Below, in pieces: positions 1 to 64,000 of a stretch of DNA of 64,000 nucleotides (the stretch's first letter is position 1; the number at the start of each line of letters is the position of its first letter). The notes beneath the pieces were generated by a model that was not told where the DNA came from, did not search any database, and saw nothing but the letters and a program-made list of their open reading frames with translations. Source of the DNA: Oscillospiraceae bacterium (GTDB lineage Bacteria; Bacillota; Clostridia; UBA1212; UBA1255); contig SVJB01000001.1 in NCBI GenBank assembly GCA_015069185.1, forward strand, positions 1 to 64,000, read 5' to 3'. The translations under genes were made by a program, and so were the position numbers.

Positions 1-2
1 AT

Positions 3-434
3 CTCACGCCCTTCAGATCACCGATAGATGTAATTCCTGTGAAAATGGACAGAGATGGTAAGACATATACGTCAGACAAGATTAAAGGATTGCAGTATGG
101 GGATCAGGCAGAGCTTACCTTTATGGCGTCCTACAGGGGAAGTGACAATGCAAATGTTAGGATTGAAATTTATCACGCAGGGTATATAATAGAGGATGCA
201 ACATGTGTTTATACACTTGCTAAGGATATAACTCCGTACAGATATGTCTTATCTAACCAACTGAGTATGGAAGATATTGAGATACGCGTTACATTTGATT
301 GTGACTCATCTTCCGGGCTTGACGTGACAAACATGGAATGTTCTATGCAGATAGAATCTGTGGCTCATAAATATTTTGGAGATCTGACTGCTGAGGCGAA
401 TGTGGGTGGCGTATCCTTTGATGTTGTAGACTAA
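3..434 (+). CDS. C-terminal part of an unidentified protein (5' truncated by window edge)
   Basis: The reading frame is open from base 3 with no stop upstream, so the GTG at 39 is probably internal and the gene starts outside the window. The visible 143 residues are rich in beta-prone, hydrophilic sequence with no membrane segment, as in an extracellular beta-sandwich or C-terminal accessory domain. I do not recognise the family. It ends 28 bp before the next membrane-protein gene and may be co-transcribed with it. Confidence 0.6.
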   Translation, partial: LTPFRSPIDVIPVKMDRDGKTYTSDKIKGLQYGDQAELTFMASYRGSDNANVRIEIYHAGYIIEDATCVYTLAKDITPYRYVLSNQLSMEDIEIRVTFDCDSSSGLDVTNMECSMQIESVAHKYFGDLTAEANVGGVSFDVVD

Positions 435-462
435 TCAACAGAACAGGAAATACGTAATAATT

Positions 463-1161
463 ATGAAGAAAAAAACAATATACGAAGAAATAGCATATGT
501 ACTGGGGCTCATACTATTGGGCCTCGGTACTGCTTTTATGGAGCTATCTGATTTTGGCCTTAGTATGATTGTAGCACCGGCGTACATACTCCATGTGAAA
601 ATATCTGAATTCCTTCCGTTTTTTAGTTTTGGCATGGCTGGATATGTATTGCAGTTCTTTGTGTTGGTTTTGTTATGCTTTGTGGTTAGAAAATTTAAAC
701 TTATGTATTTGATATCGTTTGTTACAGCTGTGCTGTACGGCTTCGTACTCGATGGCTTTTTGTATCTTTTTGCTTTTGTCCCGGCAGAGGGAATACCTCT
801 TCGGATTATATGCTACACAGTAGGTATGTTATTATGTGCCATGGGTATTGCGTTTTTCTTTAAAACATATATAGCTCCGGCGGCATATGATTTATTTGTT
901 AAAGAAATAGTAGATACATATAACTTTAAAATGAATAGAGTAAAGACATTGTACGACTGTGGTAGCTTAATTGTGGCTATTGTCCTTTCATTTGCATTTT
1001 TTGGTATAGGTAAGTTTGTAGGTATTGGTATTGGCACAGTTTTATGCGCTGCCTTAAATGGTCTTCTTATCGGCCTTTGCACTAAGGTGTATGACAGGTT
1101 TTTCTCCTTTGTGAGATTTCTTCCGGCAAGAAAGAATGCAAAAGGAATAAAGTTAGATTGA
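463..1161 (+). CDS. Multi-pass membrane protein, YczE/YitT-like (DUF6198 type)
   Basis: A 232-residue integral membrane protein with about six hydrophobic segments. Small-residue patterns such as GLGTAFMELSDFGLSMIVAPAY in the first helices (broken here by the helix turn) resemble the YczE/YitT-like families of Firmicutes, whose function is unknown. The C-terminus is basic and probably cytoplasmic. The start follows a weak purine-rich stretch. Family assignment is from overall pattern, so moderate; the substrate is unknown. Confidence 0.6.
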   Translation: MKKKTIYEEIAYVLGLILLGLGTAFMELSDFGLSMIVAPAYILHVKISEFLPFFSFGMAGYVLQFFVLVLLCFVVRKFKLMYLISFVTAVLYGFVLDGFLYLFAFVPAEGIPLRIICYTVGMLLCAMGIAFFFKTYIAPAAYDLFVKEIVDTYNFKMNRVKTLYDCGSLIVAIVLSFAFFGIGKFVGIGIGTVLCAALNGLLIGLCTKVYDRFFSFVRFLPARKNAKGIKLD

Positions 1162-1270
1162 TAAAATTAATTATAACAGCCATGCTTGTACCTGATATAA
1201 AAATTCTTGCGTAAAAGGTTATTTGGGGCTAAAATATACAGTGATTATTAGCTTAGAGGCGGTAAATAAT

Positions 1271-2503
1271 ATGAGGGGAAAATTGCTAAAATATAATCAG
1301 GAACATTTGCTTGCTTTTTTTGATACATTAAGTGATGCAGAGAAAGAATCGTTGTTAAATGATATAGAATTAATTGATTTTGATCTCATTTCCCAGTTGT
1401 ATAAGAATACACATAGTTCTGTAGCGCTCCTCAATGGTAATAAAGGAGAGATAACTCCAATTGATTGTATTGACAAAGACTCTTTGAATGAAGAGGAATA
1501 CGGACTATACTACAATTTAGGTATCCAATTGATGCGACAAGGAAAATATGCAGCTCTTACTATGGCCGGAGGACAAGGAACCAGGTTGGGATTCAGTGGT
1601 CCCAAAGGTTCATATTTTCTGGGAGAACCTATCAATCAGTCACTTTTTGAGATACAGTGTAGGCGTCTTATCTCTCGTAATAAGGAACTTGGATGCATTA
1701 TTCCTTGGTACATTATGACAAGTCGTGAGAATGATCAACTGACAAAAGAATTCTTCCGTGAAAATAACTATTTCGGATATGATAAAGATAGCATCTTTTT
1801 CTTTAAACAAGGATTCTTGCCAATGTTACTTGAGGATGGCAAGATTGTAATGACTGATACACATTCAATAAAATTAAGTGCTGATGGTCATGGCGGTGTG
1901 TTTAAGGCAACTGTAGATTCAGGTGCCTTGGCTGATATGAAGCAAAGAGGTGTTGAGTGGATATTTGTTGGGGGGATAGACAACATACTGGTAAGATTAG
2001 AAGATCCTGTATTTCTTGGCTTTTTAGCCCATAACAAATATAAATTAGGTGGGAAATCACTTATCAAGCGAGATCCATATGAGAAGGCCGGCGTTTTTTG
2101 CAAACGAGGCGGCAAACCCTGTGTTATTGAATACACAGAAATATCAGATGATATGGCGCAGGCTACTGATAACAATGGTAATTATTTGTATGGAGATCTG
2201 CATATTTTATGTAATATGTTTAATATAAGTGTATTTGAAGATATGCGCGATTGCGGACTTGAATATCATGTAGCTCATAAGAAAACAGAATATATAGATG
2301 AGAACGGTAAGTTAATTCAAGTGGATAGTCCTAATGCATACAAATATGAAGCTTTTATGTTTGATGCATTTGAATATTATGATAATATGGGTATACTAAG
2401 AGTAAGACGCGAAGAAGAGTTTGCGCCTATTAAGAACAAGGAGGGCTTGGATAGTCCTCAAACAGCAACAGAGCTATATGTAGCTTGTGAAATGAAACAG
2501 TAA
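1271..2503 (+). CDS. Eukaryote-type UDP-sugar pyrophosphorylase (UDPGP/AGX family)
   Basis: Transfers UMP from UTP to a sugar 1-phosphate (GlcNAc-1-P or glucose-1-P) in the cytoplasm, making the nucleotide sugar for wall or polysaccharide synthesis. The signature MAGGQGTRLGFSGPKG of the UDPGP/QRI1 family lies at about residue 97, followed by a conserved FVGGIDN segment typical of the uridine-binding fold. This differs from bacterial GalU and GlmU. I chose ATG 1271 because GAGGCGG ends 8 bases before it; a TTG at 1223 would add 16 unlikely residues. At 410 aa it is near the family length. UDP-GlcNAc versus UDP-glucose specificity cannot be read from sequence. Confidence 0.85.
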   Translation: MRGKLLKYNQEHLLAFFDTLSDAEKESLLNDIELIDFDLISQLYKNTHSSVALLNGNKGEITPIDCIDKDSLNEEEYGLYYNLGIQLMRQGKYAALTMAGGQGTRLGFSGPKGSYFLGEPINQSLFEIQCRRLISRNKELGCIIPWYIMTSRENDQLTKEFFRENNYFGYDKDSIFFFKQGFLPMLLEDGKIVMTDTHSIKLSADGHGGVFKATVDSGALADMKQRGVEWIFVGGIDNILVRLEDPVFLGFLAHNKYKLGGKSLIKRDPYEKAGVFCKRGGKPCVIEYTEISDDMAQATDNNGNYLYGDLHILCNMFNISVFEDMRDCGLEYHVAHKKTEYIDENGKLIQVDSPNAYKYEAFMFDAFEYYDNMGILRVRREEEFAPIKNKEGLDSPQTATELYVACEMKQ

Positions 2504-2514
2504 AGGATTTGTTT

Positions 2515-3159
2515 ATGAATAAAGGTAGGAATCTGATAGTATTAATGTGTTGTCTTTTGGTGCTTAGTTTACTTACATTCCTGGCTAAGTCACGAAACAC
2601 CAATAAAAATGCAGTGGTTGATGATGTTAGGTATGTAAAGGTTGCCAGTAATGATAATGTTACAAAATATGAATTTTATTTTGTAGAAGACTTTGTTATG
2701 GTTGGTATAATGAGTACATTAGAGGATGGCAGCAAGAAAATAAATGTCTCACACAGAGGAGATTACATAGAGGAAACTGATGAATATGAAATCCTTGATG
2801 ATTATGAGTATTACTATACAGTATCAGGTACTACAAAAGACAATGCAGTGGTGAATCATTATCTTCACGAGGAGTATCAGGATTCTACTAAAGATCCTCA
2901 TGAATATTTTACAGATGAATTCTTCCTGACTATGGTATATGGAAAGGATCCATTTATTTCTTTCTGGCAGGCTGTTATTGTTGCAGCTATTGCTGCTGTT
3001 GGCGGTATGATTATAGGTAAATCAGAAGAGCTGTGCGTTCACTTCCGCAAAGATAAGAAAGAATATCCTACTTGGGAAGAGATTGGCTTATATAAGAAAT
3101 TAGGCGGTGGAGTGCTTATAATAGCAGCTATTGTTCTAATCGTGTTTGTAATAATATGA
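2515..3159 (+). CDS. Membrane protein of unknown function
   Basis: A 214-residue protein with an N-terminal membrane anchor (about residues 6-23), an acidic extracytoplasmic domain rich in D/E/Y, and two C-terminal membrane helices (about 145-165 and 196-213) separated by a short charged cytoplasmic loop. I do not recognise a family. ATG 2515 is preferred to TTG 2509 because AAAGGA sits 7 bases upstream. It lies 8 bp before the sensor kinase gene, so it could act as an accessory to that two-component system; this is inference from position only. Confidence 0.6.
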   Translation: MNKGRNLIVLMCCLLVLSLLTFLAKSRNTNKNAVVDDVRYVKVASNDNVTKYEFYFVEDFVMVGIMSTLEDGSKKINVSHRGDYIEETDEYEILDDYEYYYTVSGTTKDNAVVNHYLHEEYQDSTKDPHEYFTDEFFLTMVYGKDPFISFWQAVIVAAIAAVGGMIIGKSEELCVHFRKDKKEYPTWEEIGLYKKLGGGVLIIAAIVLIVFVII

Positions 3160-3167
3160 GGGGATAA

Positions 3168-4688
3168 ATGACTGTTCGTAAGAGAATATTTATTTCAAAT
3201 CTTGTTATGCTTGTGATATTGATTATGTTGGTGCTGTTGCTTTGCTTTTACATAGTCAGAGTCTTTGTATCAACGTATATAACAAATGATATTAACAGTG
3301 TCTCAATACCTACATCATCTGATAAAAGTGTTTCTGTGTTTGAATTACAGATAGTTTTCGATAGCATGATCAGCATGGGAGAAGAGTCACCCTTTTCACC
3401 GGAAGAGCATAGCGATTATGAGAAAATTGATGCATACCTTAAAGGTACGGATACGATGGCATACATACTTGTTGATAGTAATACTGTTTATCTGACCGGA
3501 GCCCAGAGTGCAGATGAGATATATAAGTATGCCGTAAAAACTAATTCTTCCATTGAGAATCAGCAAGGCACGTTGTTTTATTCAAATGAAAGTAGCTTTA
3601 TGTATGCAACCACTTTCTTGTCAGGTGAAAAAGAGATAACCATAATGATGTTTAACAATCAGTTGGGTACATCAGGCTTTAAAATTGATAACAGTAAATA
3701 TTGGGATGACGCAGGCGCTACAATTAGCCGCACAGTCAGGTCAATTGCTATTATGGGTGGGATTGTAATTGTAATTGTTAACTTCTTACTTATTATTGCT
3801 GTGTCAAATAGCATAATTGGTCCGCTGAATAAACTCAAGGAAGCAACGAAAATGGTTGCAGAGGGTAAGTTTGATTTTGAGTTGGATTATACCGGTGCAG
3901 ATGAGCTGACGGATGTTATTGCCAGCTTTGATGACATGAGAACAAAGTTACTTGAATCAACAGAACAACAACGTAGACAGGAAGAAAATCGTAAAGAAAT
4001 GATAGCAGGAATATCACACGATTTGCGCACACCTCTTACTTCGATCAAAGGATATGTTTCCGGTCTGATTGACGGTATAGCAGAATCTCCGGAAAGAAGA
4101 CAGCAATATCTGACCATTATATATAATACAGCCTGTGATCTTGATAAAATGGTAGATGAATTATTTTTATATTCAAAACTTGATATGGAAAAGGTTCCGT
4201 TTGATTTTATAATTATGGATATAAATGAATACCTGCTGTCATGTAGTGAAGAATTTCATTTCACATATGGCAAACAGAATATTGTTGTCACATATACAAA
4301 TCTTTGCAAAGAACCAATATATGTTAGCCTGGATCCGGATCAATTTGCCAGAGTTCTTATTAATATTGCAGACAACTCTGCAAAATACAAAGTAAATGAA
4401 GTTGGCAGTCTGCACATAACACTATATAGTGAAGATGAAGATTTTGTCAGTATCTCACTGAAAGATGACGGAAACGGCGTAGATAAACAGTTTGCTGAGA
4501 AGATATTTGATTCTTTCTATCGTAACGATCCGGCCAGAACAAATCCTGTGAAGGGCAGTGGTCTGGGCCTTTCTATAGCCAAACAAATCGTACTCAGTCA
4601 TGGCGGACAGATAAGAGCTGAGACAAATATAGGAGAGGGAATGAACATGATCATTACTTTGCCACGACTGAATAATCCCGAGAAATGA
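3168..4688 (+). CDS. Membrane sensor histidine kinase
   Basis: Two membrane helices (about residues 10-33 and 193-213) enclose an extracellular sensor domain of about 160 residues. They are followed by a HAMP linker, a HisKA dimerisation helix with the phospho-acceptor His in GISHDLRTPLTSIKG (about residue 284) and a HATPase_c domain with N box (INIADNSAKY), G1 (DDGNGVD) and G2 (GSGLGLSIAK). All catalytic boxes are present, so it should be active. GAGGGG precedes the ATG. The cognate regulator gene follows after 16 bp. The signal is unknown. Confidence 0.95.
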   Translation: MTVRKRIFISNLVMLVILIMLVLLLCFYIVRVFVSTYITNDINSVSIPTSSDKSVSVFELQIVFDSMISMGEESPFSPEEHSDYEKIDAYLKGTDTMAYILVDSNTVYLTGAQSADEIYKYAVKTNSSIENQQGTLFYSNESSFMYATTFLSGEKEITIMMFNNQLGTSGFKIDNSKYWDDAGATISRTVRSIAIMGGIVIVIVNFLLIIAVSNSIIGPLNKLKEATKMVAEGKFDFELDYTGADELTDVIASFDDMRTKLLESTEQQRRQEENRKEMIAGISHDLRTPLTSIKGYVSGLIDGIAESPERRQQYLTIIYNTACDLDKMVDELFLYSKLDMEKVPFDFIIMDINEYLLSCSEEFHFTYGKQNIVVTYTNLCKEPIYVSLDPDQFARVLINIADNSAKYKVNEVGSLHITLYSEDEDFVSISLKDDGNGVDKQFAEKIFDSFYRNDPARTNPVKGSGLGLSIAKQIVLSHGGQIRAETNIGEGMNMIITLPRLNNPEK

Positions 4689-4704
4689 TAAGGAGGCAAA
4701 ATAT

Positions 4705-5403
4705 ATGAAGCGAGTGCTTATAATTGAAGATGATATTAATATTTCAGAACTTGAGAGAGATTACCTTGAAGCGAATGGTTATGGTGCTGATATTGAACAT
4801 AATGGTAAAAATGGCTTGGAACGATCGCTTAAAGAAGAATATAATTGTGTTATTATCGATATAATGCTTCCTGAGATTAGCGGTTTTGATATTTGTCGTG
4901 AGCTACGTAAGGTTAAGGATATTCCTATAATTATAGTTACTGCCAAGAAAGAGGACATAGACAAAATCCGTGGCCTTGGCTTAGGCGCAGACGATTATAT
5001 TGTAAAGCCATTTAGTCCGAGTGAACTGGTAGCGAGAGTGACTGCACATATTAACCGATATGAACGTCTGGTATCCAGCTCTCAGGATGATAACTCTAAG
5101 GATATTATTGAGCTTGGTGGTTTGCGTATAGAGAAGGCATCCAGACGTGTATTTATATCCAATAAGGAAATTTCATTGGCAAATAAAGAATTTGATTTAT
5201 TACTTTTTCTGGCACAGAATCCAAATATTGTGTTTAGTCGCGACCAGTTGTTTGACAAAATATGGGGATATGATTCTATCGGAGAGCCGTCCACGGTAAC
5301 TGTACATATTAATAAACTTCGTGAAAAAATTGAGGATGATATGTCAAAGCCACGTTATATAGAAACTGTGTGGGGCGCAGGTTACAGATTCAAAGAAGCA
5401 TAA
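4705..5403 (+). CDS. OmpR/PhoB-family response regulator
   Basis: An N-terminal receiver domain with acidic pair D9/D10, phospho-acceptor D52 (VIIDIMLPE) and the conserved Lys in YIVKPF; a C-terminal winged helix (about residues 135-230) has the usual VTVHINKLREKIE recognition region and a WGAGYRF end. Full length at 232 aa. AAGGAGG lies 8 bp before the start. It is the partner of the preceding kinase; its co-directional position with hprK and murB hints at a role in envelope or carbon control, but no target site is visible. Confidence 0.95.
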   Translation: MKRVLIIEDDINISELERDYLEANGYGADIEHNGKNGLERSLKEEYNCVIIDIMLPEISGFDICRELRKVKDIPIIIVTAKKEDIDKIRGLGLGADDYIVKPFSPSELVARVTAHINRYERLVSSSQDDNSKDIIELGGLRIEKASRRVFISNKEISLANKEFDLLLFLAQNPNIVFSRDQLFDKIWGYDSIGEPSTVTVHINKLREKIEDDMSKPRYIETVWGAGYRFKEA

Positions 5404-5415
5404 AAGAGGTAATAT

Positions 5416-6387
5416 ATGAATAGTAAAAAATATACAGTAATTCTGAGTAAAGTAGTTAAAGATCAAGGCCTTGAGGTATTATGTGGTCAGCAGTATCTGG
5501 ATGATATTGTTATTGATTGTCCTGATATTAACCGCCCGGGATTGGAACTTACCGGCTATTGTGATAACTTCGCTAATGATAGAATACAGCTTATTGGAAA
5601 TGTTGAGATGAAATATTTAGAAAGTCTTGCTCCGTCTGATCTGGAAAAAGCATTGACGAATGTTTTTGAACTTGGTTTTCCATGTGTTGTAATAGCAAGA
5701 AATCTGGAAGTACCGCCTGTGATGATGCAAATTGCAGACAAATACAAAGTACCGGTACTTAGAACAAAAGAAACTACAACATCTTTTCACAGTGAACTTA
5801 ATAGATATTTGAGCGTACAGTTAGCCCCAAGAGAGGTAGTGCATGCTTGTTTTGTAGAAGTATACGGAGAGGGTGTGTTGATCACAGGCAAGAGCGGTGT
5901 AGGTAAGAGTGAGACTGCACTGGAATTGGTGAAACGTGGCCATCGTCTTGTAGCAGATGATCTTGTAGAGATCAGACGTGTGTCAAGTAAGACTCTTGTG
6001 GGTTCTGCTCCGGATATTATAAGACATCTGATTGAGATACGTGGAATAGGTTTTCTGGATGTTAAACGTCTTTACGGAATTGGTTCGGTGAAAATGACAG
6101 AAAACATTCAGCTTGTAATTGATCTGGAGAAATGGGACTCAAATAAAACATACGACAGAGTGGGTATTGAAGATGTATACACAGATATCCTTGGCATAAA
6201 AGTTCCTTGTCTTTCTATTCCTGTAAAGCCCGGACGTAATCTTGCTATCATTGTAGAGGTTGCTGCTATGAACAATAGACAGAAAATGATGGGATATAAC
6301 GCAGCCAAGGAACTTAACCGCAGAGTATTTGAGAATGGATCTGACAGCCTTAAGGGAGGCAGCTTTGACGGAGACGTGTTTTATTGA
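5416..6387 (+). CDS. hprK: HPr kinase/phosphorylase
   Basis: Phosphorylates and dephosphorylates HPr on Ser46, the switch for CcpA-type catabolite repression in low-GC Gram-positives. The N-terminal domain (about 1-130) is followed by the P-loop GKSGVGKSETALEL, the HADDLVEIR-like segment VADDLVEIRR and the HprK signature EIRGIGFLDVKRLYGIG. 323 aa, typical length. AAGAGGTAA precedes the ATG. It lies 12 bp after the response regulator and 24 bp before murB; hprK and murB are often close in Clostridia, but the usual rapZ-yvcK-whiA genes are absent downstream here. Confidence 0.95.
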   Translation: MNSKKYTVILSKVVKDQGLEVLCGQQYLDDIVIDCPDINRPGLELTGYCDNFANDRIQLIGNVEMKYLESLAPSDLEKALTNVFELGFPCVVIARNLEVPPVMMQIADKYKVPVLRTKETTTSFHSELNRYLSVQLAPREVVHACFVEVYGEGVLITGKSGVGKSETALELVKRGHRLVADDLVEIRRVSSKTLVGSAPDIIRHLIEIRGIGFLDVKRLYGIGSVKMTENIQLVIDLEKWDSNKTYDRVGIEDVYTDILGIKVPCLSIPVKPGRNLAIIVEVAAMNNRQKMMGYNAAKELNRRVFENGSDSLKGGSFDGDVFY

Positions 6388-6411
6388 TTATAAATAGAGG
6401 AGAACGATACT

Positions 6412-7329
6412 TTGAATATATATGATTTTGTTGACAATGATTTAATTAAAGAAAATGAAATGATGTCAAAGCATACGTCTTTTAAAACAGGCGGAGTTTG
6501 CCGATATATGATCATGGCTGATTCTGCTGACTCTATAATTGACACACTTCGTTATTGCAAACAAACAGATATGGCTTTTATTGTTATCGGATGTGGTAGC
6601 AATTTACTGATATCGGATAAAGGCTTTGACGGGGTTGTCATACAAATTGCAGATAAAATGAGTGATTGTTTTGTGCTTAGTGAAGACGACGAATTCGTTA
6701 TTATCAGGGCATATGCAGGGTGTAGATTGTCTAAGCTCGCAATGATGGCTGCTAAATATTCTTGCACAGGAATGGAAGCACTCTCGGGCATACCGGGAAG
6801 TGTTGGCGGTGGAGTACGAATGAATGCAGGTGCATATGACGGACAGATTGCGGATGTACTTATATCCAGCCAATATATTGATATAAATACTTTAGAGATT
6901 AAGACTAAGAGCTGTGATGAACATTTATTTAACTACAGATATTCAACCTATCAGGACGAAAGCAATATTATTCTTTCTGCCGATTTTAAGGTCAGAAAGG
7001 TTAGAGATAGTGAGTCTGTATATGGTAAAATGAAGGAGTTGAATAAACGCAGAGCTGATAAACAGCCATTGGAATACCCAAGCGCCGGCAGTACATTTCG
7101 CAGGCCGCAAGGTTATTATGCAGGGGCATTAATTGAAGAAAGTGGACTTAAGGGATTTAGTTGTGGTGGTGCTTGTGTTTCTGAAAAACATGCAGGATTT
7201 ATTATCAATAAAAACAATGCAACATCGAAAGATATTTATGATCTTATTACATATGTAAGGAAAAAAGTAATGGAAGATAGTGGTGTTGTGTTAGAAACAG
7301 AAGTAGAAATAATCGGTCAGTTCGAATAA
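6412..7329 (+). CDS. murB: UDP-N-acetylenolpyruvoylglucosamine reductase
   Basis: Second committed step of peptidoglycan precursor synthesis: NADPH-dependent reduction of UDP-GlcNAc-enolpyruvate to UDP-MurNAc in the cytoplasm. The HTSFKTGG start, the FAD-binding GCGSNLLISD segment, GIPGSVGGGVRMNAGAYDG and the YPSAGSTFRRP / GALIEESGLKG motifs are all present. Length 305 aa fits type II MurB. The start is TTG 6412, supported by AGAGGAGA 8 bases upstream; there is no ATG close by that keeps the conserved N-terminus. Confidence 0.97.
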   Translation: MNIYDFVDNDLIKENEMMSKHTSFKTGGVCRYMIMADSADSIIDTLRYCKQTDMAFIVIGCGSNLLISDKGFDGVVIQIADKMSDCFVLSEDDEFVIIRAYAGCRLSKLAMMAAKYSCTGMEALSGIPGSVGGGVRMNAGAYDGQIADVLISSQYIDINTLEIKTKSCDEHLFNYRYSTYQDESNIILSADFKVRKVRDSESVYGKMKELNKRRADKQPLEYPSAGSTFRRPQGYYAGALIEESGLKGFSCGGACVSEKHAGFIINKNNATSKDIYDLITYVRKKVMEDSGVVLETEVEIIGQFE

Positions 7330-7364
7330 ATGATTTCTTTTAATAAATAATTTACATTTCATTA

Positions 7365-7393
7365 TAGACATTGCATATTTATTCTGTTAAAAT
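7365..7393 (+). promoter_or_regulatory. Sigma-A promoter for the lipoprotein gene
   Basis: TAGACA (7365-7370), 17-bp spacer, TAAAAT (7388-7393). It lies 43 bp upstream of the start codon in an otherwise AT-rich gap after murB. Confidence 0.55.
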
Positions 7394-7435
7394 GAGTAAA
7401 AATATAAACAATATTTATCTCGGAGGGATAATAAG

Positions 7436-8149
7436 ATGAGTTTTAAAAAAATTATTTCACTGCTTCTTGTGACACTTTTACTTGCTACTGTTGCTTTGTC
7501 CATGGTAGCTTGTGGAGAAAAGGACGCTGATTATGAGTTGAAAAATATTTTACCTGATCAGCTTCAGAATCAGAGATATTATTTCAGACAAGGTTATACA
7601 GCAGAGACTTGGGATGTTAAGGTTGGCGATAACGACTACTATTTAATTAAATTTAAGACTATGGCTGATGGATCAGCAGTTCGTTACAACAGTGGTCTTT
7701 GTGCTCAGTTCTCACCTAAAGGACGTTCAGATGTTACATATTCAATTTATAATATTACAAGTGTAGGTGGAGCAGCTGTTACACGTGCTACAATCTTTGA
7801 ACAGTTGGTTAACGAAGAGGTTACATCAAGCTTTAAATTCAACGAATTGTTCCTTGATAGCACAGAAGAAGGCGGCAGAGAGAACTTTGTTTTGAATAAA
7901 TATGATGATGTTAATGACACAGTTGTTAATATCAACAAGACTCAGTTCAACACTCTCGGTTATACATTTACAAAAGATGGTATTGACTGGAAGGGTAATC
8001 TTTATTTCATTCCTCATGGTATCGGCGGTACATCTAACTTCCACTTAATTACAGTTGAGGCAGTTGCTACAGAGTGGGATACATTTGCAGCTGAGATCGA
8101 AGTAATGCTCCAGGACTTCAAACAAGTTGGTTACGAAGGCGAGAATTAA
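7436..8149 (+). CDS. Secreted lipoprotein of unknown function
   Basis: The N-terminus is a lipoprotein signal (KK, hydrophobic core, lipobox VACG at about residue 26), so the mature 210-residue domain should be anchored outside the cytoplasmic membrane. The mature part has no motif I recognise; it is a mixed alpha/beta-looking domain with many aromatic residues. It has its own promoter and terminator, so it is monocistronic. GGAGGG precedes the ATG. Codon choice is regular, with frequent GTT and ACA, suggesting good expression. Confidence 0.8.
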   Translation: MSFKKIISLLLVTLLLATVALSMVACGEKDADYELKNILPDQLQNQRYYFRQGYTAETWDVKVGDNDYYLIKFKTMADGSAVRYNSGLCAQFSPKGRSDVTYSIYNITSVGGAAVTRATIFEQLVNEEVTSSFKFNELFLDSTEEGGRENFVLNKYDDVNDTVVNINKTQFNTLGYTFTKDGIDWKGNLYFIPHGIGGTSNFHLITVEAVATEWDTFAAEIEVMLQDFKQVGYEGEN

Positions 8150-8180
8150 TATTAGATATAATTCTATTTATAAATTATAA

Positions 8181-8210
8181 CGGGTCGGCTTTTGTCGACT
8201 CGTTTTTTTT
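8181..8210 (+). terminator. Intrinsic terminator after the lipoprotein gene
   Basis: Stem CGGGTCG / CGACTCG (one G-T pair) with a short loop, followed by eight T (8203-8210). Confidence 0.85.
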
Positions 8211-8233
8211 CAAAGAATTAAATTACAGAAAAT

Positions 8234-9085
8234 ATGGTTAAGTATATTGTTGATAATAAAGAAATAAAGTTAATTGATTTTATTTATACAAAGCATCCGG
8301 CTTTGTCTTATTCGGCTATCTGTAAAGCATTACGTGATAAAGACATAAAAGTAAATGGTAAACGTATAAATGAAAATATTTTATTGATTAAAAATGATGT
8401 AATACAACTGTATATAAACATCGAAAACAATACGAGAAAACCATATAAAATTGCATTTGAAAATGATAAAATTCTTATCGTGTCAAAAGATCAGGGCATT
8501 ACTGTTAATAATGAAAAAAATTCTTTGATTGATATTATTAGAAGTGACTATAAAAGTGATTATGAGTTGTGCCACAGATTAGATAGAAATACAGGTGGCT
8601 TGATAATCATCAGTAAAGATAAAAGTAATACACCTCATATATGTAAGCTTATTAATGAACGTAATTTTAGAAAATTGTATACAGCAATTGTTGTTGGTGA
8701 CATGCGAAGATATAAAGAAAATACTATTTTAAAGGCATGGCTTTTTAAAGATGCAAAGAAAAACACTGTATATGTATATGATGAAGAACGTAAATTTACT
8801 AAAGAAATATTAACAGGAATAAGATGTATTTCTTATGACGCTGCAAAGAATACATCTGTAGTAGAAATTGATCTTATAACCGGTAGGACGCATCAAATAC
8901 GCGCTCATTTGGCTCATTTGGGCAATCCGATAGTAGGAGATGGTAAATACGGTGACTATAGTTATAATCGCCAATCAGGCTATAAATATCAAGCTTTATG
9001 GGCTAGTTCCATCATTCCGATAATAAAAGACCCGTCCGGTATTATGCCGGACGAGTCCGTTATAGATACTCCACGATTTAAATAA
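8234..9085 (+). CDS. RluA-family pseudouridine synthase
   Basis: Converts uridines in rRNA or tRNA to pseudouridine. An N-terminal S4-like RNA-binding domain (about residues 12-60, LRDKDIKVNGKRI) precedes the catalytic domain with the active-site motif HRLDRNTGGLIIISK (catalytic Asp about residue 119) and the RTHQIRAHLAHLGNPIVGD motif. 283 aa, normal for RluA/RluD-type enzymes; the exact target site is unknown. No clear Shine-Dalgarno is seen. Its last 15 or so codons also encode the terminator of the convergent CAP gene. Confidence 0.92.
   Translation: MVKYIVDNKEIKLIDFIYTKHPALSYSAICKALRDKDIKVNGKRINENILLIKNDVIQLYINIENNTRKPYKIAFENDKILIVSKDQGITVNNEKNSLIDIIRSDYKSDYELCHRLDRNTGGLIIISKDKSNTPHICKLINERNFRKLYTAIVVGDMRRYKENTILKAWLFKDAKKNTVYVYDEERKFTKEILTGIRCISYDAAKNTSVVEIDLITGRTHQIRAHLAHLGNPIVGDGKYGDYSYNRQSGYKYQALWASSIIPIIKDPSGIMPDESVIDTPRFK
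9021..9057 (-). terminator. Terminator of the CAP gene, embedded in the pseudouridine synthase 3' end
   Basis: Read on the minus strand: an 11-bp stem (9029-9039 with 9047-9057, one wobble pair, 7-nt loop) followed by TTTTATTA. On the plus strand there is no following T run, so it is directional. Confidence 0.75.
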
Positions 9086-9090
9086 ATAAA

Positions 9091-9852
9091 TTATTCACCA
9101 GCAAATAATTGCACGATTACTTTACCGTATACAGGACTTGTATATATACCTATGCCTGTTGTTGTATACTGACTATTTAACATATTTTCCTTATTAGCCT
9201 GTGAATTCATCATTGCATAAAAAGCTCCGTCGATTGTTTGATTTCCGGAAATATTTTCACCAGCAATAGTAAATAAGACTCCGTTTGCACGCATCATCTC
9301 AAAAGGGCTACCATATGAGATAGAATTATGGGAGAAATTATTATTCTCAACAATGTCTCTGGCTTTGTAGTATGCAAGTTTATTCAAAACGGTGCTGGCT
9401 TTTAATTCACTAAGATTTAACTCACTTCTGGCATTATTAACTAATCCCAAAAGCTTTTCTTCGTCAGATAATGCGCCTGATGTTTCTGTGTCACTTGGAT
9501 TATCCTCAAAATCAGTTACGTCATCAGAGCCGGAGGAATCAATAAGACTTACATCAGAAGACTTTACTGCACCGGTTGTTCCTGTGGCATAATCATAAAT
9601 CAGATACCAATTCTGAATTCTTGCCAATACTTTTACTGTTCTGTCAGAATTAAAAGTAGAGATTACCTCAAATTCTTCTCCGGCTCCGCAATGAACTTCA
9701 CACTCATCAGCAATGATATGTGCGTCTTCAAATACGGAGACAATGCTGTCATCTTCACTGGCAAATACACTGTAGCATATCATTGGAACAGTCAGAGACA
9801 TTACCAGCAGGAAAACAAACATTTTCTTTAAATTTTTACTTTTAGACTGCAT
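9091..9852 (-). CDS. Secreted SH3b-CAP (SCP/PR-1) domain protein
   Basis: A 253-residue exported protein: signal peptide (about 1-32), a bacterial SH3-like domain (about 45-100, including WYLIYDYATGTTGAVKSSDVSL), an acidic Ser/Asp/Thr linker, then a CAP domain (about 125-253) with LLGLVNNARSELNLSELKASTVLNKLAYYKA in the usual place (broken by helix turns), HNSI and a C-terminal GIGIYTSP...VQLFAGE. Such proteins occur on Clostridia surfaces or spores (YkwD-like); biochemical role unknown. ATG 9852 is chosen because GGAGG lies 8 bases upstream; the longer frame would overlap that site. Confidence 0.85.
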   Translation of the reverse strand: MQSKSKNLKKMFVFLLVMSLTVPMICYSVFASEDDSIVSVFEDAHIIADECEVHCGAGEEFEVISTFNSDRTVKVLARIQNWYLIYDYATGTTGAVKSSDVSLIDSSGSDDVTDFEDNPSDTETSGALSDEEKLLGLVNNARSELNLSELKASTVLNKLAYYKARDIVENNNFSHNSISYGSPFEMMRANGVLFTIAGENISGNQTIDGAFYAMMNSQANKENMLNSQYTTTGIGIYTSPVYGKVIVQLFAGE

Positions 9853-9921
9853 AAAAAATACCTCCAAAATCAATTATAGAGGTATTATTTACTAATTAGT
9901 ATTATGTTATACGTGAAAATA

Positions 9922-10701
9922 TTAAATAATCACTGTGCCGACAAGCTTTGCCGCCTGAATAAGTGCGGGGGAAAGGGGTTCGTCGTCTGTAACCAGCACA
10001 TCAACAGAACTAAGATCTGCAAAAGTAAATAAAAGACTTTTACCGATTTTACTGCTGTCGAGAAGTACTATAGTTTGTTTTGCTTTTGCAATGACTTTGC
10101 GCTTTAATTCTGCTTCATACATATTTGATACTGAAAATCCACTGTCCAGTGAAAAGGCTGAGGCTGAAATAAATGCACATTCAATATTAACTTTGTCAAT
10201 AAATGCCAATGCATCGGTGCCTGATACTGACAATGTGGCACGATTTACAGTGCCACCTGGGATTGTTACATTGATGTTTGAATGAGCTACAAGTTCCTGG
10301 CTTACATTGATACCTGTAGAAATTACATTCATATAGTCATTAGGGAGTATCTTTGCCAGAGCCATCATCGTAGAGCCAGCATCAAAGAAAATCGAAGAGT
10401 TTTTCTTAATGAATTGTAGTGCTTTTTGAGCAATTTGCTGCTTTGCGTGAACATTCTGCTGTGCTCTGAAGTTATACTCATTCTCATCATAGGAAGGGGA
10501 TACAACACCACCGCTGAGCATTTTCACGCTTTTAACACCACCTTGAGTTCTAATAACAAGGCCTTTTTCTTCAAGGTAAATTAAGTCCCGACGTATCGTC
10601 ATAGACGATACATCGGGAAATAAATCGCATAGAAAAGAGAGTGAAACATCACCGTATTTATCAATTATTGACAATATTGCGTTTCTTCTCTCTGTTGGCA
10701 T
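9922..10701 (-). CDS. DeoR-family transcriptional regulator
   Basis: An N-terminal DeoR winged helix (MTIRRDLIYLEEKGLVIRTQGG) and a C-terminal phosphosugar-sensing-type domain (IFFDAGSTMMALAK, VISTGINVSQELV, LDSSKIGKSLLF). 259 aa, full length. It starts 7 bp after the E1 stop codon, so it is the last gene of the dehydrogenase operon. That makes it a candidate regulator of the operon and perhaps of the divergent pta promoter, although such regulators usually sense sugar phosphates. Binding site not proven. Confidence 0.9.
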   Translation of the reverse strand: MPTERRNAILSIIDKYGDVSLSFLCDLFPDVSSMTIRRDLIYLEEKGLVIRTQGGVKSVKMLSGGVVSPSYDENEYNFRAQQNVHAKQQIAQKALQFIKKNSSIFFDAGSTMMALAKILPNDYMNVISTGINVSQELVAHSNINVTIPGGTVNRATLSVSGTDALAFIDKVNIECAFISASAFSLDSGFSVSNMYEAELKRKVIAKAKQTIVLLDSSKIGKSLLFTFADLSSVDVLVTDDEPLSPALIQAAKLVGTVII

Positions 10702-10708
10702 ATGTTAA

Positions 10709-13180
10709 TTACACACCTTTCTTTTCTGTACGGATACGCTCGTTGTTTGTAAAGTTAACATTAGGAGTATTTACGAAACCTTTGAGCGGGAGAATCTTTT
10801 CGTTGATTGCATCCAGGAACCATGAAGGCTGCGGGAAGAAGTCAGCGTCAAATTCATAAGCAGGAGTGATCCAGTTCTTAGCGCCGATAACAACCGGTGG
10901 AGCATCTAAGTAGTCAAATGCCATCTCGCTGATATTCTGAGCGATGTTGTTGAGGTAAGAACCTCTCTGACAAGCGTCAGAAGCAAGAACGATACGACCT
11001 GTCTTCTTAACTGACTCTAAAACTTTCTCATAGTTAAATGGAACAAGTGAACGAGCGTCGATAACTTCAGCGCTGATACCATACTGTTCTTCTAACATCT
11101 TAGCAGCTTTAAGAGCATTGTAAAGTGTATAACCAACTGTAAGGATTGTAATATCTGAACCAACCTTCTTAACATCTGGCTCGCCGAAAGGAATCTCGTA
11201 GCTCTCTACAGGAACGCCACCTTCGTGGAACTGCTCACCAAAGTCATAAAGTCTCTGGCTCTCAAAGAATACAACAGGGTCAGTTCCGTTAAGAGCTGTT
11301 GTCATAAGACCCTTAGCATCGTAAGGTGTAGCAGGGAAGCATACCTTAAGTCCCGGAATATGAGCACAAAGTGATGTCCAGTCTTGTGAGTGCTGAGCAC
11401 CGTACTTAGAACCAACTGAAACACGGAGAACGAGAGGCATCTTAAGAACGCCTGCACTCATAGCCTGCCATTTAGCCATCTGGTTGAAGATTTCGTCGCC
11501 TGCACATCCGAGGAAGTCACAGTACATGAGCTCTACGATAGCACGACCACCACTCATACAGTAACCAACTCCTGTACCAACAATAGCAGCCTCAGAAATA
11601 GGTGAGTTGAAGAGTCTGTGATAAGGAATAGCTTCTGTAAGTCCTCTGTAAACAGCGAAAGCGCCGCCCCAGTCTCTGTTCTCTTCGCCATATGCTACTA
11701 ATGTAGGATCTTCATAGAATTTATCAAGGATTGGTTCAAAAATAGCGTCTCTGTATTGGAATACCTTGTTCTTTGATACAGGCTTACCATTTTTATCAAA
11801 GCCGAATCTTTCTTTCTTAGAGATCTGGATAACTCTTGGGTTCTCAGCCTTAGGCATGAGTACATCAGGCTCAGCATCAAGAAGCTTAGGTGCGTGACCT
11901 TCTGAGAACATAAGATCTTCTAACTGACGAGGATTCTTGATGAAGTCCATTCTAGGTGATTTTTCTGTATCAACAGCCCAACCGCAGATCTTAGTGATGA
12001 GCTCTACGCAAGCTTTGTCGATAGCATCGAATTCAGCTGAAGAAGCAACATTAGCAAGAATAAGGTTTGTCTTAAACTCATTAACTGAATTGCCTTCAAA
12101 CCACATATCGATTTCTTCTTTTGTTCTGTAAGAAGAAGCATCTGAAGGTGAGTGGCCTGTTGTTCTGTAAGTAAGAGTATCGAGAAGAACAGGACCCTTT
12201 TTCTCGAGAAGGAGCTGCTTCTTTCTACGAACTGCATCGATAACAGCAAGAGGATTGTAACCGTCAACTCTCTCAGCATACATTTGCTCAGGGTTAACAC
12301 CAGCACCGATACGAGCAACGAATTCATAACCCATTGTCTCACCGTTTGTCTGACCACCCATAGCATACTGGTTGTTATAAACGTTGAAAAGAATCGGGAG
12401 ACCGCCGTTCATGTCGCCTTCCCAAAGTTTCTTATACTGGTCCATAGCTGCAAATGAAAGAGCTTCCCAAACAGGACCACGGCCCATAGAACCGTCACCG
12501 ATGTTAGCAACAACGATACCAGGCTTTCTGTTTACTTTCTTAAAGAGGGCACTACCTGTAGCAACTGTAGCACTACCACCAACGATAGCGTTGTTAGGAT
12601 AGATACCGAAAGGACAGAAGAATGCGTGCATTGATCCGCCGAGACCCTTGTGGAAACCTGTCTCACGAGCAAAGATTTCAGCAAGTGTACCATAGATAAG
12701 GAAGTCAATTGCAAGTTCCTTAACAGTAGCTTGGTCTCCTTGAACAATCTTAAGGATAGCGCCATCAAAGTAGCCTTCCATGATGTCCATTAATTCTTTA
12801 TCGCTAAGCTTTTCAATTGCTGATAAACCTTTAGCGAGGATCTCACCGTGGGATCTGTGTGAACCAAAGATCCAGTCGTTAGTATCAAGTACATAAGCCT
12901 GACCTACAGCTGAAGCTTCCTGACCGATTGATAAGTGAGCCGGTCCCGGATGGCTGTACTGAATTCCGTTATATTCACTTGTTGTTTTAATGCTGTTTAA
13001 CATAAGCTCGAATTCTCTTATGATAAACATATCTCTGTAAATACGTAAGAAGTCTTCTTTTGAATAGTTAGCTTTTTCTTCTTCGATTGTTTTATTGTAC
13101 TGGTTTAATGGAGTATCCTGGTACTTAATCCAACCTGATTTTCTGACTTCTTTCTGGTCAATAAATTGTGACTTTGGCAT
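10709..13180 (-). CDS. Fused E1 alpha-beta subunit of a pyruvate/2-oxoacid dehydrogenase complex
   Basis: Thiamine-diphosphate decarboxylase component that passes an acyl group to lipoyl-E2. Residues about 60-400 are the alpha part, with the ThDP/Mg motif [14 protein letters not shown] ... YNNQYAMGG and the phosphorylation-loop-like TTGHSPSD. Residues about 470-823 are the beta part ([58 protein letters not shown]). Most homologues encode the two parts separately, so this is a one-piece E1 of 823 aa. With E2 and E3 upstream, the substrate is probably pyruvate because pta-ackA diverge next door; acetoin or another 2-oxoacid is possible. Confidence 0.9.
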
Positions 13181-13208
13181 AAATCTTTACCTCTTTCTTT
13201 ATATTTTA

Positions 13209-14576
13209 TTAGTGAAATTCAAAAATACCTTCACGGATTACTTCGCATACAGATGGGTGAGGGAATACGAGTTGCTTAATATCATTAATAGGCATCTCTG
13301 TTTCAATCATCATACCTGCACCGTATATAATCTCAGATGAATAGTTACCGATCATGTGAACACCGATAACATTTCTGTATTTCTTATTGATAAGCACTTT
13401 AATAATGCCGTCTCCGCCTTCGTTTTCAGCAACGTATCTGCCGGAGTACATCATAGAAAGTTTAACTACTTCGTAGTCGATACCCTTATTCTTAGCAGTT
13501 TCTTCTGTCTCACCAACACCTGCAACTTCAGGATTTGTATAAATAACAGAAGGAATAGCGTTGTAACGCATCGTATCTTTGATACCAAGGATATCATTGA
13601 TAGCAACTTCTGTTTCTCTGTATGCTGTATGAGCAAGCATTGAATATCCGTTAACGTCACCTGTTGCATATACGCCTGCGATGTTTGTACGGCCCTTGTT
13701 ATCTGTCTTAATCTTGCCGCGCTCTGTCTCTACGCCGATAGTCTCTAAGCCAAGGCCTTCTGTGAAAGCTCTACGGCCGATACTAAGAAGTACTTTATCT
13801 GCGGCAACTTCAAATGTCTTGCCATCTGCTTCGTAAATAACTTTGCCGGGCTGAACACCTGTAACTTTACATCCAAGATTGAATGTAACGCCTTTTTTCT
13901 GGTAGTTCTTAAGAAGAATTTCAGAAATCTCAGCGTCTGTAGGACCTGCAATCTTATTCATCATTTCGATAACAGTTACCTTAGAACCTGCAGTGTTGAA
14001 GTAAGACGCCATCTCAAGGCCGATAACACCGCCGCCGATAACAGCCAGATTTGCCGGAACTTCTTCTAAGTCAAGGATCTCACGGTTAGTAAGAACAAAG
14101 CCTGACTCTAAGCCTTCCTTAACACCCGGGATCGGAGGAGTTACCGGTACAGAACCTGTAGCGATAAGAAGTTTAGCACCTGTATATTCAGTATCTCCGG
14201 CCTTAACTGTAAAGCCTTCAGCTGTTCTGCCTGTAATAGTAGCAACTTCCATAACTGTTGTCACTTTAAGTTTCTTAAGCTTAGACTTAATACCACCAAC
14301 GAGAGTTGATACAACTTTGTTCTTGCGGCCAACTACGAATTTGTGGTCAAGTTTAAGACCTTCAGCGCTAACACCGTATTTCTCACCGTGAGCAGCTCCG
14401 TCAAAAATCTTTGCAGAGTAGAGGAGAGCTTTTGAAGGAATACAACCTTCGTTTAAGCAAACACCACCGATAAATCTTTTTTCGATAAGTAATGTGTTAA
14501 GACCTGCTTCGCCTGCGCGCTCTGCTGCTAAGTATCCGGCAGGACCACCACCGATTACGATTAAATCATATACCAT
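13209..14576 (-). CDS. lpdA: Dihydrolipoyl dehydrogenase (E3)
   Basis: FAD disulfide oxidoreductase that reoxidises dihydrolipoyl-E2 with NAD+. It shows the FAD Rossmann motif VIGGGPAGYLAAERAG, the redox disulfide GGVCLNEGCIPSKALL (Cys about 41 and 46), a second NAD-binding GGGVIGLEMAS, the FAD-binding YATGDVNG and the C-terminal HPSVCEVIRE active-site His-Glu. 455 aa, with no N-terminal lipoyl domain. It sits between the E2 and E1 genes with gaps of 14 and 28 bp. Confidence 0.96.
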   Translation of the reverse strand: MVYDLIVIGGGPAGYLAAERAGEAGLNTLLIEKRFIGGVCLNEGCIPSKALLYSAKIFDGAAHGEKYGVSAEGLKLDHKFVVGRKNKVVSTLVGGIKSKLKKLKVTTVMEVATITGRTAEGFTVKAGDTEYTGAKLLIATGSVPVTPPIPGVKEGLESGFVLTNREILDLEEVPANLAVIGGGVIGLEMASYFNTAGSKVTVIEMMNKIAGPTDAEISEILLKNYQKKGVTFNLGCKVTGVQPGKVIYEADGKTFEVAADKVLLSIGRRAFTEGLGLETIGVETERGKIKTDNKGRTNIAGVYATGDVNGYSMLAHTAYRETEVAINDILGIKDTMRYNAIPSVIYTNPEVAGVGETEETAKNKGIDYEVVKLSMMYSGRYVAENEGGDGIIKVLINKKYRNVIGVHMIGNYSSEIIYGAGMMIETEMPINDIKQLVFPHPSVCEVIREGIFEFH

Positions 14577-14590
14577 AATTAAAACACTCC

Positions 14591-15928
14591 TTATTTAATA
14601 AGCATCATGTTGAAGTTTTCCAGGTTCTTGCAAAGTTCTTGTAAGAATCTTGCTGCAGGTGCACCGTCTAATGCTCTGTGGTCAAATGTAAGAGAAAGAG
14701 TCATAGCCTGGTACATTTTCATTTCACCGTTAACATTCTTAACACGTGTCTGCAGTGTATTAACACCGATGATACATGTTTGTGGAGGATTGATAACAGG
14801 GGTGAATGATTCAATACCCAGTGTACCTAAGTTAGTGATTGTGATTGTGCCACCCTTGAGAAGATCAGGATTGATTGTACCTTCCTGAGCGCTTGTAGCA
14901 AGCTTCTTAGCTTCGATAGAGATTTCGTTAAGAGACTTTGTGTTAGCATCCATAAGTGTCGGAACCATAAGTCCTCTTGGAGTATCTACAGCGATACCGA
15001 GGTGAGCATTCTTAAAATATCTCATAACTGTACCATCTTCAATGAAATTAGCGTTACAATCTTTGTGATTGAGAACAACTCTTGATACAGCGTAGAGGAT
15101 AATATCGTTAATTGTAATGTTTGCAAGACCCATTGTCTCACGAACATCTTTAAGCTGCTTTCTGAAGTTTAAGATGTTTGTAGCATCGAAAGAAGCGTTG
15201 AGAGTGAGCTGAGCCATTGTTGACAGAGAAGCGTGCATTGATTTTGAAATAACCTTACGGATATTAGGAATCTTAACATCTTCATATTCAGGAGCCTGAG
15301 CTACAGGAGCTGCAACGCTTGCAGCAGCTACAGGAGAATCAAGATCTGCTGTAGAGATTCTGCCATTGAAGCCTGTTCCGTTCATATCGCTTGTAGCCAT
15401 AGCGCTGGCTGCGTATGTTGTATTAGCACCTGATGCAACAAAGTTCTTTACATCGCTTTCTATAATGCGTCCATAAGGGCCTGTGCCTGCTACGAATGCA
15501 GTATTAACACCTGTTCTCTGAGCGTAAGCTTTTGCTCTTGGTGATACAGGTGCACCTTCCTGAATATTTGCTGCAGGAGCACTAGCTACAGCTGCAGCTG
15601 CTACAGGAGCTTCTTCTTTTGCCGGAGCTGCTTCCTCTGCAGGAGCTTCTTCGCTACCTGTGTTGGGGTTGAATTCTTCAAAACTCTCTCCGGGATTACC
15701 TATAACACATACATTTAATAAACAAGGAACATCGTCGCCTTCTTCAAAGAAGATAGCAAGTACTGTTCCTTCTAATTTTGATTCTTCGTCAAATGTTGCT
15801 TTGTCTGTTTCGTAAGTAAAGAGCATGTCGCCGACTTTAACCTGATCGCCGACTTTAATATTCCATTTAGAAATAATACAGCTCTCGACAGACTGACCTT
15901 GTCTTGGCATAATTACTGGTGTTGCCAT
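14591..15928 (-). CDS. Dihydrolipoamide acyltransferase (E2)
   Basis: Core of the dehydrogenase complex. One lipoyl domain (about 1-78, lipoyl Lys in YETDKATFDEES), a Pro/Ala/Glu-rich swinging linker, a peripheral subunit-binding domain (about 128-162, VSPRAKAYAQRTGV...GPYGRIIESDV) and a catalytic acyltransferase domain ending with the active-site motif FDHRALDGAPAARF. 445 aa. First gene of the operon; GGAGG lies 8 bp before the ATG. Substrate identity depends on the E1, see that entry. Confidence 0.94.
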   Translation of the reverse strand: MATPVIMPRQGQSVESCIISKWNIKVGDQVKVGDMLFTYETDKATFDEESKLEGTVLAIFFEEGDDVPCLLNVCVIGNPGESFEEFNPNTGSEEAPAEEAAPAKEEAPVAAAAVASAPAANIQEGAPVSPRAKAYAQRTGVNTAFVAGTGPYGRIIESDVKNFVASGANTTYAASAMATSDMNGTGFNGRISTADLDSPVAAASVAAPVAQAPEYEDVKIPNIRKVISKSMHASLSTMAQLTLNASFDATNILNFRKQLKDVRETMGLANITINDIILYAVSRVVLNHKDCNANFIEDGTVMRYFKNAHLGIAVDTPRGLMVPTLMDANTKSLNEISIEAKKLATSAQEGTINPDLLKGGTITITNLGTLGIESFTPVINPPQTCIIGVNTLQTRVKNVNGEMKMYQAMTLSLTFDHRALDGAPAARFLQELCKNLENFNMMLIK

Positions 15929-15954
15929 TTAAAAACCTCCTAAGTAAATGATAC

Positions 15955-17267
<1,313 letters not shown>

Positions 17268-17286
17268 TTAAAGGAGGAAATATTAA

Positions 17287-18477
17287 ATGAATATACTCGT
17301 TATAAATTGCGGTAGCTCATCATTAAAATATCAGCTCATCGACTCAGAGACAGAGAATGTACTTGCAAAGGGTCTTTGTGAGAGAATCGGTATTAATGAT
17401 TCGTTTATTAAACAAACAGTTCCTGGTAAAGATGCAGTAGTAATTAACTGCGAGCTTAAAGATCACAACGATGCAATTGCTCAGGTTATCAGCGCACTTA
17501 CAGATAAAGAAATTGGTGTTATTGCTGATCTTAGCGGTATTAGCGCAGTAGGACACAGAGTTGTTCATGGTGGCGAGAAGTTCCATAAATCTGTAATCAT
17601 TGATGAGAATGTTATGATGGCAATTGATCAGTGCGTACCACTGGCACCGCTTCACAATCCTCCGAATATCATCGGTATCAAGGCTTGTCAGGCTGCTATG
17701 CAGGGCGTACCTCAAGTTGCAGTGTTTGATACTGCTTTCCATCAGACAATGCCTAAGGAATCATATATGTATGCCATTCCTTATGAGTATTACGAAAAAT
17801 ATGGTATTCGTAAGTATGGTTTCCATGGTACATCACATAAGTTTGTTGCAGAGCGTTGTGCACAGATCTTAGGTAAGCCAATCGAAGAGACAAAGATCAT
17901 TACTTGTCACATCGGTAACGGTGGCAGTATCAGTGCTGTTAAGAACGGTAAATGTATCGACACATCAATGGGCTTTACTCCATTAGACGGTATCGTAATG
18001 GGAACACGTTCAGGTATTCTTGATCCAGCTGTTGTTTTATTCCTTATGGAGAATGAAGGCTTGAACGAAAAAGAAATGAACAACGTTCTTAATAAGAAGT
18101 CAGGCCTCGCTGGTGTTTCTGGTGTAAGCAGTGATATGCGTGATGTATACGCAGCAGCTCAGGAAGGTAACGAGAAAGCACAGCTTGCTCTTGACATTTT
18201 TGCGCATAGAGTAAAGGCATATATCGGCGAGTATTTTGCTGAAATGAATGGCGCTGACGCAATTGTTTTCACAGCAGGTATCGGTGAGAATGATATGGCA
18301 GCAAGACTGGCTTCTGTATCCGGCCTTGAAGCTCTCGGTATAGTTATTGATCCTGAAAAGAATAATCGCCGTGGTGGTGAGTTTGAGATTTCTGCTGATA
18401 ACTCCAAAGTTAAGGTTTATGTTATCTCAACAAATGAAGAATTAGCCATCGCACGTGAGACAGCAGCTTTGGTGTGA
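17287..18477 (+). CDS. ackA: Acetate kinase
   Basis: Transfers phosphate from acetyl phosphate to ADP, the ATP-yielding last step to acetate. 396 aa with N-terminal [11 protein letters not shown], the VVHGGEKF motif, DTAFHQTMP, the GFHGTSHK active-site loop, CHIGNGGS and the FTAGIGEN nucleotide-binding motif. A strong AAAGGAGG precedes the ATG. Codon use is strongly biased, as expected for a highly expressed catabolic gene. Confidence 0.98.
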
Positions 18478-18505
18478 GATTAGTTATATAATTAAATATG
18501 CCTTT

Positions 18506-18547
18506 AAGTCCGACAGTGGTAATCTACCAAAGTCGGACTTTTTTATT
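18506..18547 (+). terminator. Intrinsic terminator of pta-ackA
   Basis: Outer stem AAGTCCGAC / GTCGGACTT with an inner TGGTA / TACCA hairpin, then a T-rich tail from 18541. Confidence 0.9.
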
Positions 18548-18620
18548 AGAATTAATTAATGTATAATATTGGATGATATATCGTTTTGCAGGATTTGTAT
18601 GACAGAAGGTTAAATATATT

Positions 18621-20624
18621 ATGAAAATAATAAATAAAACTATAATTATTTTTTTATTGATTATCAGTATGTGTATATGTGGATGCTTTGGTCCGGATAA
18701 TACACCTGATTTGTTATACAGTCCGTATAATCAGACACCATCAGGCACACCGAAGATAACTCCGTATACTACGCCTGAGCCAACTGTAAATATACCTAAA
18801 AAACAAGTAACATCATTTGATGAACTTGTAGAATTTGCTGATAGTAATCAAGTACAAGCAGGGGATACAATATACATCGAGTCTGGTTTTGAGATTATAA
18901 ATGAAGTGATTTTTACAGTTCCAGTTTCCTTCTGTATAAATGCTAAGTTACAATTTACTGAACGTATTTTTGTGAATACAAAAGAAAATGCAGAAGTGTC
19001 AGTTCATGTTAGCAGCTACGCCGGGGGACAGGAAGTGGATATAGTATATAATGCGCCTTCTTGCAATCTTTCTTGGAGTGGATCATATATTCCAAGTGAG
19101 AAAATGGTTGCTGAAATAATGAACGTGAGAATATATAACGGCGTAAATATCTGTGAAAAATATGGTATCGGCGGTAACGGACATGAAGAAATATTATCAT
19201 TTACTTTGAGGACAGAAGAAAACAGTGATATAACTACGCCGTATGAGTTCTCAATAAATGGCAATGTTATATCTATAGCAGTATCTTACCTGACACCGGA
19301 TACAGCTTTGGAAAATGCTGCAGCATATATTAAATTATCAAATGGTAATAATATAATATACGATGTGGATTTGACTAAGGAGCAGATATATACAGTTGTT
19401 GACTCGGATGGTAATAAAAGATCATATGTAATCAGAACAGATAGAATTACATATAATTTACCGGTTTTCTATATAGAGATTGAAAATGATGCAGAGGTAG
19501 TATCAAGAGAAGAGTATTTAAACGCAACAGTCAGAGTTGACACCAGGAATGCTGCCAATGAATTTCCGTCTCTGGATACGACTGATATATTAATACGTGG
19601 CAGAGGACACTATAGCTGGAAATTTGACAAAAAATCATATAAAATTCGTTTTGATAAAAAAACGTCAGTTATGGGAATGAATGCTTCTAAAAATTGGGTT
19701 TTAATATCAAACTATGTGGATAGGAGTCTGATTCAAAACTATATTGCACTGGAAATGGGTAAGACGATGAGTCACATACCTTACCATTCTACACAATATC
19801 CTGTTGATGTATTTGTGAATGGAAAATATAGAGGTGTGTATACTTTTGGTGAGCAATTAGAGGTAAAACCGGAAAGAATACAACTTACTGAAAGTTATGA
19901 TGAACCGGACACCGATTATTTACTGGAGGTTGGCGGCTCTGATGACGGTGATATGATAAATAGAGATTATTTTCACGCCGGAACATTAAAATTTGTTGCT
20001 ATAAAACATCCTGATAGTAGCAAACTCTCACAGAATCAAATTGATTATCTGATAGATTATGTAAGCAGAGCGGACAAGGCTGTGCGCGAATTAAACGGTT
20101 ATGATGAGTATATTGATATAGATAGCCTGATAGATTGGGTAATAATTCATGAGCTTTCATATAATTTAGACTGCTGTTTCAGGCGTAGCTGCTATTTAAT
20201 AAAAGAAAAAGGTGGCAAACTTAAGATGGGACCTATTTGGGATTTTGACCTGGGCTTTGGCAGTTTCTATAGATATCAGGAAGGTGATTGGGCAACAATA
20301 GGCACTGAAGGTGGGTATGTTGGAATTACCTGGATGAATTATCTGAAAGAAGATGAAGCGTTCATGGAAAAACTACAAAATCGATGGAATAATATAAAAG
20401 AGTCACTTTTAGAAAATGCTCTGACATCTATTGAGTCTATGGCAATTGTAATACAACCATCAGCTCAAATGAATTTTGCTGTGTGGGATATATTAGGAAA
20501 ATCAGTACCGTCTCAACCTAACGAACATAAAAAATATAACACCTATGAACTTCAAATAGAACGCCTTAAAACATTTATAGAGAATAGATATGAATGGTTT
20601 GATAAACAATTAAATCCGGGTTAA
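18621..20624 (+). CDS. CotH-family lipoprotein
   Basis: 667 aa with a lipoprotein signal (lipobox ICGC at about residue 20) and a Pro/Thr-rich segment, an N-terminal region of about 250 residues (beta-rich), then a CotH domain (about 290-560): RGRGHYSWKFDKKSYKIRF, NWVLISNYVDRSLIQNYIA, VNGKYRGVYTFGEQLEV and the metal-binding GPIWDFDLGFGSF. CotH proteins are atypical kinases of spore-coat proteins, but in gut and rumen Clostridia they also occur as surface lipoproteins without spore genes. Function here unknown. A second CotH gene lies at the right edge of the window. Confidence 0.85.
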   Translation: MKIINKTIIIFLLIISMCICGCFGPDNTPDLLYSPYNQTPSGTPKITPYTTPEPTVNIPKKQVTSFDELVEFADSNQVQAGDTIYIESGFEIINEVIFTVPVSFCINAKLQFTERIFVNTKENAEVSVHVSSYAGGQEVDIVYNAPSCNLSWSGSYIPSEKMVAEIMNVRIYNGVNICEKYGIGGNGHEEILSFTLRTEENSDITTPYEFSINGNVISIAVSYLTPDTALENAAAYIKLSNGNNIIYDVDLTKEQIYTVVDSDGNKRSYVIRTDRITYNLPVFYIEIENDAEVVSREEYLNATVRVDTRNAANEFPSLDTTDILIRGRGHYSWKFDKKSYKIRFDKKTSVMGMNASKNWVLISNYVDRSLIQNYIALEMGKTMSHIPYHSTQYPVDVFVNGKYRGVYTFGEQLEVKPERIQLTESYDEPDTDYLLEVGGSDDGDMINRDYFHAGTLKFVAIKHPDSSKLSQNQIDYLIDYVSRADKAVRELNGYDEYIDIDSLIDWVIIHELSYNLDCCFRRSCYLIKEKGGKLKMGPIWDFDLGFGSFYRYQEGDWATIGTEGGYVGITWMNYLKEDEAFMEKLQNRWNNIKESLLENALTSIESMAIVIQPSAQMNFAVWDILGKSVPSQPNEHKKYNTYELQIERLKTFIENRYEWFDKQLNPG

Positions 20625-20678
20625 ATGTAGCCATCGGAATTTGTGGATATAAAGTTAAAAATACTACAAAATTAGTTG

Positions 20679-20707
20679 TTGCATTGTGTGTTTTTATCGT
20701 GTATAAT
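20679..20707 (+). promoter_or_regulatory. Sigma-A promoter of the rpmF operon
   Basis: TTGCAT (20679-20684), 17-bp spacer, consensus TATAAT (20702-20707). Confidence 0.75.
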
Positions 20708-20710
20708 AAG

Positions 20711-20751
20711 CAAGTTGATTTTAAATCAATGTGATTTTATAAGTCAACTTG
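20711..20751 (+). promoter_or_regulatory. Inverted repeat in the rpmF 5' untranslated region
   Basis: CAAGTTGA at 20711-20718 and TCAACTTG at 20744-20751 can pair (8 bp) in the leader just before the GGAGGTG ribosome site. It could be an autoregulatory hairpin or an operator; I know no named leader of this form. Confidence 0.45.
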
Positions 20752-20775
20752 ATTTGCGCAGGAGGTGTTAGCAAG

Positions 20776-20964
20776 ATGATTTGTCCTAAGAGAAGATGGT
20801 CAAAGGCAAGAACTCGTTCAAGAAGAGCAAACTGGAAGCTTGAAGCTCCCAATTTAGTTAAGTGTCCTCATTGTCATGAGTTTAAGCTCTATCATACAGT
20901 TTGCGGTAACTGCGGATTTTATCGTGGTCGCGAAGTTGTAAAGATGGAAGAAGCAGCACAATAA
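20776..20964 (+). CDS. rpmF: 50S ribosomal protein L32
   Basis: 62-residue L32 with the basic N-terminus CPKRRWSKARTRSRRA and a zinc-ribbon pair CPHC...CGNC (zinc-binding form). ATG 20776 follows GGAGGTG by 8 bases. The usual upstream partner yceD (DUF177) is not next to it here; a CotH gene is. Confidence 0.96.
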   Translation: MICPKRRWSKARTRSRRANWKLEAPNLVKCPHCHEFKLYHTVCGNCGFYRGREVVKMEEAAQ

Positions 20965-20983
20965 TTAATACTTAATTTGTATT

Positions 20984-22339
20984 ATGAGTAATGGATTAAT
21001 ACGACGTGTTGAACCCGGAAGTATTGCCGAAGATGGTGGCATACAACCGGGTGACTGTTTATTAGAGATAAATGGAACAAAGATAAAAGATGTCTTCGAC
21101 TATCGTTTCTTGATGGCCGATGATTTTGTTTTACTTACCCTTTTAGATGCAAACGGAGAAAAATACGAAGTAGAGATAGAAAAAGATACATACGAGGATC
21201 TTGGTATAGAGTTTGAGAATCCGCTTATGGATAATGATAGAAGTTGTGCCAATAAATGTATTTTCTGCTTTGTAGATCAAATGCCATGTGGTATGCGTGA
21301 GTCCTTGTACTTCAAAGACGATGATACAAGACTGTCGTTCCTTACCGGAAATTACGTTACATTAACCAATACCTCAGTGAAGGAATTAAAACGTATTGTT
21401 GCATACAGAATGTCTCCTATAAACATTTCCGTACATACAACTGACCCAAAGTTGCGTGTAAAGATGCTTGGAAATAAGACTGCAGGCAATATAATGGATA
21501 AAATCAAAATCCTTGCCGATGGTGATATAAAAATAAACACACAAGTAGTACTCTGTCCCGGTATAAATGATGGCCAGTATCTTGAGAAAACGATTAATGA
21601 TTTACTTGTGTATCATGAATCCATTGACAGTCTATCAATAGTTCCGGTTGGCTTATCAAAACACAGGGATGGATTATTTCCTTTAAGACTTTTTACTCCG
21701 GAAGAATCCCTTGACATTATTCGCTATATACAACAGAAACAAATTGAGATTTACCATAAGATAGGTAGGTATTTTGTATATGCTGCAGATGAATTCTATG
21801 TAAAGGCAAAGCTGCCACTACCCAATTATGATAAATATGACGGGTTTCCACAACTTGAGAATGGTGTTGGCATGGCAACTTTACTCAAGCAGGAAATAAA
21901 TGAGTATATAGAATCTGATATTTTCACAGAGAAGATTAAGGAAAAGAGTAGGAAACCTTTTAGTATTAATTTAACTATTGCCACAGGACAGGCAGCATAT
22001 GATATAATTAGCACGATGGTAAATATTGTATCTGCTGCGGTTCATGATATTGCCGGTAAGGCGTGCAGACAATTTAACGTCAATGTGGTTGCTATTGAGA
22101 ATGACTTCTTTGGTAACACTGTTACGGTAAGCGGTTTGATTACAGGTGGCGATTTGATAAAACAACTAGATGGCAGAGAGCTGGGAACAAAGATTTTAAT
22201 TACACGTAATATGCTTCGTGATGGTGAAAATGTGTTTCTTGATAATGTTACTACAGACGATGTGATCAAATGCCTTAGAACCGAGCTGATTGCAGTGGGA
22301 GACAGCGGAAGCGATTTTGTAGACGCAATTATTGATTAA
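20984..22339 (+). CDS. DUF512 protein with PDZ and radical-SAM-like Cys cluster
   Basis: 451 aa. An N-terminal PDZ-like domain (about 5-60, IQPGDCLLEINGTKIKD) is followed by CANKCIFCFVDQMP, a radical-SAM-type CxxxCxxC arrangement near residue 89, and the C-terminal DUF512 domain (FPLRLFTPEE, TGQAAYDIISTMV, VSGLITGGDL). This family is commonly encoded just before der in Clostridia, as here; its reaction is unknown. The gene start is close to rpmF, which suggests co-transcription. Its 3' end lies 25 bp before der. Confidence 0.85.
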   Translation: MSNGLIRRVEPGSIAEDGGIQPGDCLLEINGTKIKDVFDYRFLMADDFVLLTLLDANGEKYEVEIEKDTYEDLGIEFENPLMDNDRSCANKCIFCFVDQMPCGMRESLYFKDDDTRLSFLTGNYVTLTNTSVKELKRIVAYRMSPINISVHTTDPKLRVKMLGNKTAGNIMDKIKILADGDIKINTQVVLCPGINDGQYLEKTINDLLVYHESIDSLSIVPVGLSKHRDGLFPLRLFTPEESLDIIRYIQQKQIEIYHKIGRYFVYAADEFYVKAKLPLPNYDKYDGFPQLENGVGMATLLKQEINEYIESDIFTEKIKEKSRKPFSINLTIATGQAAYDIISTMVNIVSAAVHDIAGKACRQFNVNVVAIENDFFGNTVTVSGLITGGDLIKQLDGRELGTKILITRNMLRDGENVFLDNVTTDDVIKCLRTELIAVGDSGSDFVDAIID

Positions 22340-22364
22340 GAAGATTTTTTTAGGTGAGAGAAGA

Positions 22365-23690
22365 ATGAGCAGAAAACATTTAGTTGCGATAATTGGTAGA
22401 CCAAATGTAGGAAAATCCTCCTTTTTTAATTATGTAACAGGCAAACGTATTTCTATTGTAGAGGATACGCCCGGCGTTACGCGTGATAGAATTTATAGTC
22501 CGGTTGAATGGAGTGGCAGGACGTTTACTATGGTTGATACAGGAGGTCTGGAGCCGGAGGCTACCGATAATATCCTGAAGCAGATGCGCAGACAGGCAGA
22601 GATTGCATCAGAACTTGCAGATGTTATTCTTTTTATGGTAGATGCCAAGGACGGCGTTGTGGCTAGCGACAAAGATATTGCTACTTTTATACGCAAAACA
22701 AGAAAACCTGTTATTCTGGTTGTAAATAAAGTGGATGATTTCTTTAATCTGCCTGATGATATATACGAATTTTATAATCTTGGACTTGGAGACTATTACT
22801 GTATATCTTCAGCTCATGGACTTGGTATCGGTGAAGTACTGGATGCAATTTTAGAAAATTTACCGGCAGATGATGGCGAGGACGATAACGATAATATTAT
22901 AAAGGTTGCTGTATGTGGTAAACCTAACGCAGGAAAGTCTTCGCTGATAAATAAAATATTGGGTGAAGATCGCGTTATCGTAAGTGATGTAGCTGGTACT
23001 ACCAGAGATGCCATTGACACATATTTTACTCGTGGCGAGCAGGAATTCTGTTTCATTGATACGGCCGGTATGCGCAAGCGTGGTAAGATTACAGATAATA
23101 TTGAGCGATACAGTATTATGCGCAGCTTGGGTGCTATTGACAGATGTGACGTTGTTCTCATAATGGTTGACGGCAAAGACGGTGTTACAGAGCAGGATAC
23201 CAAGATTGCAGGATATGCTCATAATCAGGGTAAGGCATGTATTTTGGTTGTTAATAAGTGGGATATAGTAGATAAGGATTCAAATACAATGGACAAATAC
23301 AGGATAGAGGTTAAGGAAGGCTTTAATTTTATGCTGTATGCGCCTGTTATGTTTATCTCTGCGTTAACCGGTAGGGGTGTGTCCAAGCTGGTAGATGAGA
23401 TTGTTCGTGTGAATGCGAATGCTTCTGCAAGAGTCGGTACAGGTGTACTCAATGATATTCTCAATGAGGCTACAGCTATGGTACAGCCTCCGTCGGATAA
23501 GGGTAAGAGGCTTAAGATATTCTATATGACGCAGGTGTCGGTAAAGCCTCCTGTGTTTACAGTATTTGTAAATGACGCTGATTTGTTCCATTTCTCATAT
23601 CAAAGATATATTGAGAATCAGATCAGAAAATGCATAGACTTTGAGGGAACACCTATCATTCTGAAAATAAAGGAACGGGATAAGGAATAA
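22365..23690 (+). CDS. der: Ribosome-assembly GTPase Der (EngA)
   Basis: Tandem GTPase needed for 50S subunit assembly. Two G domains: G1 GRPNVGKSS with DTGG and NKVDD, and G2 GKPNAGKSS with DTAGMRKRG and NKWD; a C-terminal KH-like domain follows (residues about 355-442). ATG 22365 is chosen; the longer frame from 22332 adds 11 residues that are not in the family and overlaps the preceding gene. AGGTGAG precedes it. Confidence 0.97.
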   Translation: MSRKHLVAIIGRPNVGKSSFFNYVTGKRISIVEDTPGVTRDRIYSPVEWSGRTFTMVDTGGLEPEATDNILKQMRRQAEIASELADVILFMVDAKDGVVASDKDIATFIRKTRKPVILVVNKVDDFFNLPDDIYEFYNLGLGDYYCISSAHGLGIGEVLDAILENLPADDGEDDNDNIIKVAVCGKPNAGKSSLINKILGEDRVIVSDVAGTTRDAIDTYFTRGEQEFCFIDTAGMRKRGKITDNIERYSIMRSLGAIDRCDVVLIMVDGKDGVTEQDTKIAGYAHNQGKACILVVNKWDIVDKDSNTMDKYRIEVKEGFNFMLYAPVMFISALTGRGVSKLVDEIVRVNANASARVGTGVLNDILNEATAMVQPPSDKGKRLKIFYMTQVSVKPPVFTVFVNDADLFHFSYQRYIENQIRKCIDFEGTPIILKIKERDKE

Positions 23691-23691
23691 T

Positions 23692-24321
23692 ATGTATTAT
23701 TATTTGTTTATTGTAATATCGATTTTAGTTGGGTATTTTCTTGGCAGTATCAATTCTGCTGTTATAATATCACGTATGTTTTATCGTGAGGATATAAGAG
23801 AGAAAGGCAGTAAGAACGCGGGGCTTACTAATATGCTGAGAGTATATGGCATTAGAGCGGCTGTGTTCACCTTTTTGGGCGATTTTTGTAAAGGAATTAT
23901 TAGCGCCTGTGTTGGATATATAATGGGTGATATTCTGTTTGCTTGCCTTGCAGGCGGCTTTGCGGTGCTGGGCCACGTGTTTCCGGCGTATTTTGGCTTT
24001 AAGGGCGGTAAGGGCGTGTTGACCGCGTTTTCTGTTATGCTAGTCATAGCACCAATCCCGACACTTATTGCGTTCAGTGTTTTTCTGATTATCGTATTGA
24101 TAACAAGATATGTTTCTCTTGGCTCGGTGTTGGCTGCATTATCTATCCCAATAATTACCTATTTTCTTGGCAATAAACTATTTTCTTATAGTGGATTCAG
24201 TCCTGTGTTTTTCCTGACATTAGCACTGGCATTACTTATTATAATTAAACATCATGCAAACCTTGGAAGACTTTTCACCGGGAAAGAATCCAAGCTTAGT
24301 TTTGGCAAGAAGAAAGAATAG
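23692..24321 (+). CDS. plsY: Acyl-phosphate:glycerol-3-phosphate acyltransferase PlsY
   Basis: Membrane enzyme that acylates position 1 of glycerol-3-phosphate in phospholipid synthesis. About five transmembrane helices and the three PlsY motifs: GSINSAVIISR, GSKNAGLTNMLR and GHVFPAYFGFKGGKG. 209 aa. The start is 1 bp after the der stop codon, so translation is probably coupled. Confidence 0.96.
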   Translation: MYYYLFIVISILVGYFLGSINSAVIISRMFYREDIREKGSKNAGLTNMLRVYGIRAAVFTFLGDFCKGIISACVGYIMGDILFACLAGGFAVLGHVFPAYFGFKGGKGVLTAFSVMLVIAPIPTLIAFSVFLIIVLITRYVSLGSVLAALSIPIITYFLGNKLFSYSGFSPVFFLTLALALLIIIKHHANLGRLFTGKESKLSFGKKKE

Positions 24322-24353
24322 ATTTCACTTTGCAATTGTTCACAATTTGTTAA

Positions 24354-24382
24354 TACACATATGGCTTATTTCAAGTTATAAT
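24354..24382 (+). promoter_or_regulatory. Promoter of the ABC exporter operon
   Basis: TACACA (24354-24359), 17-bp spacer, consensus TATAAT (24377-24382), 43 bp before the start codon. Confidence 0.5.
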
Positions 24383-24424
24383 GCACAAAACCAAAGAGCA
24401 GATATGCTTTAGGAGGTGTTATTA

Positions 24425-26683
24425 ATGGATAGTAAGTTACATAACATTTTGGTCAATAAGCCTGCATCGGATGACAATATACTGAAGCTCAAACAATACG
24501 AGCTAGATGATGACCCTTTCCTGTTTATGGTTGTCAGTGATTTGTCGCTTGAACGCAAGTATGCACAGACGCTTATTGCAGTATCCGCAAAGAGATACGT
24601 TGTTATTGATCCCATGCACCCTGACGGCGCATTGACAGGCAATATTTCAGAAATAAAAGCCTCGTATGTGAAAAGAATGTACGGTAATGCACAGCTTTAT
24701 GTAGAGACTGAGGACTCTAAAAAGGCTGTGCTTCGTTTTACCTATTCAATTGCGTCACTTTGTGAGATGGCAGCTTTGTTCTTAACTCACGTAGGTAATG
24801 GTGGAGGTCTTGAGGAAGAGTTTGAAGTTGTTAAGGCAACATATGAGAAGCTCATGAATGTTTGTCCCAAGTGTGGCAGGACACTTGTGAGACCGGGAGC
24901 TGAATGTATGTCATGCCGTTCTAAAACAAAGATTATTAAGAAGCTGGCAGAGTATATTATGCCATATAAAGGCACCTTGATTTTCTGTATGTTTTTATCT
25001 TTGGCAGGTACTGCTTTTCACCTTGTATCGCCGTATGCAACAGGGCTGTTGGTGGACAAAGTATTTCCAAATAAAGATGTTAAGATGTTAGTAATACTTG
25101 TGTTAGTACTATTAATTTCATATCTTGCCTCATGCGGCATCGGAGCGCTACGTGGACATCTGCTCAGAGTCTGTGGAGATAAGACTGTGCAGGCTTTGAG
25201 AAATGACGTATATACAAAGGCTCAACATTTGCCAATGAAGTTCTATGACAAGACCTCTACAGGTTCTGTTATTAACAGAATCAGCAGTGATACTACAGTA
25301 ATTCAAGCTTTTATGTTGAGAGTAACACAGGAAGTAGTTGTACAATTCTTCATATTGATTGGTATTATAATAATTATGCTTGTGTTAGATTGGAAATTAA
25401 CACTTCTATCACTGATTCCTGTGCCGGTAGTCGTTTTAGGATCCAGAATTTTCAGCAAGAAAATAGCACCTTTTTATAGAAAAATATGGAAAAGATCATC
25501 TCGTATTACATCTGTCCTTACTGATACACTGCCAAATGTGAGAGTTATAAAATCATTTGCCGGTGAGAAACGTGCTGTTAGTCGTTTTGAATCTCATAAT
25601 GCGGATTGGGTAGAGATGGATAAACAGGCCAGCCGAATTGCCAGTGTTTTTCCGTGGATTGTTAGCTTTTTTATACAGTGCGGATCCTTGCTTATATGGG
25701 CAATAGGCGGTCTATGGGTTATTGATAGTCCGGAAACATTCTCGGCCGGTTTGTTAGTGTCATTTATTTCGTATGTTGCCATGTTCTACGGTCCTGTAAA
25801 CTTCTTTGCAAATTTAAGTGACTCATATCAGAATGCACTTGCATCTGTAGAGCGTATTTTTGACATAATAGAAGCTGAACCAGAGCAGGATTTTGGTGAA
25901 AATACGATGGAAGGCAAGGTTGAGGGTAAGATCGAATTTAAGAATGTTAACTTCTCATTTGACCGTACTAAAAAAGTTTTGTCAGATATAAATGTGGTTA
26001 TTGAACCCGGTGATATTGTGGGTATTGTAGGTACTACAGGTTCCGGTAAATCTACGCTTATCAACTTACTGCTTAGATATTATGATAATTATGAGGGTGA
26101 GATACTGCTTGATGGTGTGGATATCAGACAATACAAGCTGGAAAATTATAGATCACACATTGGTTACGTTCAACAAGAGCCTATGATGTTTAGTGATACG
26201 ATTTTCAACAATATTGCATATGGTAAACCTAATGCACATGTTGAAGAGGTGATACACGCCGCAGAGGTGGCAAATGCTCACGAGTTCATAGCAAGACAGC
26301 CAGACGGATATGATTCAGTCTTAGGTGAACGCGGTGTGGGATTATCCGGCGGTGAGAAACAGCGTGTGTCTATTGCCAGAGCAGTGCTTACCAACCCAAG
26401 TATTCTTGTGTTTGATGAAGCTACCGCAGCAGTTGACTCCGAGACAGAGCATTTGATTCAGGATGCGATTGAGAAACTTATTAGCGGCAGAACAACCCTT
26501 ATGATTGCGCACCGATTATCAACCTTGCGCAAGGCAAATAAGATAATTGTAGTAGATCAGGGCAAGATAATTGAATTTGGTTCACCTGAAGAGCTCATGG
26601 CCTTAAAAGGTAAATACTATAAACTGATAGAGATACAATCTATGTCAGGGAAAGGACTGGTATCATGGGAAGAAGATATTTAG
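24425..26683 (+). CDS. ABC exporter with N-terminal extra domain and zinc ribbon
   Basis: 752-residue half-transporter. An unusual N-terminal domain of about 140 residues is followed by a zinc ribbon (CPKC...CMSC, about residues 147-164), six transmembrane helices (about 180-460) and an ATPase domain with Walker A GTTGSGKST, Q loop, signature LSGGEKQR and Walker B ILVFDEATAAVD. Typical exporters of this class are about 580 aa, so the extra 170 residues are the odd part. ATG 24425 has AGGAGGTG 6 bp upstream. It is coupled to the DUF1854 gene by a 19-bp overlap. The substrate is unknown. Confidence 0.9.
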   Translation: MDSKLHNILVNKPASDDNILKLKQYELDDDPFLFMVVSDLSLERKYAQTLIAVSAKRYVVIDPMHPDGALTGNISEIKASYVKRMYGNAQLYVETEDSKKAVLRFTYSIASLCEMAALFLTHVGNGGGLEEEFEVVKATYEKLMNVCPKCGRTLVRPGAECMSCRSKTKIIKKLAEYIMPYKGTLIFCMFLSLAGTAFHLVSPYATGLLVDKVFPNKDVKMLVILVLVLLISYLASCGIGALRGHLLRVCGDKTVQALRNDVYTKAQHLPMKFYDKTSTGSVINRISSDTTVIQAFMLRVTQEVVVQFFILIGIIIIMLVLDWKLTLLSLIPVPVVVLGSRIFSKKIAPFYRKIWKRSSRITSVLTDTLPNVRVIKSFAGEKRAVSRFESHNADWVEMDKQASRIASVFPWIVSFFIQCGSLLIWAIGGLWVIDSPETFSAGLLVSFISYVAMFYGPVNFFANLSDSYQNALASVERIFDIIEAEPEQDFGENTMEGKVEGKIEFKNVNFSFDRTKKVLSDINVVIEPGDIVGIVGTTGSGKSTLINLLLRYYDNYEGEILLDGVDIRQYKLENYRSHIGYVQQEPMMFSDTIFNNIAYGKPNAHVEEVIHAAEVANAHEFIARQPDGYDSVLGERGVGLSGGEKQRVSIARAVLTNPSILVFDEATAAVDSETEHLIQDAIEKLISGRTTLMIAHRLSTLRKANKIIVVDQGKIIEFGSPEELMALKGKYYKLIEIQSMSGKGLVSWEEDI

Positions 26684-27153
26684 ACGGAGATTCCGTGATT
26701 TTCACAAAGAAAGATTTTTGTCTTGTTGACGCAAAGCTATATGACGGCACTGTTCTTGAGAATCTTGAGCCTCGTAGACTGTTTCCTGTCAGTGGACGTA
26801 CTAAATACATAACATTGCTGGATCAACAGGGTAAGGAGCAGGCGATAATACGTGATGTAGATAATTTGATGAAAGAATCACGAAAGATCATTACAGAGTG
26901 TCTTGAAGAATATTATATGATTCCCAAAATTACTGCACTGCTTGATGTATATGATAAAAGAGGAACTTTGAAGTGGACGGTTGAGACGGATTGTGGTATT
27001 ATTGAATTCCAGATACGTAATAGACATACCGATATCAAGGTTCTTTACGATGGCAGAGTGTTGGTTCGCGATTCAAATGATAACAGATATGAAATTGTTA
27101 ATCATAATGATCTGGATAAACACAGTAAAACACTGCTTAATAACGAATTATAA
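26665..27153 (+). CDS. DUF1854 protein, partner of the ABC exporter
   Basis: 162 residues matching the DUF1854 family, with a conserved EPRRLFPVSGRTKYITLLD stretch, a YMIPKIT segment and a C-terminal RDSNDNRYEI. Members occur beside this same kind of ABC transporter, and in proteobacteria near cyanophycin synthetase genes. No cyanophycin gene is in this window. Translation starts inside the transporter gene, so the two are very probably made in fixed ratio. Role unknown; it might be a regulatory or docking subunit (inference). Confidence 0.75.
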   Translation: MGRRYLDGDSVIFTKKDFCLVDAKLYDGTVLENLEPRRLFPVSGRTKYITLLDQQGKEQAIIRDVDNLMKESRKIITECLEEYYMIPKITALLDVYDKRGTLKWTVETDCGIIEFQIRNRHTDIKVLYDGRVLVRDSNDNRYEIVNHNDLDKHSKTLLNNEL

Positions 27154-27174
27154 TTTTTAGTAGGGGGATTTTAT

Positions 27175-27501
27175 ATGAAATTAGTTCTTGCGATTGTTAA
27201 CAACGATGATAGTGCTATTGTATCGTCAGCTTTGACACATGAAGGTTTCTTTGTAACAAAGCTCTCAACAACCGGTGGTTTTCTTATGGTAGGTAATACA
27301 ACATTGCTTATTGGTACTGAAGATGATAAGGTAGAGGATATATGTCGCGTGTTATCAAAATATTGTGCTTCAAGAAAACAGATTAATCCTACTTCTAACT
27401 CTTTTGGCCGTGGCTTAGAAAATAACGGCTTGCCGGAGGATGTTATTGTTGGCGGTGCTACTTATTTCGTGTTGAATGTAGATAGCTTCGGCAAGATTTA
27501 A
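27175..27501 (+). CDS. darA: Cyclic-di-AMP receptor protein (PII-like)
   Basis: 108-residue DarA/PstA (DUF970) protein, a PII-like trimer that binds c-di-AMP. It shows the KLSTTGGFLMVGNTTLLIG core and the following DKVEDI segment that form the nucleotide pocket. GGGGG lies before the ATG. Its target partner is unknown in this group. Confidence 0.9.
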   Translation: MKLVLAIVNNDDSAIVSSALTHEGFFVTKLSTTGGFLMVGNTTLLIGTEDDKVEDICRVLSKYCASRKQINPTSNSFGRGLENNGLPEDVIVGGATYFVLNVDSFGKI

Positions 27502-27534
27502 TTTATTTGCATCTGTGAAAAGGGGAAGAGTTAT

Positions 27535-27786
27535 ATGGAATTTGTATACAGAACAAACAACGTGTGTTCAGCTGAGATCAGGTTTGATATGAATGACAAT
27601 ATTGTTACCAATGTCAGATTCTTAGGAGGATGCAATGGTAATCTTAAAGCTATCTCAAAGCTTATCGACGGCTGGGAAGCTGATCGCATTGTTGCGGTTC
27701 TCGAAGGTAATACCTGTGGACGCAGGCCTACATCATGTGCTGATCAATTGGCACAGGCGATAAAGTTGGCTATGTCTAAGGCTTAA
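27535..27786 (+). CDS. TSCPD-domain protein (TIGR03905)
   Basis: 83 residues with the family core GGCNGN...CGRRPTSCADQLAQAI. The domain resembles the C-terminal TSCPD part of ribonucleotide reductases, and these short free-standing proteins carry several conserved cysteines (C11, about C33, C61, C68). Function unknown. Its tail overlaps the convergent GDPD gene by 11 bp. Confidence 0.85.
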   Translation: MEFVYRTNNVCSAEIRFDMNDNIVTNVRFLGGCNGNLKAISKLIDGWEADRIVAVLEGNTCGRRPTSCADQLAQAIKLAMSKA

Positions 27787-28594
27787 TATTTTCAAATATA
27801 ATAATCAAATCATCTGCTTTGGCGGCTTGGTAGCTCTCACTTGTTGTGATTGTCCAGGCCGCTCCTTGCGTTTTCCAGAATTTTGTACAGACTCTATAAG
27901 GAAAATCTTTACAATTTTCATATTTATATGCAAGGAAATCAGGACGCAACAATATATTAATAATAAGAGATGTAAGAATAAAATCAACTATCTTTGTGAA
28001 TCCTGATGTAGATTTAAGAAAATTCATTGCAAGAGAACCTCTGATTACTTCCTTATGATGGCGCCTGTACCACCATACACACCTAGGATCAAAAGACTCT
28101 ATGCAATATTTCACATTATAATTTTGCATAACTTCATACACTGCTTTGCTTAACGCTGCTCCGTTATTTTTATAAGCTTTCAGCTCGATGATAAGGGGAG
28201 CTTTATTTTCAAAAATTTCTAATACTTCTTGTAGTGTGGGGATATATTCGTTTGTTCCTTCAAGCCTGTATTTTTTCAGATCATCAAATGTCAGATCCTC
28301 CAACAGCCCGGATTGGCCTGTTGTTCTATCAAGCTTCCAATCATGCATTACAGCTAGTGTGCCGTCTTTAAGCAGGTGTACATCAAGCTCTGCACCATAT
28401 CCACCATCTACAGCCAGTTGAAAAGCTTTAAGGCTGTTTTCAGGTGCAAAAGGTTTTTCGTGCAGACCTCTGTGCGCATAATCCCATTTGAGAAATTCTC
28501 TCGTTTCCGGAGATGTACGTCGTCCTTTTACAGCGAAAATATAAAATATAAATAATACAATTAAAATACTACCAACGATAATCCAGGGTATCAT
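27776..28594 (-). CDS. Membrane-anchored glycerophosphodiester phosphodiesterase
   Basis: 272 aa: one N-terminal membrane helix (about 1-22), then a GDPD domain with the catalytic HRGLHEK...PENSLKAF and ELDVHLLKDGTLAVMHD (HxH-type catalytic and metal residues). Hydrolyses glycerophosphodiesters, such as deacylated lipids or teichoic-acid fragments, to glycerol-3-phosphate and an alcohol. It follows the MFS gene by 12 bp on the same strand, so the two may salvage a common substrate. Confidence 0.92.
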   Translation of the reverse strand: MIPWIIVGSILIVLFIFYIFAVKGRRTSPETREFLKWDYAHRGLHEKPFAPENSLKAFQLAVDGGYGAELDVHLLKDGTLAVMHDWKLDRTTGQSGLLEDLTFDDLKKYRLEGTNEYIPTLQEVLEIFENKAPLIIELKAYKNNGAALSKAVYEVMQNYNVKYCIESFDPRCVWWYRRHHKEVIRGSLAMNFLKSTSGFTKIVDFILTSLIINILLRPDFLAYKYENCKDFPYRVCTKFWKTQGAAWTITTSESYQAAKADDLIIIFENIKP

Positions 28595-28606
28595 ATTGTT
28601 AACTCC

Positions 28607-29902
28607 TTATTTTTCAGAATCTCCGTGCTTCACAAAGCACATTGTCAGGAATGATGCAGCTACAAATATTGCTGCATAAGGGAATAATGAGTTATATCCT
28701 ACTTTACTAAGTAGAGTTCCTGCAAGCACCGGTGTGATAGTCTGTGCTGCCATACTGAATGTATAGTAATATCCGGTAAACTTGCCTACATCAGCTCCTG
28801 CGCACATCTCAACAACCATAGGGAAACTGTTTACATTAATAGTTGCCCATGCAATACCGATTAATACAAATAATACGTAAAGTATCGGGTGAAAAGAATC
28901 GGAAAATATTGTGTAAATGTATGCTGCAAAGAAGCACACTGCCAATAGTCCGGCCCCAATAAGAATTGATATTTTACGGCCGATTTTACCGGCTAGCACA
29001 CCAACAGGAATGTAGCTTATAATGGCACCTGCCATAGCAATTGTGAGACACATGCTGGCATCTCCTAATGCCATATTCCATACATTAGTGGCATATGTTG
29101 TGAACCATGTATTTACTGCATTATAACCAATATACCACAGAGCAACAGAAAGAAGCAGGAATAATAGACTGAGCTTGACGGATTTTGGCATAACTTTCTT
29201 CTGGGTTGTGTTTTCTTCTACTGTTAACTCCTCTTCAGGATGTGCCTTTTCATATTCTGCTTGCTTTGCTCTTAACTTCGGCTCGTTTACAAAGAATAAT
29301 AAAATAGCTAATGATGCGAGCATAATTATTGCTACTACTATGAATATAGGCATGTAATTTACATGATCAAGACCAGCTGTCTTTTTTTTTGAAAACAACA
29401 CGGAAGATGCAAGTAGATAAACAATACCTCCTATTGCTCCCATAAGATTAATTATTGCGTTACCTTTACTACGAAGCGGTCTGGGCGTTACGTCCGGCAT
29501 CAATGCTACAGCCGGACTCCTGTATGTTCCCATTGCTATCAGAAGTAAACCCAGAATAATGATAAAACCTGCTGTCTTTAATGGTGACGGTGATGCATAA
29601 TAGCTATTATCCAGCAAGGGAAGCCCTGTCATAAACACAACTGCCGCAATAGTGCCAAACAGTATGAAAGGTTTTCTCTTTCCCATTCTGAAGTTGCTTT
29701 TATCTGAAAGAGTGCCAAATAACGGTAACAAGAACAATGCCAGAATATTATCGGCAGCCATTATAAGGCCTGAAATGGTTTTATTCATATTAAATGTATT
29801 AGTCAATATTAGTGGTACCATATTGTCATACATCTGCCAGAATGCTGTTATAGACAAGAAGGCAAAACCAATAAGTATCGTGTTTTTCTTGTTAAGTTTC
29901 AT
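28607..29902 (-). CDS. MFS transporter, SLC45/GPH-like
   Basis: 431 aa with twelve predicted membrane helices, the MFS loop motif GTLSDKSNFRMGKRKPFILFG after helix 2 (split by helix ends) and a second one, GVLAGKIGRKIS, in the second half. The D-K-RMGKRKP form resembles sugar-cation symporters such as SLC45/GPH members. AGGAGA precedes the ATG. Substrate unknown; a sugar or a glycerol-phosphate compound is plausible given the GDPD gene downstream. Confidence 0.85.
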   Translation of the reverse strand: MKLNKKNTILIGFAFLSITAFWQMYDNMVPLILTNTFNMNKTISGLIMAADNILALFLLPLFGTLSDKSNFRMGKRKPFILFGTIAAVVFMTGLPLLDNSYYASPSPLKTAGFIIILGLLLIAMGTYRSPAVALMPDVTPRPLRSKGNAIINLMGAIGGIVYLLASSVLFSKKKTAGLDHVNYMPIFIVVAIIMLASLAILLFFVNEPKLRAKQAEYEKAHPEEELTVEENTTQKKVMPKSVKLSLLFLLLSVALWYIGYNAVNTWFTTYATNVWNMALGDASMCLTIAMAGAIISYIPVGVLAGKIGRKISILIGAGLLAVCFFAAYIYTIFSDSFHPILYVLFVLIGIAWATINVNSFPMVVEMCAGADVGKFTGYYYTFSMAAQTITPVLAGTLLSKVGYNSLFPYAAIFVAASFLTMCFVKHGDSEK

Positions 29903-29931
29903 AACTATCTCCTGTGAAAAATTCGATTATC

Positions 29932-29961
29932 ATTATATAGGTTGCCAGGCTGTTTGTCCAA
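29932..29961 (-). promoter_or_regulatory. Promoter of the MFS-GDPD operon
   Basis: Minus strand TTGGAC (29956-29961), 18-bp spacer, TATAAT (29932-29937). Confidence 0.6.
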
Positions 29962-29983
29962 TGTAAAATCGGTATGTTTTTTG

Positions 29984-30012
29984 TTGATTTCACAGATGCA
30001 TTATGTTAATAT
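29984..30012 (+). promoter_or_regulatory. Promoter of the esterase gene
   Basis: TTGATT (29984-29989), 17-bp spacer, TGT-TAATAT (30007-30012, extended -10). Divergent from the MFS promoter. Confidence 0.55.
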
Positions 30013-30041
30013 TGCGCTACGTGATATAGGAGGCGGCTTAA

Positions 30042-31712
30042 ATGAAAAAGATTTTCACAATAGTTTTACTTATTGCAGTTATTTTAAGCTGTAGTAGTTG
30101 TACAGAAATTAAAACAATAAATATATTGAAGCAGGCTAAGAAACCAACAGAAGAGATTCAGGATATAAAGGTAGGAGATAAATTGGATATGGAGTATGCA
30201 ACTGATTTTACAGTATCAAATGTTTTTTCACATGATATGGTTGTACAAAGGGGCGAACACATAAGAGTATGGGGGACTGCACCGGAGTCTGAAAACGGAA
30301 AGAAAATATCAGGTGAATTTATGGGTTTGTTTGCAGAATGTGCCATAGAAAATGGTAGCTGGATATTAATATTTACTGCAAGATTAGAAGCGTCCTGTGA
30401 ATTAGGTCATTCTATGAGAATATATACAGATACGAAAACAGTTGTGTTTGAGGATGTTCTTGTAGGTGATGTGTATATGGTTATAGGTCAATCTAATGTA
30501 GCATATTCTGTTCAAAAACATTGGTCATATGTCAAGGATCCGGAAAGAGGCGGTACAAGAGATGTAAATAAGGAAATTCCTATTCGTTTGCACTATAACT
30601 CACTTGTGCATACTCAAGGATATCCTAAGAGGGGAACGGATGAAGTTTGTCCGATGCTTCTGAATAAAAGCTCATGGGAAAAAGTCACGCTTGCATCTGT
30701 GTCAAACTTTACAGCCCTTGGATATTTCTTTGCTTTAGAAATGGTTGAGCTTACAAATAGTTCTGTCCCGGTTGGCATTATAGAAATAGATGGTAATGGG
30801 CAGCCCCTTGGAGCTTTTATGTGCAACACTGTTGCAGAGCAGTGCCGGACTGATACATACGATGATATATCAGGTTATCATGTTACTACAGGGGTAAATG
30901 GCGATGCCGGCAGATATATGTATAATCATTACATATATCCTTTTGAAAAATATGCTATAGCGGGTATTGTATGGTATCAGGGAGAGAGTGATTTTGCTGT
31001 TGCAAACAGTAAAGTATACGCTAAAAATTTTAGCGAACTAATGACCTATATGCGTGGCACGCATAATTTAATTAATAAAGAATTTCCTGTATATATTATT
31101 GAATTTCCTGCAAATTTTGACAAACCGAAGAGCTTTGTGCCCACAAATGACGCACCTGTTTGGGCAAGTATGGATGTAGGACTTATAAGAGCAACAATGG
31201 GAAGTATCCCTCAGTATTTATCTAATTGTTATATTTCTGCTTCCAGTGATCTTTGGTATGACAATACTTTTTGGAATAATCTTCATCCGAATTGTAAATT
31301 TGAACAAGGAGTACGTGCTGCGAGAATTGCTGCAAGTCATCTCGGTATCATACCGATGGAAGAAGCCGCAGGCCCGATTTTAAAATCAGTAAAACGCTCT
31401 ATAAATGGAAAAAAGATTGTTCTTACATATGACAATGTTGGAGAGGGTCTTAAAACATATGAAGGCGTAGATTATGTAGATGGATTTGGTATAATTGACA
31501 GTTCATTTAATATAAAAGGGCCTGATACAATCAAGTTAGAAGCATGTATTACGTCAAAGAATCAGATTACGATAACATCATCTGTGAAAATAACAGGAAT
31601 TGTCTATAATTATATTAGATACAATTCATTTCTGGATGGGGCAAATCTTTGCAATTCAAATGGTATACCGGCTAGTGCAGTGCTATTTGTATATGTCAAC
31701 AATACAAGATAG
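30042..31712 (+). CDS. Sialate O-acetylesterase-like (SASA/SGNH) lipoprotein
   Basis: 556 aa with a lipoprotein signal (lipobox SSC about residue 20). The esterase domain has the nucleophile motif VIGQSNVAYS (Ser about 152), the conserved WYQGESDF and a late NLHPN His, as in the SASA (DUF303) carbohydrate-esterase family, which removes acetyl groups from sialic acids or plant polysaccharides. The last 5 codons (VNNTR) lie beyond a 31-bp repeat. A second copy of that repeat at 34791 reads in the same frame to LFVY followed by TGA, so the ancestral protein probably ended there. AGGAGGCGG precedes the ATG. Confidence 0.85.
   Translation: MKKIFTIVLLIAVILSCSSCTEIKTINILKQAKKPTEEIQDIKVGDKLDMEYATDFTVSNVFSHDMVVQRGEHIRVWGTAPESENGKKISGEFMGLFAECAIENGSWILIFTARLEASCELGHSMRIYTDTKTVVFEDVLVGDVYMVIGQSNVAYSVQKHWSYVKDPERGGTRDVNKEIPIRLHYNSLVHTQGYPKRGTDEVCPMLLNKSSWEKVTLASVSNFTALGYFFALEMVELTNSSVPVGIIEIDGNGQPLGAFMCNTVAEQCRTDTYDDISGYHVTTGVNGDAGRYMYNHYIYPFEKYAIAGIVWYQGESDFAVANSKVYAKNFSELMTYMRGTHNLINKEFPVYIIEFPANFDKPKSFVPTNDAPVWASMDVGLIRATMGSIPQYLSNCYISASSDLWYDNTFWNNLHPNCKFEQGVRAARIAASHLGIIPMEEAAGPILKSVKRSINGKKIVLTYDNVGEGLKTYEGVDYVDGFGIIDSSFNIKGPDTIKLEACITSKNQITITSSVKITGIVYNYIRYNSFLDGANLCNSNGIPASAVLFVYVNNTR
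31664..31694 (+). repeat. Left copy of a perfect 31-bp direct repeat
   Basis: Starts TATACCGGCTAG and ends TATTTGTATAT; identical over all 31 bp to 34791-34821. It lies inside the 3' end of the esterase gene. Confidence 0.95.
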
Positions 31713-32568
31713 TTTTATTATCAAACCTAAAACCGGGGAGGAGGATGATCGAGTGCTTGCGATTGGGCTTTTAAATTCTCAGTCAAATGGTGGACTTGTT
31801 CAACAAAGACAATATATAGATGACGATAATTTAAAAGATGAATGGATGATTGAAAGGGCAAACTCAATTGTTAAAGTTGATTTTAGCTATGATAATGAAT
31901 TTGTACAACGATATAGCCTGGCGTATGAGAGCGATCCATCAACAATGGAAAGATTCGAAAACAACCTTGAAGAAATATATTTTTATTATGTTAGAAATGC
32001 TTTTGCTCAAATTGGTATAAATATTACATTGAACAACATTTCGAATTACACATCGGATGCTGATTTATGTGAAAGCAATAATGCTCAAAATGTGTGTGTT
32101 TGTATTGATGCAAGTGATTGCTTAGTTGATTCACATGACGACCCAAGATACAATAATTCGTTTGTTGGATTCTCTAATCCAATTCATTGCAAAAGTTTGG
32201 TTAGGCTAAGAAATAATTTAATTGTGGATTTACCAACTGATACAATCAGAGTGACTTTTTCGGGTAGTGTTTTATGTAATTACTGTGAACATGATGACAC
32301 CTCACATAACTTATCCACCGCGGGATTATCGAACTTTGATTTTCCTATTATAGCAATGTGTCCGTTTAATGTTACAGATAAAACTATTACTCTTATTTTG
32401 GCGCATGAACTCTCACACACATATGGTGCGATTCATCATGCAACTTCCGACACTCCTTGTATTATGGATATAGACGGCATTCCACAGTCTATTGATTACA
32501 CTAATGTTGCAGAATATTGGTGCGACGATTGTATTGATATTATGTCATTAAATAAATACAGATATTAA
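31693..32568 (+). CDS. Metzincin metalloprotease, probably 5' truncated
   Basis: The frame is open from before the 31-bp repeat. The first ATG (31693) overlaps the repeat and has no ribosome site; GTG 31753 has GGGGAGGAGG 8 bp upstream and is a possible alternative. The core is a complete metzincin zinc site, HELSHTYGAIHH (HExxHxxGxxH, about residue 238 of the ATG form), with a likely Met-turn in CIMD. Several Cys residues suggest an exported protein, yet no signal peptide remains, so the N-terminus was probably lost at the left junction. Whether it is expressed is uncertain. Confidence 0.6.
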   Translation: MSTIQDSFIIKPKTGEEDDRVLAIGLLNSQSNGGLVQQRQYIDDDNLKDEWMIERANSIVKVDFSYDNEFVQRYSLAYESDPSTMERFENNLEEIYFYYVRNAFAQIGINITLNNISNYTSDADLCESNNAQNVCVCIDASDCLVDSHDDPRYNNSFVGFSNPIHCKSLVRLRNNLIVDLPTDTIRVTFSGSVLCNYCEHDDTSHNLSTAGLSNFDFPIIAMCPFNVTDKTITLILAHELSHTYGAIHHATSDTPCIMDIDGIPQSIDYTNVAEYWCDDCIDIMSLNKYRY

Positions 32569-32586
32569 AGTGAAAGGGGATTACAT

Positions 32587-33219
32587 ATGAGAAGATCATT
32601 CTGTATATTGATTTTATTACTTGCTCTATGCTTGGTCTCTTGCACAGATCCGATAGATTCCGGATCCGTTAATACGGAATCTGATTCTCTTGCAATTGAT
32701 ACAATGAGGTTGTTTGGTACATTAGATGATTTGATTTTATATTGTGAAAACGATAATGAACATTCTATTTACTATTATCCTTTTGTAGAAAGTATTGCTA
32801 AGAGCGAATATGTGGATTTTGAAGGATATAATGTTTTACCTGCTTATGTGGAATATAACAGTTTTTATCCGACATATGATGATTATGTTAACTTTTATAT
32901 CAGATATAAGTGTAAAACCGAAAAAAACGAGGGCACTGAGCCACCGGTATTAGAACTTAGATTTGAAAAGGGCGTATTGGAATACGTAAAGGATATTCCT
33001 CAAAGGTGTAAATTCGATGAAAATTTACAAGTATACTTTGCAGATGTAGATGGTAAAGGCAAAGCATATATTTATATATTTAACGATGATACCTATGGAG
33101 CTGTTACTATACCTGATATCTATTCAATAGAAGAAAAAGAAGCAATTGGAAAACAATTTTCAGATTTATGTAAAGATGTTTATACGAAAGCTTTTGCTGC
33201 TCAAGAGAAAGGAGCATAA
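32587..33219 (+). CDS. Small lipoprotein of unknown function
   Basis: 210 aa with a lipoprotein signal (lipobox VSC about residue 19), an acidic Ser-rich spacer and a mature domain rich in Tyr, Asp and Glu. No family recognised. AAAGGGG precedes the ATG 18 bp after the protease stop. It is immediately followed by the damaged lipoprotein gene, so the three probably formed one operon in their source genome. Confidence 0.7.
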   Translation: MRRSFCILILLLALCLVSCTDPIDSGSVNTESDSLAIDTMRLFGTLDDLILYCENDNEHSIYYYPFVESIAKSEYVDFEGYNVLPAYVEYNSFYPTYDDYVNFYIRYKCKTEKNEGTEPPVLELRFEKGVLEYVKDIPQRCKFDENLQVYFADVDGKGKAYIYIFNDDTYGAVTIPDIYSIEEKEAIGKQFSDLCKDVYTKAFAAQEKGA

Positions 33220-33220
33220 C

Positions 33221-33799
33221 ATGAAAAGATTTATAACTTTTGTAATGATTATATCTATTGTTTTCTGCTTCGCTGGTTGTAATCCTGAAGAAAAGCTTCA
33301 TGGTACTTGGATATATGAAACAGATGATGAATCAGCGTTATATTCATATATATCATATGAATTTAATGACAATGGCAATCTTGTAAGGTACTGCGAAAAA
33401 AACAATTCGTCCGAAGGTAATGTGTGGGTAAGGACATTGTTTGAATATGTTATTGAGGACTCCAAAATAATTCTCACAAAAAATGATCAACTTATAGAGG
33501 AAAAATCATTTTCGCTTAAAAGAGATGTTCTCACAATAGATGGAAAGGAATTTGTTAAGAACCCCAAAAACAAAAAAGATACTATTAAATATGAAAATGC
33601 AATGTTAATAGAAGTTGGAATGACTTATGAGGAGGTTGAACAGATTATCGGACAACCTAAAAGAGATGTTGGCGCCAACAATTTTCTTTTTGAATGAGAT
33701 GTAGATAACGGAAAGATTCTTCGTGTATGTTTTGAAAGAACAAGTGGACAGAAAGAAGTAGATACAAAGTCAGCGGCATATCGAGTTAGTCTTGAATAA
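33221..33799 (+). pseudogene. BamE/SmpA-like lipoprotein gene with in-frame TGA
   Basis: Start ATG 33221 with a lipoprotein signal (lipobox FAGC, about residue 19) and AAAGGAG upstream. The second half has a BamE/SmpA-like repeat: LIEVGMTYEEVEQIIGQP, then NNFLFE. TGA at 33695-33697 interrupts just where the family usually has Trp (FEWDxDNGK); the same frame continues DVDNGKILRVCFERTSG to TAA 33799. This fits a single TGG to TGA mutation. The truncated 159-aa product could still be made. Confidence 0.65.
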
Positions 33800-33870
33800 A
33801 TAATCTAACACAGGAATGTTTAAAATGATAACCAATAGATTGTTCAAAAAAAGCAACGATTGTGTCTCTA

Positions 33871-33918
33871 TGTTTCACATATAACAACAAATTGATAATC
33901 GATATAGTTTGTGAAACA
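33871..33918. repeat. Inverted repeat TGTTTCACA / TGTGAAACA
   Basis: Perfect 9-bp arms at 33871-33879 and 33910-33918, with a 30-bp spacer. No T run follows; function unknown. Confidence 0.5.
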
Positions 33919-33942
33919 CAACGGAAGAAATGTTAAATAACC

Positions 33943-33985
33943 ATAGAACTAATGAGGAACAAAACCCGTTAGTTCTATTTTTATT
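33943..33985 (+). terminator. Intrinsic terminator after the damaged lipoprotein gene
   Basis: Perfect 10-bp stem ATAGAACTAA (33943-33952) with TTAGTTCTAT (33969-33978), then a T-rich tail. Confidence 0.85.
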
Positions 33986-34138
33986 ATGCTGATTAATTTA
34001 ATACATACTTATTTAAAATATCCTATAAATGGAGCAATTGCTTTTTATCTCAAACAAAAGTCTCCCTTGTTTTATAAAATTTCTGTCATACTTATTGAGA
34101 AGGGCGTTGAGGAAAATGAGATTACACTGAAAAAGTAA
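33986..34138 (+). other. Short open frame, doubtful
   Basis: A 50-codon ATG frame directly after a terminator T run, without a ribosome site. The composition is protein-like (SVILIEKGVEENEITLKK at the end) but no family is recognised. It is perhaps another gene fragment in the insertion. The rest of 33800-34350 holds no recognisable gene. Confidence 0.2.
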
Positions 34139-34180
34139 TTACTGAATTTTCACCGAGGATAGTTCTTCACCCCAAAACAC

Positions 34181-34310
34181 GAATAAAGTTCATTTTTTGA
34201 CGAAATGCAGAATTTCGGAATTTTGGTTTACTCGACAAATAATGTTCATTTTTCGACAAAATTCACAAAAATGCAGTTTTGGTTTACTCGGTGAATAAAG
34301 TTCATTTTTT
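34181..34310 (+). repeat. About 2.4 imperfect tandem copies of a ~55-bp unit
   Basis: Units begin near AATAAAGTTCATTTTTTGAC (34182), AATAATGTTCATTTTTCGAC and GAATAAAGTTCATTTTTTT (34293) and share GGTTTACTCG at their ends (34226-34234 region and 34281-34290). No coding potential. Confidence 0.65.
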
Positions 34311-34349
34311 TGATTTTTTTCAAAAAAATTTTTTTCAGTTTTATCGTCT

Positions 34350-34802
34350 CGTAATAATATAGAATATATCAAAACTACATCTGATTCAGAAAACATTTAT
34401 ATGATGATTAAGTGTACAGAAGATATTGTAACAGCCGATGATTCTGCGTGGATGAATATTTTTATAGGTCTCGGGGAAGAGCCTTCCATGAATAAAGGAT
34501 GGGAATCTTACGAATACGTAATTAACAGATCGCGCGATGCTGTAAGTGGCTCTGCAAAAATCGAAAGGCTCAACAGTGATTTTTCAGGACATGAATGCGG
34601 CTCTGCCAAGTACATAGTTTCCGGTTCCGTTATGCAAATTGAGTTTCCAAAGAGCAGTATTTCTCTTGAGACAAATGCTTCTTTCTACTTCAAGGTTGCT
34701 GACGGAGTTTTGCAGCCTGAGGAAATAATGAGCTATTATGAATCTGGAATGTCAATGCCTATCGGAAGATTAAGTTATTTGTACCAGACATATACCGGCT
34801 AG
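34350..34802 (+). pseudogene. C-terminal remnant of a CBM9-like protein
   Basis: The frame is open from 34314 to TAG 34802, with recognisable sequence from about 34350 (RNNIEYIKTTSDSENIYMM). The pattern DDSAWMNIFIG ... GWESYEYVINR ... PIGRLSYLY resembles the C-terminal carbohydrate-binding-family-9-like domain seen at the ends of glycosidases. There is no start with a ribosome site and no N-terminal catalytic domain, so this is a fragment. Its stop codon falls inside the right 31-bp repeat. Confidence 0.6.
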
Positions 34803-34821
34803 TGCAGTGCTATTTGTATAT
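34791..34821 (+). repeat. Right copy of the 31-bp direct repeat
   Basis: Identical to 31664-31694. In this copy the preceding A makes ATATAC at the left end and GTATAT at the right end an inverted pair. The final T is the first base of the tRNA-Pro -35 box. Confidence 0.95.
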
Positions 34822-34849
34822 TGACTTTAATACAGGTTTATGTTATCAT
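34821..34849 (+). promoter_or_regulatory. Promoter of tRNA-Pro
   Basis: TTGACT-like box at 34821-34826 region, 17-bp spacer, TGT-TATCAT (34844-34849, extended -10), just upstream of the tRNA. Confidence 0.6.
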
Positions 34850-34860
34850 ACGCCTGTTTT

Positions 34861-34934
34861 CGAGATGTGGCTCAGTTTGGTAGAGCGCTGCGTTCGGGAC
34901 GCAGAAGCCGCAGGTTCAAATCCTGTCATCTCGA
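34861..34934 (+). tRNA. tRNA-Pro (anticodon CGG)
   Basis: Acceptor CGAGATG / CATCTCG, D arm GGCTCAGTTTGGTAGAGC, anticodon arm CTGCG-TTCGGGA-CGCAG, T arm CAGGTTCAAATCCTG, discriminator A. CCA is not encoded; a T run follows at once and probably ends transcription. Confidence 0.95.
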
Positions 34935-34985
34935 TTTTTTTGTGCAAATTTATATAGCAAAATGCTTATTGTCTCAACCTTTTTC

Positions 34986-35014
34986 TTGAATCAAACTACC
35001 AAATGTGATACAAT
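34986..35014 (+). promoter_or_regulatory. Promoter of smc-ftsY
   Basis: TTGAAT (34986-34991), 17-bp spacer, TACAAT (35009-35014). Confidence 0.6.
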
Positions 35015-35065
35015 TAAACATGTATTGTGTTTATCTATTTTAGAAGAGGCGGACAATAAATATTT

Positions 35066-38000
35066 ATGTATCTCAAGAGAATCGAAATGCAAGGTTTTAA
35101 GTCATTTGTTGACAAAACAGTGCTGGAATTTGATAAAGGAATAACAGCTGTTGTAGGCCCAAACGGTAGTGGAAAGAGTAATATTTCTGATGCTGCCAGA
35201 TGGGTTTTAGGTGAGCAAAGTCCAAAATCTCTCAGAGGTAGTAAAATGGAGGATGTTATCTTTGCCGGCACACAAAGCCGTAAACCGGTAGGCATGGCAG
35301 AGGTCTCACTTGTGATGGACAATGAAGACGGTGTCCTTCATATTGAATATAGCGAAGTTAAGATAACGAGGAAGCTCTACCGTTCGGGTGAGAGCGAGTA
35401 TTACATAAATGGTGCACCTTGTAGATTAAAGGATATTCATTTATTATTCGCTGATACAGGTATTGGTAAAGACGGCTATTCTATAATCGGACAGGGCAAA
35501 GTTGACCAGGTACTTAACAGCAAATCAGAAGATCGCCGTAGCATTTTTGAAGACGCATCAGGTATTATGAAATATCGTATGCAGAAGCAAGAAAGTGAGC
35601 GAAAATTAGCACAGACAGAGCAGAATCTACTTAGGATTAATGATATTATTAATGTTTTAGGTTCCCAGATTAAGCCATTAGAACGTCAATCTGTAACGGC
35701 AAAGAAATATCTTGACCTTAAATATGAGCTTCGTGATATAGAAGTAGGTGTATTAGCACAGGGAACTAAAATCGCCGGTGAAAAGTTAGAAAAAACTAAC
35801 GGCGACCTTAATATTTTCACAGAAGAACTTACTAAAAAAGAAAAAGAGCTGGAGTCTGTTAAGAAAGATAATTACGATAAGACAGAGAAAAGTAAACTGC
35901 TTGCAGATATGATAACATCTGCACGGACGCAAAGCTTTGAATTAGAAAAGAAAAGTGATCATTTTTCAAATCAGATCAACGTAAACAACGAAAAGATTAA
36001 GGCGGCATTGGCGAATAAAGACAGACTCACAGCACAGAGTATTGAGGGTAGGGAAAGAACCAGAATGTTTGACCTGGAGCTTGCTAAGATGGAAAATCAA
36101 CGCAGCGCCCTTGATAAGACAATGAGTGAGATTACTGACAGTATTACTCAAGTAAACGAAATGCTGCAAGAAGCAAATACGAAGCTCAATCAAGCATCTG
36201 ACAGCATATCACAGACGAGAGATAATATTCTTTCTTATAGACTTGAACTTGTACAAAATGAAAATAGTATCGATGCGGCTGAGAAGCAGATAAGTCTCAT
36301 TACTCAGCGTAAATATGCGATTGATGAAGAGCTGGCCGTACTGGAAACTAATAAATCAGAGGCAGTAAAGCTTTTAGAAGAGACACAGGCAACATATGAT
36401 ATATGCCAGGAATCCTTAAATGAAGAAAAACAGATTTATAAGAATTCTAATGAACGTCTCGTAACATTAAGAGCGAGAGTAGAGGAAAAGAACAAAGAAG
36501 CTTCTGATATTTCCGGCAGAATACAAAGTGACAGTGCAAGGTTAAAATTAATTACCGAACTTGAGGCCGGCTTTGAAGGATATGCAAAGAGCGTAAAGGA
36601 AGTACTACAAATGTGCAAAACCAACCCGGACTTTGGTAAGGGTATACATGGTGCTGTGGCACAGATTATAACCGTATCTGAGAAGTTTGAGATAGCAATT
36701 GAGACTGCCTTGGGGCATTCATATCAGAATATTATTACAGAAACAGAGGATGATGCCAAGAAGGCCATAGAATACTTAAAGCAACGTAAATTTGGTCGTG
36801 CTACTTTCTTGCCTCTTACAGCTGTAAATGGACGTAGATTCGAACCTCAGCAGATTAATATACTTAAGCGAACAAGAGGTTTCTTAGGGGTAGCGGCCGA
36901 TTTGGTAGAGTATGATAAGTATTTTAGCCCTGCAGTCGAAAGTTTACTTGGTAAGATTGCAATATTTGATAACATTGATAATGCGTTCCTGTCTGCAAGA
37001 GAAAATAAATATTCGTTTATGATCGTTACACTGGACGGTGATATTATACGCACCAGCGGAGCAGTAACAGGCGGTAGCCCAGAAAAGCATACAGGTGCCG
37101 GTGGAGGAGCTCTTTCCAGAACCAGAGAGATTCCGATTTTGAAGAAAAACATTGATAAGAATGTTACGCTACTGCAAGAGGGCATGGACTATATCTCAAG
37201 ATGTAAAGCGGAAATTGCAGAACTTGAAGTGCTTGTAGAAGAGAAACTTGGTGTAGTGCGCAAACTTGAGATTGAGGCTTCTACATTGGAGTCCAAACTT
37301 GAATCTGTAAAGGCTGTCCAAGTGGGTGAACAACAAAGACGTACAAAGCTGGTTGATGAACTCAAAGGCAGCATCACTAATGTTATGGATCTTCAGAAAA
37401 AGAAGACAGAATTTTCACAGAATATAGAAAATATATCTAAACAAATTGATGAATTGACTTCTGAATTAAAACTCAAAGAAGTGGAATATAGTCACTTTGA
37501 AGAGGAACGTGAGTCAGTTAATCAGAGGCTTATTCATTTGCGCCTTAAAGAGGCAGATGCTCGAGCCCTTATCCAGAAACAGGAAGACGACAAGACTCGT
37601 TACCTTAACGAAATAAAACAAGACAGAGAAAAGATTACTTTCTACGAGTCAGAGACCAAGAGTGCCCAGGAGCTTATTGAGCAGCTAAAGGAAGAGAATG
37701 CTCAGTTAGAGGAGCGTATTGCCAATACTCAGAAAGATATTGAAGTAATTCGTGCAGAAATTGACAATCAGACACAGCTCAAAGAGACAATAGATGCTGG
37801 CCTTGAGGGAATGTTTGACAGGATCACAGAGGCTTCGTCAGAGATAACAAAACACAGCGAGACTATAGCACGACTCAGTCATGTAAAACAGCGCTTAGAA
37901 GAAGAAATTGATGCTAATATTTCACGTTTATGGGAAGAATATGAGATGACCATCCAGGATGCATATAACATGAGCGAGGAACATCCTGTTCAGAATTATG

Positions 38001-38638
38001 AGCAAACAAGTAAACGTATCAATGAACTCAAAGCTGCGATCAGAGAACTTGGTCCCGTAAATGTAAATGCAATAGAAGAATATGAAAATGTAAAAACTCA
38101 ATACGAGTTCATGACAACTCAGTGTGCTGACATAACGATGGCAAAGCAGAAGCTTATGTCTGTTATTAATGAATTGAATACAGTAATGAGACAACAATTC
38201 TCTGAACAATTCAAGCTTATACGTGAGAATTTTAAGGAGGTTTTTGTACAACTTTTTGGTGGTGGTAATGCTGATATTGTGCTGACAGAGGGTAATGATA
38301 TTCTTGAATGCGGTATAGATATTCATGCACAGCCTCCGGGAAAGAAGCTTCAAAATATGCTGTTACTGTCAGGTGGAGAGAGAGCTCTTACTGCTATTGC
38401 TCTTTTATTTGCGATTCTTAAGCTGCGTCCGTCACCGTTCTGCTTACTGGATGAGATTGAGGCAGCATTAGATGAATCTAATGTATATAGATTATCAAGA
38501 TACTTAAATACATTACAGAATAATATTCAGTTTATAATGGTTACTCACCGTAAAGGAACAATGGAGAATGCCGGTGCGCTGTACGGTGTTACAATGGAAG
38601 AGAAAGGCATATCCAAGGTTGTTTCTATAAAGATGTGA
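35066..38638 (+). CDS. smc: Chromosome partition protein SMC
   Basis: 1190-residue condensin ATPase. N-terminal head with Walker A GPNGSGKSNISDA, two long coiled-coil arms (about 170-500 and 670-1000), a central hinge (about 510-665, including GAVAQIITV and SGAVTGGSPEK), and a C-terminal head with signature LLSGGERALTAIALLF and Walker B PFCLLDEIEAALDE. Length is normal. An in-frame stop just upstream fixes the start at ATG 35066, although the ribosome site GGCGGA is rather distant. In many Firmicutes rnc precedes smc; here tRNA-Pro does. Confidence 0.97.
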   Translation: MYLKRIEMQGFKSFVDKTVLEFDKGITAVVGPNGSGKSNISDAARWVLGEQSPKSLRGSKMEDVIFAGTQSRKPVGMAEVSLVMDNEDGVLHIEYSEVKITRKLYRSGESEYYINGAPCRLKDIHLLFADTGIGKDGYSIIGQGKVDQVLNSKSEDRRSIFEDASGIMKYRMQKQESERKLAQTEQNLLRINDIINVLGSQIKPLERQSVTAKKYLDLKYELRDIEVGVLAQGTKIAGEKLEKTNGDLNIFTEELTKKEKELESVKKDNYDKTEKSKLLADMITSARTQSFELEKKSDHFSNQINVNNEKIKAALANKDRLTAQSIEGRERTRMFDLELAKMENQRSALDKTMSEITDSITQVNEMLQEANTKLNQASDSISQTRDNILSYRLELVQNENSIDAAEKQISLITQRKYAIDEELAVLETNKSEAVKLLEETQATYDICQESLNEEKQIYKNSNERLVTLRARVEEKNKEASDISGRIQSDSARLKLITELEAGFEGYAKSVKEVLQMCKTNPDFGKGIHGAVAQIITVSEKFEIAIETALGHSYQNIITETEDDAKKAIEYLKQRKFGRATFLPLTAVNGRRFEPQQINILKRTRGFLGVAADLVEYDKYFSPAVESLLGKIAIFDNIDNAFLSARENKYSFMIVTLDGDIIRTSGAVTGGSPEKHTGAGGGALSRTREIPILKKNIDKNVTLLQEGMDYISRCKAEIAELEVLVEEKLGVVRKLEIEASTLESKLESVKAVQVGEQQRRTKLVDELKGSITNVMDLQKKKTEFSQNIENISKQIDELTSELKLKEVEYSHFEEERESVNQRLIHLRLKEADARALIQKQEDDKTRYLNEIKQDREKITFYESETKSAQELIEQLKEENAQLEERIANTQKDIEVIRAEIDNQTQLKETIDAGLEGMFDRITEASSEITKHSETIARLSHVKQRLEEEIDANISRLWEEYEMTIQDAYNMSEEHPVQNYEQTSKRINELKAAIRELGPVNVNAIEEYENVKTQYEFMTTQCADITMAKQKLMSVINELNTVMRQQFSEQFKLIRENFKEVFVQLFGGGNADIVLTEGNDILECGIDIHAQPPGKKLQNMLLLSGGERALTAIALLFAILKLRPSPFCLLDEIEAALDESNVYRLSRYLNTLQNNIQFIMVTHRKGTMENAGALYGVTMEEKGISKVVSIKM

Positions 38639-38651
38639 GAAGGGAGATATA

Positions 38652-39572
38652 ATGGGATTTTTTGATAAATTAAAAGCTGGACTTAAGAAGACAAAAGATA
38701 ATTTTCTTGGTAAAATTGACACTATTCTTGCCGGATTCGGTAAGATTGATGATGAGCTTTTTGATGAACTTGAATATATCCTGATAACAGCTGACTTCGG
38801 TATCAATACAACAACACAGATTCTAGATGCATTAAAAGCAAAGGTAAAGGAAAACAAGGAAACAGATCCCCAGAAAATTAAGGCTTTGCTTCAGGAAATT
38901 ATTACTGATATGCTTGATATTGAGGGTAAACAGACATATGGACTGGATACGAATGACGTTCCTTGTGTCATTACTGTTATCGGTGTTAACGGAGTAGGTA
39001 AGACCACTTCCATTGGAAAGATGGCAAATTTATATAAGAAATCCGGCAAGAAAGTTCTTCTTGCGGCAGGTGATACATTCAGGGCAGCTGCAATTGATCA
39101 GCTTGTTATCTGGAGTCAGCGCGCAGGTGTGGATGTCATAAAGCAGAGTGAAGGTTCTGATCCTTCGGCTGTTTTATTTGACGCATGTACAGCGGCAAAT
39201 GCAAGAGGTGTCGATGTACTTATTTGTGATACTGCAGGTAGACTTCATAACAAGAAGAATCTGATGGATGAGCTGGCAAAGATGTCAAGAGTTGTTGACA
39301 GTAGAATGCCGGGCATCACACGTCAAACATTGCTTGTGCTTGATGCAACAACAGGTCAGAATGCTGTTAATCAGGCAAAAGCATTTTCTGAAATAACGCC
39401 TGTAAATGGTATTATCTTAACTAAATTGGACGGTTCGTCCAAGGGTGGTATTATCGTGTCTATCGCAAGTGAACTTAACATTCCTGTTAAGCTTGTAGGT
39501 GTAGGAGAGGGCATGGAAGACATGCAGCCTTTCGTACCCGGAGACTTTGTAAAGGCACTATTTGAAGAGTAA
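38652..39572 (+). CDS. ftsY: Signal recognition particle receptor FtsY
   Basis: SRP GTPase that docks ribosome-nascent-chain complexes at the membrane. NG domain with G1 GVNGVGKTTSIGK, DTFRAAA, DTAGRLHNKKNLM, TKLDGSSKGG and a C-terminal GEGMEDMQPF. 306 aa, lacking the long acidic A domain of proteobacteria, as usual for Clostridia. AGGGAG precedes the start, 13 bp after smc. Confidence 0.97.
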   Translation: MGFFDKLKAGLKKTKDNFLGKIDTILAGFGKIDDELFDELEYILITADFGINTTTQILDALKAKVKENKETDPQKIKALLQEIITDMLDIEGKQTYGLDTNDVPCVITVIGVNGVGKTTSIGKMANLYKKSGKKVLLAAGDTFRAAAIDQLVIWSQRAGVDVIKQSEGSDPSAVLFDACTAANARGVDVLICDTAGRLHNKKNLMDELAKMSRVVDSRMPGITRQTLLVLDATTGQNAVNQAKAFSEITPVNGIILTKLDGSSKGGIIVSIASELNIPVKLVGVGEGMEDMQPFVPGDFVKALFEE

Positions 39573-39606
39573 ATAATTAATATGTTTATTTTGAGGAGGA
39601 TAACAT

Positions 39607-40935
39607 ATGGTAGAGAAATTAAATAAATTGTTTGATGCCAATACCTTTGCTGAGACAAACAAATATTCATCTCAGAATGGTGACGGCGTTGTAACAGGTT
39701 ATGGCGCTGTATGGGGCAGACCTGTGTTTGCCGCACTGCAGGACGATGAATTTATAAGCGGGTCAGTTAGTAGCGTTAATTGTGCGAAGATTAGAAAGAC
39801 AATTGATTTTGCAGTAAAGTCAGGCGCACCTTTTGTTTTAGTAATTAATTCTGCGGGTGCCCGTGTAGACGAGGGACTTGGCGTCCTTGACTCAATGGGT
39901 GAAGTCCTGGCTGCTTTGAGCGGTGCCCTCGGTGTGATACCAACAATATCTATTGTAAATGGTAAGTGTCTGGGTACAATGGCAGTTATTGCCAATATGT
40001 GTGATTTTGTTTTCTATGCAGAGGACAAGGCTCAGTTATCATTAGGTGGTTTTGACCTGTGTAAAGATAAAGCAGGCAAAGCAATTAATTGTGAGAATGG
40101 CAGTGTTGCTTGTACCTGTGAAAATCTTGATGCATGCTTTGACGCTGTCAAAGAGCTTCTGTCATATCTTCCTGATAACTCTGTGGACTGTGATAATACA
40201 CAGGAATGTGAAGATGATATTAATAGAATTAATTCAGAACTCAATGGATTAGATGCATTTACAGAATATGATGTAAAGACAGTTATTCAATCAATTGCGG
40301 ACAATGGAAAGTATTTTGAAGTATATGCAGATTATGCAAAGAATATAGTTACAGCTTTTGCTCGATTTGGTGGTATTGTTGCTTGTGTGATCGCAAATCA
40401 GCCAGCAGAGTCAGAAGGTGAGCTTACCGCAGAGGCAGCAGGCAAAGCAAGTAAGGTAATTGATTTTTGTGATAAATATTCAATCCCTGTTATAACATTA
40501 ACAAATACAGGTGCATGGACAGCTTCTGAAGCTCAGGAGAAGGCCGGTAATGCACAAAGCGCTGCACTTCTCATGTCCTCTTTTGCCAACACAGATGTAC
40601 CAAAGATCAATATTATCACAGGTAAGGCATATGGCAGTAGCTATCTTGCTATGAACAGCAAACAGATTGGTTGCGATATTGCATATGGTTGGACATGCTC
40701 AGACATAGCACTAATTACTCCTGAGGCTAATGTTATTTTGATGAAAAATGATGAGATAAAAGCTGCAGATGACCCGGTAGCAAAGAGAAAAGAACTCATT
40801 GATGAGTTCCGTACGCAGTATCAGACTCCAATGCATGCAGCAGCTTGTGGTATGATTGATGATGTTATCACACCTGATAGTACAAGAGCACGTATTATCA
40901 GTGCTTTAGAAATATTGGCAAAGAAACTCGTTTGA
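39607..40935 (+). CDS. Acyl-CoA carboxyltransferase-like subunit (12S/MmdA type, divergent)
   Basis: 442 residues in two crotonase-like halves: an N half with INSAGARVDEGLGVLDSMGEV and a C half with KAYGSSYLAMNSKQIGCD and ITPEANVILM, as in the carboxyltransferase of methylmalonyl-CoA decarboxylase, transcarboxylase or propionyl-CoA carboxylase. It is about 60-70 residues shorter than those enzymes, and the usual glycine-rich GPCAGG turn of the N half reads NGKCLGTMAV. It is first of three genes with a biotin carrier and a 5S-like subunit. The acyl-CoA substrate is not readable from sequence. Confidence 0.75.
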   Translation: MVEKLNKLFDANTFAETNKYSSQNGDGVVTGYGAVWGRPVFAALQDDEFISGSVSSVNCAKIRKTIDFAVKSGAPFVLVINSAGARVDEGLGVLDSMGEVLAALSGALGVIPTISIVNGKCLGTMAVIANMCDFVFYAEDKAQLSLGGFDLCKDKAGKAINCENGSVACTCENLDACFDAVKELLSYLPDNSVDCDNTQECEDDINRINSELNGLDAFTEYDVKTVIQSIADNGKYFEVYADYAKNIVTAFARFGGIVACVIANQPAESEGELTAEAAGKASKVIDFCDKYSIPVITLTNTGAWTASEAQEKAGNAQSAALLMSSFANTDVPKINIITGKAYGSSYLAMNSKQIGCDIAYGWTCSDIALITPEANVILMKNDEIKAADDPVAKRKELIDEFRTQYQTPMHAAACGMIDDVITPDSTRARIISALEILAKKLV

Positions 40936-40960
40936 TTTACATAGAAAGGAATAGATTAAG

Positions 40961-41362
40961 ATGAAATACGTTGTGAAAATTAATGGTGTAACATATGAAG
41001 CAGAAGTAGAAGAAGTAGGTGGTAGCGCAGTTGCAGCTCCTGTTGCTGTAACACCTGTAGCAAATGTAGCTCCGGCAGCACCTGTAGCACCTGTAGCTCC
41101 TGCTCCGGTACAAGCTCCTGCTCCGGCAGCTTCAGTAGGCTCTGCCGGTGCGCAGACAATTAACGCTCCAATGCCCGGCACTATTCTCAAAGTAAATGTC
41201 AAGGCAGGCGATGCTGTAAAACAGGGTGATGTTGTGGTTGTACTTGAAGCAATGAAAATGGAAAATGATATAACAATGCCTTGTGATGGTGTTATTGCAA
41301 GCGTAAATGTTAATCAGGGCGCTTCTGTTAATACAGGAGATGTACTTGTAAGCTATAATTGA
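40961..41362 (+). CDS. Biotin carboxyl carrier protein
   Basis: 133 aa: a short N-terminal domain, a flexible Ala/Pro-rich linker (about 28-62) and a biotinyl domain with the biotinylation motif EAMKMEND, Lys99, 35 residues from the C-terminus, the canonical spacing. It would carry the carboxyl group between the two neighbouring carboxyltransferases. Confidence 0.93.
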   Translation: MKYVVKINGVTYEAEVEEVGGSAVAAPVAVTPVANVAPAAPVAPVAPAPVQAPAPAASVGSAGAQTINAPMPGTILKVNVKAGDAVKQGDVVVVLEAMKMENDITMPCDGVIASVNVNQGASVNTGDVLVSYN

Positions 41363-41376
41363 AAGGACGATTCCAA

Positions 41377-42774
41377 TTGAGTAAAGTTAGAATTACAGAA
41401 ACAGTTTTAAGAGATGCCCATCAATCACTGATTGCTACAAGAATGCCCACAGAACAGATGCTTCCGATTGTTGAGCAGCTTGATAATATTGGTTATAACG
41501 CGTTAGAGGCATGGGGTGGCGCTACTTTTGATGCATCCCTGCGATTCCTGAATGAAGATCCCTGGGAGAGACTTCGCAAGATCAAGTCAAAAGCTAAGAA
41601 AACTCCTCTTCAGATGCTTTTCAGAGGTCAGAATATATTAGGATACAAACATTACGCAGATGATGTGGTAGATTATTTTGTACAGAAGGCTGTTGCAAAC
41701 GGTATTGATATTATCCGTATATTTGACGCTCTTAATGATCCGCGTAATATTGAGCGTGCTATGAAGGCATGTATCAAAGAAGGCGGCCATGCACAAGGAT
41801 GTATCTGCTATACAACAAGCCCGTATCACAATATTGATATATTCGTAAAAGATGCTAAGACTATTGAGTCAATGGGAGCATCTTCAATCTGTATCAAAGA
41901 TATGGCAGGACTTCTTGTTCCGTACGATGCATATAATCTTGTCAAGGCTCTCAAAGAGAGTGTTAATATTCCAATTGAACTTCACACACACTATACAAGT
42001 GGTTGTGGTTCTATGACCTACCTGAAGGCAATAGAAGCAGGTGTAGATATAATAGACTGCGCACTATCTCCTTTGGCGCTTGGAACATCGCAACCTGCTA
42101 CAGAGCCTATAGTAGCAACACTTCAAGGAACTGAGTATGATACAGGTCTTGATCTTGAAGCTCTGAATGATGCTGCAAATTACTTCAAAGGTTTACGTGA
42201 AGAGTATTTAGCTTCAGGACTACTTGATCCAAAAATGCTGGGTGTTGATGCAAAGGCACTCATTTACCAGGTTCCAGGTGGCATGCTCTCAAATCTTTTG
42301 TCTCAGCTGAAACAAGCAAATGCAGTTGATAAATATGATGAAGTTCTCAAAGAAGTACCTCGTGTACGTGCAGATCTTGGTTATCCGCCGCTGGTCACAC
42401 CAACCAGTCAGATAGTAGGCTCTCAGGCAGTTCTTAACGTACTTAGCGGAGAGAGATATAAGATGGTTACTAAAGAGGCTAAGGGCGTTGTTAAGGGCGA
42501 ATACGGCCGCACACCGGCTCCTATCGATCCTGAATTCGCTGCTAAGATACTCAAGGGCGAAGAAGCAATCACATGCAGACCGGCTGATCTCATTGAACCT
42601 GAGCTTGAATCCATACGTAGCGAGATCAAAGAATATATTGAGCAAGACGAAGATGTTCTTTCGTATGCACTCTTCCCGCAACCTGCAACAAACTTCTTTA
42701 AGAAGCGTCAGGAGAAGAAATATAAATTTGATGCACAAAATGCAGATTTCAATGATAAAACACATCCTGTATAA
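41377..42774 (+). CDS. Oxaloacetate decarboxylase alpha / transcarboxylase 5S-type subunit
   Basis: HMGL-like TIM barrel that moves carboxyl groups between biotin and pyruvate/oxaloacetate. Metal-binding LRDAHQSLIATRM, the RGQN, CIKDMAGL, LHTHYTSG motifs, then the PYC_OADA domain. It lacks the C-terminal biotinyl domain, which is separate upstream. I prefer TTG 41377, 10 bases after GAAAGGA, over a TTG at 41359 that overlaps the carrier stop. 465 aa. Confidence 0.9.
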   Translation: MSKVRITETVLRDAHQSLIATRMPTEQMLPIVEQLDNIGYNALEAWGGATFDASLRFLNEDPWERLRKIKSKAKKTPLQMLFRGQNILGYKHYADDVVDYFVQKAVANGIDIIRIFDALNDPRNIERAMKACIKEGGHAQGCICYTTSPYHNIDIFVKDAKTIESMGASSICIKDMAGLLVPYDAYNLVKALKESVNIPIELHTHYTSGCGSMTYLKAIEAGVDIIDCALSPLALGTSQPATEPIVATLQGTEYDTGLDLEALNDAANYFKGLREEYLASGLLDPKMLGVDAKALIYQVPGGMLSNLLSQLKQANAVDKYDEVLKEVPRVRADLGYPPLVTPTSQIVGSQAVLNVLSGERYKMVTKEAKGVVKGEYGRTPAPIDPEFAAKILKGEEAITCRPADLIEPELESIRSEIKEYIEQDEDVLSYALFPQPATNFFKKRQEKKYKFDAQNADFNDKTHPV

Positions 42775-42786
42775 GGAGGATGTGTT

Positions 42787-44019
42787 ATGGATCTGATTGT
42801 TATCGGTGCCGGGCCAGCCGGTATTATGGCAGCGATCCGAGCCGCTAAGAGAGGGGCAAAGGTTACTGTCCTCGAAAAGAATAAGATTCTATGCAAGAAG
42901 CTTAGAATTACGGGAAAGGGAAGATGTAATATCACAAATGCATGCGAGCTTCGTGAGCTGTTTGACAACATCCCACGTAATCCTAAGTTTCTTATGTCTT
43001 GCTTTAATAATTTCTCAAATTACGATATTATTTCGTTTTTTGAAGAAAATCATTTGCCTACAGTTGTTGAACGCGGTATGAGAGTATTTCCTCAATCCCA
43101 GAATGCAACCGATGTGGCCAATTGTTTAATAAACACGGCGAGACAAGCAGGTGTACATTTTATTAATGAATGTACTGTCACCGCTATAATATGTAATAAT
43201 GAAGGTGCCTGTGGGGTACGATACATTCAAAAAAACAAAGAAGAAAAACAGTTAATGGCTCAGAATGTTCTAATTGCAACAGGAGGTATGTCATATCCAT
43301 TGACAGGATCTACCGGTGATGGATACACCTTCGCGGCAGAACTGGGACACAGTATTATAGCAACGAAACCGTCACTATGTCCGCTTATATCAGATGAATT
43401 TTTTATTGGTGAGCTGGAAGGTTGCTCGTTGCGTAATATTGAAGCAAGTCTTATAATAAACAATGAGATTGTATTTACGGATTTTGGTGAAATGGTTTTC
43501 ACAAGAAATGGTGTATCAGGTCCGGTGATTTTAAGTGCTTCCAGTCATTATGACGAGCAAACACCGTGTAGGATTGAGATTGATCTGAAGCCTGCGCTGG
43601 ATAACGAAACGCTGGATAAACGCATTTTAAGAGACTTTTCACAAGTTCAGAATAAGATTTTCTCAAATGCACTGGATGCTTTGTTGCCAAGAAAATTAAT
43701 ACCAGTATTTATTATGAAAACAGGTATTGATCCAAAGAAACAAGTTAACAGTATTACAGCGCAGGAAAGAGCAAAGATACTTTATTTGTTGAAGCATTTT
43801 GATATAAATATTGTATCTAAAGGAGATATTTCTGAGGCAATAGTTACCAGTGGTGGTGTTTGTGTTAAGGAAATAAACCCTAAAACAATGGAATCAAAAT
43901 TATGCAAAGGACTTTTCTTTGCAGGTGAAGTTATAGATGTTGACGGATATACAGGTGGATTTAATCTCACTATAGCATTTTCGACAGGCTATGCAGCAGG
44001 TGAGAACATACATATATGA
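42787..44019 (+). CDS. BaiN/HI0933-family flavoprotein oxidoreductase
   Basis: 410 aa with the FAD motif VIGAGPAGIMAAIRAAKRG, the family signature KLRITGKGRCNITN, ATGGMSYPLTGSTGDGY and the C-terminal GEVIDVDGYTGGFNL. Family members are NAD(P)/FAD reductases; BaiN acts on bile-acid enones in Clostridium, but most members are uncharacterised. AAGGAGG precedes the ATG 12 bp after the 5S-like gene, so it may be read through with that operon. Confidence 0.9.
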   Translation: MDLIVIGAGPAGIMAAIRAAKRGAKVTVLEKNKILCKKLRITGKGRCNITNACELRELFDNIPRNPKFLMSCFNNFSNYDIISFFEENHLPTVVERGMRVFPQSQNATDVANCLINTARQAGVHFINECTVTAIICNNEGACGVRYIQKNKEEKQLMAQNVLIATGGMSYPLTGSTGDGYTFAAELGHSIIATKPSLCPLISDEFFIGELEGCSLRNIEASLIINNEIVFTDFGEMVFTRNGVSGPVILSASSHYDEQTPCRIEIDLKPALDNETLDKRILRDFSQVQNKIFSNALDALLPRKLIPVFIMKTGIDPKKQVNSITAQERAKILYLLKHFDINIVSKGDISEAIVTSGGVCVKEINPKTMESKLCKGLFFAGEVIDVDGYTGGFNLTIAFSTGYAAGENIHI

Positions 44020-44038
44020 TGAACGGAGGGCATATTAT

Positions 44039-45049
44039 ATGAAAATATTAGTTACTGGTGGAATAGGTTTTATAGGTAGTCATACTTGTGTGGAGCTATT
44101 GAATGATAACCATCAGATTGTGGTTATAGATAATCTATCTAATTGTAGCATAGATGCAGTTGACAAGATAAAGCAAATAACAGGTAAGGATTTTACATTT
44201 ATTGAATGTGACATCAGAGATGAAGCATTGCTTGAGAAGATTTTCACAGAAAATGACTTTGATTGTGTTATTCATTTTGCAGGTCTTAAAGCTGTAGGCG
44301 AGTCAGTTCGTATGCCTCTTGAGTATTTTGATAATAATGTAGGTGGCACAGTGACACTGCTGGAAGTTATGAAACGCCACAATGTTAAGAGAATTATTTT
44401 CAGTTCATCAGCAACAGTTTATGGCAGTCCGGCAACGTTGCCTATTACAGAGGAATTCCCACTTGGTCCGGTAACAAATCCGTATGGCAGAACGAAATTG
44501 ATGATAGAAGAAATATTAAAAGATTTGTGGGTATCTGATAACTCATGGTCAATTATTTTGCTTAGATATTTCAACCCTATAGGAGCACATTCCAGCGGAC
44601 TTCTCTGCGAGAGCCCTAAGGGTACTCCTAATAACATTATGCCGAGAATACTTAATGTAGCGCTTAAAATCACACCGTATATTACAGTGTTTGGTAATGA
44701 TTATGATACGCCTGATGGCACAGGTGTACGTGACTATATACATGTTACAGATTTGGCTCTGGGGCATGTTGCGGCACTGAAATTTCTTATGGAAAATAAC
44801 AAAGTAGAGGCATTCAATCTGGGAACAGGTACAGGTTATTCTGTTTTTGATCTAATTCATACATTCATCAAAGTAAACGGAGTAGAGATTCCGTACTCAA
44901 TAGAAGCAAGACGTCCTGGTGATATAGCAGCTTGTTATGCTGATCCCGACAAAGCGTTGCGGATTCTTGGATGGAAAACTACACGCAATCTGGAAACAAT
45001 GTGTATAGATGGCTATAAAGCTGCTGTTAATTGCTTAAAAAGGAATTAA
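44039..45049 (+). CDS. galE: UDP-glucose 4-epimerase
   Basis: Interconverts UDP-glucose and UDP-galactose (336 aa, SDR fold). NAD motif GGIGFIGSH, catalytic SSSATVYG and YGRTK, and the RDYIHVTDLALGHVAAL, AFNLGTGTGYSV, RRPGDIAACYADP signatures. ATG 44039 follows ACGGAGGG by 8 bases. The second Gly of the usual GGAGYIGSH is Ile here, which is tolerated in the family. Confidence 0.96.
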   Translation: MKILVTGGIGFIGSHTCVELLNDNHQIVVIDNLSNCSIDAVDKIKQITGKDFTFIECDIRDEALLEKIFTENDFDCVIHFAGLKAVGESVRMPLEYFDNNVGGTVTLLEVMKRHNVKRIIFSSSATVYGSPATLPITEEFPLGPVTNPYGRTKLMIEEILKDLWVSDNSWSIILLRYFNPIGAHSSGLLCESPKGTPNNIMPRILNVALKITPYITVFGNDYDTPDGTGVRDYIHVTDLALGHVAALKFLMENNKVEAFNLGTGTGYSVFDLIHTFIKVNGVEIPYSIEARRPGDIAACYADPDKALRILGWKTTRNLETMCIDGYKAAVNCLKRN

Positions 45050-45064
45050 AAGGGGAGAAAGCGA

Positions 45065-45598
45065 ATGAAAATTAATGGTAAAAATAATAATGTAATCCTT
45101 TTTATTGCTGGATTTATTTATATCATTGTAGCAATTGCAATATTACTGCTACCTTTTGATGATGCATACGTAAATATGCTTGTTGCCAGTATTTGTGTAT
45201 GTGTAGTTGGATTGCTTCTGATATTTTCTTATATTATAAATAAAAAATGGTTTTATAAGCCCGGTTGGATTTTTTCCCAAGGAATGTTCTGCGTTGTTAT
45301 CTCTATAATGTTTTTCTTGAAAACATATAATACGCTTATTGATAATATTTCTATGGTGCTGGCTTTTTGGGCTCTGTTATCAGCTGTAACACAAATTACA
45401 ACATCTATACAGATTAAATACTTGCAGTTCCAGAAGTGGCAACGTCTTTTCTTCGCGGGTATTCTGAATTTGATTATATTTGCTTTCTTCTTAATAAATC
45501 CGGTTGCTGAGTATATTTCAGATGTAATGATGATTTGCTACTATATGATATTTTCAGCAATCACACTCTTGGCAGAACCGTTTTCGTATAATAAATAA
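45065..45598 (+). CDS. DUF308-like membrane protein
   Basis: 177 residues with six short membrane helices in pairs, as in the HdeD/DUF308 family. It has a strong AAAGGGGAG ribosome site, 15 bp after galE and 12 bp before the next membrane-protein gene. Function unknown. Confidence 0.55.
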   Translation: MKINGKNNNVILFIAGFIYIIVAIAILLLPFDDAYVNMLVASICVCVVGLLLIFSYIINKKWFYKPGWIFSQGMFCVVISIMFFLKTYNTLIDNISMVLAFWALLSAVTQITTSIQIKYLQFQKWQRLFFAGILNLIIFAFFLINPVAEYISDVMMICYYMIFSAITLLAEPFSYNK

Positions 45599-45610
45599 AA
45601 GGATGGTTTT

Positions 45611-46345
45611 ATGAAGTTTAACTCGTTTAAAATTAAAATAATAGCTTTTTTAAGTCTCACTGCATATACTGTGGCTTATTCAGGTCTGATTACTAATACT
45701 GTGCTTAAATATACTCTTGGAACGATTGGTTGTATTTGTATACCATTATTTGGATTACTTATAGAAGAAGCTCTTATAAAGACATCTTCGATTAATAAGC
45801 TTATGATAAAGTCTCTTGTCGTAGCTCTGTTATCTGCACTGCCGTACAGATATGTTTTTATGACAACGGATAATCCGGGAGATGTACATCTTTTCTATAG
45901 CCTTGCTCTTACTTCGTTTATATGCCTTGCGTCAATTTATATGTATGACAAGATGAAGAATAAGTTTCAGCGCGTCTTCTGCGTTGTATTTATTACAGTT
46001 ATAGCCACATTCTTAGTAGGACTGGAGCTCTGTCCCCATGCTCTGATTATAATGTTTATCATTCATATATGTAAAGACAAAAAATTCTTTGAAAAAGCGT
46101 ATTACATAGCAAGTTATGTAATTGTAATTGCTGTTGTTTGTTTTGTTTTTGTAAAAGTTATTAGATTAGATGATAAGAACTTCATTACAGAATGCTACCA
46201 GAATATGACATTGCTGGGATGTCTTGGAGCGCTGCCAATTATGAAAAATTATACAGGTGAGAAAGGCCCATCCGTTAAAATCCTTAGTTACGGATATTAC
46301 CTGGCATTACTTATAGTGTTATTCCTCATAAAATTGGCAGCTTAA
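45611..46345 (+). CDS. TraX-like membrane protein
   Basis: 244 residues with about eight helices. The run IGCICIPLFGLLIEEALIKT...KSLVVALLSALPYRYVF matches the TraX-family pattern (GRxAFPxFAFLxxEGxxxT...LxxxAxxSxxPF), and GEKGPSVKILSYGYYLAL matches its end. TraX acetylates pilin in conjugation, but chromosomal homologues in Firmicutes are of unknown function. Its stop is 1 bp from the convergent CNNM gene. Confidence 0.6.
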   Translation: MKFNSFKIKIIAFLSLTAYTVAYSGLITNTVLKYTLGTIGCICIPLFGLLIEEALIKTSSINKLMIKSLVVALLSALPYRYVFMTTDNPGDVHLFYSLALTSFICLASIYMYDKMKNKFQRVFCVVFITVIATFLVGLELCPHALIIMFIIHICKDKKFFEKAYYIASYVIVIAVVCFVFVKVIRLDDKNFITECYQNMTLLGCLGALPIMKNYTGEKGPSVKILSYGYYLALLIVLFLIKLAA

Positions 46346-46346
46346 A

Positions 46347-47759
46347 TTATTCTTTTAAAAGGTCAGATTTACGGTCAATTGCCTCGGGAAGTATTTCTAA
46401 CTTAACAGAGGCAATGAATTTTTCATTACTTTCAATAACAGTAAACCGATATCTGTCAAATTCAATTTTGGGATGTTCATTTTCCTCAGGAATTTCTCCT
46501 AAAAGCGCAATCACAAATCCACTGATTGTTTCGTATTCTTCTGTAGGAAGATCTGTGTCAAGGGCTTCATTTACGTCATCAATTGCAGATAATCCATCAA
46601 TTTGATATGTTGAGTCATTGATCTTTTTTATGAGATTGTTATCTTCTTCGATTTCTTCTGCATCATATTCATCACGAATATTGCCCACTAATTCTTCAAG
46701 AATATCTTCCATAGTAACCAAACCGGATGTACCACCATATTCGTCAACAACAATAGCAAGATGAGTACTGTTTTCTTGAAGTGTTTTTAAAACATCATCT
46801 ATTTTTTGAGATTCTGGTACAAAACAAGGCGCACGCATAATATCTTCTATTTTAAATCCAAATTCATCAACTTTAAGTAAATCCTTAATATGAATAATAC
46901 CAACAATATTATCGATATTACCATCATATACAGGGAAGCGTGAATATCTCTCACTTGTTGCAAGATTAAGAACAGTGAGATATGAATCATTTAATTTTAA
47001 AGAACAAATTTCAGTCCTATGAGTCATTATATCAAGAGCTGTTTTATCATCAAATTCAAAGATATTACTAATCATTTCGCTCTCTTCGTCTCCGATAAGC
47101 CCCTTTTCTTGTCCTTCATTAACCATAAGCATAATTTCTTCTTCAGTTGCGGTTTCTTCATCTTCATGTGGGTTAATACCTAAAATACGAAGGACTCCGT
47201 TGACACACACGGTAAGAAGGGCAATAAAAGGTGCGAAAATAACACCCATGAAGCGTAGGGGAGTAACTATCTTTAATGATAATTTCTCGCTATAACGCAT
47301 TCCAATTCTCTTTGGCACTAACTCTCCGAATATAAGTGTTATAAAGGATAATACAAGTGTCAATAAAACCAACGTTATCGATGTCATCATACTTTTATTA
47401 TTTGCTACCCATGTAAATTCTTGTGCTAGTTTATCTACAATCAGAACAGCAAATGATGAAGACGCTACGGCACTTGACAAAAAACCGGAGAAAGTAATAC
47501 CTACTTGTATTGTAGATAAGAATTTACTGGGATCATCAATAATTCTAAGTAAAAACTTTGCCTTTTTATTGCCTTTTTCAGCAATTTTCTTTATCTTATT
47601 ATCATTAAGATTCATTAAAGCAAACTCTGATGCTGCAAAAAAAGCATTGAGAAAAATAAGAAAAACAACTAATAATATTTGGAGAACTAAATCTCCTGTA
47701 TCAACAGATACTGTGCTTGACGCAAAAAACCGCAAGGGTATACTGCCATCATCGTTCAT
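46347..47759 (-). CDS. CNNM/HlyC-CorC family membrane protein
   Basis: 470 aa: DUF21 membrane domain (about 20-215, AASEFALMNLNDNKIKKIAEKG, broken by helix ends), two CBS domains (about 235-355, MTHRTEICSL, GIIHIKDLL, AIVVDEYGGTSGLVTMEDILEELVG in parts) and a C-terminal CorC_HlyC domain. These proteins are linked to Mg2+/Co2+ efflux or sensing; the 'haemolysin' name is historic. Own promoter. Confidence 0.9.
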   Translation of the reverse strand: MNDDGSIPLRFFASSTVSVDTGDLVLQILLVVFLIFLNAFFAASEFALMNLNDNKIKKIAEKGNKKAKFLLRIIDDPSKFLSTIQVGITFSGFLSSAVASSSFAVLIVDKLAQEFTWVANNKSMMTSITLVLLTLVLSFITLIFGELVPKRIGMRYSEKLSLKIVTPLRFMGVIFAPFIALLTVCVNGVLRILGINPHEDEETATEEEIMLMVNEGQEKGLIGDEESEMISNIFEFDDKTALDIMTHRTEICSLKLNDSYLTVLNLATSERYSRFPVYDGNIDNIVGIIHIKDLLKVDEFGFKIEDIMRAPCFVPESQKIDDVLKTLQENSTHLAIVVDEYGGTSGLVTMEDILEELVGNIRDEYDAEEIEEDNNLIKKINDSTYQIDGLSAIDDVNEALDTDLPTEEYETISGFVIALLGEIPEENEHPKIEFDRYRFTVIESNEKFIASVKLEILPEAIDRKSDLLKE

Positions 47760-47800
47760 AAAGAAAAGTCAAATCCTTTCAAATTATTAAATTATCGGAT

Positions 47801-47829
47801 ATGATACATTACTTGACGGGAAAAGTCAA
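47801..47829 (-). promoter_or_regulatory. Promoter of the CNNM gene
   Basis: Minus strand TTGACT (47824-47829), 17-bp spacer, TATCAT (47801-47806). Confidence 0.65.
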
Positions 47830-47842
47830 GGGATAAGAATGA

Positions 47843-47877
47843 ACAAAAATATGGGATAACCAAAATGGTTATCCCAT
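47843..47877 (-). terminator. Terminator of the secreted-protein gene
   Basis: Perfect 11-bp stem ATGGGATAACC / GGTTATCCCAT with a 5-nt loop; on the minus strand followed by ATTTTTG. Confidence 0.8.
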
Positions 47878-47900
47878 ACGAAAAGCGATTAGTAAATCAA

Positions 47901-49658
47901 TTATTTTTTCTTGGATTTGATTATAAACGCTGCACCGAGCACAAACATAACCTGAGCAATAGCTGCTGAGTTAGAACCTGCACAACAGCCTTTGTTTGGA
48001 TCATCAGTAGTAATAACAGGTGGTAAATCAGCTTCTGTCTTTAATTGAATTGAAATAGGAGAAAATTTATCTTCTTTCATCAAGTAATTCTTGTTGTTTG
48101 CATATTGCTCATACGCAGCATCCGGTTGCTGTGTCTTTATTTCAAAGTTAAGATAAAATGTAGCTTTCTCTCTTGTTAAGTTAGCTAAAGTGTCAGCATC
48201 AAGACCTAAACTTATACTTTTTACAGTGTTACTTGCGCTTGTAGCACTTTGCATAGTAGTCTTTGTGGTCTGACTCTTAACAGTTGCTAACAAAGACTTG
48301 CACATAATATCACGAGCTTCTTGAGTAATTCTGTTTTCTTCTAAACATCTATCAAAGAATTCAATATTTTTTAAACAGTCATTGATTGTAATATGGATAA
48401 GATTCTGCTGTTGAGGATCCTGTGACAAATCGCTATATGTCTGTGTGCCAAGAGCATCAATCTCAATTGTGATATCCTTAATCTTTACGTTTACTTGTGG
48501 AGTACCCAGCATAGGTGTTCCGTTAACAGGAACTGATTTGCCGTCTACCGTAGTTGTAAGAATGTCAGCTGCTGTCATATCTCTGGTATAATATGTAGGA
48601 TCATCTAAATAATCCTTTACCTTATCTCCATTGATATCTTCGATATCGTCGGCATATTTAAGTTTGAACATCTGAGCATAAGTCTGAAATACCTCATTAC
48701 TACTCTTGAATGTTTTTAATTCGTCTTGTTTAGCTTCATTAAAATCTGCTAGAGTTGCATAGTCAGAAGCTTTGGCTTGATATTCGTAAAGAGAAGGGGT
48801 AATTGATGTTCTTGACTCATCAGCAAGAAAAGCATCATAATCAGCATCGCTTACATAGTAAACGTAGTCAAGAGCCTTGGTATTAACGATTTTTCCGTTT
48901 GCATCGAATTTCTTGCTTGCATCTACTACTATGTATTCATCAGAATCAAACCATTTAGTCACCGGTTTACCTCTTTTTATCTCACCAGTTTTACGAAGAA
49001 CAGGGACATTTATGAAAAGTTCGCATCTTCTGCCATCATTACTTACCCAAATATTGTTGGAATTAATTGTATAACCATTTATATCAATTCTGTATGGATT
49101 TCCATCTGCGTCAGTCTCAACTGCCAGGGCATAACCATCGTCACCATATATAACATTAGGATTCTTATTAACATATGGGTCGCCATCATCATAAGGCTTT
49201 GTTAATCCGTAAAAGTTTGTAGAACCAATCTGCATAAGAACATTGCCGTCGTTAATATGATTATAAAAAGCAAAATTACTTGGCTTGGCTGCAGCAGTAA
49301 TATCAGGATAGATCTTATAGCTTGGATCATTTGATGATTGGATAACATAATAATCTCCGGCTTTGTTGCCACCTATTACAAGCTTATCAGCCTTCAGTGA
49401 AACGCCGTTCTTGTCTACATAAGCGTCACCCTCAGTAACAGTTGGATTAACAAAATAATATGAAGTCACATTTTTTACTGTTTTTTTGTAGTATTCCATT
49501 AAGACAGGACTCTCATAGTGGATAGTAATTGAATAGAAATCAAGACCGCCTGGACCAACTGTACGTGTTGTTTCATCGCCTTCTGCAGACACAACAGAAG
49601 AAACAGCAATCGTAAAGATAAGTACGAAAACAGTCAATAAGGTAATAAACTTTTTCAT
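47901..49658 (-). CDS. Large secreted protein with C-terminal sorting-like tail
   Basis: 585 aa: signal peptide (about 1-25), a long Asp/Tyr/Asn-rich extracellular region without a domain I recognise, and a tripartite C-terminus: CCAGSNS, a hydrophobic helix (AAIAQVMFVLGAAFII) and KSKKK. This layout resembles cell-surface sorting signals, with a Cys pair rather than LPxTG. Strong GGAGG before the ATG. It is monocistronic with its own promoter, operator-like palindrome and terminator. Confidence 0.75.
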   Translation of the reverse strand: MKKFITLLTVFVLIFTIAVSSVVSAEGDETTRTVGPGGLDFYSITIHYESPVLMEYYKKTVKNVTSYYFVNPTVTEGDAYVDKNGVSLKADKLVIGGNKAGDYYVIQSSNDPSYKIYPDITAAAKPSNFAFYNHINDGNVLMQIGSTNFYGLTKPYDDGDPYVNKNPNVIYGDDGYALAVETDADGNPYRIDINGYTINSNNIWVSNDGRRCELFINVPVLRKTGEIKRGKPVTKWFDSDEYIVVDASKKFDANGKIVNTKALDYVYYVSDADYDAFLADESRTSITPSLYEYQAKASDYATLADFNEAKQDELKTFKSSNEVFQTYAQMFKLKYADDIEDINGDKVKDYLDDPTYYTRDMTAADILTTTVDGKSVPVNGTPMLGTPQVNVKIKDITIEIDALGTQTYSDLSQDPQQQNLIHITINDCLKNIEFFDRCLEENRITQEARDIMCKSLLATVKSQTTKTTMQSATSASNTVKSISLGLDADTLANLTREKATFYLNFEIKTQQPDAAYEQYANNKNYLMKEDKFSPISIQLKTEADLPPVITTDDPNKGCCAGSNSAAIAQVMFVLGAAFIIKSKKK

Positions 49659-49721
49659 AAAAACCTCCTGTTTATTAAATAAATTGAATCATGAACACTA
49701 AAATGTGTTTTTAATAACGGA

Positions 49722-49750
49722 ATCTTAACACACTTAACTTATAATGTCAA
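49722..49750 (-). promoter_or_regulatory. Promoter of the secreted-protein gene
   Basis: Minus strand consensus TTGACA (49745-49750), 17-bp spacer, TAAGAT (49722-49727). Confidence 0.65.
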
Positions 49751-49769
49751 TTGATGATAGTATCAATTG
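49748..49769. promoter_or_regulatory. Palindromic operator candidate over the -35 region
   Basis: CAATTGAT, 6 bp, ATCAATTG: a perfect 8-bp inverted repeat that overlaps the upstream edge of the secreted-protein -35 box. The remaining gap to the rplU promoter (49770-49826) shows nothing notable. Confidence 0.45.
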
Positions 49770-49826
49770 TTAATTATTTATTAATGTGTACAGTAAAAAT
49801 ATATAACAAAAATTTCAATTTTATTC

Positions 49827-49855
49827 TTGACGTTACAGATGATTAATGATAAAAT
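49827..49855 (+). promoter_or_regulatory. Promoter of rplU-prp-rpmA
   Basis: TTGACG (49827-49832), 17-bp spacer, TGA-TAAAAT (49850-49855, extended -10). Confidence 0.75.
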
Positions 49856-49861
49856 TCAACA

Positions 49862-49967
49862 GTTGCCGCTCTGACGGGGCTCCTAAAATCTGTATTTGAA
49901 TAAAATACAGTGCCTTACGGGATTGTGACCGCGCACAGGTTGCAAAATACAGGCGAGATTGATAAGT
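49862..49967 (+). ncRNA. Ribosomal protein L21 leader
   Basis: The leader between the promoter and rplU has a hairpin ATCTGTATTTGAATAAAATACAG-type element (arms CTGTATTT / AAATACAG) and ends AGGCGAGATTG just before the ribosome site, as in the L21 leader of Firmicutes that allows autogenous control. Recognised by layout and the CGAGATTG end; a covariance search was not possible. Confidence 0.6.
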
Positions 49968-49982
49968 GGAGGTGCAAAAAAA

Positions 49983-50294
49983 ATGTATGCTATTTTAACT
50001 ACAGGTGGTAAGCAATATAGAGTAGAAGAAGGCGACGTCCTCTTTGTTGAAAAGTTAGATGTTGAGGCAGATGCAGCTGTTGTATTTGACAAGATTCTTG
50101 CTGTTTCATGTGATGATGATATCAAGTTCGGTGCTCCTTATGTTGAGGGTGCTACTGTTGAGGCTAAGGTTGTTAAGAATGGTAAGGGTAAGAAAATCCG
50201 TATCATCAAGCACAAGGCTAAAAAAGGTTACAGAAAGAGACAAGGTCACAGACAGCCTTATACACAGGTTACAATTGAGAAAATCAACGCGTAA
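49983..50294 (+). CDS. rplU: 50S ribosomal protein L21
   Basis: 103-residue L21 ([18 protein letters not shown] ... [15 protein letters not shown]). ATG 49983 follows GGAGGTG by 8 bases; the upstream in-frame start would overlap the leader. Confidence 0.98.
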
Positions 50295-50309
50295 TTTTGT
50301 TTGTAATTT

Positions 50310-50648
50310 ATGATTAATGTTAAGATCTTCAAAAATAACAAAGGAGAGACAGTTAAGTTCACAGTCTCAGGACATGCAGGTTATGGACCGTTTGGCAAAG
50401 ATATAATATGTGCGGCCGTTTCAGCGATTACATACACTGCAGTCGGTTATTGTAAGGAGATAGGATATGACGGACAGTTTGTCGAAGAAGATGGTTATGC
50501 ATCATTTACACCTGAAGCAGTGGTAGATGAGCAAACAAAGACAAGGGCCAATGCATCACTTGATGCAATGTGCATAGGTCTCAGACAGATTGAGGCGTCA
50601 TACGGAAAGAAATATATAAGGATACACGAATTAATTCAGGAGGTGTAA
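50310..50648 (+). CDS. prp: Ribosomal-processing cysteine protease Prp
   Basis: 112 aa. Cleaves the N-terminal extension of ribosomal protein L27 in Firmicutes. The catalytic pair His22 (SGHAGYG) and Cys34 (DIICAAVSA) is present. It lies between rplU and rpmA as usual. Confidence 0.95.
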
Positions 50649-50653
50649 ACGAA

Positions 50654-50932
50654 ATGATCAGAGTTAATTTACAATTATTTGCTCATAAAAAAGGTCTGGG
50701 TAGCTCAAAGAACGGTAGAGATTCCGAATCAAAGCGTCTCGGTCTCAAGAGAGCCGATGGTCAGTTTGTTCTTGCAGGAAACATTCTCGTAAGACAAAGA
50801 GGTACCAAGATATATCCCGGTGAGAATGTAGGCATCGGTTCTGATTATACTTTATATGCATTAGTTGACGGAAAGCTTTCATTCCGCAGACTGGGCAAAG
50901 ATAAGAAGCAGGCAGTTGTTACTGAAGCTTAA
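50654..50932 (+). CDS. rpmA: 50S ribosomal protein L27 with Prp-cleaved extension
   Basis: 92 aa. The N-terminus [21 protein letters not shown] carries the 9-residue pre-sequence removed by Prp after Phe9 to expose the A/HKKG end that reaches the peptidyl-transferase centre. GGAGGTG overlaps the prp stop. Confidence 0.97.
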
Positions 50933-50953
50933 TTTTTCACAGATATAATAAAT

Positions 50954-51000
50954 AAAGACCGCTACCATACCTGATTGATATGTATAGCGGTCTTTTTGTT
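50954..51000 (+). terminator. Terminator of rplU-prp-rpmA
   Basis: Stem AAAGACCGCTA / TAGCGGTCTTT (50954-50964 with 50985-50995) with T run. Confidence 0.88.
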
Positions 51001-51030
51001 AACAAAAGAAATTATTAAAGAGGTATCAGA

Positions 51031-52350
51031 ATGTTCATTGATAGAGCGAATATTTTTGTTAAATCAGGTAGAGGCGGAGATGGTATTGTTGCTTTTCATC
51101 GTGAGAAGTATGTTAACGCCGGAGGACCTGACGGCGGAGATGGCGGTAAAGGCGGAGATATAATTTTCACCGTGGATACGGGCATGTCTACTCTTATGGA
51201 TTTTAGATATAAACGTAAATTTGCTGCTCAGAATGGTGAAAATGGACGTAAAAATAAAATGACCGGTAAGAGTGGCCAGGATCTTGTTGTTAAGGTGCCA
51301 CAGGGAACGGTTGTTAAGAATGCTGATACTGATGAGATTATTGCTGATCTTACTGATAAGGATCAGAGAGTTGTCATTGCCAAAGGTGGACGAGGTGGCC
51401 AGGGTAACATGCATTTTGCAACGTCAACCAGACAAATTCCGAATTTTGCACGGGCAGGGCACGAGGGTGTTGAGCTTAATCTGAAGCTTGAACTTAAACT
51501 TCTGGCTGATGTTGGTTTGGTTGGATATCCTAATGTTGGTAAATCAACACTTTTGTCTGTGTGCACAGCAGCAAAACCGGAAATCGCAGACTACCATTTT
51601 ACTACAATTGTTCCAAATCTTGGTGTTGTATTTAATGAGGGAGAGCGAAGTTTTGCGATTGCAGATATTCCGGGTCTTATTGAAGGTGCCAGTAGTGGAC
51701 TTGGCCTTGGTCATGAATTTCTGAGACATATTGAACGAACAAGATTAATTGTTCATGTGATTGATGTTTCAGGCAGCGAGGGAAGAGATCCATTTGATGA
51801 CTTTATAAAAATCAACGAGGAACTTATGCAATTCAGTAAAGACCTTGCTGAGAAGCCTCAGATTATTGCTTTGAATAAAACAGATATTGATTCAGATAAG
51901 GTTAGTGAATTTAAGGATAAGTACGCTGCCTGGCTTGATGAAAATAGTGAAAATATAACCGAAACATACGAAAACGGAGCTTGGAAAATTTTTGAAATAT
52001 CTGCAGCGACAAATACAGGCGTTTCTGAACTTATGTCATATTGTGGCAGCATTCTGGATAAGATGCCTAATAAACAAATGACAGTAGTTATAAAGGACGA
52101 AATAGCAGTTCATAAAGCACAGGCAGACGAAGAGTTATATACAATCAGAGTTGAGAATAACGTATATATTGTAGAAGGTAATTGGATTAAGAATGTGGTA
52201 GAATCTACCAATCTTGAGGATTACGAATCCATGGCATATTTTCAACGAATTATACGCAAGAAGGGTCTCATAGATGCTCTTGTTGCTAAGGGTATCAAAG
52301 AAAATGATACTGTTAAGATCTATGATATAGAATTTGATTATGTTGAATAA
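51031..52350 (+). CDS. obgE: Obg-family GTPase
   Basis: 439 aa. Glycine-rich Obg domain (GGPDGGDGGKGGDI), G domain with GYPNVGKST, DIPGLIEGAS, NKTD, and a C-terminal OCT domain (about 355-435). Links ribosome assembly and stress. Start ATG 51031 with AAAGAGG upstream. Confidence 0.97.
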   Translation: MFIDRANIFVKSGRGGDGIVAFHREKYVNAGGPDGGDGGKGGDIIFTVDTGMSTLMDFRYKRKFAAQNGENGRKNKMTGKSGQDLVVKVPQGTVVKNADTDEIIADLTDKDQRVVIAKGGRGGQGNMHFATSTRQIPNFARAGHEGVELNLKLELKLLADVGLVGYPNVGKSTLLSVCTAAKPEIADYHFTTIVPNLGVVFNEGERSFAIADIPGLIEGASSGLGLGHEFLRHIERTRLIVHVIDVSGSEGRDPFDDFIKINEELMQFSKDLAEKPQIIALNKTDIDSDKVSEFKDKYAAWLDENSENITETYENGAWKIFEISAATNTGVSELMSYCGSILDKMPNKQMTVVIKDEIAVHKAQADEELYTIRVENNVYIVEGNWIKNVVESTNLEDYESMAYFQRIIRKKGLIDALVAKGIKENDTVKIYDIEFDYVE

Positions 52351-52365
52351 TGGGGTTTATATATA

Positions 52366-52908
52366 ATGTACGAAAATAATGATCAGCTTACTGCGAATAA
52401 AGTGTTGATACTACACGTGCTGGATAGACTGGACTCCTTTGTTTCTGAACTTTATCTTTCAGAGATAATGTTAACACCAGGACTTGTCAATTACTTTTCT
52501 ATACAACAGGCAATAAGTCAACTTGTATCTATGGGATACATTGACAGAATCCTTGATAGCAATGGTTTGCCGGTTTTCTGCATCACAGATAAGGGACGTG
52601 ATATTGCGCAATCTCTTAGTTATATGATTGCCGGAGGGCTGGGTGCCAGATATGATAAATACATAGACGAGAATAAGGATAACATTTTACGCAAAATGAA
52701 TACAAATGCTGATGTATTTGAAGATGAGCATGATAATTATTATGTCAGATGTTATGTAAGAGAAGGTACTAATTGCATCGTTGACCTGAAGATTCCTGTT
52801 GGCAATAGAAAAGCAGCTTCGGCTATCGCTGAGGCGTGGAAGAACAATAGTACTAAAATGTATTTGGAGTTAACAGAATTGTTTTATAAATACGGAAATA
52901 TAAATTAA
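52366..52908 (+). CDS. DUF4364 winged-helix protein
   Basis: 180 aa. The N-terminal half looks like a winged helix (LTANKVLILHVLDRL...YFSIQQAISQLVSMGYI, then FCITDKGRDIA); the family DUF4364 is common in Clostridia and of unknown role, probably a transcription regulator. Its stop codon overlaps the purine-rich site of the next gene. Confidence 0.75.
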   Translation: MYENNDQLTANKVLILHVLDRLDSFVSELYLSEIMLTPGLVNYFSIQQAISQLVSMGYIDRILDSNGLPVFCITDKGRDIAQSLSYMIAGGLGARYDKYIDENKDNILRKMNTNADVFEDEHDNYYVRCYVREGTNCIVDLKIPVGNRKAASAIAEAWKNNSTKMYLELTELFYKYGNIN

Positions 52909-52922
52909 TGGAGGTAGTTAAA

Positions 52923-53282
52923 ATGAATTGTGGAAAATGTACATGGTTTATACCTGACGCTTTTTATCCTGAAACAGATAAAGGCGATTATGTAAGTCAT
53001 GAAGCTGTATGTGTGCTTAATACCGGTGAAAAAGACGCTAATATTTCAATAACACTATATTTTGAAAACAAGGATCCTATTGGTGGGTTCAAAGCTGTGT
53101 GTGGTGCAAAGAGAACAAATCATATCAGAATGGATAAGATTGTTAGTTGTGAAGGTAAGAAAGTAGAACGTGGAGTTCCTTATGCTATGCTGGTTGAGAG
53201 CGATGTTCCTGTAGTTGTTCAGTACAGTAGACTTGATACTACGCAAGCAGAGATGTCATTCATGGGATTGTTGGCTTACTAA
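52923..53282 (+). CDS. Sensory rhodopsin transducer-like protein (ASRT/DUF1362)
   Basis: 119 aa. The beta-sandwich family is named from the Anabaena sensory rhodopsin transducer; motifs GKCTWFIPDAFYPE, HEAVCVLNTGEKDA and PVVVQYSRLDTTQAE match. No rhodopsin is present; in Firmicutes such proteins lie near sugar genes, as here before rhaA, and may bind a carbohydrate-type ligand (inference). ATG 52923 follows GGAGG. Confidence 0.85.
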   Translation: MNCGKCTWFIPDAFYPETDKGDYVSHEAVCVLNTGEKDANISITLYFENKDPIGGFKAVCGAKRTNHIRMDKIVSCEGKKVERGVPYAMLVESDVPVVVQYSRLDTTQAEMSFMGLLAY

Positions 53283-53370
53283 AAATCAATCTTGCTTTTA
53301 TTTCATTATTATAGTATTCTTAACAAGATAAAAATTAGTAATTTACATAATTATGTAAGGAGTGAATAAA

Positions 53371-54624
53371 ATGGATTACGTTAAAGAAAGTTATGAACTT
53401 GCGAAAAAACGTTATGCAGAGATTGGTGTTGATACTGACGCTGTTCTCGAAAGACTTAAGAACATTCCGATTTCAATGCATTGCTGGCAGGGCGATGATG
53501 TTATCGGATTTGAGAATCCTGACGGAGAGCTGACAGGTGGTATCCAGACAACTGGTAACTACCCGGGTAAAGCACGTACTCCCGATGAGTTAAGAGCAGA
53601 TATTGAGAAAGCTCTTTCTATGATCCCGGGTAAGCATAGAATCAATCTTCATGCTATCTATGGTGATTTTGAAGGAAATGTTGAACGTGATAAGATTGAG
53701 CCTAAGCACTTTGCTAAGTGGGTAGAGTGGGCTAAGAAAAATGGTGTAGGTCTTGACTTCAACCCAACATGCTTCTCACATCCTATGTCTGCTGATGGCC
53801 TGACAATCAGCCACCCTGACAAAGAGGTAAGAGATTACTGGATTCGTCACTGCAAAGCTTGTCGTAAGATCGCTGCATATTTTGGTGAAGAGTTAGGTAC
53901 ACCTGCTGTTACAAACTTCTGGTTCCCGGACGGTATGAAAGATATTACTGTTAACAAGTATGGAATGAGAAAATATATGGCAGAGGGACTTGATGAGGTA
54001 TTTTCAGTGGAATATCCTGAAGAATATACTCTTGATGCTGTTGAGAGTAAAGTGTTTGGTATCGGTGCAGAGAGTTATACTGTAGGCTCAAATGAGTTCT
54101 GTACAGGATATGCCATCTCAAGAGGCAAGCTGGTTTGTCTTGACGCAGGACACTTCCACCCAACAGAAGTTATTTCTGATAAGCTTTCAGCTATTTTCTG
54201 CTTCTCAAAGGATGTACTGCTCCACGTAAGTCGTCCTGTAAGATGGGATAGTGACCACGTAGTTATCCTTAATGATGAGCTTAAGAACATTGCAGAGGAG
54301 CTTGTTCGTGGTAATTTCATTGAGAGAACACATATTGGTCTCGACTTCTTTGATGCAAGTATTAACCGTATCGCTGCATGGGTAATCGGTATGCGTAATA
54401 TGCAGAAAGCTCTGCTTCTTGCATTGCTTGAACCATCAGAGCAACTTAAAGAATATGAAGCAACTTTTGATTATACATCAAGACTTGCTATGCTTGAAGA
54501 AATCAAGACTTTACCTGCCGGTGCAGTTTGGGATTATTTCTGCCAGATTAACAACGTTCCTGTTGGTGACGCTTGGCTCAAAGAAGTAAAAGCATATGAG
54601 AATGATGTTTTACTCAAGAGATAA
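53371..54624 (+). CDS. rhaA: L-rhamnose isomerase
   Basis: Converts L-rhamnose to L-rhamnulose, 417 aa. Motifs include [25 protein letters not shown], the metal-binding [11 protein letters not shown] and DAGHFHPTE, and [14 protein letters not shown]. Start ATG 53371 after AAGGAGTG. No rhaB or rhaD is adjacent; the gene is alone with its own terminator, so the rest of the pathway must be elsewhere. Confidence 0.97.
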
Positions 54625-54657
54625 TCATAAGTTACATATTTACTTATATACATATGC

Positions 54658-54693
54658 AAAGAAGCTTCTCTGACGGGGCTTCTTTGTTTTTTT
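54658..54693 (+). terminator. Terminator of rhaA
   Basis: Stem AAAGAAGC / GCTTCTTT with T run (54687-54693). Confidence 0.8.
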
Positions 54694-54712
54694 CACAGAA
54701 TTGAGGAAATTA

Positions 54713-55576
54713 ATGAAATCAAAAGTATATTTTACACGTATTATTTCACCTGAAAAAGTTCTTGAATTATACAATCGATTGGGCATTGAGCTTCCGGGCA
54801 AAGTGGCTGTCAAGGTTCATTCAGGTGAAAAGGGGAATCAGAATTTTCTTCGTCCGGAATTTTGGAAACAAATTATAGATCATACCGGCGGAGTTGTCGT
54901 AGAATGCAACACTGCCTACGAAGGAATGCGTAATACAACTGAGAAACATATGCAACTTATGAAAGAACATGGTTGGAGTGACCTGTATGAAGTTGATATA
55001 TTAGACAGCAAGAAACCGGATATGATGTTACATATCAAGAATGGTAAACATCTATTAAAGAATCATGTTGGTCAGAATCTTATGAGATATGATTCGCTAT
55101 TAGTGCTTTCACATTTTAAAGGTCATCCTATGGGTGGCTTTGGTGGAGCTTTGAAACAATTGTCTATAGGTATTGCATCCGGAAGGGGTAAGGCTCTGAT
55201 ACATGGAGTGGGAAACGCAGATAATTTCTGGACTTCTGATCATAATAGTTTTCTGGAATGCATGGCAGAAAGTGCATCTTCAGTAGTTGATTTTTTTAAA
55301 GGCAATGCAGTTTACATTAATGTTATGAAGAATATGTCGGTAGATTGTGATTGTTGTTCAGTGGCAGAGGATCCATGTATGAATGACATTGGAATTCTTG
55401 CATCGCTAGATCCTGTTGCAGTTGATAAGGCATGCTTGGATCTTGTATATAAATCAGATGATCCTGGTAAATATCGCATGATTGAGAGAATAGAGTCAAA
55501 AAATGGAGTGCTGACGATTGAAGCTGCTGAAAAGCTTGGCATAGGTACTACACAATATGAACTGATAGAACTTTAA
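54713..55576 (+). CDS. DUF362 protein
   Basis: 287 aa. DUF362 family: KVAVKVHSGEKGN, SHFKGHPMGGFGGALKQLSIG, LDPVAVDKACLDLVY. Some members carry a ferredoxin domain; this one has only the cysteine cluster CDCCSVAEDPC (about residues 208-218), which could hold a metal centre. Function unknown. ATG 54713 follows GAGGAAA. Confidence 0.85.
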   Translation: MKSKVYFTRIISPEKVLELYNRLGIELPGKVAVKVHSGEKGNQNFLRPEFWKQIIDHTGGVVVECNTAYEGMRNTTEKHMQLMKEHGWSDLYEVDILDSKKPDMMLHIKNGKHLLKNHVGQNLMRYDSLLVLSHFKGHPMGGFGGALKQLSIGIASGRGKALIHGVGNADNFWTSDHNSFLECMAESASSVVDFFKGNAVYINVMKNMSVDCDCCSVAEDPCMNDIGILASLDPVAVDKACLDLVYKSDDPGKYRMIERIESKNGVLTIEAAEKLGIGTTQYELIEL

Positions 55577-55580
55577 TAGT

Positions 55581-55614
55581 AAAAAAAGAACCATTTGAAA
55601 ATGGTTCTTTTTTT
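55581..55614. terminator. Bidirectional terminator between DUF362 and tRNA-Glu
   Basis: AAAAAGAACCATTT / AAATGGTTCTTTTT stem flanked by A and T runs; serves both the plus-strand gene and the minus-strand tRNA. Confidence 0.9.
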
Positions 55615-55615
55615 A

Positions 55616-55687
55616 TGACTCATAGGAGAATCGAACTCCTGTTTCCGCCGTGAGAGGGCGGCGTCTTAGCCGCTTGACCAATGAGCC
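55616..55687 (-). tRNA. tRNA-Glu (anticodon CTC)
   Basis: 72 nt on the minus strand: acceptor GGCTCAT / ATGAGTC, D arm GGTCAAGCGGCTAAGAC, anticodon arm CCGCC-CTCTCAC-GGCGG, T arm with GTTCGATTC, discriminator A. CCA not encoded. Confidence 0.96.
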
Positions 55688-55696
55688 GACTTGAGA

Positions 55697-55725
55697 ATAA
55701 TACTATAGGTCGTGATAAATGTCAA
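55697..55725 (-). promoter_or_regulatory. Promoter of tRNA-Glu
   Basis: Minus strand TTGACA (55720-55725), 17-bp spacer, TATTAT (55697-55702). Confidence 0.75.
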
Positions 55726-55769
55726 CAGGCAAATTTAAAAAAATTAAGTTTTCTAAAAATAAATAAAAG

Positions 55770-55783
55770 CGAACAAATGTTCG
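55770..55783. promoter_or_regulatory. LexA (SOS) box 1, perfect consensus
   Basis: CGAACAAATGTTCG fits the Gram-positive LexA consensus CGAACRNRYGTTCG at every position and extends to GCGAACAAATGTTCGC. It lies 10 bp upstream of the -35 of the TerB-N operon. Confidence 0.75.
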
Positions 55784-55792
55784 CGATGTGTA

Positions 55793-55821
55793 TTGAAATC
55801 ACGAACAAGTGGTGGTACAAT
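55793..55821 (+). promoter_or_regulatory. Sigma-A promoter of the TerB-N operon
   Basis: TTGAAA (55793-55798), 17-bp spacer, TACAAT (55816-55821), 36 bp before the start codon. Confidence 0.7.
55802..55815. promoter_or_regulatory. LexA box 2, degenerate, between -35 and -10
   Basis: CGAACAAGTGGTGG keeps the whole left half and RNRY core of the LexA consensus, and 3 of 5 right-half bases. It is centred 32 bp (about three helical turns) from box 1. Confidence 0.45.
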
Positions 55822-55856
55822 AATTGAGATTAATGACATGAGAAGGGAGGATCCTG

Positions 55857-57383
55857 ATGGGAGATGTGATTTCAAGAAATGAACAAAACAGAGCGCGTAT
55901 ACTTAATATTATAGATAAAGTATTAGAAGAGCACCGAATTAGAAAAGCACATGAGAATAGCACTTATTATGATGAGCCTATTGTCAAGACGGCTTCACAG
56001 TTAAATAATTATACACCGGAAAAAATCACACAAATGCGTCAGCTTGTGAAGCTTAAGAGTGTTTCTCCTCAGGAACTTTTCTATAGACAGGGCATCTTTA
56101 TGGCTGATTTTAATGATAACTATGATAGAGATACTATTGATGACAGTATTATCTACAGATATCCTACGTATCAGTCTATGAGGGATAGAGAACTGCGAAG
56201 ATACTTTACATGGCGGAGTAAGGTCAGACGTAGTGGGAATATTACGGTGGATGTTCCATCTTTTTTGTTTTTGTATGTATATGAGATACTTAATTTAATC
56301 GGCTATGATAATCCCAAGCAAGCTTTTGATGCATATATAAAAATATATGATATATGTAGATCTGGTTCTGGGATGATTCAACCTTATCTTGATATTTGGT
56401 ACAGAGATTTTATTGTATATTATGATTTAGATAAAGGTTTATTAGATCGTCTTACAGAATTTAAAAAGTTCAATAATTTTCAAATCTTATGTCAGCCACA
56501 GAATTATACGGATACGGAGCTTTTCGCCTCGTTGATTAGTATTGGAGAGTATAACATCAATAAATCAGCTTTTTACAATAAACACAGTGAGGAGTTGATA
56601 CATTCAATATGCTGTTCTTACAGAGCCTTGGCACAGGAATACAAAAAAGTAAATAAGAGTATCCTTACAGAGCTGTTTGGCAATAAAATACAGCAATCTT
56701 TTTTTCTTTTCAGTGGTGCTGTCTTTTTTGATCAGAAAAGAGTAAGAGATTATGAATATCACGTAAACGAAGCATACGATATTGATTGTAAACATGGTAG
56801 ATGGTATGTTAGTTACTATGATATAGGACATGGAAAGAAGAAAATAGGCAGTTTTATAAAATATACTGAATATATGATGAGAAGGTCATATAATTTCAAT
56901 AATTTTAAGGAAGTGCCATGTTTGTCTGAAGAATATAAACTTGCTATATCCGAGGGGATACAACAACATCATAACTACTGTAGGAAGTTACTCGTTCCGG
57001 AAATAAATATTGATATATCTAAGTTAAGTAATATACGTAAGAGTGCAGATATAACAATGCACAAGCTTATAGTTGAGGAGGTTGCAGAGGAGGACATATG
57101 TGCAGAACCGATAATGCAGAACAATACATTGGCAGATATATCTGCCGGCGAAGAATGGTCTTTACTAGATGTTATTGAGAAACGATTTCTTAGGTTGCTT
57201 TTAGAAAATAAACCATATGTAGGATATATCAAAGAAAATAAAATAATATTATCTGTTATAATCGATGGAATAAATGAAAAGTTATTTGATGAGTTTCAGG
57301 ACACAGTAATATTATCTGATGGAGATATTCCGGTTATTGTAGAAGATTATATAGAAAATTTGAAAGGATTTGTTTACAAATGA
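55857..57383 (+). CDS. TerB-N/TerB-C domain protein
   Basis: 508 aa, no signal or membrane segment, so cytoplasmic. Residues about 95-330 fit the TerB-N domain (YPTYQSMRDRELRRYFTWRSKVR, FLFLYVYEILNLIGYDNPKQAF in parts) and the last 90 fit TerB-C (FLRLLLENKPYVGYI, VEDYIENLKGFVYK). Such proteins are predicted scaffolds that link tellurite-resistance-type stress domains with DNA-processing enzymes. AGGGAGG precedes the ATG. It is the first gene of a three-gene operon and its stop overlaps the next start. Confidence 0.8.
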   Translation: MGDVISRNEQNRARILNIIDKVLEEHRIRKAHENSTYYDEPIVKTASQLNNYTPEKITQMRQLVKLKSVSPQELFYRQGIFMADFNDNYDRDTIDDSIIYRYPTYQSMRDRELRRYFTWRSKVRRSGNITVDVPSFLFLYVYEILNLIGYDNPKQAFDAYIKIYDICRSGSGMIQPYLDIWYRDFIVYYDLDKGLLDRLTEFKKFNNFQILCQPQNYTDTELFASLISIGEYNINKSAFYNKHSEELIHSICCSYRALAQEYKKVNKSILTELFGNKIQQSFFLFSGAVFFDQKRVRDYEYHVNEAYDIDCKHGRWYVSYYDIGHGKKKIGSFIKYTEYMMRRSYNFNNFKEVPCLSEEYKLAISEGIQQHHNYCRKLLVPEINIDISKLSNIRKSADITMHKLIVEEVAEEDICAEPIMQNNTLADISAGEEWSLLDVIEKRFLRLLLENKPYVGYIKENKIILSVIIDGINEKLFDEFQDTVILSDGDIPVIVEDYIENLKGFVYK

Positions 57384-58696
57384 AAATACCTAAACGGATT
57401 GCATCAACTGTTATAAATTCATTAAAAGGCGGAGTAGTGCCAAGAGTAGGTCTTGCATATATAACTGTAGGCAGAGATAAAGAGATTAGCGCGTTGCTTC
57501 ATGATGTAGATATAATTGTTGACGGCGGAGCCACATTCAGATTTGTCATGGGAAAATATGGTAGTGGCAAGAGTTTCTTATTACAGACTATGAGAAATTA
57601 TGTTATGGATAGAAACTTTGTGGTGGTTGATTGTGATTTATCGCCCGAGAGACGATTGCAGGGGACCAAAGGGCAAGGCCTGGCTACATATAAGGAATTG
57701 ATACGAAATATGTCTACCAAGACAAAGCCGGAGGGTGGAGCGCTGACGCTTATCCTGGATAGATGGATTAATAATATACAAAGTAGCATTGTTGCAGATA
57801 AAAGCTTTGAGATAGGTTCTTCGGAACTTATGAAAGAGGTTGAGAGAGAAATATACAGGATTATTAATTCACTGAATGAAATGGTTCATGGTTTTGACTT
57901 TGCACGATTGTTGATAATGTATTATCAGGCATATGTAGAGGACGATGAGAATAGGAAAGCTTGTGTTGTCAAATGGTTCAGAGGCGAATACAATACTAAA
58001 ACCGAAGTTAAGCAGGAGCTTGGTATCAATTTAATAATTACTGACAGTGATTGGTATGAATATATCAAAATATTTGCTATGTTTTTAAAGAAAGCCGGAT
58101 ACAGCGGATTAATGATAATGATTGATGAACTGGTAAATATTTATAAAATTCCGCAGAGTATTACGAGACAATATAATTATGAAAAGATACTTACCATGTA
58201 TAACGATGCTCTGCAGGGTAAGGCGTCATATCTTGGCATTATAATGAGTGGTACACCACAGTGTATGGAAGATCAGAGACGAGGTATATATAGTTATGAG
58301 GCTTTACGTTCTCGCTTGGCTGAGGGACGTTTTGCAGGAGAGAATATAAACGATATGTTGGCTCCTGTAATAAAGCTCACTCCATTATCTTATGAAGAAC
58401 TGCTCGTACTGATAGAGAAACTAACAGATATTCACGGACAGTTATTTGACTATATTCCCGCGCTAACACAGGATGATCTCGTTACTTTTATTAAGATCGA
58501 ATTCGAACGGGTAGGCGCAGATAGTCATATCACACCAAGAGAAGTAATAAGAGATTTTATAGAATTATTAGATATTGTATATCAGAATCCTGATGTTAAT
58601 ATTAAGGAGTTACTAAGCTCGCAGCAATTTTCTTTTACGAAGAATGAGATAAGTGACGATATGATTCATGCTGAATTTGCAGAATTTGATATATAA
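57380..58696 (+). CDS. BrxD-like ATP-binding protein (DUF2791)
   Basis: 438 aa P-loop ATPase: Walker A GKYGSGKSFLLQTM (about residue 59) and Walker B GLMIMIDELVN, followed by a sensor-type SGTPQCMEDQRRGIYSYEALRSRLAE segment (in parts). This matches the BREX-system BrxD/DUF2791 family. Starts within the ATGA overlap with the TerB gene, so translation is coupled. Likely partner of the helicase downstream, as brxD and brxHI are neighbours in BREX type 2. Confidence 0.85.
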   Translation: MKIPKRIASTVINSLKGGVVPRVGLAYITVGRDKEISALLHDVDIIVDGGATFRFVMGKYGSGKSFLLQTMRNYVMDRNFVVVDCDLSPERRLQGTKGQGLATYKELIRNMSTKTKPEGGALTLILDRWINNIQSSIVADKSFEIGSSELMKEVEREIYRIINSLNEMVHGFDFARLLIMYYQAYVEDDENRKACVVKWFRGEYNTKTEVKQELGINLIITDSDWYEYIKIFAMFLKKAGYSGLMIMIDELVNIYKIPQSITRQYNYEKILTMYNDALQGKASYLGIIMSGTPQCMEDQRRGIYSYEALRSRLAEGRFAGENINDMLAPVIKLTPLSYEELLVLIEKLTDIHGQLFDYIPALTQDDLVTFIKIEFERVGADSHITPREVIRDFIELLDIVYQNPDVNIKELLSSQQFSFTKNEISDDMIHAEFAEFDI

Positions 58697-58710
58697 AAGA
58701 AGGTGTATAA

Positions 58711-60975
58711 ATGGGTGTTTTTGAGCGATATGCTCCTTTTATACAGGATTTCATATATGAAAATTCATGGCGGCAGTTAAGAGCAGTACAGGTGGCTGCG
58801 GGGGAAGCAATTTTTAATACTGATGATAATGTTTTATTATGTGCATCTACCGCATCAGGTAAGACTGAAGCAGCATTTTTTCCTATTCTTACGCTTTTCA
58901 CCGAAAATGTACCAAAGTCTATAGGCGCTATTTATATCGGACCTCTGAAGGCTCTTATAAATGATCAGTTTTATCGTTTGAATGATTTATGTAAGGAAGC
59001 AAATATACCGATATGGCATTGGCATGGAGATGTGTCTCAATCTCACAAGGAGAAATGTTTAAAGAATCCTTCTGGTATTTTACAGATTACTCCGGAATCG
59101 TTAGAGGCGTTACTGTTACATAAACATTCTTTTATATCAAAATTATTTTGCGATTTACGTTTTATAGTAATTGATGAAGTTCACTCTTTACTTCGTGGAG
59201 ACAGAGGAGGACAGACTATTTGTCTGATGCAGAGATTATCAGAAATTGCCGGTGTTAATCCAAGAAGGATTGGATTGTCTGCGACGGTTGGTGATATAGA
59301 AAGAACCGGGGAGTTCTTATCATTGGGTACGGGTCGTAGAACAGTTATACCGGATATTGCAACGAAAGCTACTAAATGGCGGCTATCTATGGAACATTTT
59401 TATATATCAAAACAGCTTGATGATGCTTATGAAGTAATGGAACGAGAGGATTTTGAAGATAGTAGATATATGCAGCCGCTTGATATGAAGTCTGATGATG
59501 CCCCTAAGAATGCAGATCCCGGAATAGGATACATATATGAAAATACACGTAATAAGAAGTGTCTTGTGTTTGTAAACTCCAGAGAAGAGGCTGAGACTGT
59601 TACTGCTACTTTACGTCAATATTGTGAAATGAATAATGACAAGGACAGATTTCTCATTCATCATGGTAATTTATCTGCGTCCTACAGAGAAACAGCAGAA
59701 GCTGTTATGAAAGATGATGATCAATATAAAACTACTGTTACTACAGCAACATTAGAGCTAGGTATTGATATAGGGCGTTTAGAAAGAGCTTTTCAAATAG
59801 ATGCACCTGCCACTGTGTCATCATTCCTGCAAAGACTCGGTAGAACTGGTAGGAGGGATTTGCCTCCGGAAATGTGGTTCGTTATGCGTGAAGATGAACC
59901 GGAGGCAAGAGCTATGTTGCCTGAGACAATTCCATGGAAATTAATTCAAGGTATATCTCTGATACAATTATATCTTGAAGAACGATGGGTAGAGCCAACA
60001 AAACTCGACAGATTACCATATAGTTTACTATACCATCAAACTATGGCTATATTGGCATCTTGTGGTGAGCTAAGTCCTGCACAACTGGCCTCCAAAGTGC
60101 TGACTTTGCCTGTCTTTTATCGGATCAGCCAAGAAGATTACAAAGTATTGTTAAAACATCTTATAGAGATTGATCATATACAGCGGACTGATGAGGGAGG
60201 ATTGATCATTGGCCTGGCAGGAGAGAGGATAATAAATTCATTTAAGTTTTATGCTGTATTTCAGGAAAATGAAGAATACACAGTTAGATCGGAATCTCAG
60301 GAGATAGGAACAATTGTAAAACCACCGCCTGCAGGCGATAAAATAGCAATAGCAGGACACGTTTGGGTAGTTGATGAAGTGGATCATAAGAAACATGTGG
60401 TGTATTGCACTAAGGTACGTGGTATTGTGCCTGCTTTCTTTGGATTATGTCCCGGTGATATACATACTAAAATTTTAGAGAGAATGAAAAGTGTACTTGA
60501 AGAAAATAGAGACTATCAATATCTGATGAAAAATGCAGTTATCAGGCTAGACGAGGCACGCAAAAGTGCTAAATCATCATTAGTGACTAAACAACCATTG
60601 ATTAACTTAGGCGGTGATATGTGGTGTCTCTTTCCTTGGGTTGGCACATATGCATTTTTTGCCTTTGAAAGATTTATTAAGATAAAATGTTCGGATAAAT
60701 TAGGAATAAAAGCTCTTAACTCTGCACGCCCGTATTACATACAATTTAACATGAAAGGGTCTGCTGCTGATTTTTATAACGTTTTAATTGAAGAGATTAA
60801 CAAAGATATAGATCCGATTTCATTAGTATATCCGAAAGAAGTACCTGTATTTGAGAAATATGATGAATATGTACCGGAATATCTTGTTCGAAAAGGTTTT
60901 GCATATGGTATTCTTGATGTAAAAGGTATGAAAGAAAGAATATTATCATGGGAGATGGAACAGTTTATTTCCTGA
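58711..60975 (+). CDS. Lhr/BrxHI-like DEAD/DEAH-box helicase
   Basis: 754 aa superfamily-2 helicase. Motif I ASTASGKTEAAFFPIL, motif II IDEVHSLLRGDRGGQ, motif III LSATVGD, then the second RecA domain with CLVFVNSREEAE, TTATLELGIDIG and motif VI QRLGRTGRRD. A large C-terminal region (about 430-754) resembles Lhr-type winged-helix and beta-barrel domains. 14 bp after the ATPase gene, with its own ribosome site GAAGGTG. Confidence 0.92.
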   Translation: MGVFERYAPFIQDFIYENSWRQLRAVQVAAGEAIFNTDDNVLLCASTASGKTEAAFFPILTLFTENVPKSIGAIYIGPLKALINDQFYRLNDLCKEANIPIWHWHGDVSQSHKEKCLKNPSGILQITPESLEALLLHKHSFISKLFCDLRFIVIDEVHSLLRGDRGGQTICLMQRLSEIAGVNPRRIGLSATVGDIERTGEFLSLGTGRRTVIPDIATKATKWRLSMEHFYISKQLDDAYEVMEREDFEDSRYMQPLDMKSDDAPKNADPGIGYIYENTRNKKCLVFVNSREEAETVTATLRQYCEMNNDKDRFLIHHGNLSASYRETAEAVMKDDDQYKTTVTTATLELGIDIGRLERAFQIDAPATVSSFLQRLGRTGRRDLPPEMWFVMREDEPEARAMLPETIPWKLIQGISLIQLYLEERWVEPTKLDRLPYSLLYHQTMAILASCGELSPAQLASKVLTLPVFYRISQEDYKVLLKHLIEIDHIQRTDEGGLIIGLAGERIINSFKFYAVFQENEEYTVRSESQEIGTIVKPPPAGDKIAIAGHVWVVDEVDHKKHVVYCTKVRGIVPAFFGLCPGDIHTKILERMKSVLEENRDYQYLMKNAVIRLDEARKSAKSSLVTKQPLINLGGDMWCLFPWVGTYAFFAFERFIKIKCSDKLGIKALNSARPYYIQFNMKGSAADFYNVLIEEINKDIDPISLVYPKEVPVFEKYDEYVPEYLVRKGFAYGILDVKGMKERILSWEMEQFIS

Positions 60976-60977
60976 AA

Positions 60978-61006
60978 TTGACATAGAAAAGCCCCTATGC
61001 TACAAT
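60978..61006 (+). promoter_or_regulatory. Promoter of the AEC permease gene
   Basis: Consensus TTGACA (60978-60983), 17-bp spacer, TGC-TACAAT (61001-61006), starting just after the helicase stop codon. Confidence 0.75.
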
Positions 61007-61065
61007 TCACGACTGTAGGATTTAAGGTCCCCACTAAATAAGGCAATATGCTGAAAGGAATAAAA

Positions 61066-62016
61066 ATGGATAATGCAATAGCAGCTTTGAAGGCTGTGTC
61101 AGTACTAAGCTTTTTTGTTGCAATAGGTTTTGTAGCTCTTAAGACAGGTTATGTAAAGAAAGAGACCGGCAGTTATTTGGCTCATACTGTTACAAGGTTG
61201 ATAATGCCTATATGGATTATAGCTACATTGCTATCCAAGAATGTAACAATAGATCAAATATTAGAAAGAAAAGCCCTTTTTTTTACTGGTGTTATCTCTT
61301 GTTTGTTGCTGCTTTGTGTTGGGCTATTGGTATCAAAGATATTCAAGATAGAGGACAGACGTAAGTATGTATTGTTACCACTTCTTTTCACTACAAATAG
61401 TATCTTTGCAGGCATGCCGATATGTGAATTAATGTTTGGTGACAGCGGAGTACTTAGTTGTACAATATTAAGTTTCGGTTGCGAGATTGTGATATGGACT
61501 GTAGGAATATTTGTTGTAACATACGGAGCAAATAAATTACGTCCAGATGAACAAAAAATAAAGATTCCTGTTCCTGCTGTTACTATTGTATATGTAATCT
61601 GCTTTATTTTAAAGTTCTGTGGTGTTAGTTTACCTACAGTGCTTTCTCCGGCCTTTTCGGCAATAGGAGGGTGTATTGCGTATATTGCAATGATGTTCTT
61701 GGGTATGTCATTGGCTACTATCAAATTCAAAACGGCATTTAAGGATAAAATGTCATACTTTTTTTTATTAGCAAAATGTTTTATTATACCGCTTGTTGTA
61801 AACATTGTGCTCAAATTACTCAATTTTATGCCTGATAGTTATATAGATGTTGCTACAGTTATATTTGCTGTTTCTCCTGGGATATCTATGACAATGTTCT
61901 ATAAGGAATATGACTTGGATTACTCTTTTGGCAGTTCTATGACATTTGCCTGTGTTATTCTCAATATTATTACTGTTCCTTTGATAATATTTATTACAGA
62001 ACTAATTCCACTATAA
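61066..62016 (+). CDS. AEC-family (auxin efflux carrier-like) permease
   Basis: 316 aa with about ten membrane helices in two halves joined by a hydrophilic stretch (KLRPDEQKIKIP). Features such as TRLIMPIWI, TTNSIFAGMPI and AVSPGISMTMFYKEYDLD fit the AEC family of organic-acid and small-molecule carriers. ATG 61066 follows AAAGGA. The substrate is unknown, possibly malate or lactate. Confidence 0.88.
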   Translation: MDNAIAALKAVSVLSFFVAIGFVALKTGYVKKETGSYLAHTVTRLIMPIWIIATLLSKNVTIDQILERKALFFTGVISCLLLLCVGLLVSKIFKIEDRRKYVLLPLLFTTNSIFAGMPICELMFGDSGVLSCTILSFGCEIVIWTVGIFVVTYGANKLRPDEQKIKIPVPAVTIVYVICFILKFCGVSLPTVLSPAFSAIGGCIAYIAMMFLGMSLATIKFKTAFKDKMSYFFLLAKCFIIPLVVNIVLKLLNFMPDSYIDVATVIFAVSPGISMTMFYKEYDLDYSFGSSMTFACVILNIITVPLIIFITELIPL

Positions 62017-62030
62017 GAATGGTGATATGT

Positions 62031-62061
62031 TTTCCCGGTGAATATTTCCCGGGAAATTTTT
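62031..62061 (+). terminator. Terminator of the AEC gene
   Basis: TTTCCCGG / CCGGGAAA with a 10-nt loop, then five T; the T run overlaps the next -35. Confidence 0.75.
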
Positions 62062-62088
62062 GACTCAAATACTTATATAATATATAAT
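62060..62088 (+). promoter_or_regulatory. Promoter of the PC4-like gene
   Basis: TTGACT (62060-62065), 17-bp spacer, consensus TATAAT (62083-62088). The 5' untranslated region of about 90 nt shows no clear structure. Confidence 0.75.
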
Positions 62089-62182
62089 CTTAACACTTTT
62101 AAATGAGTGATGTTTCCCGATTTTCATTTCTCATGTAAGAGGCATTTTTTATTGTCAAATTACAAGGAGGTTTAATACAATT

Positions 62183-62680
62183 ATGGATAATTATGAGAAT
62201 CAGAACACAGAAGCACAGAACATGAAATTTAAATATGTGGTTAAGTTAAGGTTAGGCGAACTGTCTAAGGGGAAGAATGGTTGGTCCAAGCAAGCTAATA
62301 TTATAAAGTGGAATAATGGACTATTTAAGTTGGATATCAGAGATTGGAATAATGATAAGCAGCAGATGAGAAGAGGTGTTACTCTGACAAAGAGTGAAGC
62401 AGAACGACTAATATCATTGCTAAAGAACATAGATATGAGATTAATTGATGATTATGAAATAGAACGTACTGCTACAGTAACAATGCCTATCGCAAGAACT
62501 GTCCCAGAGTGGCCGCAAGATGATAAATCATCCACTTTGATAAATCCAACAACCGGAAAAGAAATAACAAAAAATGCACAGGAGGAAACATCCTCAGCTA
62601 TGTCAAATACTATAGATGATGCCGGTGAAAAAATTCCAATTATTGAAGGAGAACATGAGTTGTTTACAGAATCTGCATAA
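62183..62680 (+). CDS. PC4/YdbC-like ssDNA-binding protein with extension
   Basis: 165 aa. Residues about 15-85 match the YdbC/PC4 (transcriptional coactivator p15) fold: KGKNGWSKQANIIKWNNG, KLDIRDWNNDKQQMRRGVTL. The family binds single-stranded DNA as dimers. The last 75 residues form an acidic, low-complexity extension not usual for YdbC. GGAGG 14 bp before the ATG. Own promoter. Confidence 0.8.
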   Translation: MDNYENQNTEAQNMKFKYVVKLRLGELSKGKNGWSKQANIIKWNNGLFKLDIRDWNNDKQQMRRGVTLTKSEAERLISLLKNIDMRLIDDYEIERTATVTMPIARTVPEWPQDDKSSTLINPTTGKEITKNAQEETSSAMSNTIDDAGEKIPIIEGEHELFTESA

Positions 62681-62736
62681 GCAAAGACGATGATAATCAT
62701 CATAAAATATCATGTAATATTATTTTGGAGGCTACT

Positions 62737-63141
62737 ATGAAACAGGCTGTAAGCTACATTTTCGGTGCAGGTACAGCTCCGAAAGTAACAGGAATTGTAA
62801 GAATACAGGATACTTTAGATGGATTTATTCGCGTAGACATAGACATAAAAGGATTAGAAAACAATGTATATGGTTTTCATATACATGAAAAAGGAGCATG
62901 TGTAGATAATGTAGAAAAACCATTTGCCGCCAGTGGTGAGATATACACTAGTGGTGGCACAATGCCACCGCTAGTACCATCACGCGGAAGGGCTCGGATG
63001 ACATTTTATACAAGAGATTTAAATATAGATGATATAATAGGAAGGTCACTGATTATCCGCAAGGATAACAGTGACCATGATTCAAGAATTGCTTGTGGTA
63101 TTATTCGGAAAGTGATTTCCGGGAAGAAATCTTATTCATAA
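62737..63141 (+). CDS. Cu/Zn superoxide dismutase-fold protein lacking most metal ligands
   Basis: 134 aa. Clearly of the SodC fold: VTGIVRIQDT, GFHIHEKGAC (two Cu ligands, His48 and His50), GGTMPPL, IIGRSLIIRKD and ACGII. The Zn loop that should hold H-x-H-x-G-D-x-P lacks His (SGGTMPPL), and the later Cu ligand is Arg (IIRKD instead of IIHxD). No signal peptide is visible. It is therefore unlikely to be an active dismutase. ATG 62737 follows GGAGG. Its 3' end overlaps the convergent CotH gene by 10 bp. Confidence 0.8.
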   Translation: MKQAVSYIFGAGTAPKVTGIVRIQDTLDGFIRVDIDIKGLENNVYGFHIHEKGACVDNVEKPFAASGEIYTSGGTMPPLVPSRGRARMTFYTRDLNIDDIIGRSLIIRKDNSDHDSRIACGIIRKVISGKKSYS

Positions 63142-64000
63142 AAATTCAGAATATCATTAACGTAATGCAGAAAATAACCGGACTCACCGGAGCGTTTCTT
63201 TGCCCAGTAGGAAAGAGATTTATTGGTGTCTTCGGTTATTGCGATTTTCCATTGTTCGTATGTAAGATCTGCGGTCCATTGATGATCACCAAATGATTTT
63301 ACAAACATGCCAACTTTCATTTCATCTTTTATTGCTTTATAACATGTGTCAATCTGTTTTTGTAATTTTTCAGAAGGCCAATATTCTGTAGCTAACTTAA
63401 CACAGTAATCATAAAAACTTTTACGAAATCCTTCATTCTTTAAGCAGAAATGGAAAAGACCTTGGGTATATAAAGAATCCGGATATCTAGAATCTGATGT
63501 TGCTGGATATCCTACATTGGATTCAAAATCAAGATAGTTAACAAGTGTGAATCTGAAATTGGATGAATCTGCTAAATTGTATAATTCTATCGGTGTACCA
63601 TATGTCATGCCCATTGTATATCGTCCCATAGATAGGTCCTGATCCTTGAACATGAATCTCCATTTGCCATCAGTTTGTTCAATTGCAGGATCATATTCAC
63701 CTGTATATCTCCATACACGCAGATTGTTATGTGGCCAGTCAGTATTACAAATAAACAAGTTGATTGCATAATATTGCATCAAATTCTCCATGTCAATATA
63801 TTGAGCAGCTTCCTCATATGTATATAAACCTTTGTTAATATCTTCAAGTAAATTGCGGAATGCTTCAAGTTCATAAAACTTACCATTATCTTGAACATAA
63901 TAGAACCATGTACCATCATATCTACCGCCAAGAGAAGTATCCAGTTCGTTTGAAATCATAGAAATATTATCTGTATCTGTAATGCCATAAACATTTTCAA
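63132..64000 (-). CDS. CotH-family protein, C-terminal part (5' cut by window edge)
   Basis: The frame stays open through base 64000, so the ATG at 63959 is internal. The 289 visible residues cover the C-terminal CotH region with VQDNGKFYELEAF, the CNTDWPHNNLRVWR motif, KWRFMFKDQDLSMG (metal-binding D-x-D position) and a helical tail. Second CotH homologue in the window; it differs in sequence from that at 18621. Function unknown. Confidence 0.85.
   Translation of the reverse strand, partial: ENVYGITDTDNISMISNELDTSLGGRYDGTWFYYVQDNGKFYELEAFRNLLEDINKGLYTYEEAAQYIDMENLMQYYAINLFICNTDWPHNNLRVWRYTGEYDPAIEQTDGKWRFMFKDQDLSMGRYTMGMTYGTPIELYNLADSSNFRFTLVNYLDFESNVGYPATSDSRYPDSLYTQGLFHFCLKNEGFRKSFYDYCVKLATEYWPSEKLQKQIDTCYKAIKDEMKVGMFVKSFGDHQWTADLTYEQWKIAITEDTNKSLSYWAKKRSGESGYFLHYVNDILNFYE

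Follow-up and report, generated by a model that had tools for sequence, protein, structure and literature searches.

How did two identical copies of a 31-bp sequence come to bound a 3.1-kb segment beside a tRNA-Pro gene? The question is raised by a stretch of 64,000 nucleotides from an Oscillospiraceae bacterium (the window), in which a first-pass annotation had described the repeat, taken the segment between its copies to be a later insertion, and likened the ends of one copy to those of a recombination core site.

The direct repeat

The 31-mer TATACCGGCTAGTGCAGTGCTATTTGTATAT occurs on the forward strand at 31664-31694 and at 34791-34821, and the two copies are identical at 31/31 positions; from shuffled sequences, the number of chance matches expected for such a 31-mer is 0. 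A scan of 204 kb of the contig for exact direct repeats with copies up to 30 kb apart gave none longer; the runner-up has 26 bp, and no second comparable case was seen there. The whole assembly, a draft of 2.1 Mb in 54 contigs that is 85%-complete and probably a gut metagenome bin, was also searched with up to 3 mismatches allowed, and no third copy was found. For this reason a dispersed repeat, which the first-pass annotation had itself named among the findings that would refute its reading, is ruled out.

The same draft state, together with a repeat length of exactly 31 bases that is k-mer-like, could suggest a metagenome assembly error in which two real sequences were joined via a shared 31-mer. 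However, an error of this kind would presuppose, at each joint, two molecules that share the 31-mer; the assembly has no further copy, and the closest relatives of the GH99-like gene in the segment include paralogues from the same genome. We consider such an error quite unlikely.

The left copy lies at the 3' end of a sialate O-acetylesterase-like lipoprotein gene (SASA; 30042-31712, + strand). In the esterase frame both copies translate as PASAVLFVY, followed on the left by VNNTR and a stop and on the right by TGA. The first 20 bp of the 31-mer are esterase 3' coding sequence and encode the conserved end GIPASAV, which is GIPAGAF in the homologues, and the last 11 bp, TATTTGTATAT, are DNA from upstream of tRNA-Pro. 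In most of the homologues the protein stops after PAGAFLLNK, nine residues counted from the P of PAGA, which is also the length of PASAVLFVY-stop. The five codons VNNTR would stand where the insertion replaced the original stop.

Comparison with a congener

The two parts of the 31-mer were told apart by comparison with one congener (G001). There the gene order is ABC transporter, two small genes, TSCPD, about 60 bp, tRNA-Pro and smc. The window has this gene order on both sides as well; its interval between the TSCPD gene and tRNA-Pro is 7 kb longer and holds genes for a GDPD phosphodiesterase and for an MFS transporter, both on the minus strand, followed by the esterase gene and the 3.1-kb segment. 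At its tRNA-Pro site this single congener has neither the esterase nor the insert; its esterase relative, 64% identical, is found elsewhere, on contig C35. The DNA upstream of the tRNA is AACGCAAGT-TATTTGTATATTGACTTTAA in the congener and AGTGCAGTGC-TATTTGTATATTGACTTTAA at the right copy in the window. The two can be aligned from 34811 onwards, a position within the right copy; the preceding 20 bp are dissimilar. This alignment shows the 3'-most 11 bp of the repeat to be old tRNA-flank DNA.

The tRNA-Pro gene (CGG; 34860-34935, + strand) has an intact promoter, TTGACT-17-TATCAT (34821-34849, + strand), whose boxes and spacing are equal in the congener. The right copy stops at 34821, which is 38 bp before the 5' end of the tRNA, and its last T begins the -35 box, so that the esterase TGA read from the right copy falls within TTGACT.

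These observations make it a well-supported reading of the sequence that the 31-mer straddles an older junction of the esterase with tRNA-Pro. Within the 204 kb of contig, TATTTGTATAT is found only in the two repeat copies, and chance therefore does not explain why it follows the esterase on the left as well. Since both copies carry this older fusion, the esterase would have touched the tRNA promoter before the 3.1 kb came. It is likewise well supported that the original esterase, as reconstructed from the two frames, ended with PASAVLFVY-TGA, at the usual length of the family and at the tRNA promoter. The first-pass annotation had reported the identity of the two copies, the reading PASAVLFVY in both of them with TGA following the right one, and an original gene end at the tRNA promoter, and all of these agree with our analysis. 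The last was confirmed by the match of the right 11 bp to the tRNA-Pro upstream DNA of the congener and of the left 20 bp to the esterase.

It can also be observed that the whole 7-kb block at 27787-34810 (GDPD, MFS transporter, esterase and insert) is absent at the counterpart site of the congener. Either the region upstream of tRNA-Pro has taken in DNA at least two times, or the first block was lost from the congener.

The inserted segment

The segment between the copies (31695-34790) has 3096 bp and a GC content of 0.327, compared with 0.367 for the contig. At its left end is a 5'-truncated gene for a metzincin-type metallopeptidase (HELSHTYGAIHH; 31695-32568, + strand). Longer proteins of the order, from families other than this one, resemble it from within the first few codons past the repeat, and two homologous proteins of 740-950 aa extend upstream of the metallopeptidase start with lectin-like repeats, with ricin-type domains in one of them. 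No homologue of the metallopeptidase was found in the rest of the family. A small lipoprotein ORF without a protein family match (32587-33219, + strand) follows, and then a putative lipoprotein pseudogene (33221-33799, + strand). The latter has a lone in-frame TGA at 33695-33697 (FLFE-stop-DVDNGK), which may mark a pseudogene or may be a sequencing or assembly variant.

The right end of the segment is taken by the 3'-terminal fragment of a GH99-like gene (34345-34790, + strand), consisting of the last 148 codons. The label rests on the Pfam match of one paralogue, which is below the curated cut-off. Homologues of this gene end with GRLSYRYLG-stop and the fragment reads GRLSYLYQT right up to the repeat; since the homologues stop there, the segment ends at the expected position of the stop codon. 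The fragment has about 20 paralogous matches within the same genome. Around one such paralogue (contig 138.6-140.4 kb) there are exact direct repeats of 18-26 bp, 0.5-6.6 kb apart, at positions 10868-17500 of locus L053 (contig 134.9-141.5 kb), with the 26-bp pair at 135.7 and 141.3 kb.

Because the left end lies inside the metallopeptidase gene and the right end at the stop codon of the GH99-like gene, both ends of the insert appear to be arbitrary with respect to any element. They fall inside or at unrelated genes, and are not conserved element termini. Among the proteins of the insert, no recombinase, transposase or phage structural gene could be recognised with Pfam, PHROGs and PADLOC. The metallopeptidase has a marginal homing-endonuclease score (E 0.01), and the matches of the insert proteins to phage families are weak and concern families of unknown function. 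A defence island was rejected, as the PADLOC score is marginal. A phage or satellite origin was also rejected: phage records gave no match to the segment, and IMG/VR does not contain the core of the 31-mer. Two further statements of the first-pass annotation, that the genes of the segment are truncated or decaying with no recombinase among them, and that the segment came later between the esterase and tRNA-Pro, hold in the light of these results, the second by the composition of the repeat, by the absence of the segment from the site in the congener and by the lack of metallopeptidase homologues in the rest of the family.

The non-coding stretch at 34179-34310 contains three degenerate copies, 17-18 bp long, of the motif GAATAAAGTTCATTTTT at 56-bp spacing, with TTTACTCG in between. 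This block looks transposon-end-like, and no informative match to it was found among related genomes, plasmids and viral contigs. Together with the exact bounding of the insert by perfect repeats, the block could speak for a transposon, now decayed, whose target-site duplication was unusually long. But the block is internal and not at an end of the insert, no close copy of it was found, there is no transposase, and 31695 and 34790 have no terminal inverted repeats; the known DDE transposases also give far shorter duplications than 31 bp. Transposition is thus highly improbable.

Is the repeat a recombination site?

The copies could be attL and attR of an integrative-element remnant, whose tyrosine or serine recombinase acted in trans or has since been lost. 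Perfect direct repeats at both ends of a low-GC segment beside a tRNA gene are in favour of this, and islands that no longer have their integrase are a known outcome. Against it stand the gene-internal ends of the insert and the lack of a recognisable recombinase or mobility gene. Moreover, the repeat lies at the 5' side of the tRNA gene, and the 3' end of the gene, which the repeats of islands usually include, is not part of it.

The first-pass annotation had pointed to the ATATAC/GTATAT ends of the right copy as in a recombination core site. These ends do exist there, but only around the right copy, since the base preceding the left copy is G, so that the outermost base of the arms is missing there. 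As support for a core site they count for little: inverted arms that good occur in 0.4% of the 32-mers of the contig, and the pair is a composite, with Ile-Pro codons on one side and tRNA-flank DNA on the other. A Xer- or Int-like core site was therefore rejected, its arms being short and built from two unrelated sequences, and with no recognisable recombinase and with borders inside or at the end of genes the proposal of the annotation was not upheld.

A further argument comes from the 31-mer itself. It is a recent, lineage-specific chimeric junction, absent from the congener, and neither the full sequence nor its 26-bp core has a match in IMG/VR. Only by coincidence, then, would the attP of an independent element agree with it over 31 bp. 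Taking these points together with the weak inverted ends, we regard an integrative-element remnant as unlikely. More speculative still is an undescribed trans-acting recombinase that would use the junction of esterase and tRNA-Pro promoter as a 31-bp site and shuttle recombinase-free cargo of surface-protein genes into and out of it, which we hold to be very unlikely.

The identity of the copies could also be accounted for without any recombinase, if a circle that had the 31-mer beforehand became integrated in a RecA-dependent (Campbell-type) manner. The circle might, for instance, have been excised earlier at this locus in a sister strain, and one of the same lineage would bear the chimeric junction. 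This leaves the origin of the first 31-bp duplication unexplained, and it requires a non-replicating circle; a second source of the 31-mer was not found in the genome. We give it a low probability, as for the assembly error.

Proposed order of events

The locus is probably the outcome of two events in this lineage, namely the arrival of the GDPD-MFS-esterase block and then a one-off illegitimate capture of the 3.1 kb with duplication of a 31-bp target. The ancestral junction and the order of insertion are the well-supported parts of this scheme. In the first event, the block would have been placed between the TSCPD gene and tRNA-Pro, with the 3' end of the esterase fused to the tRNA upstream DNA, which gave the gene the end PASAVLFVY-TGA and put its stop codon within the -35 box. 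The empty site would then have had the order esterase-31 bp-TGACTTTAA; as the congener lacks the esterase at the site, we infer this intermediate state.

In the second event, an arbitrary 3.1-kb piece of clostridial DNA, with one end within a lectin-metallopeptidase gene and the other at the stop codon of the GH99-like gene fragment, would have been inserted at the junction by illegitimate recombination. The 31-bp target would thereby have been duplicated, with the tRNA promoter left intact and the esterase extended by five residues.

The joining may have occurred either by end-joining into a filled-in staggered break or by a replication template switch that re-copied the 31 bp. A duplication of 31 bp is long for end-joining. 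At the right joint, the expected stop codon points to a possible microhomology of at most TA. No Ku gene was found in the 85%-complete assembly, for which reason classical Ku-dependent end joining (NHEJ) is disfavoured and a slight preference goes to template switching or to alternative end joining.

Comparison with known systems

Because the 31-mer spans the older junction, the repeat itself dates the events: a single genome together with one congener is enough to tell which of the two rearrangements came first. As a caution, direct repeats beside a tRNA gene are not necessarily an attachment site. The consequence would be wider only if other strains carry different cargo between the same repeats.

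In transposon target-site duplication, a short stretch of the pre-insertion target comes to stand as a direct repeat at either side of the element. The locus is similar in that the pre-insertion target is repeated on both sides of the segment, and it differs by a length far above the usual one and by a segment that has neither terminal inverted repeats nor a transposase. tRNA-associated genomic islands have attL/attR direct repeats of tens of bp and accessory cargo of low GC. The segment shares with them the direct repeats beside a tRNA gene and the low-GC accessory cargo; unlike them, it has no integrase, its repeat is on the promoter side, is lineage-specific and contains no tRNA sequence, and its ends lie inside genes.

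Double illegitimate recombination, or fragment capture in DNA uptake or repair, is described for Acinetobacter baylyi (Hulter and Wackernagel 2008, as cited in PMC8116780). Our case differs in the 31-bp target that is duplicated at the borders, and it is known from sequence. It agrees with that process in that an arbitrary foreign or ectopic fragment with non-homologous ends was apparently captured with no recombinase.
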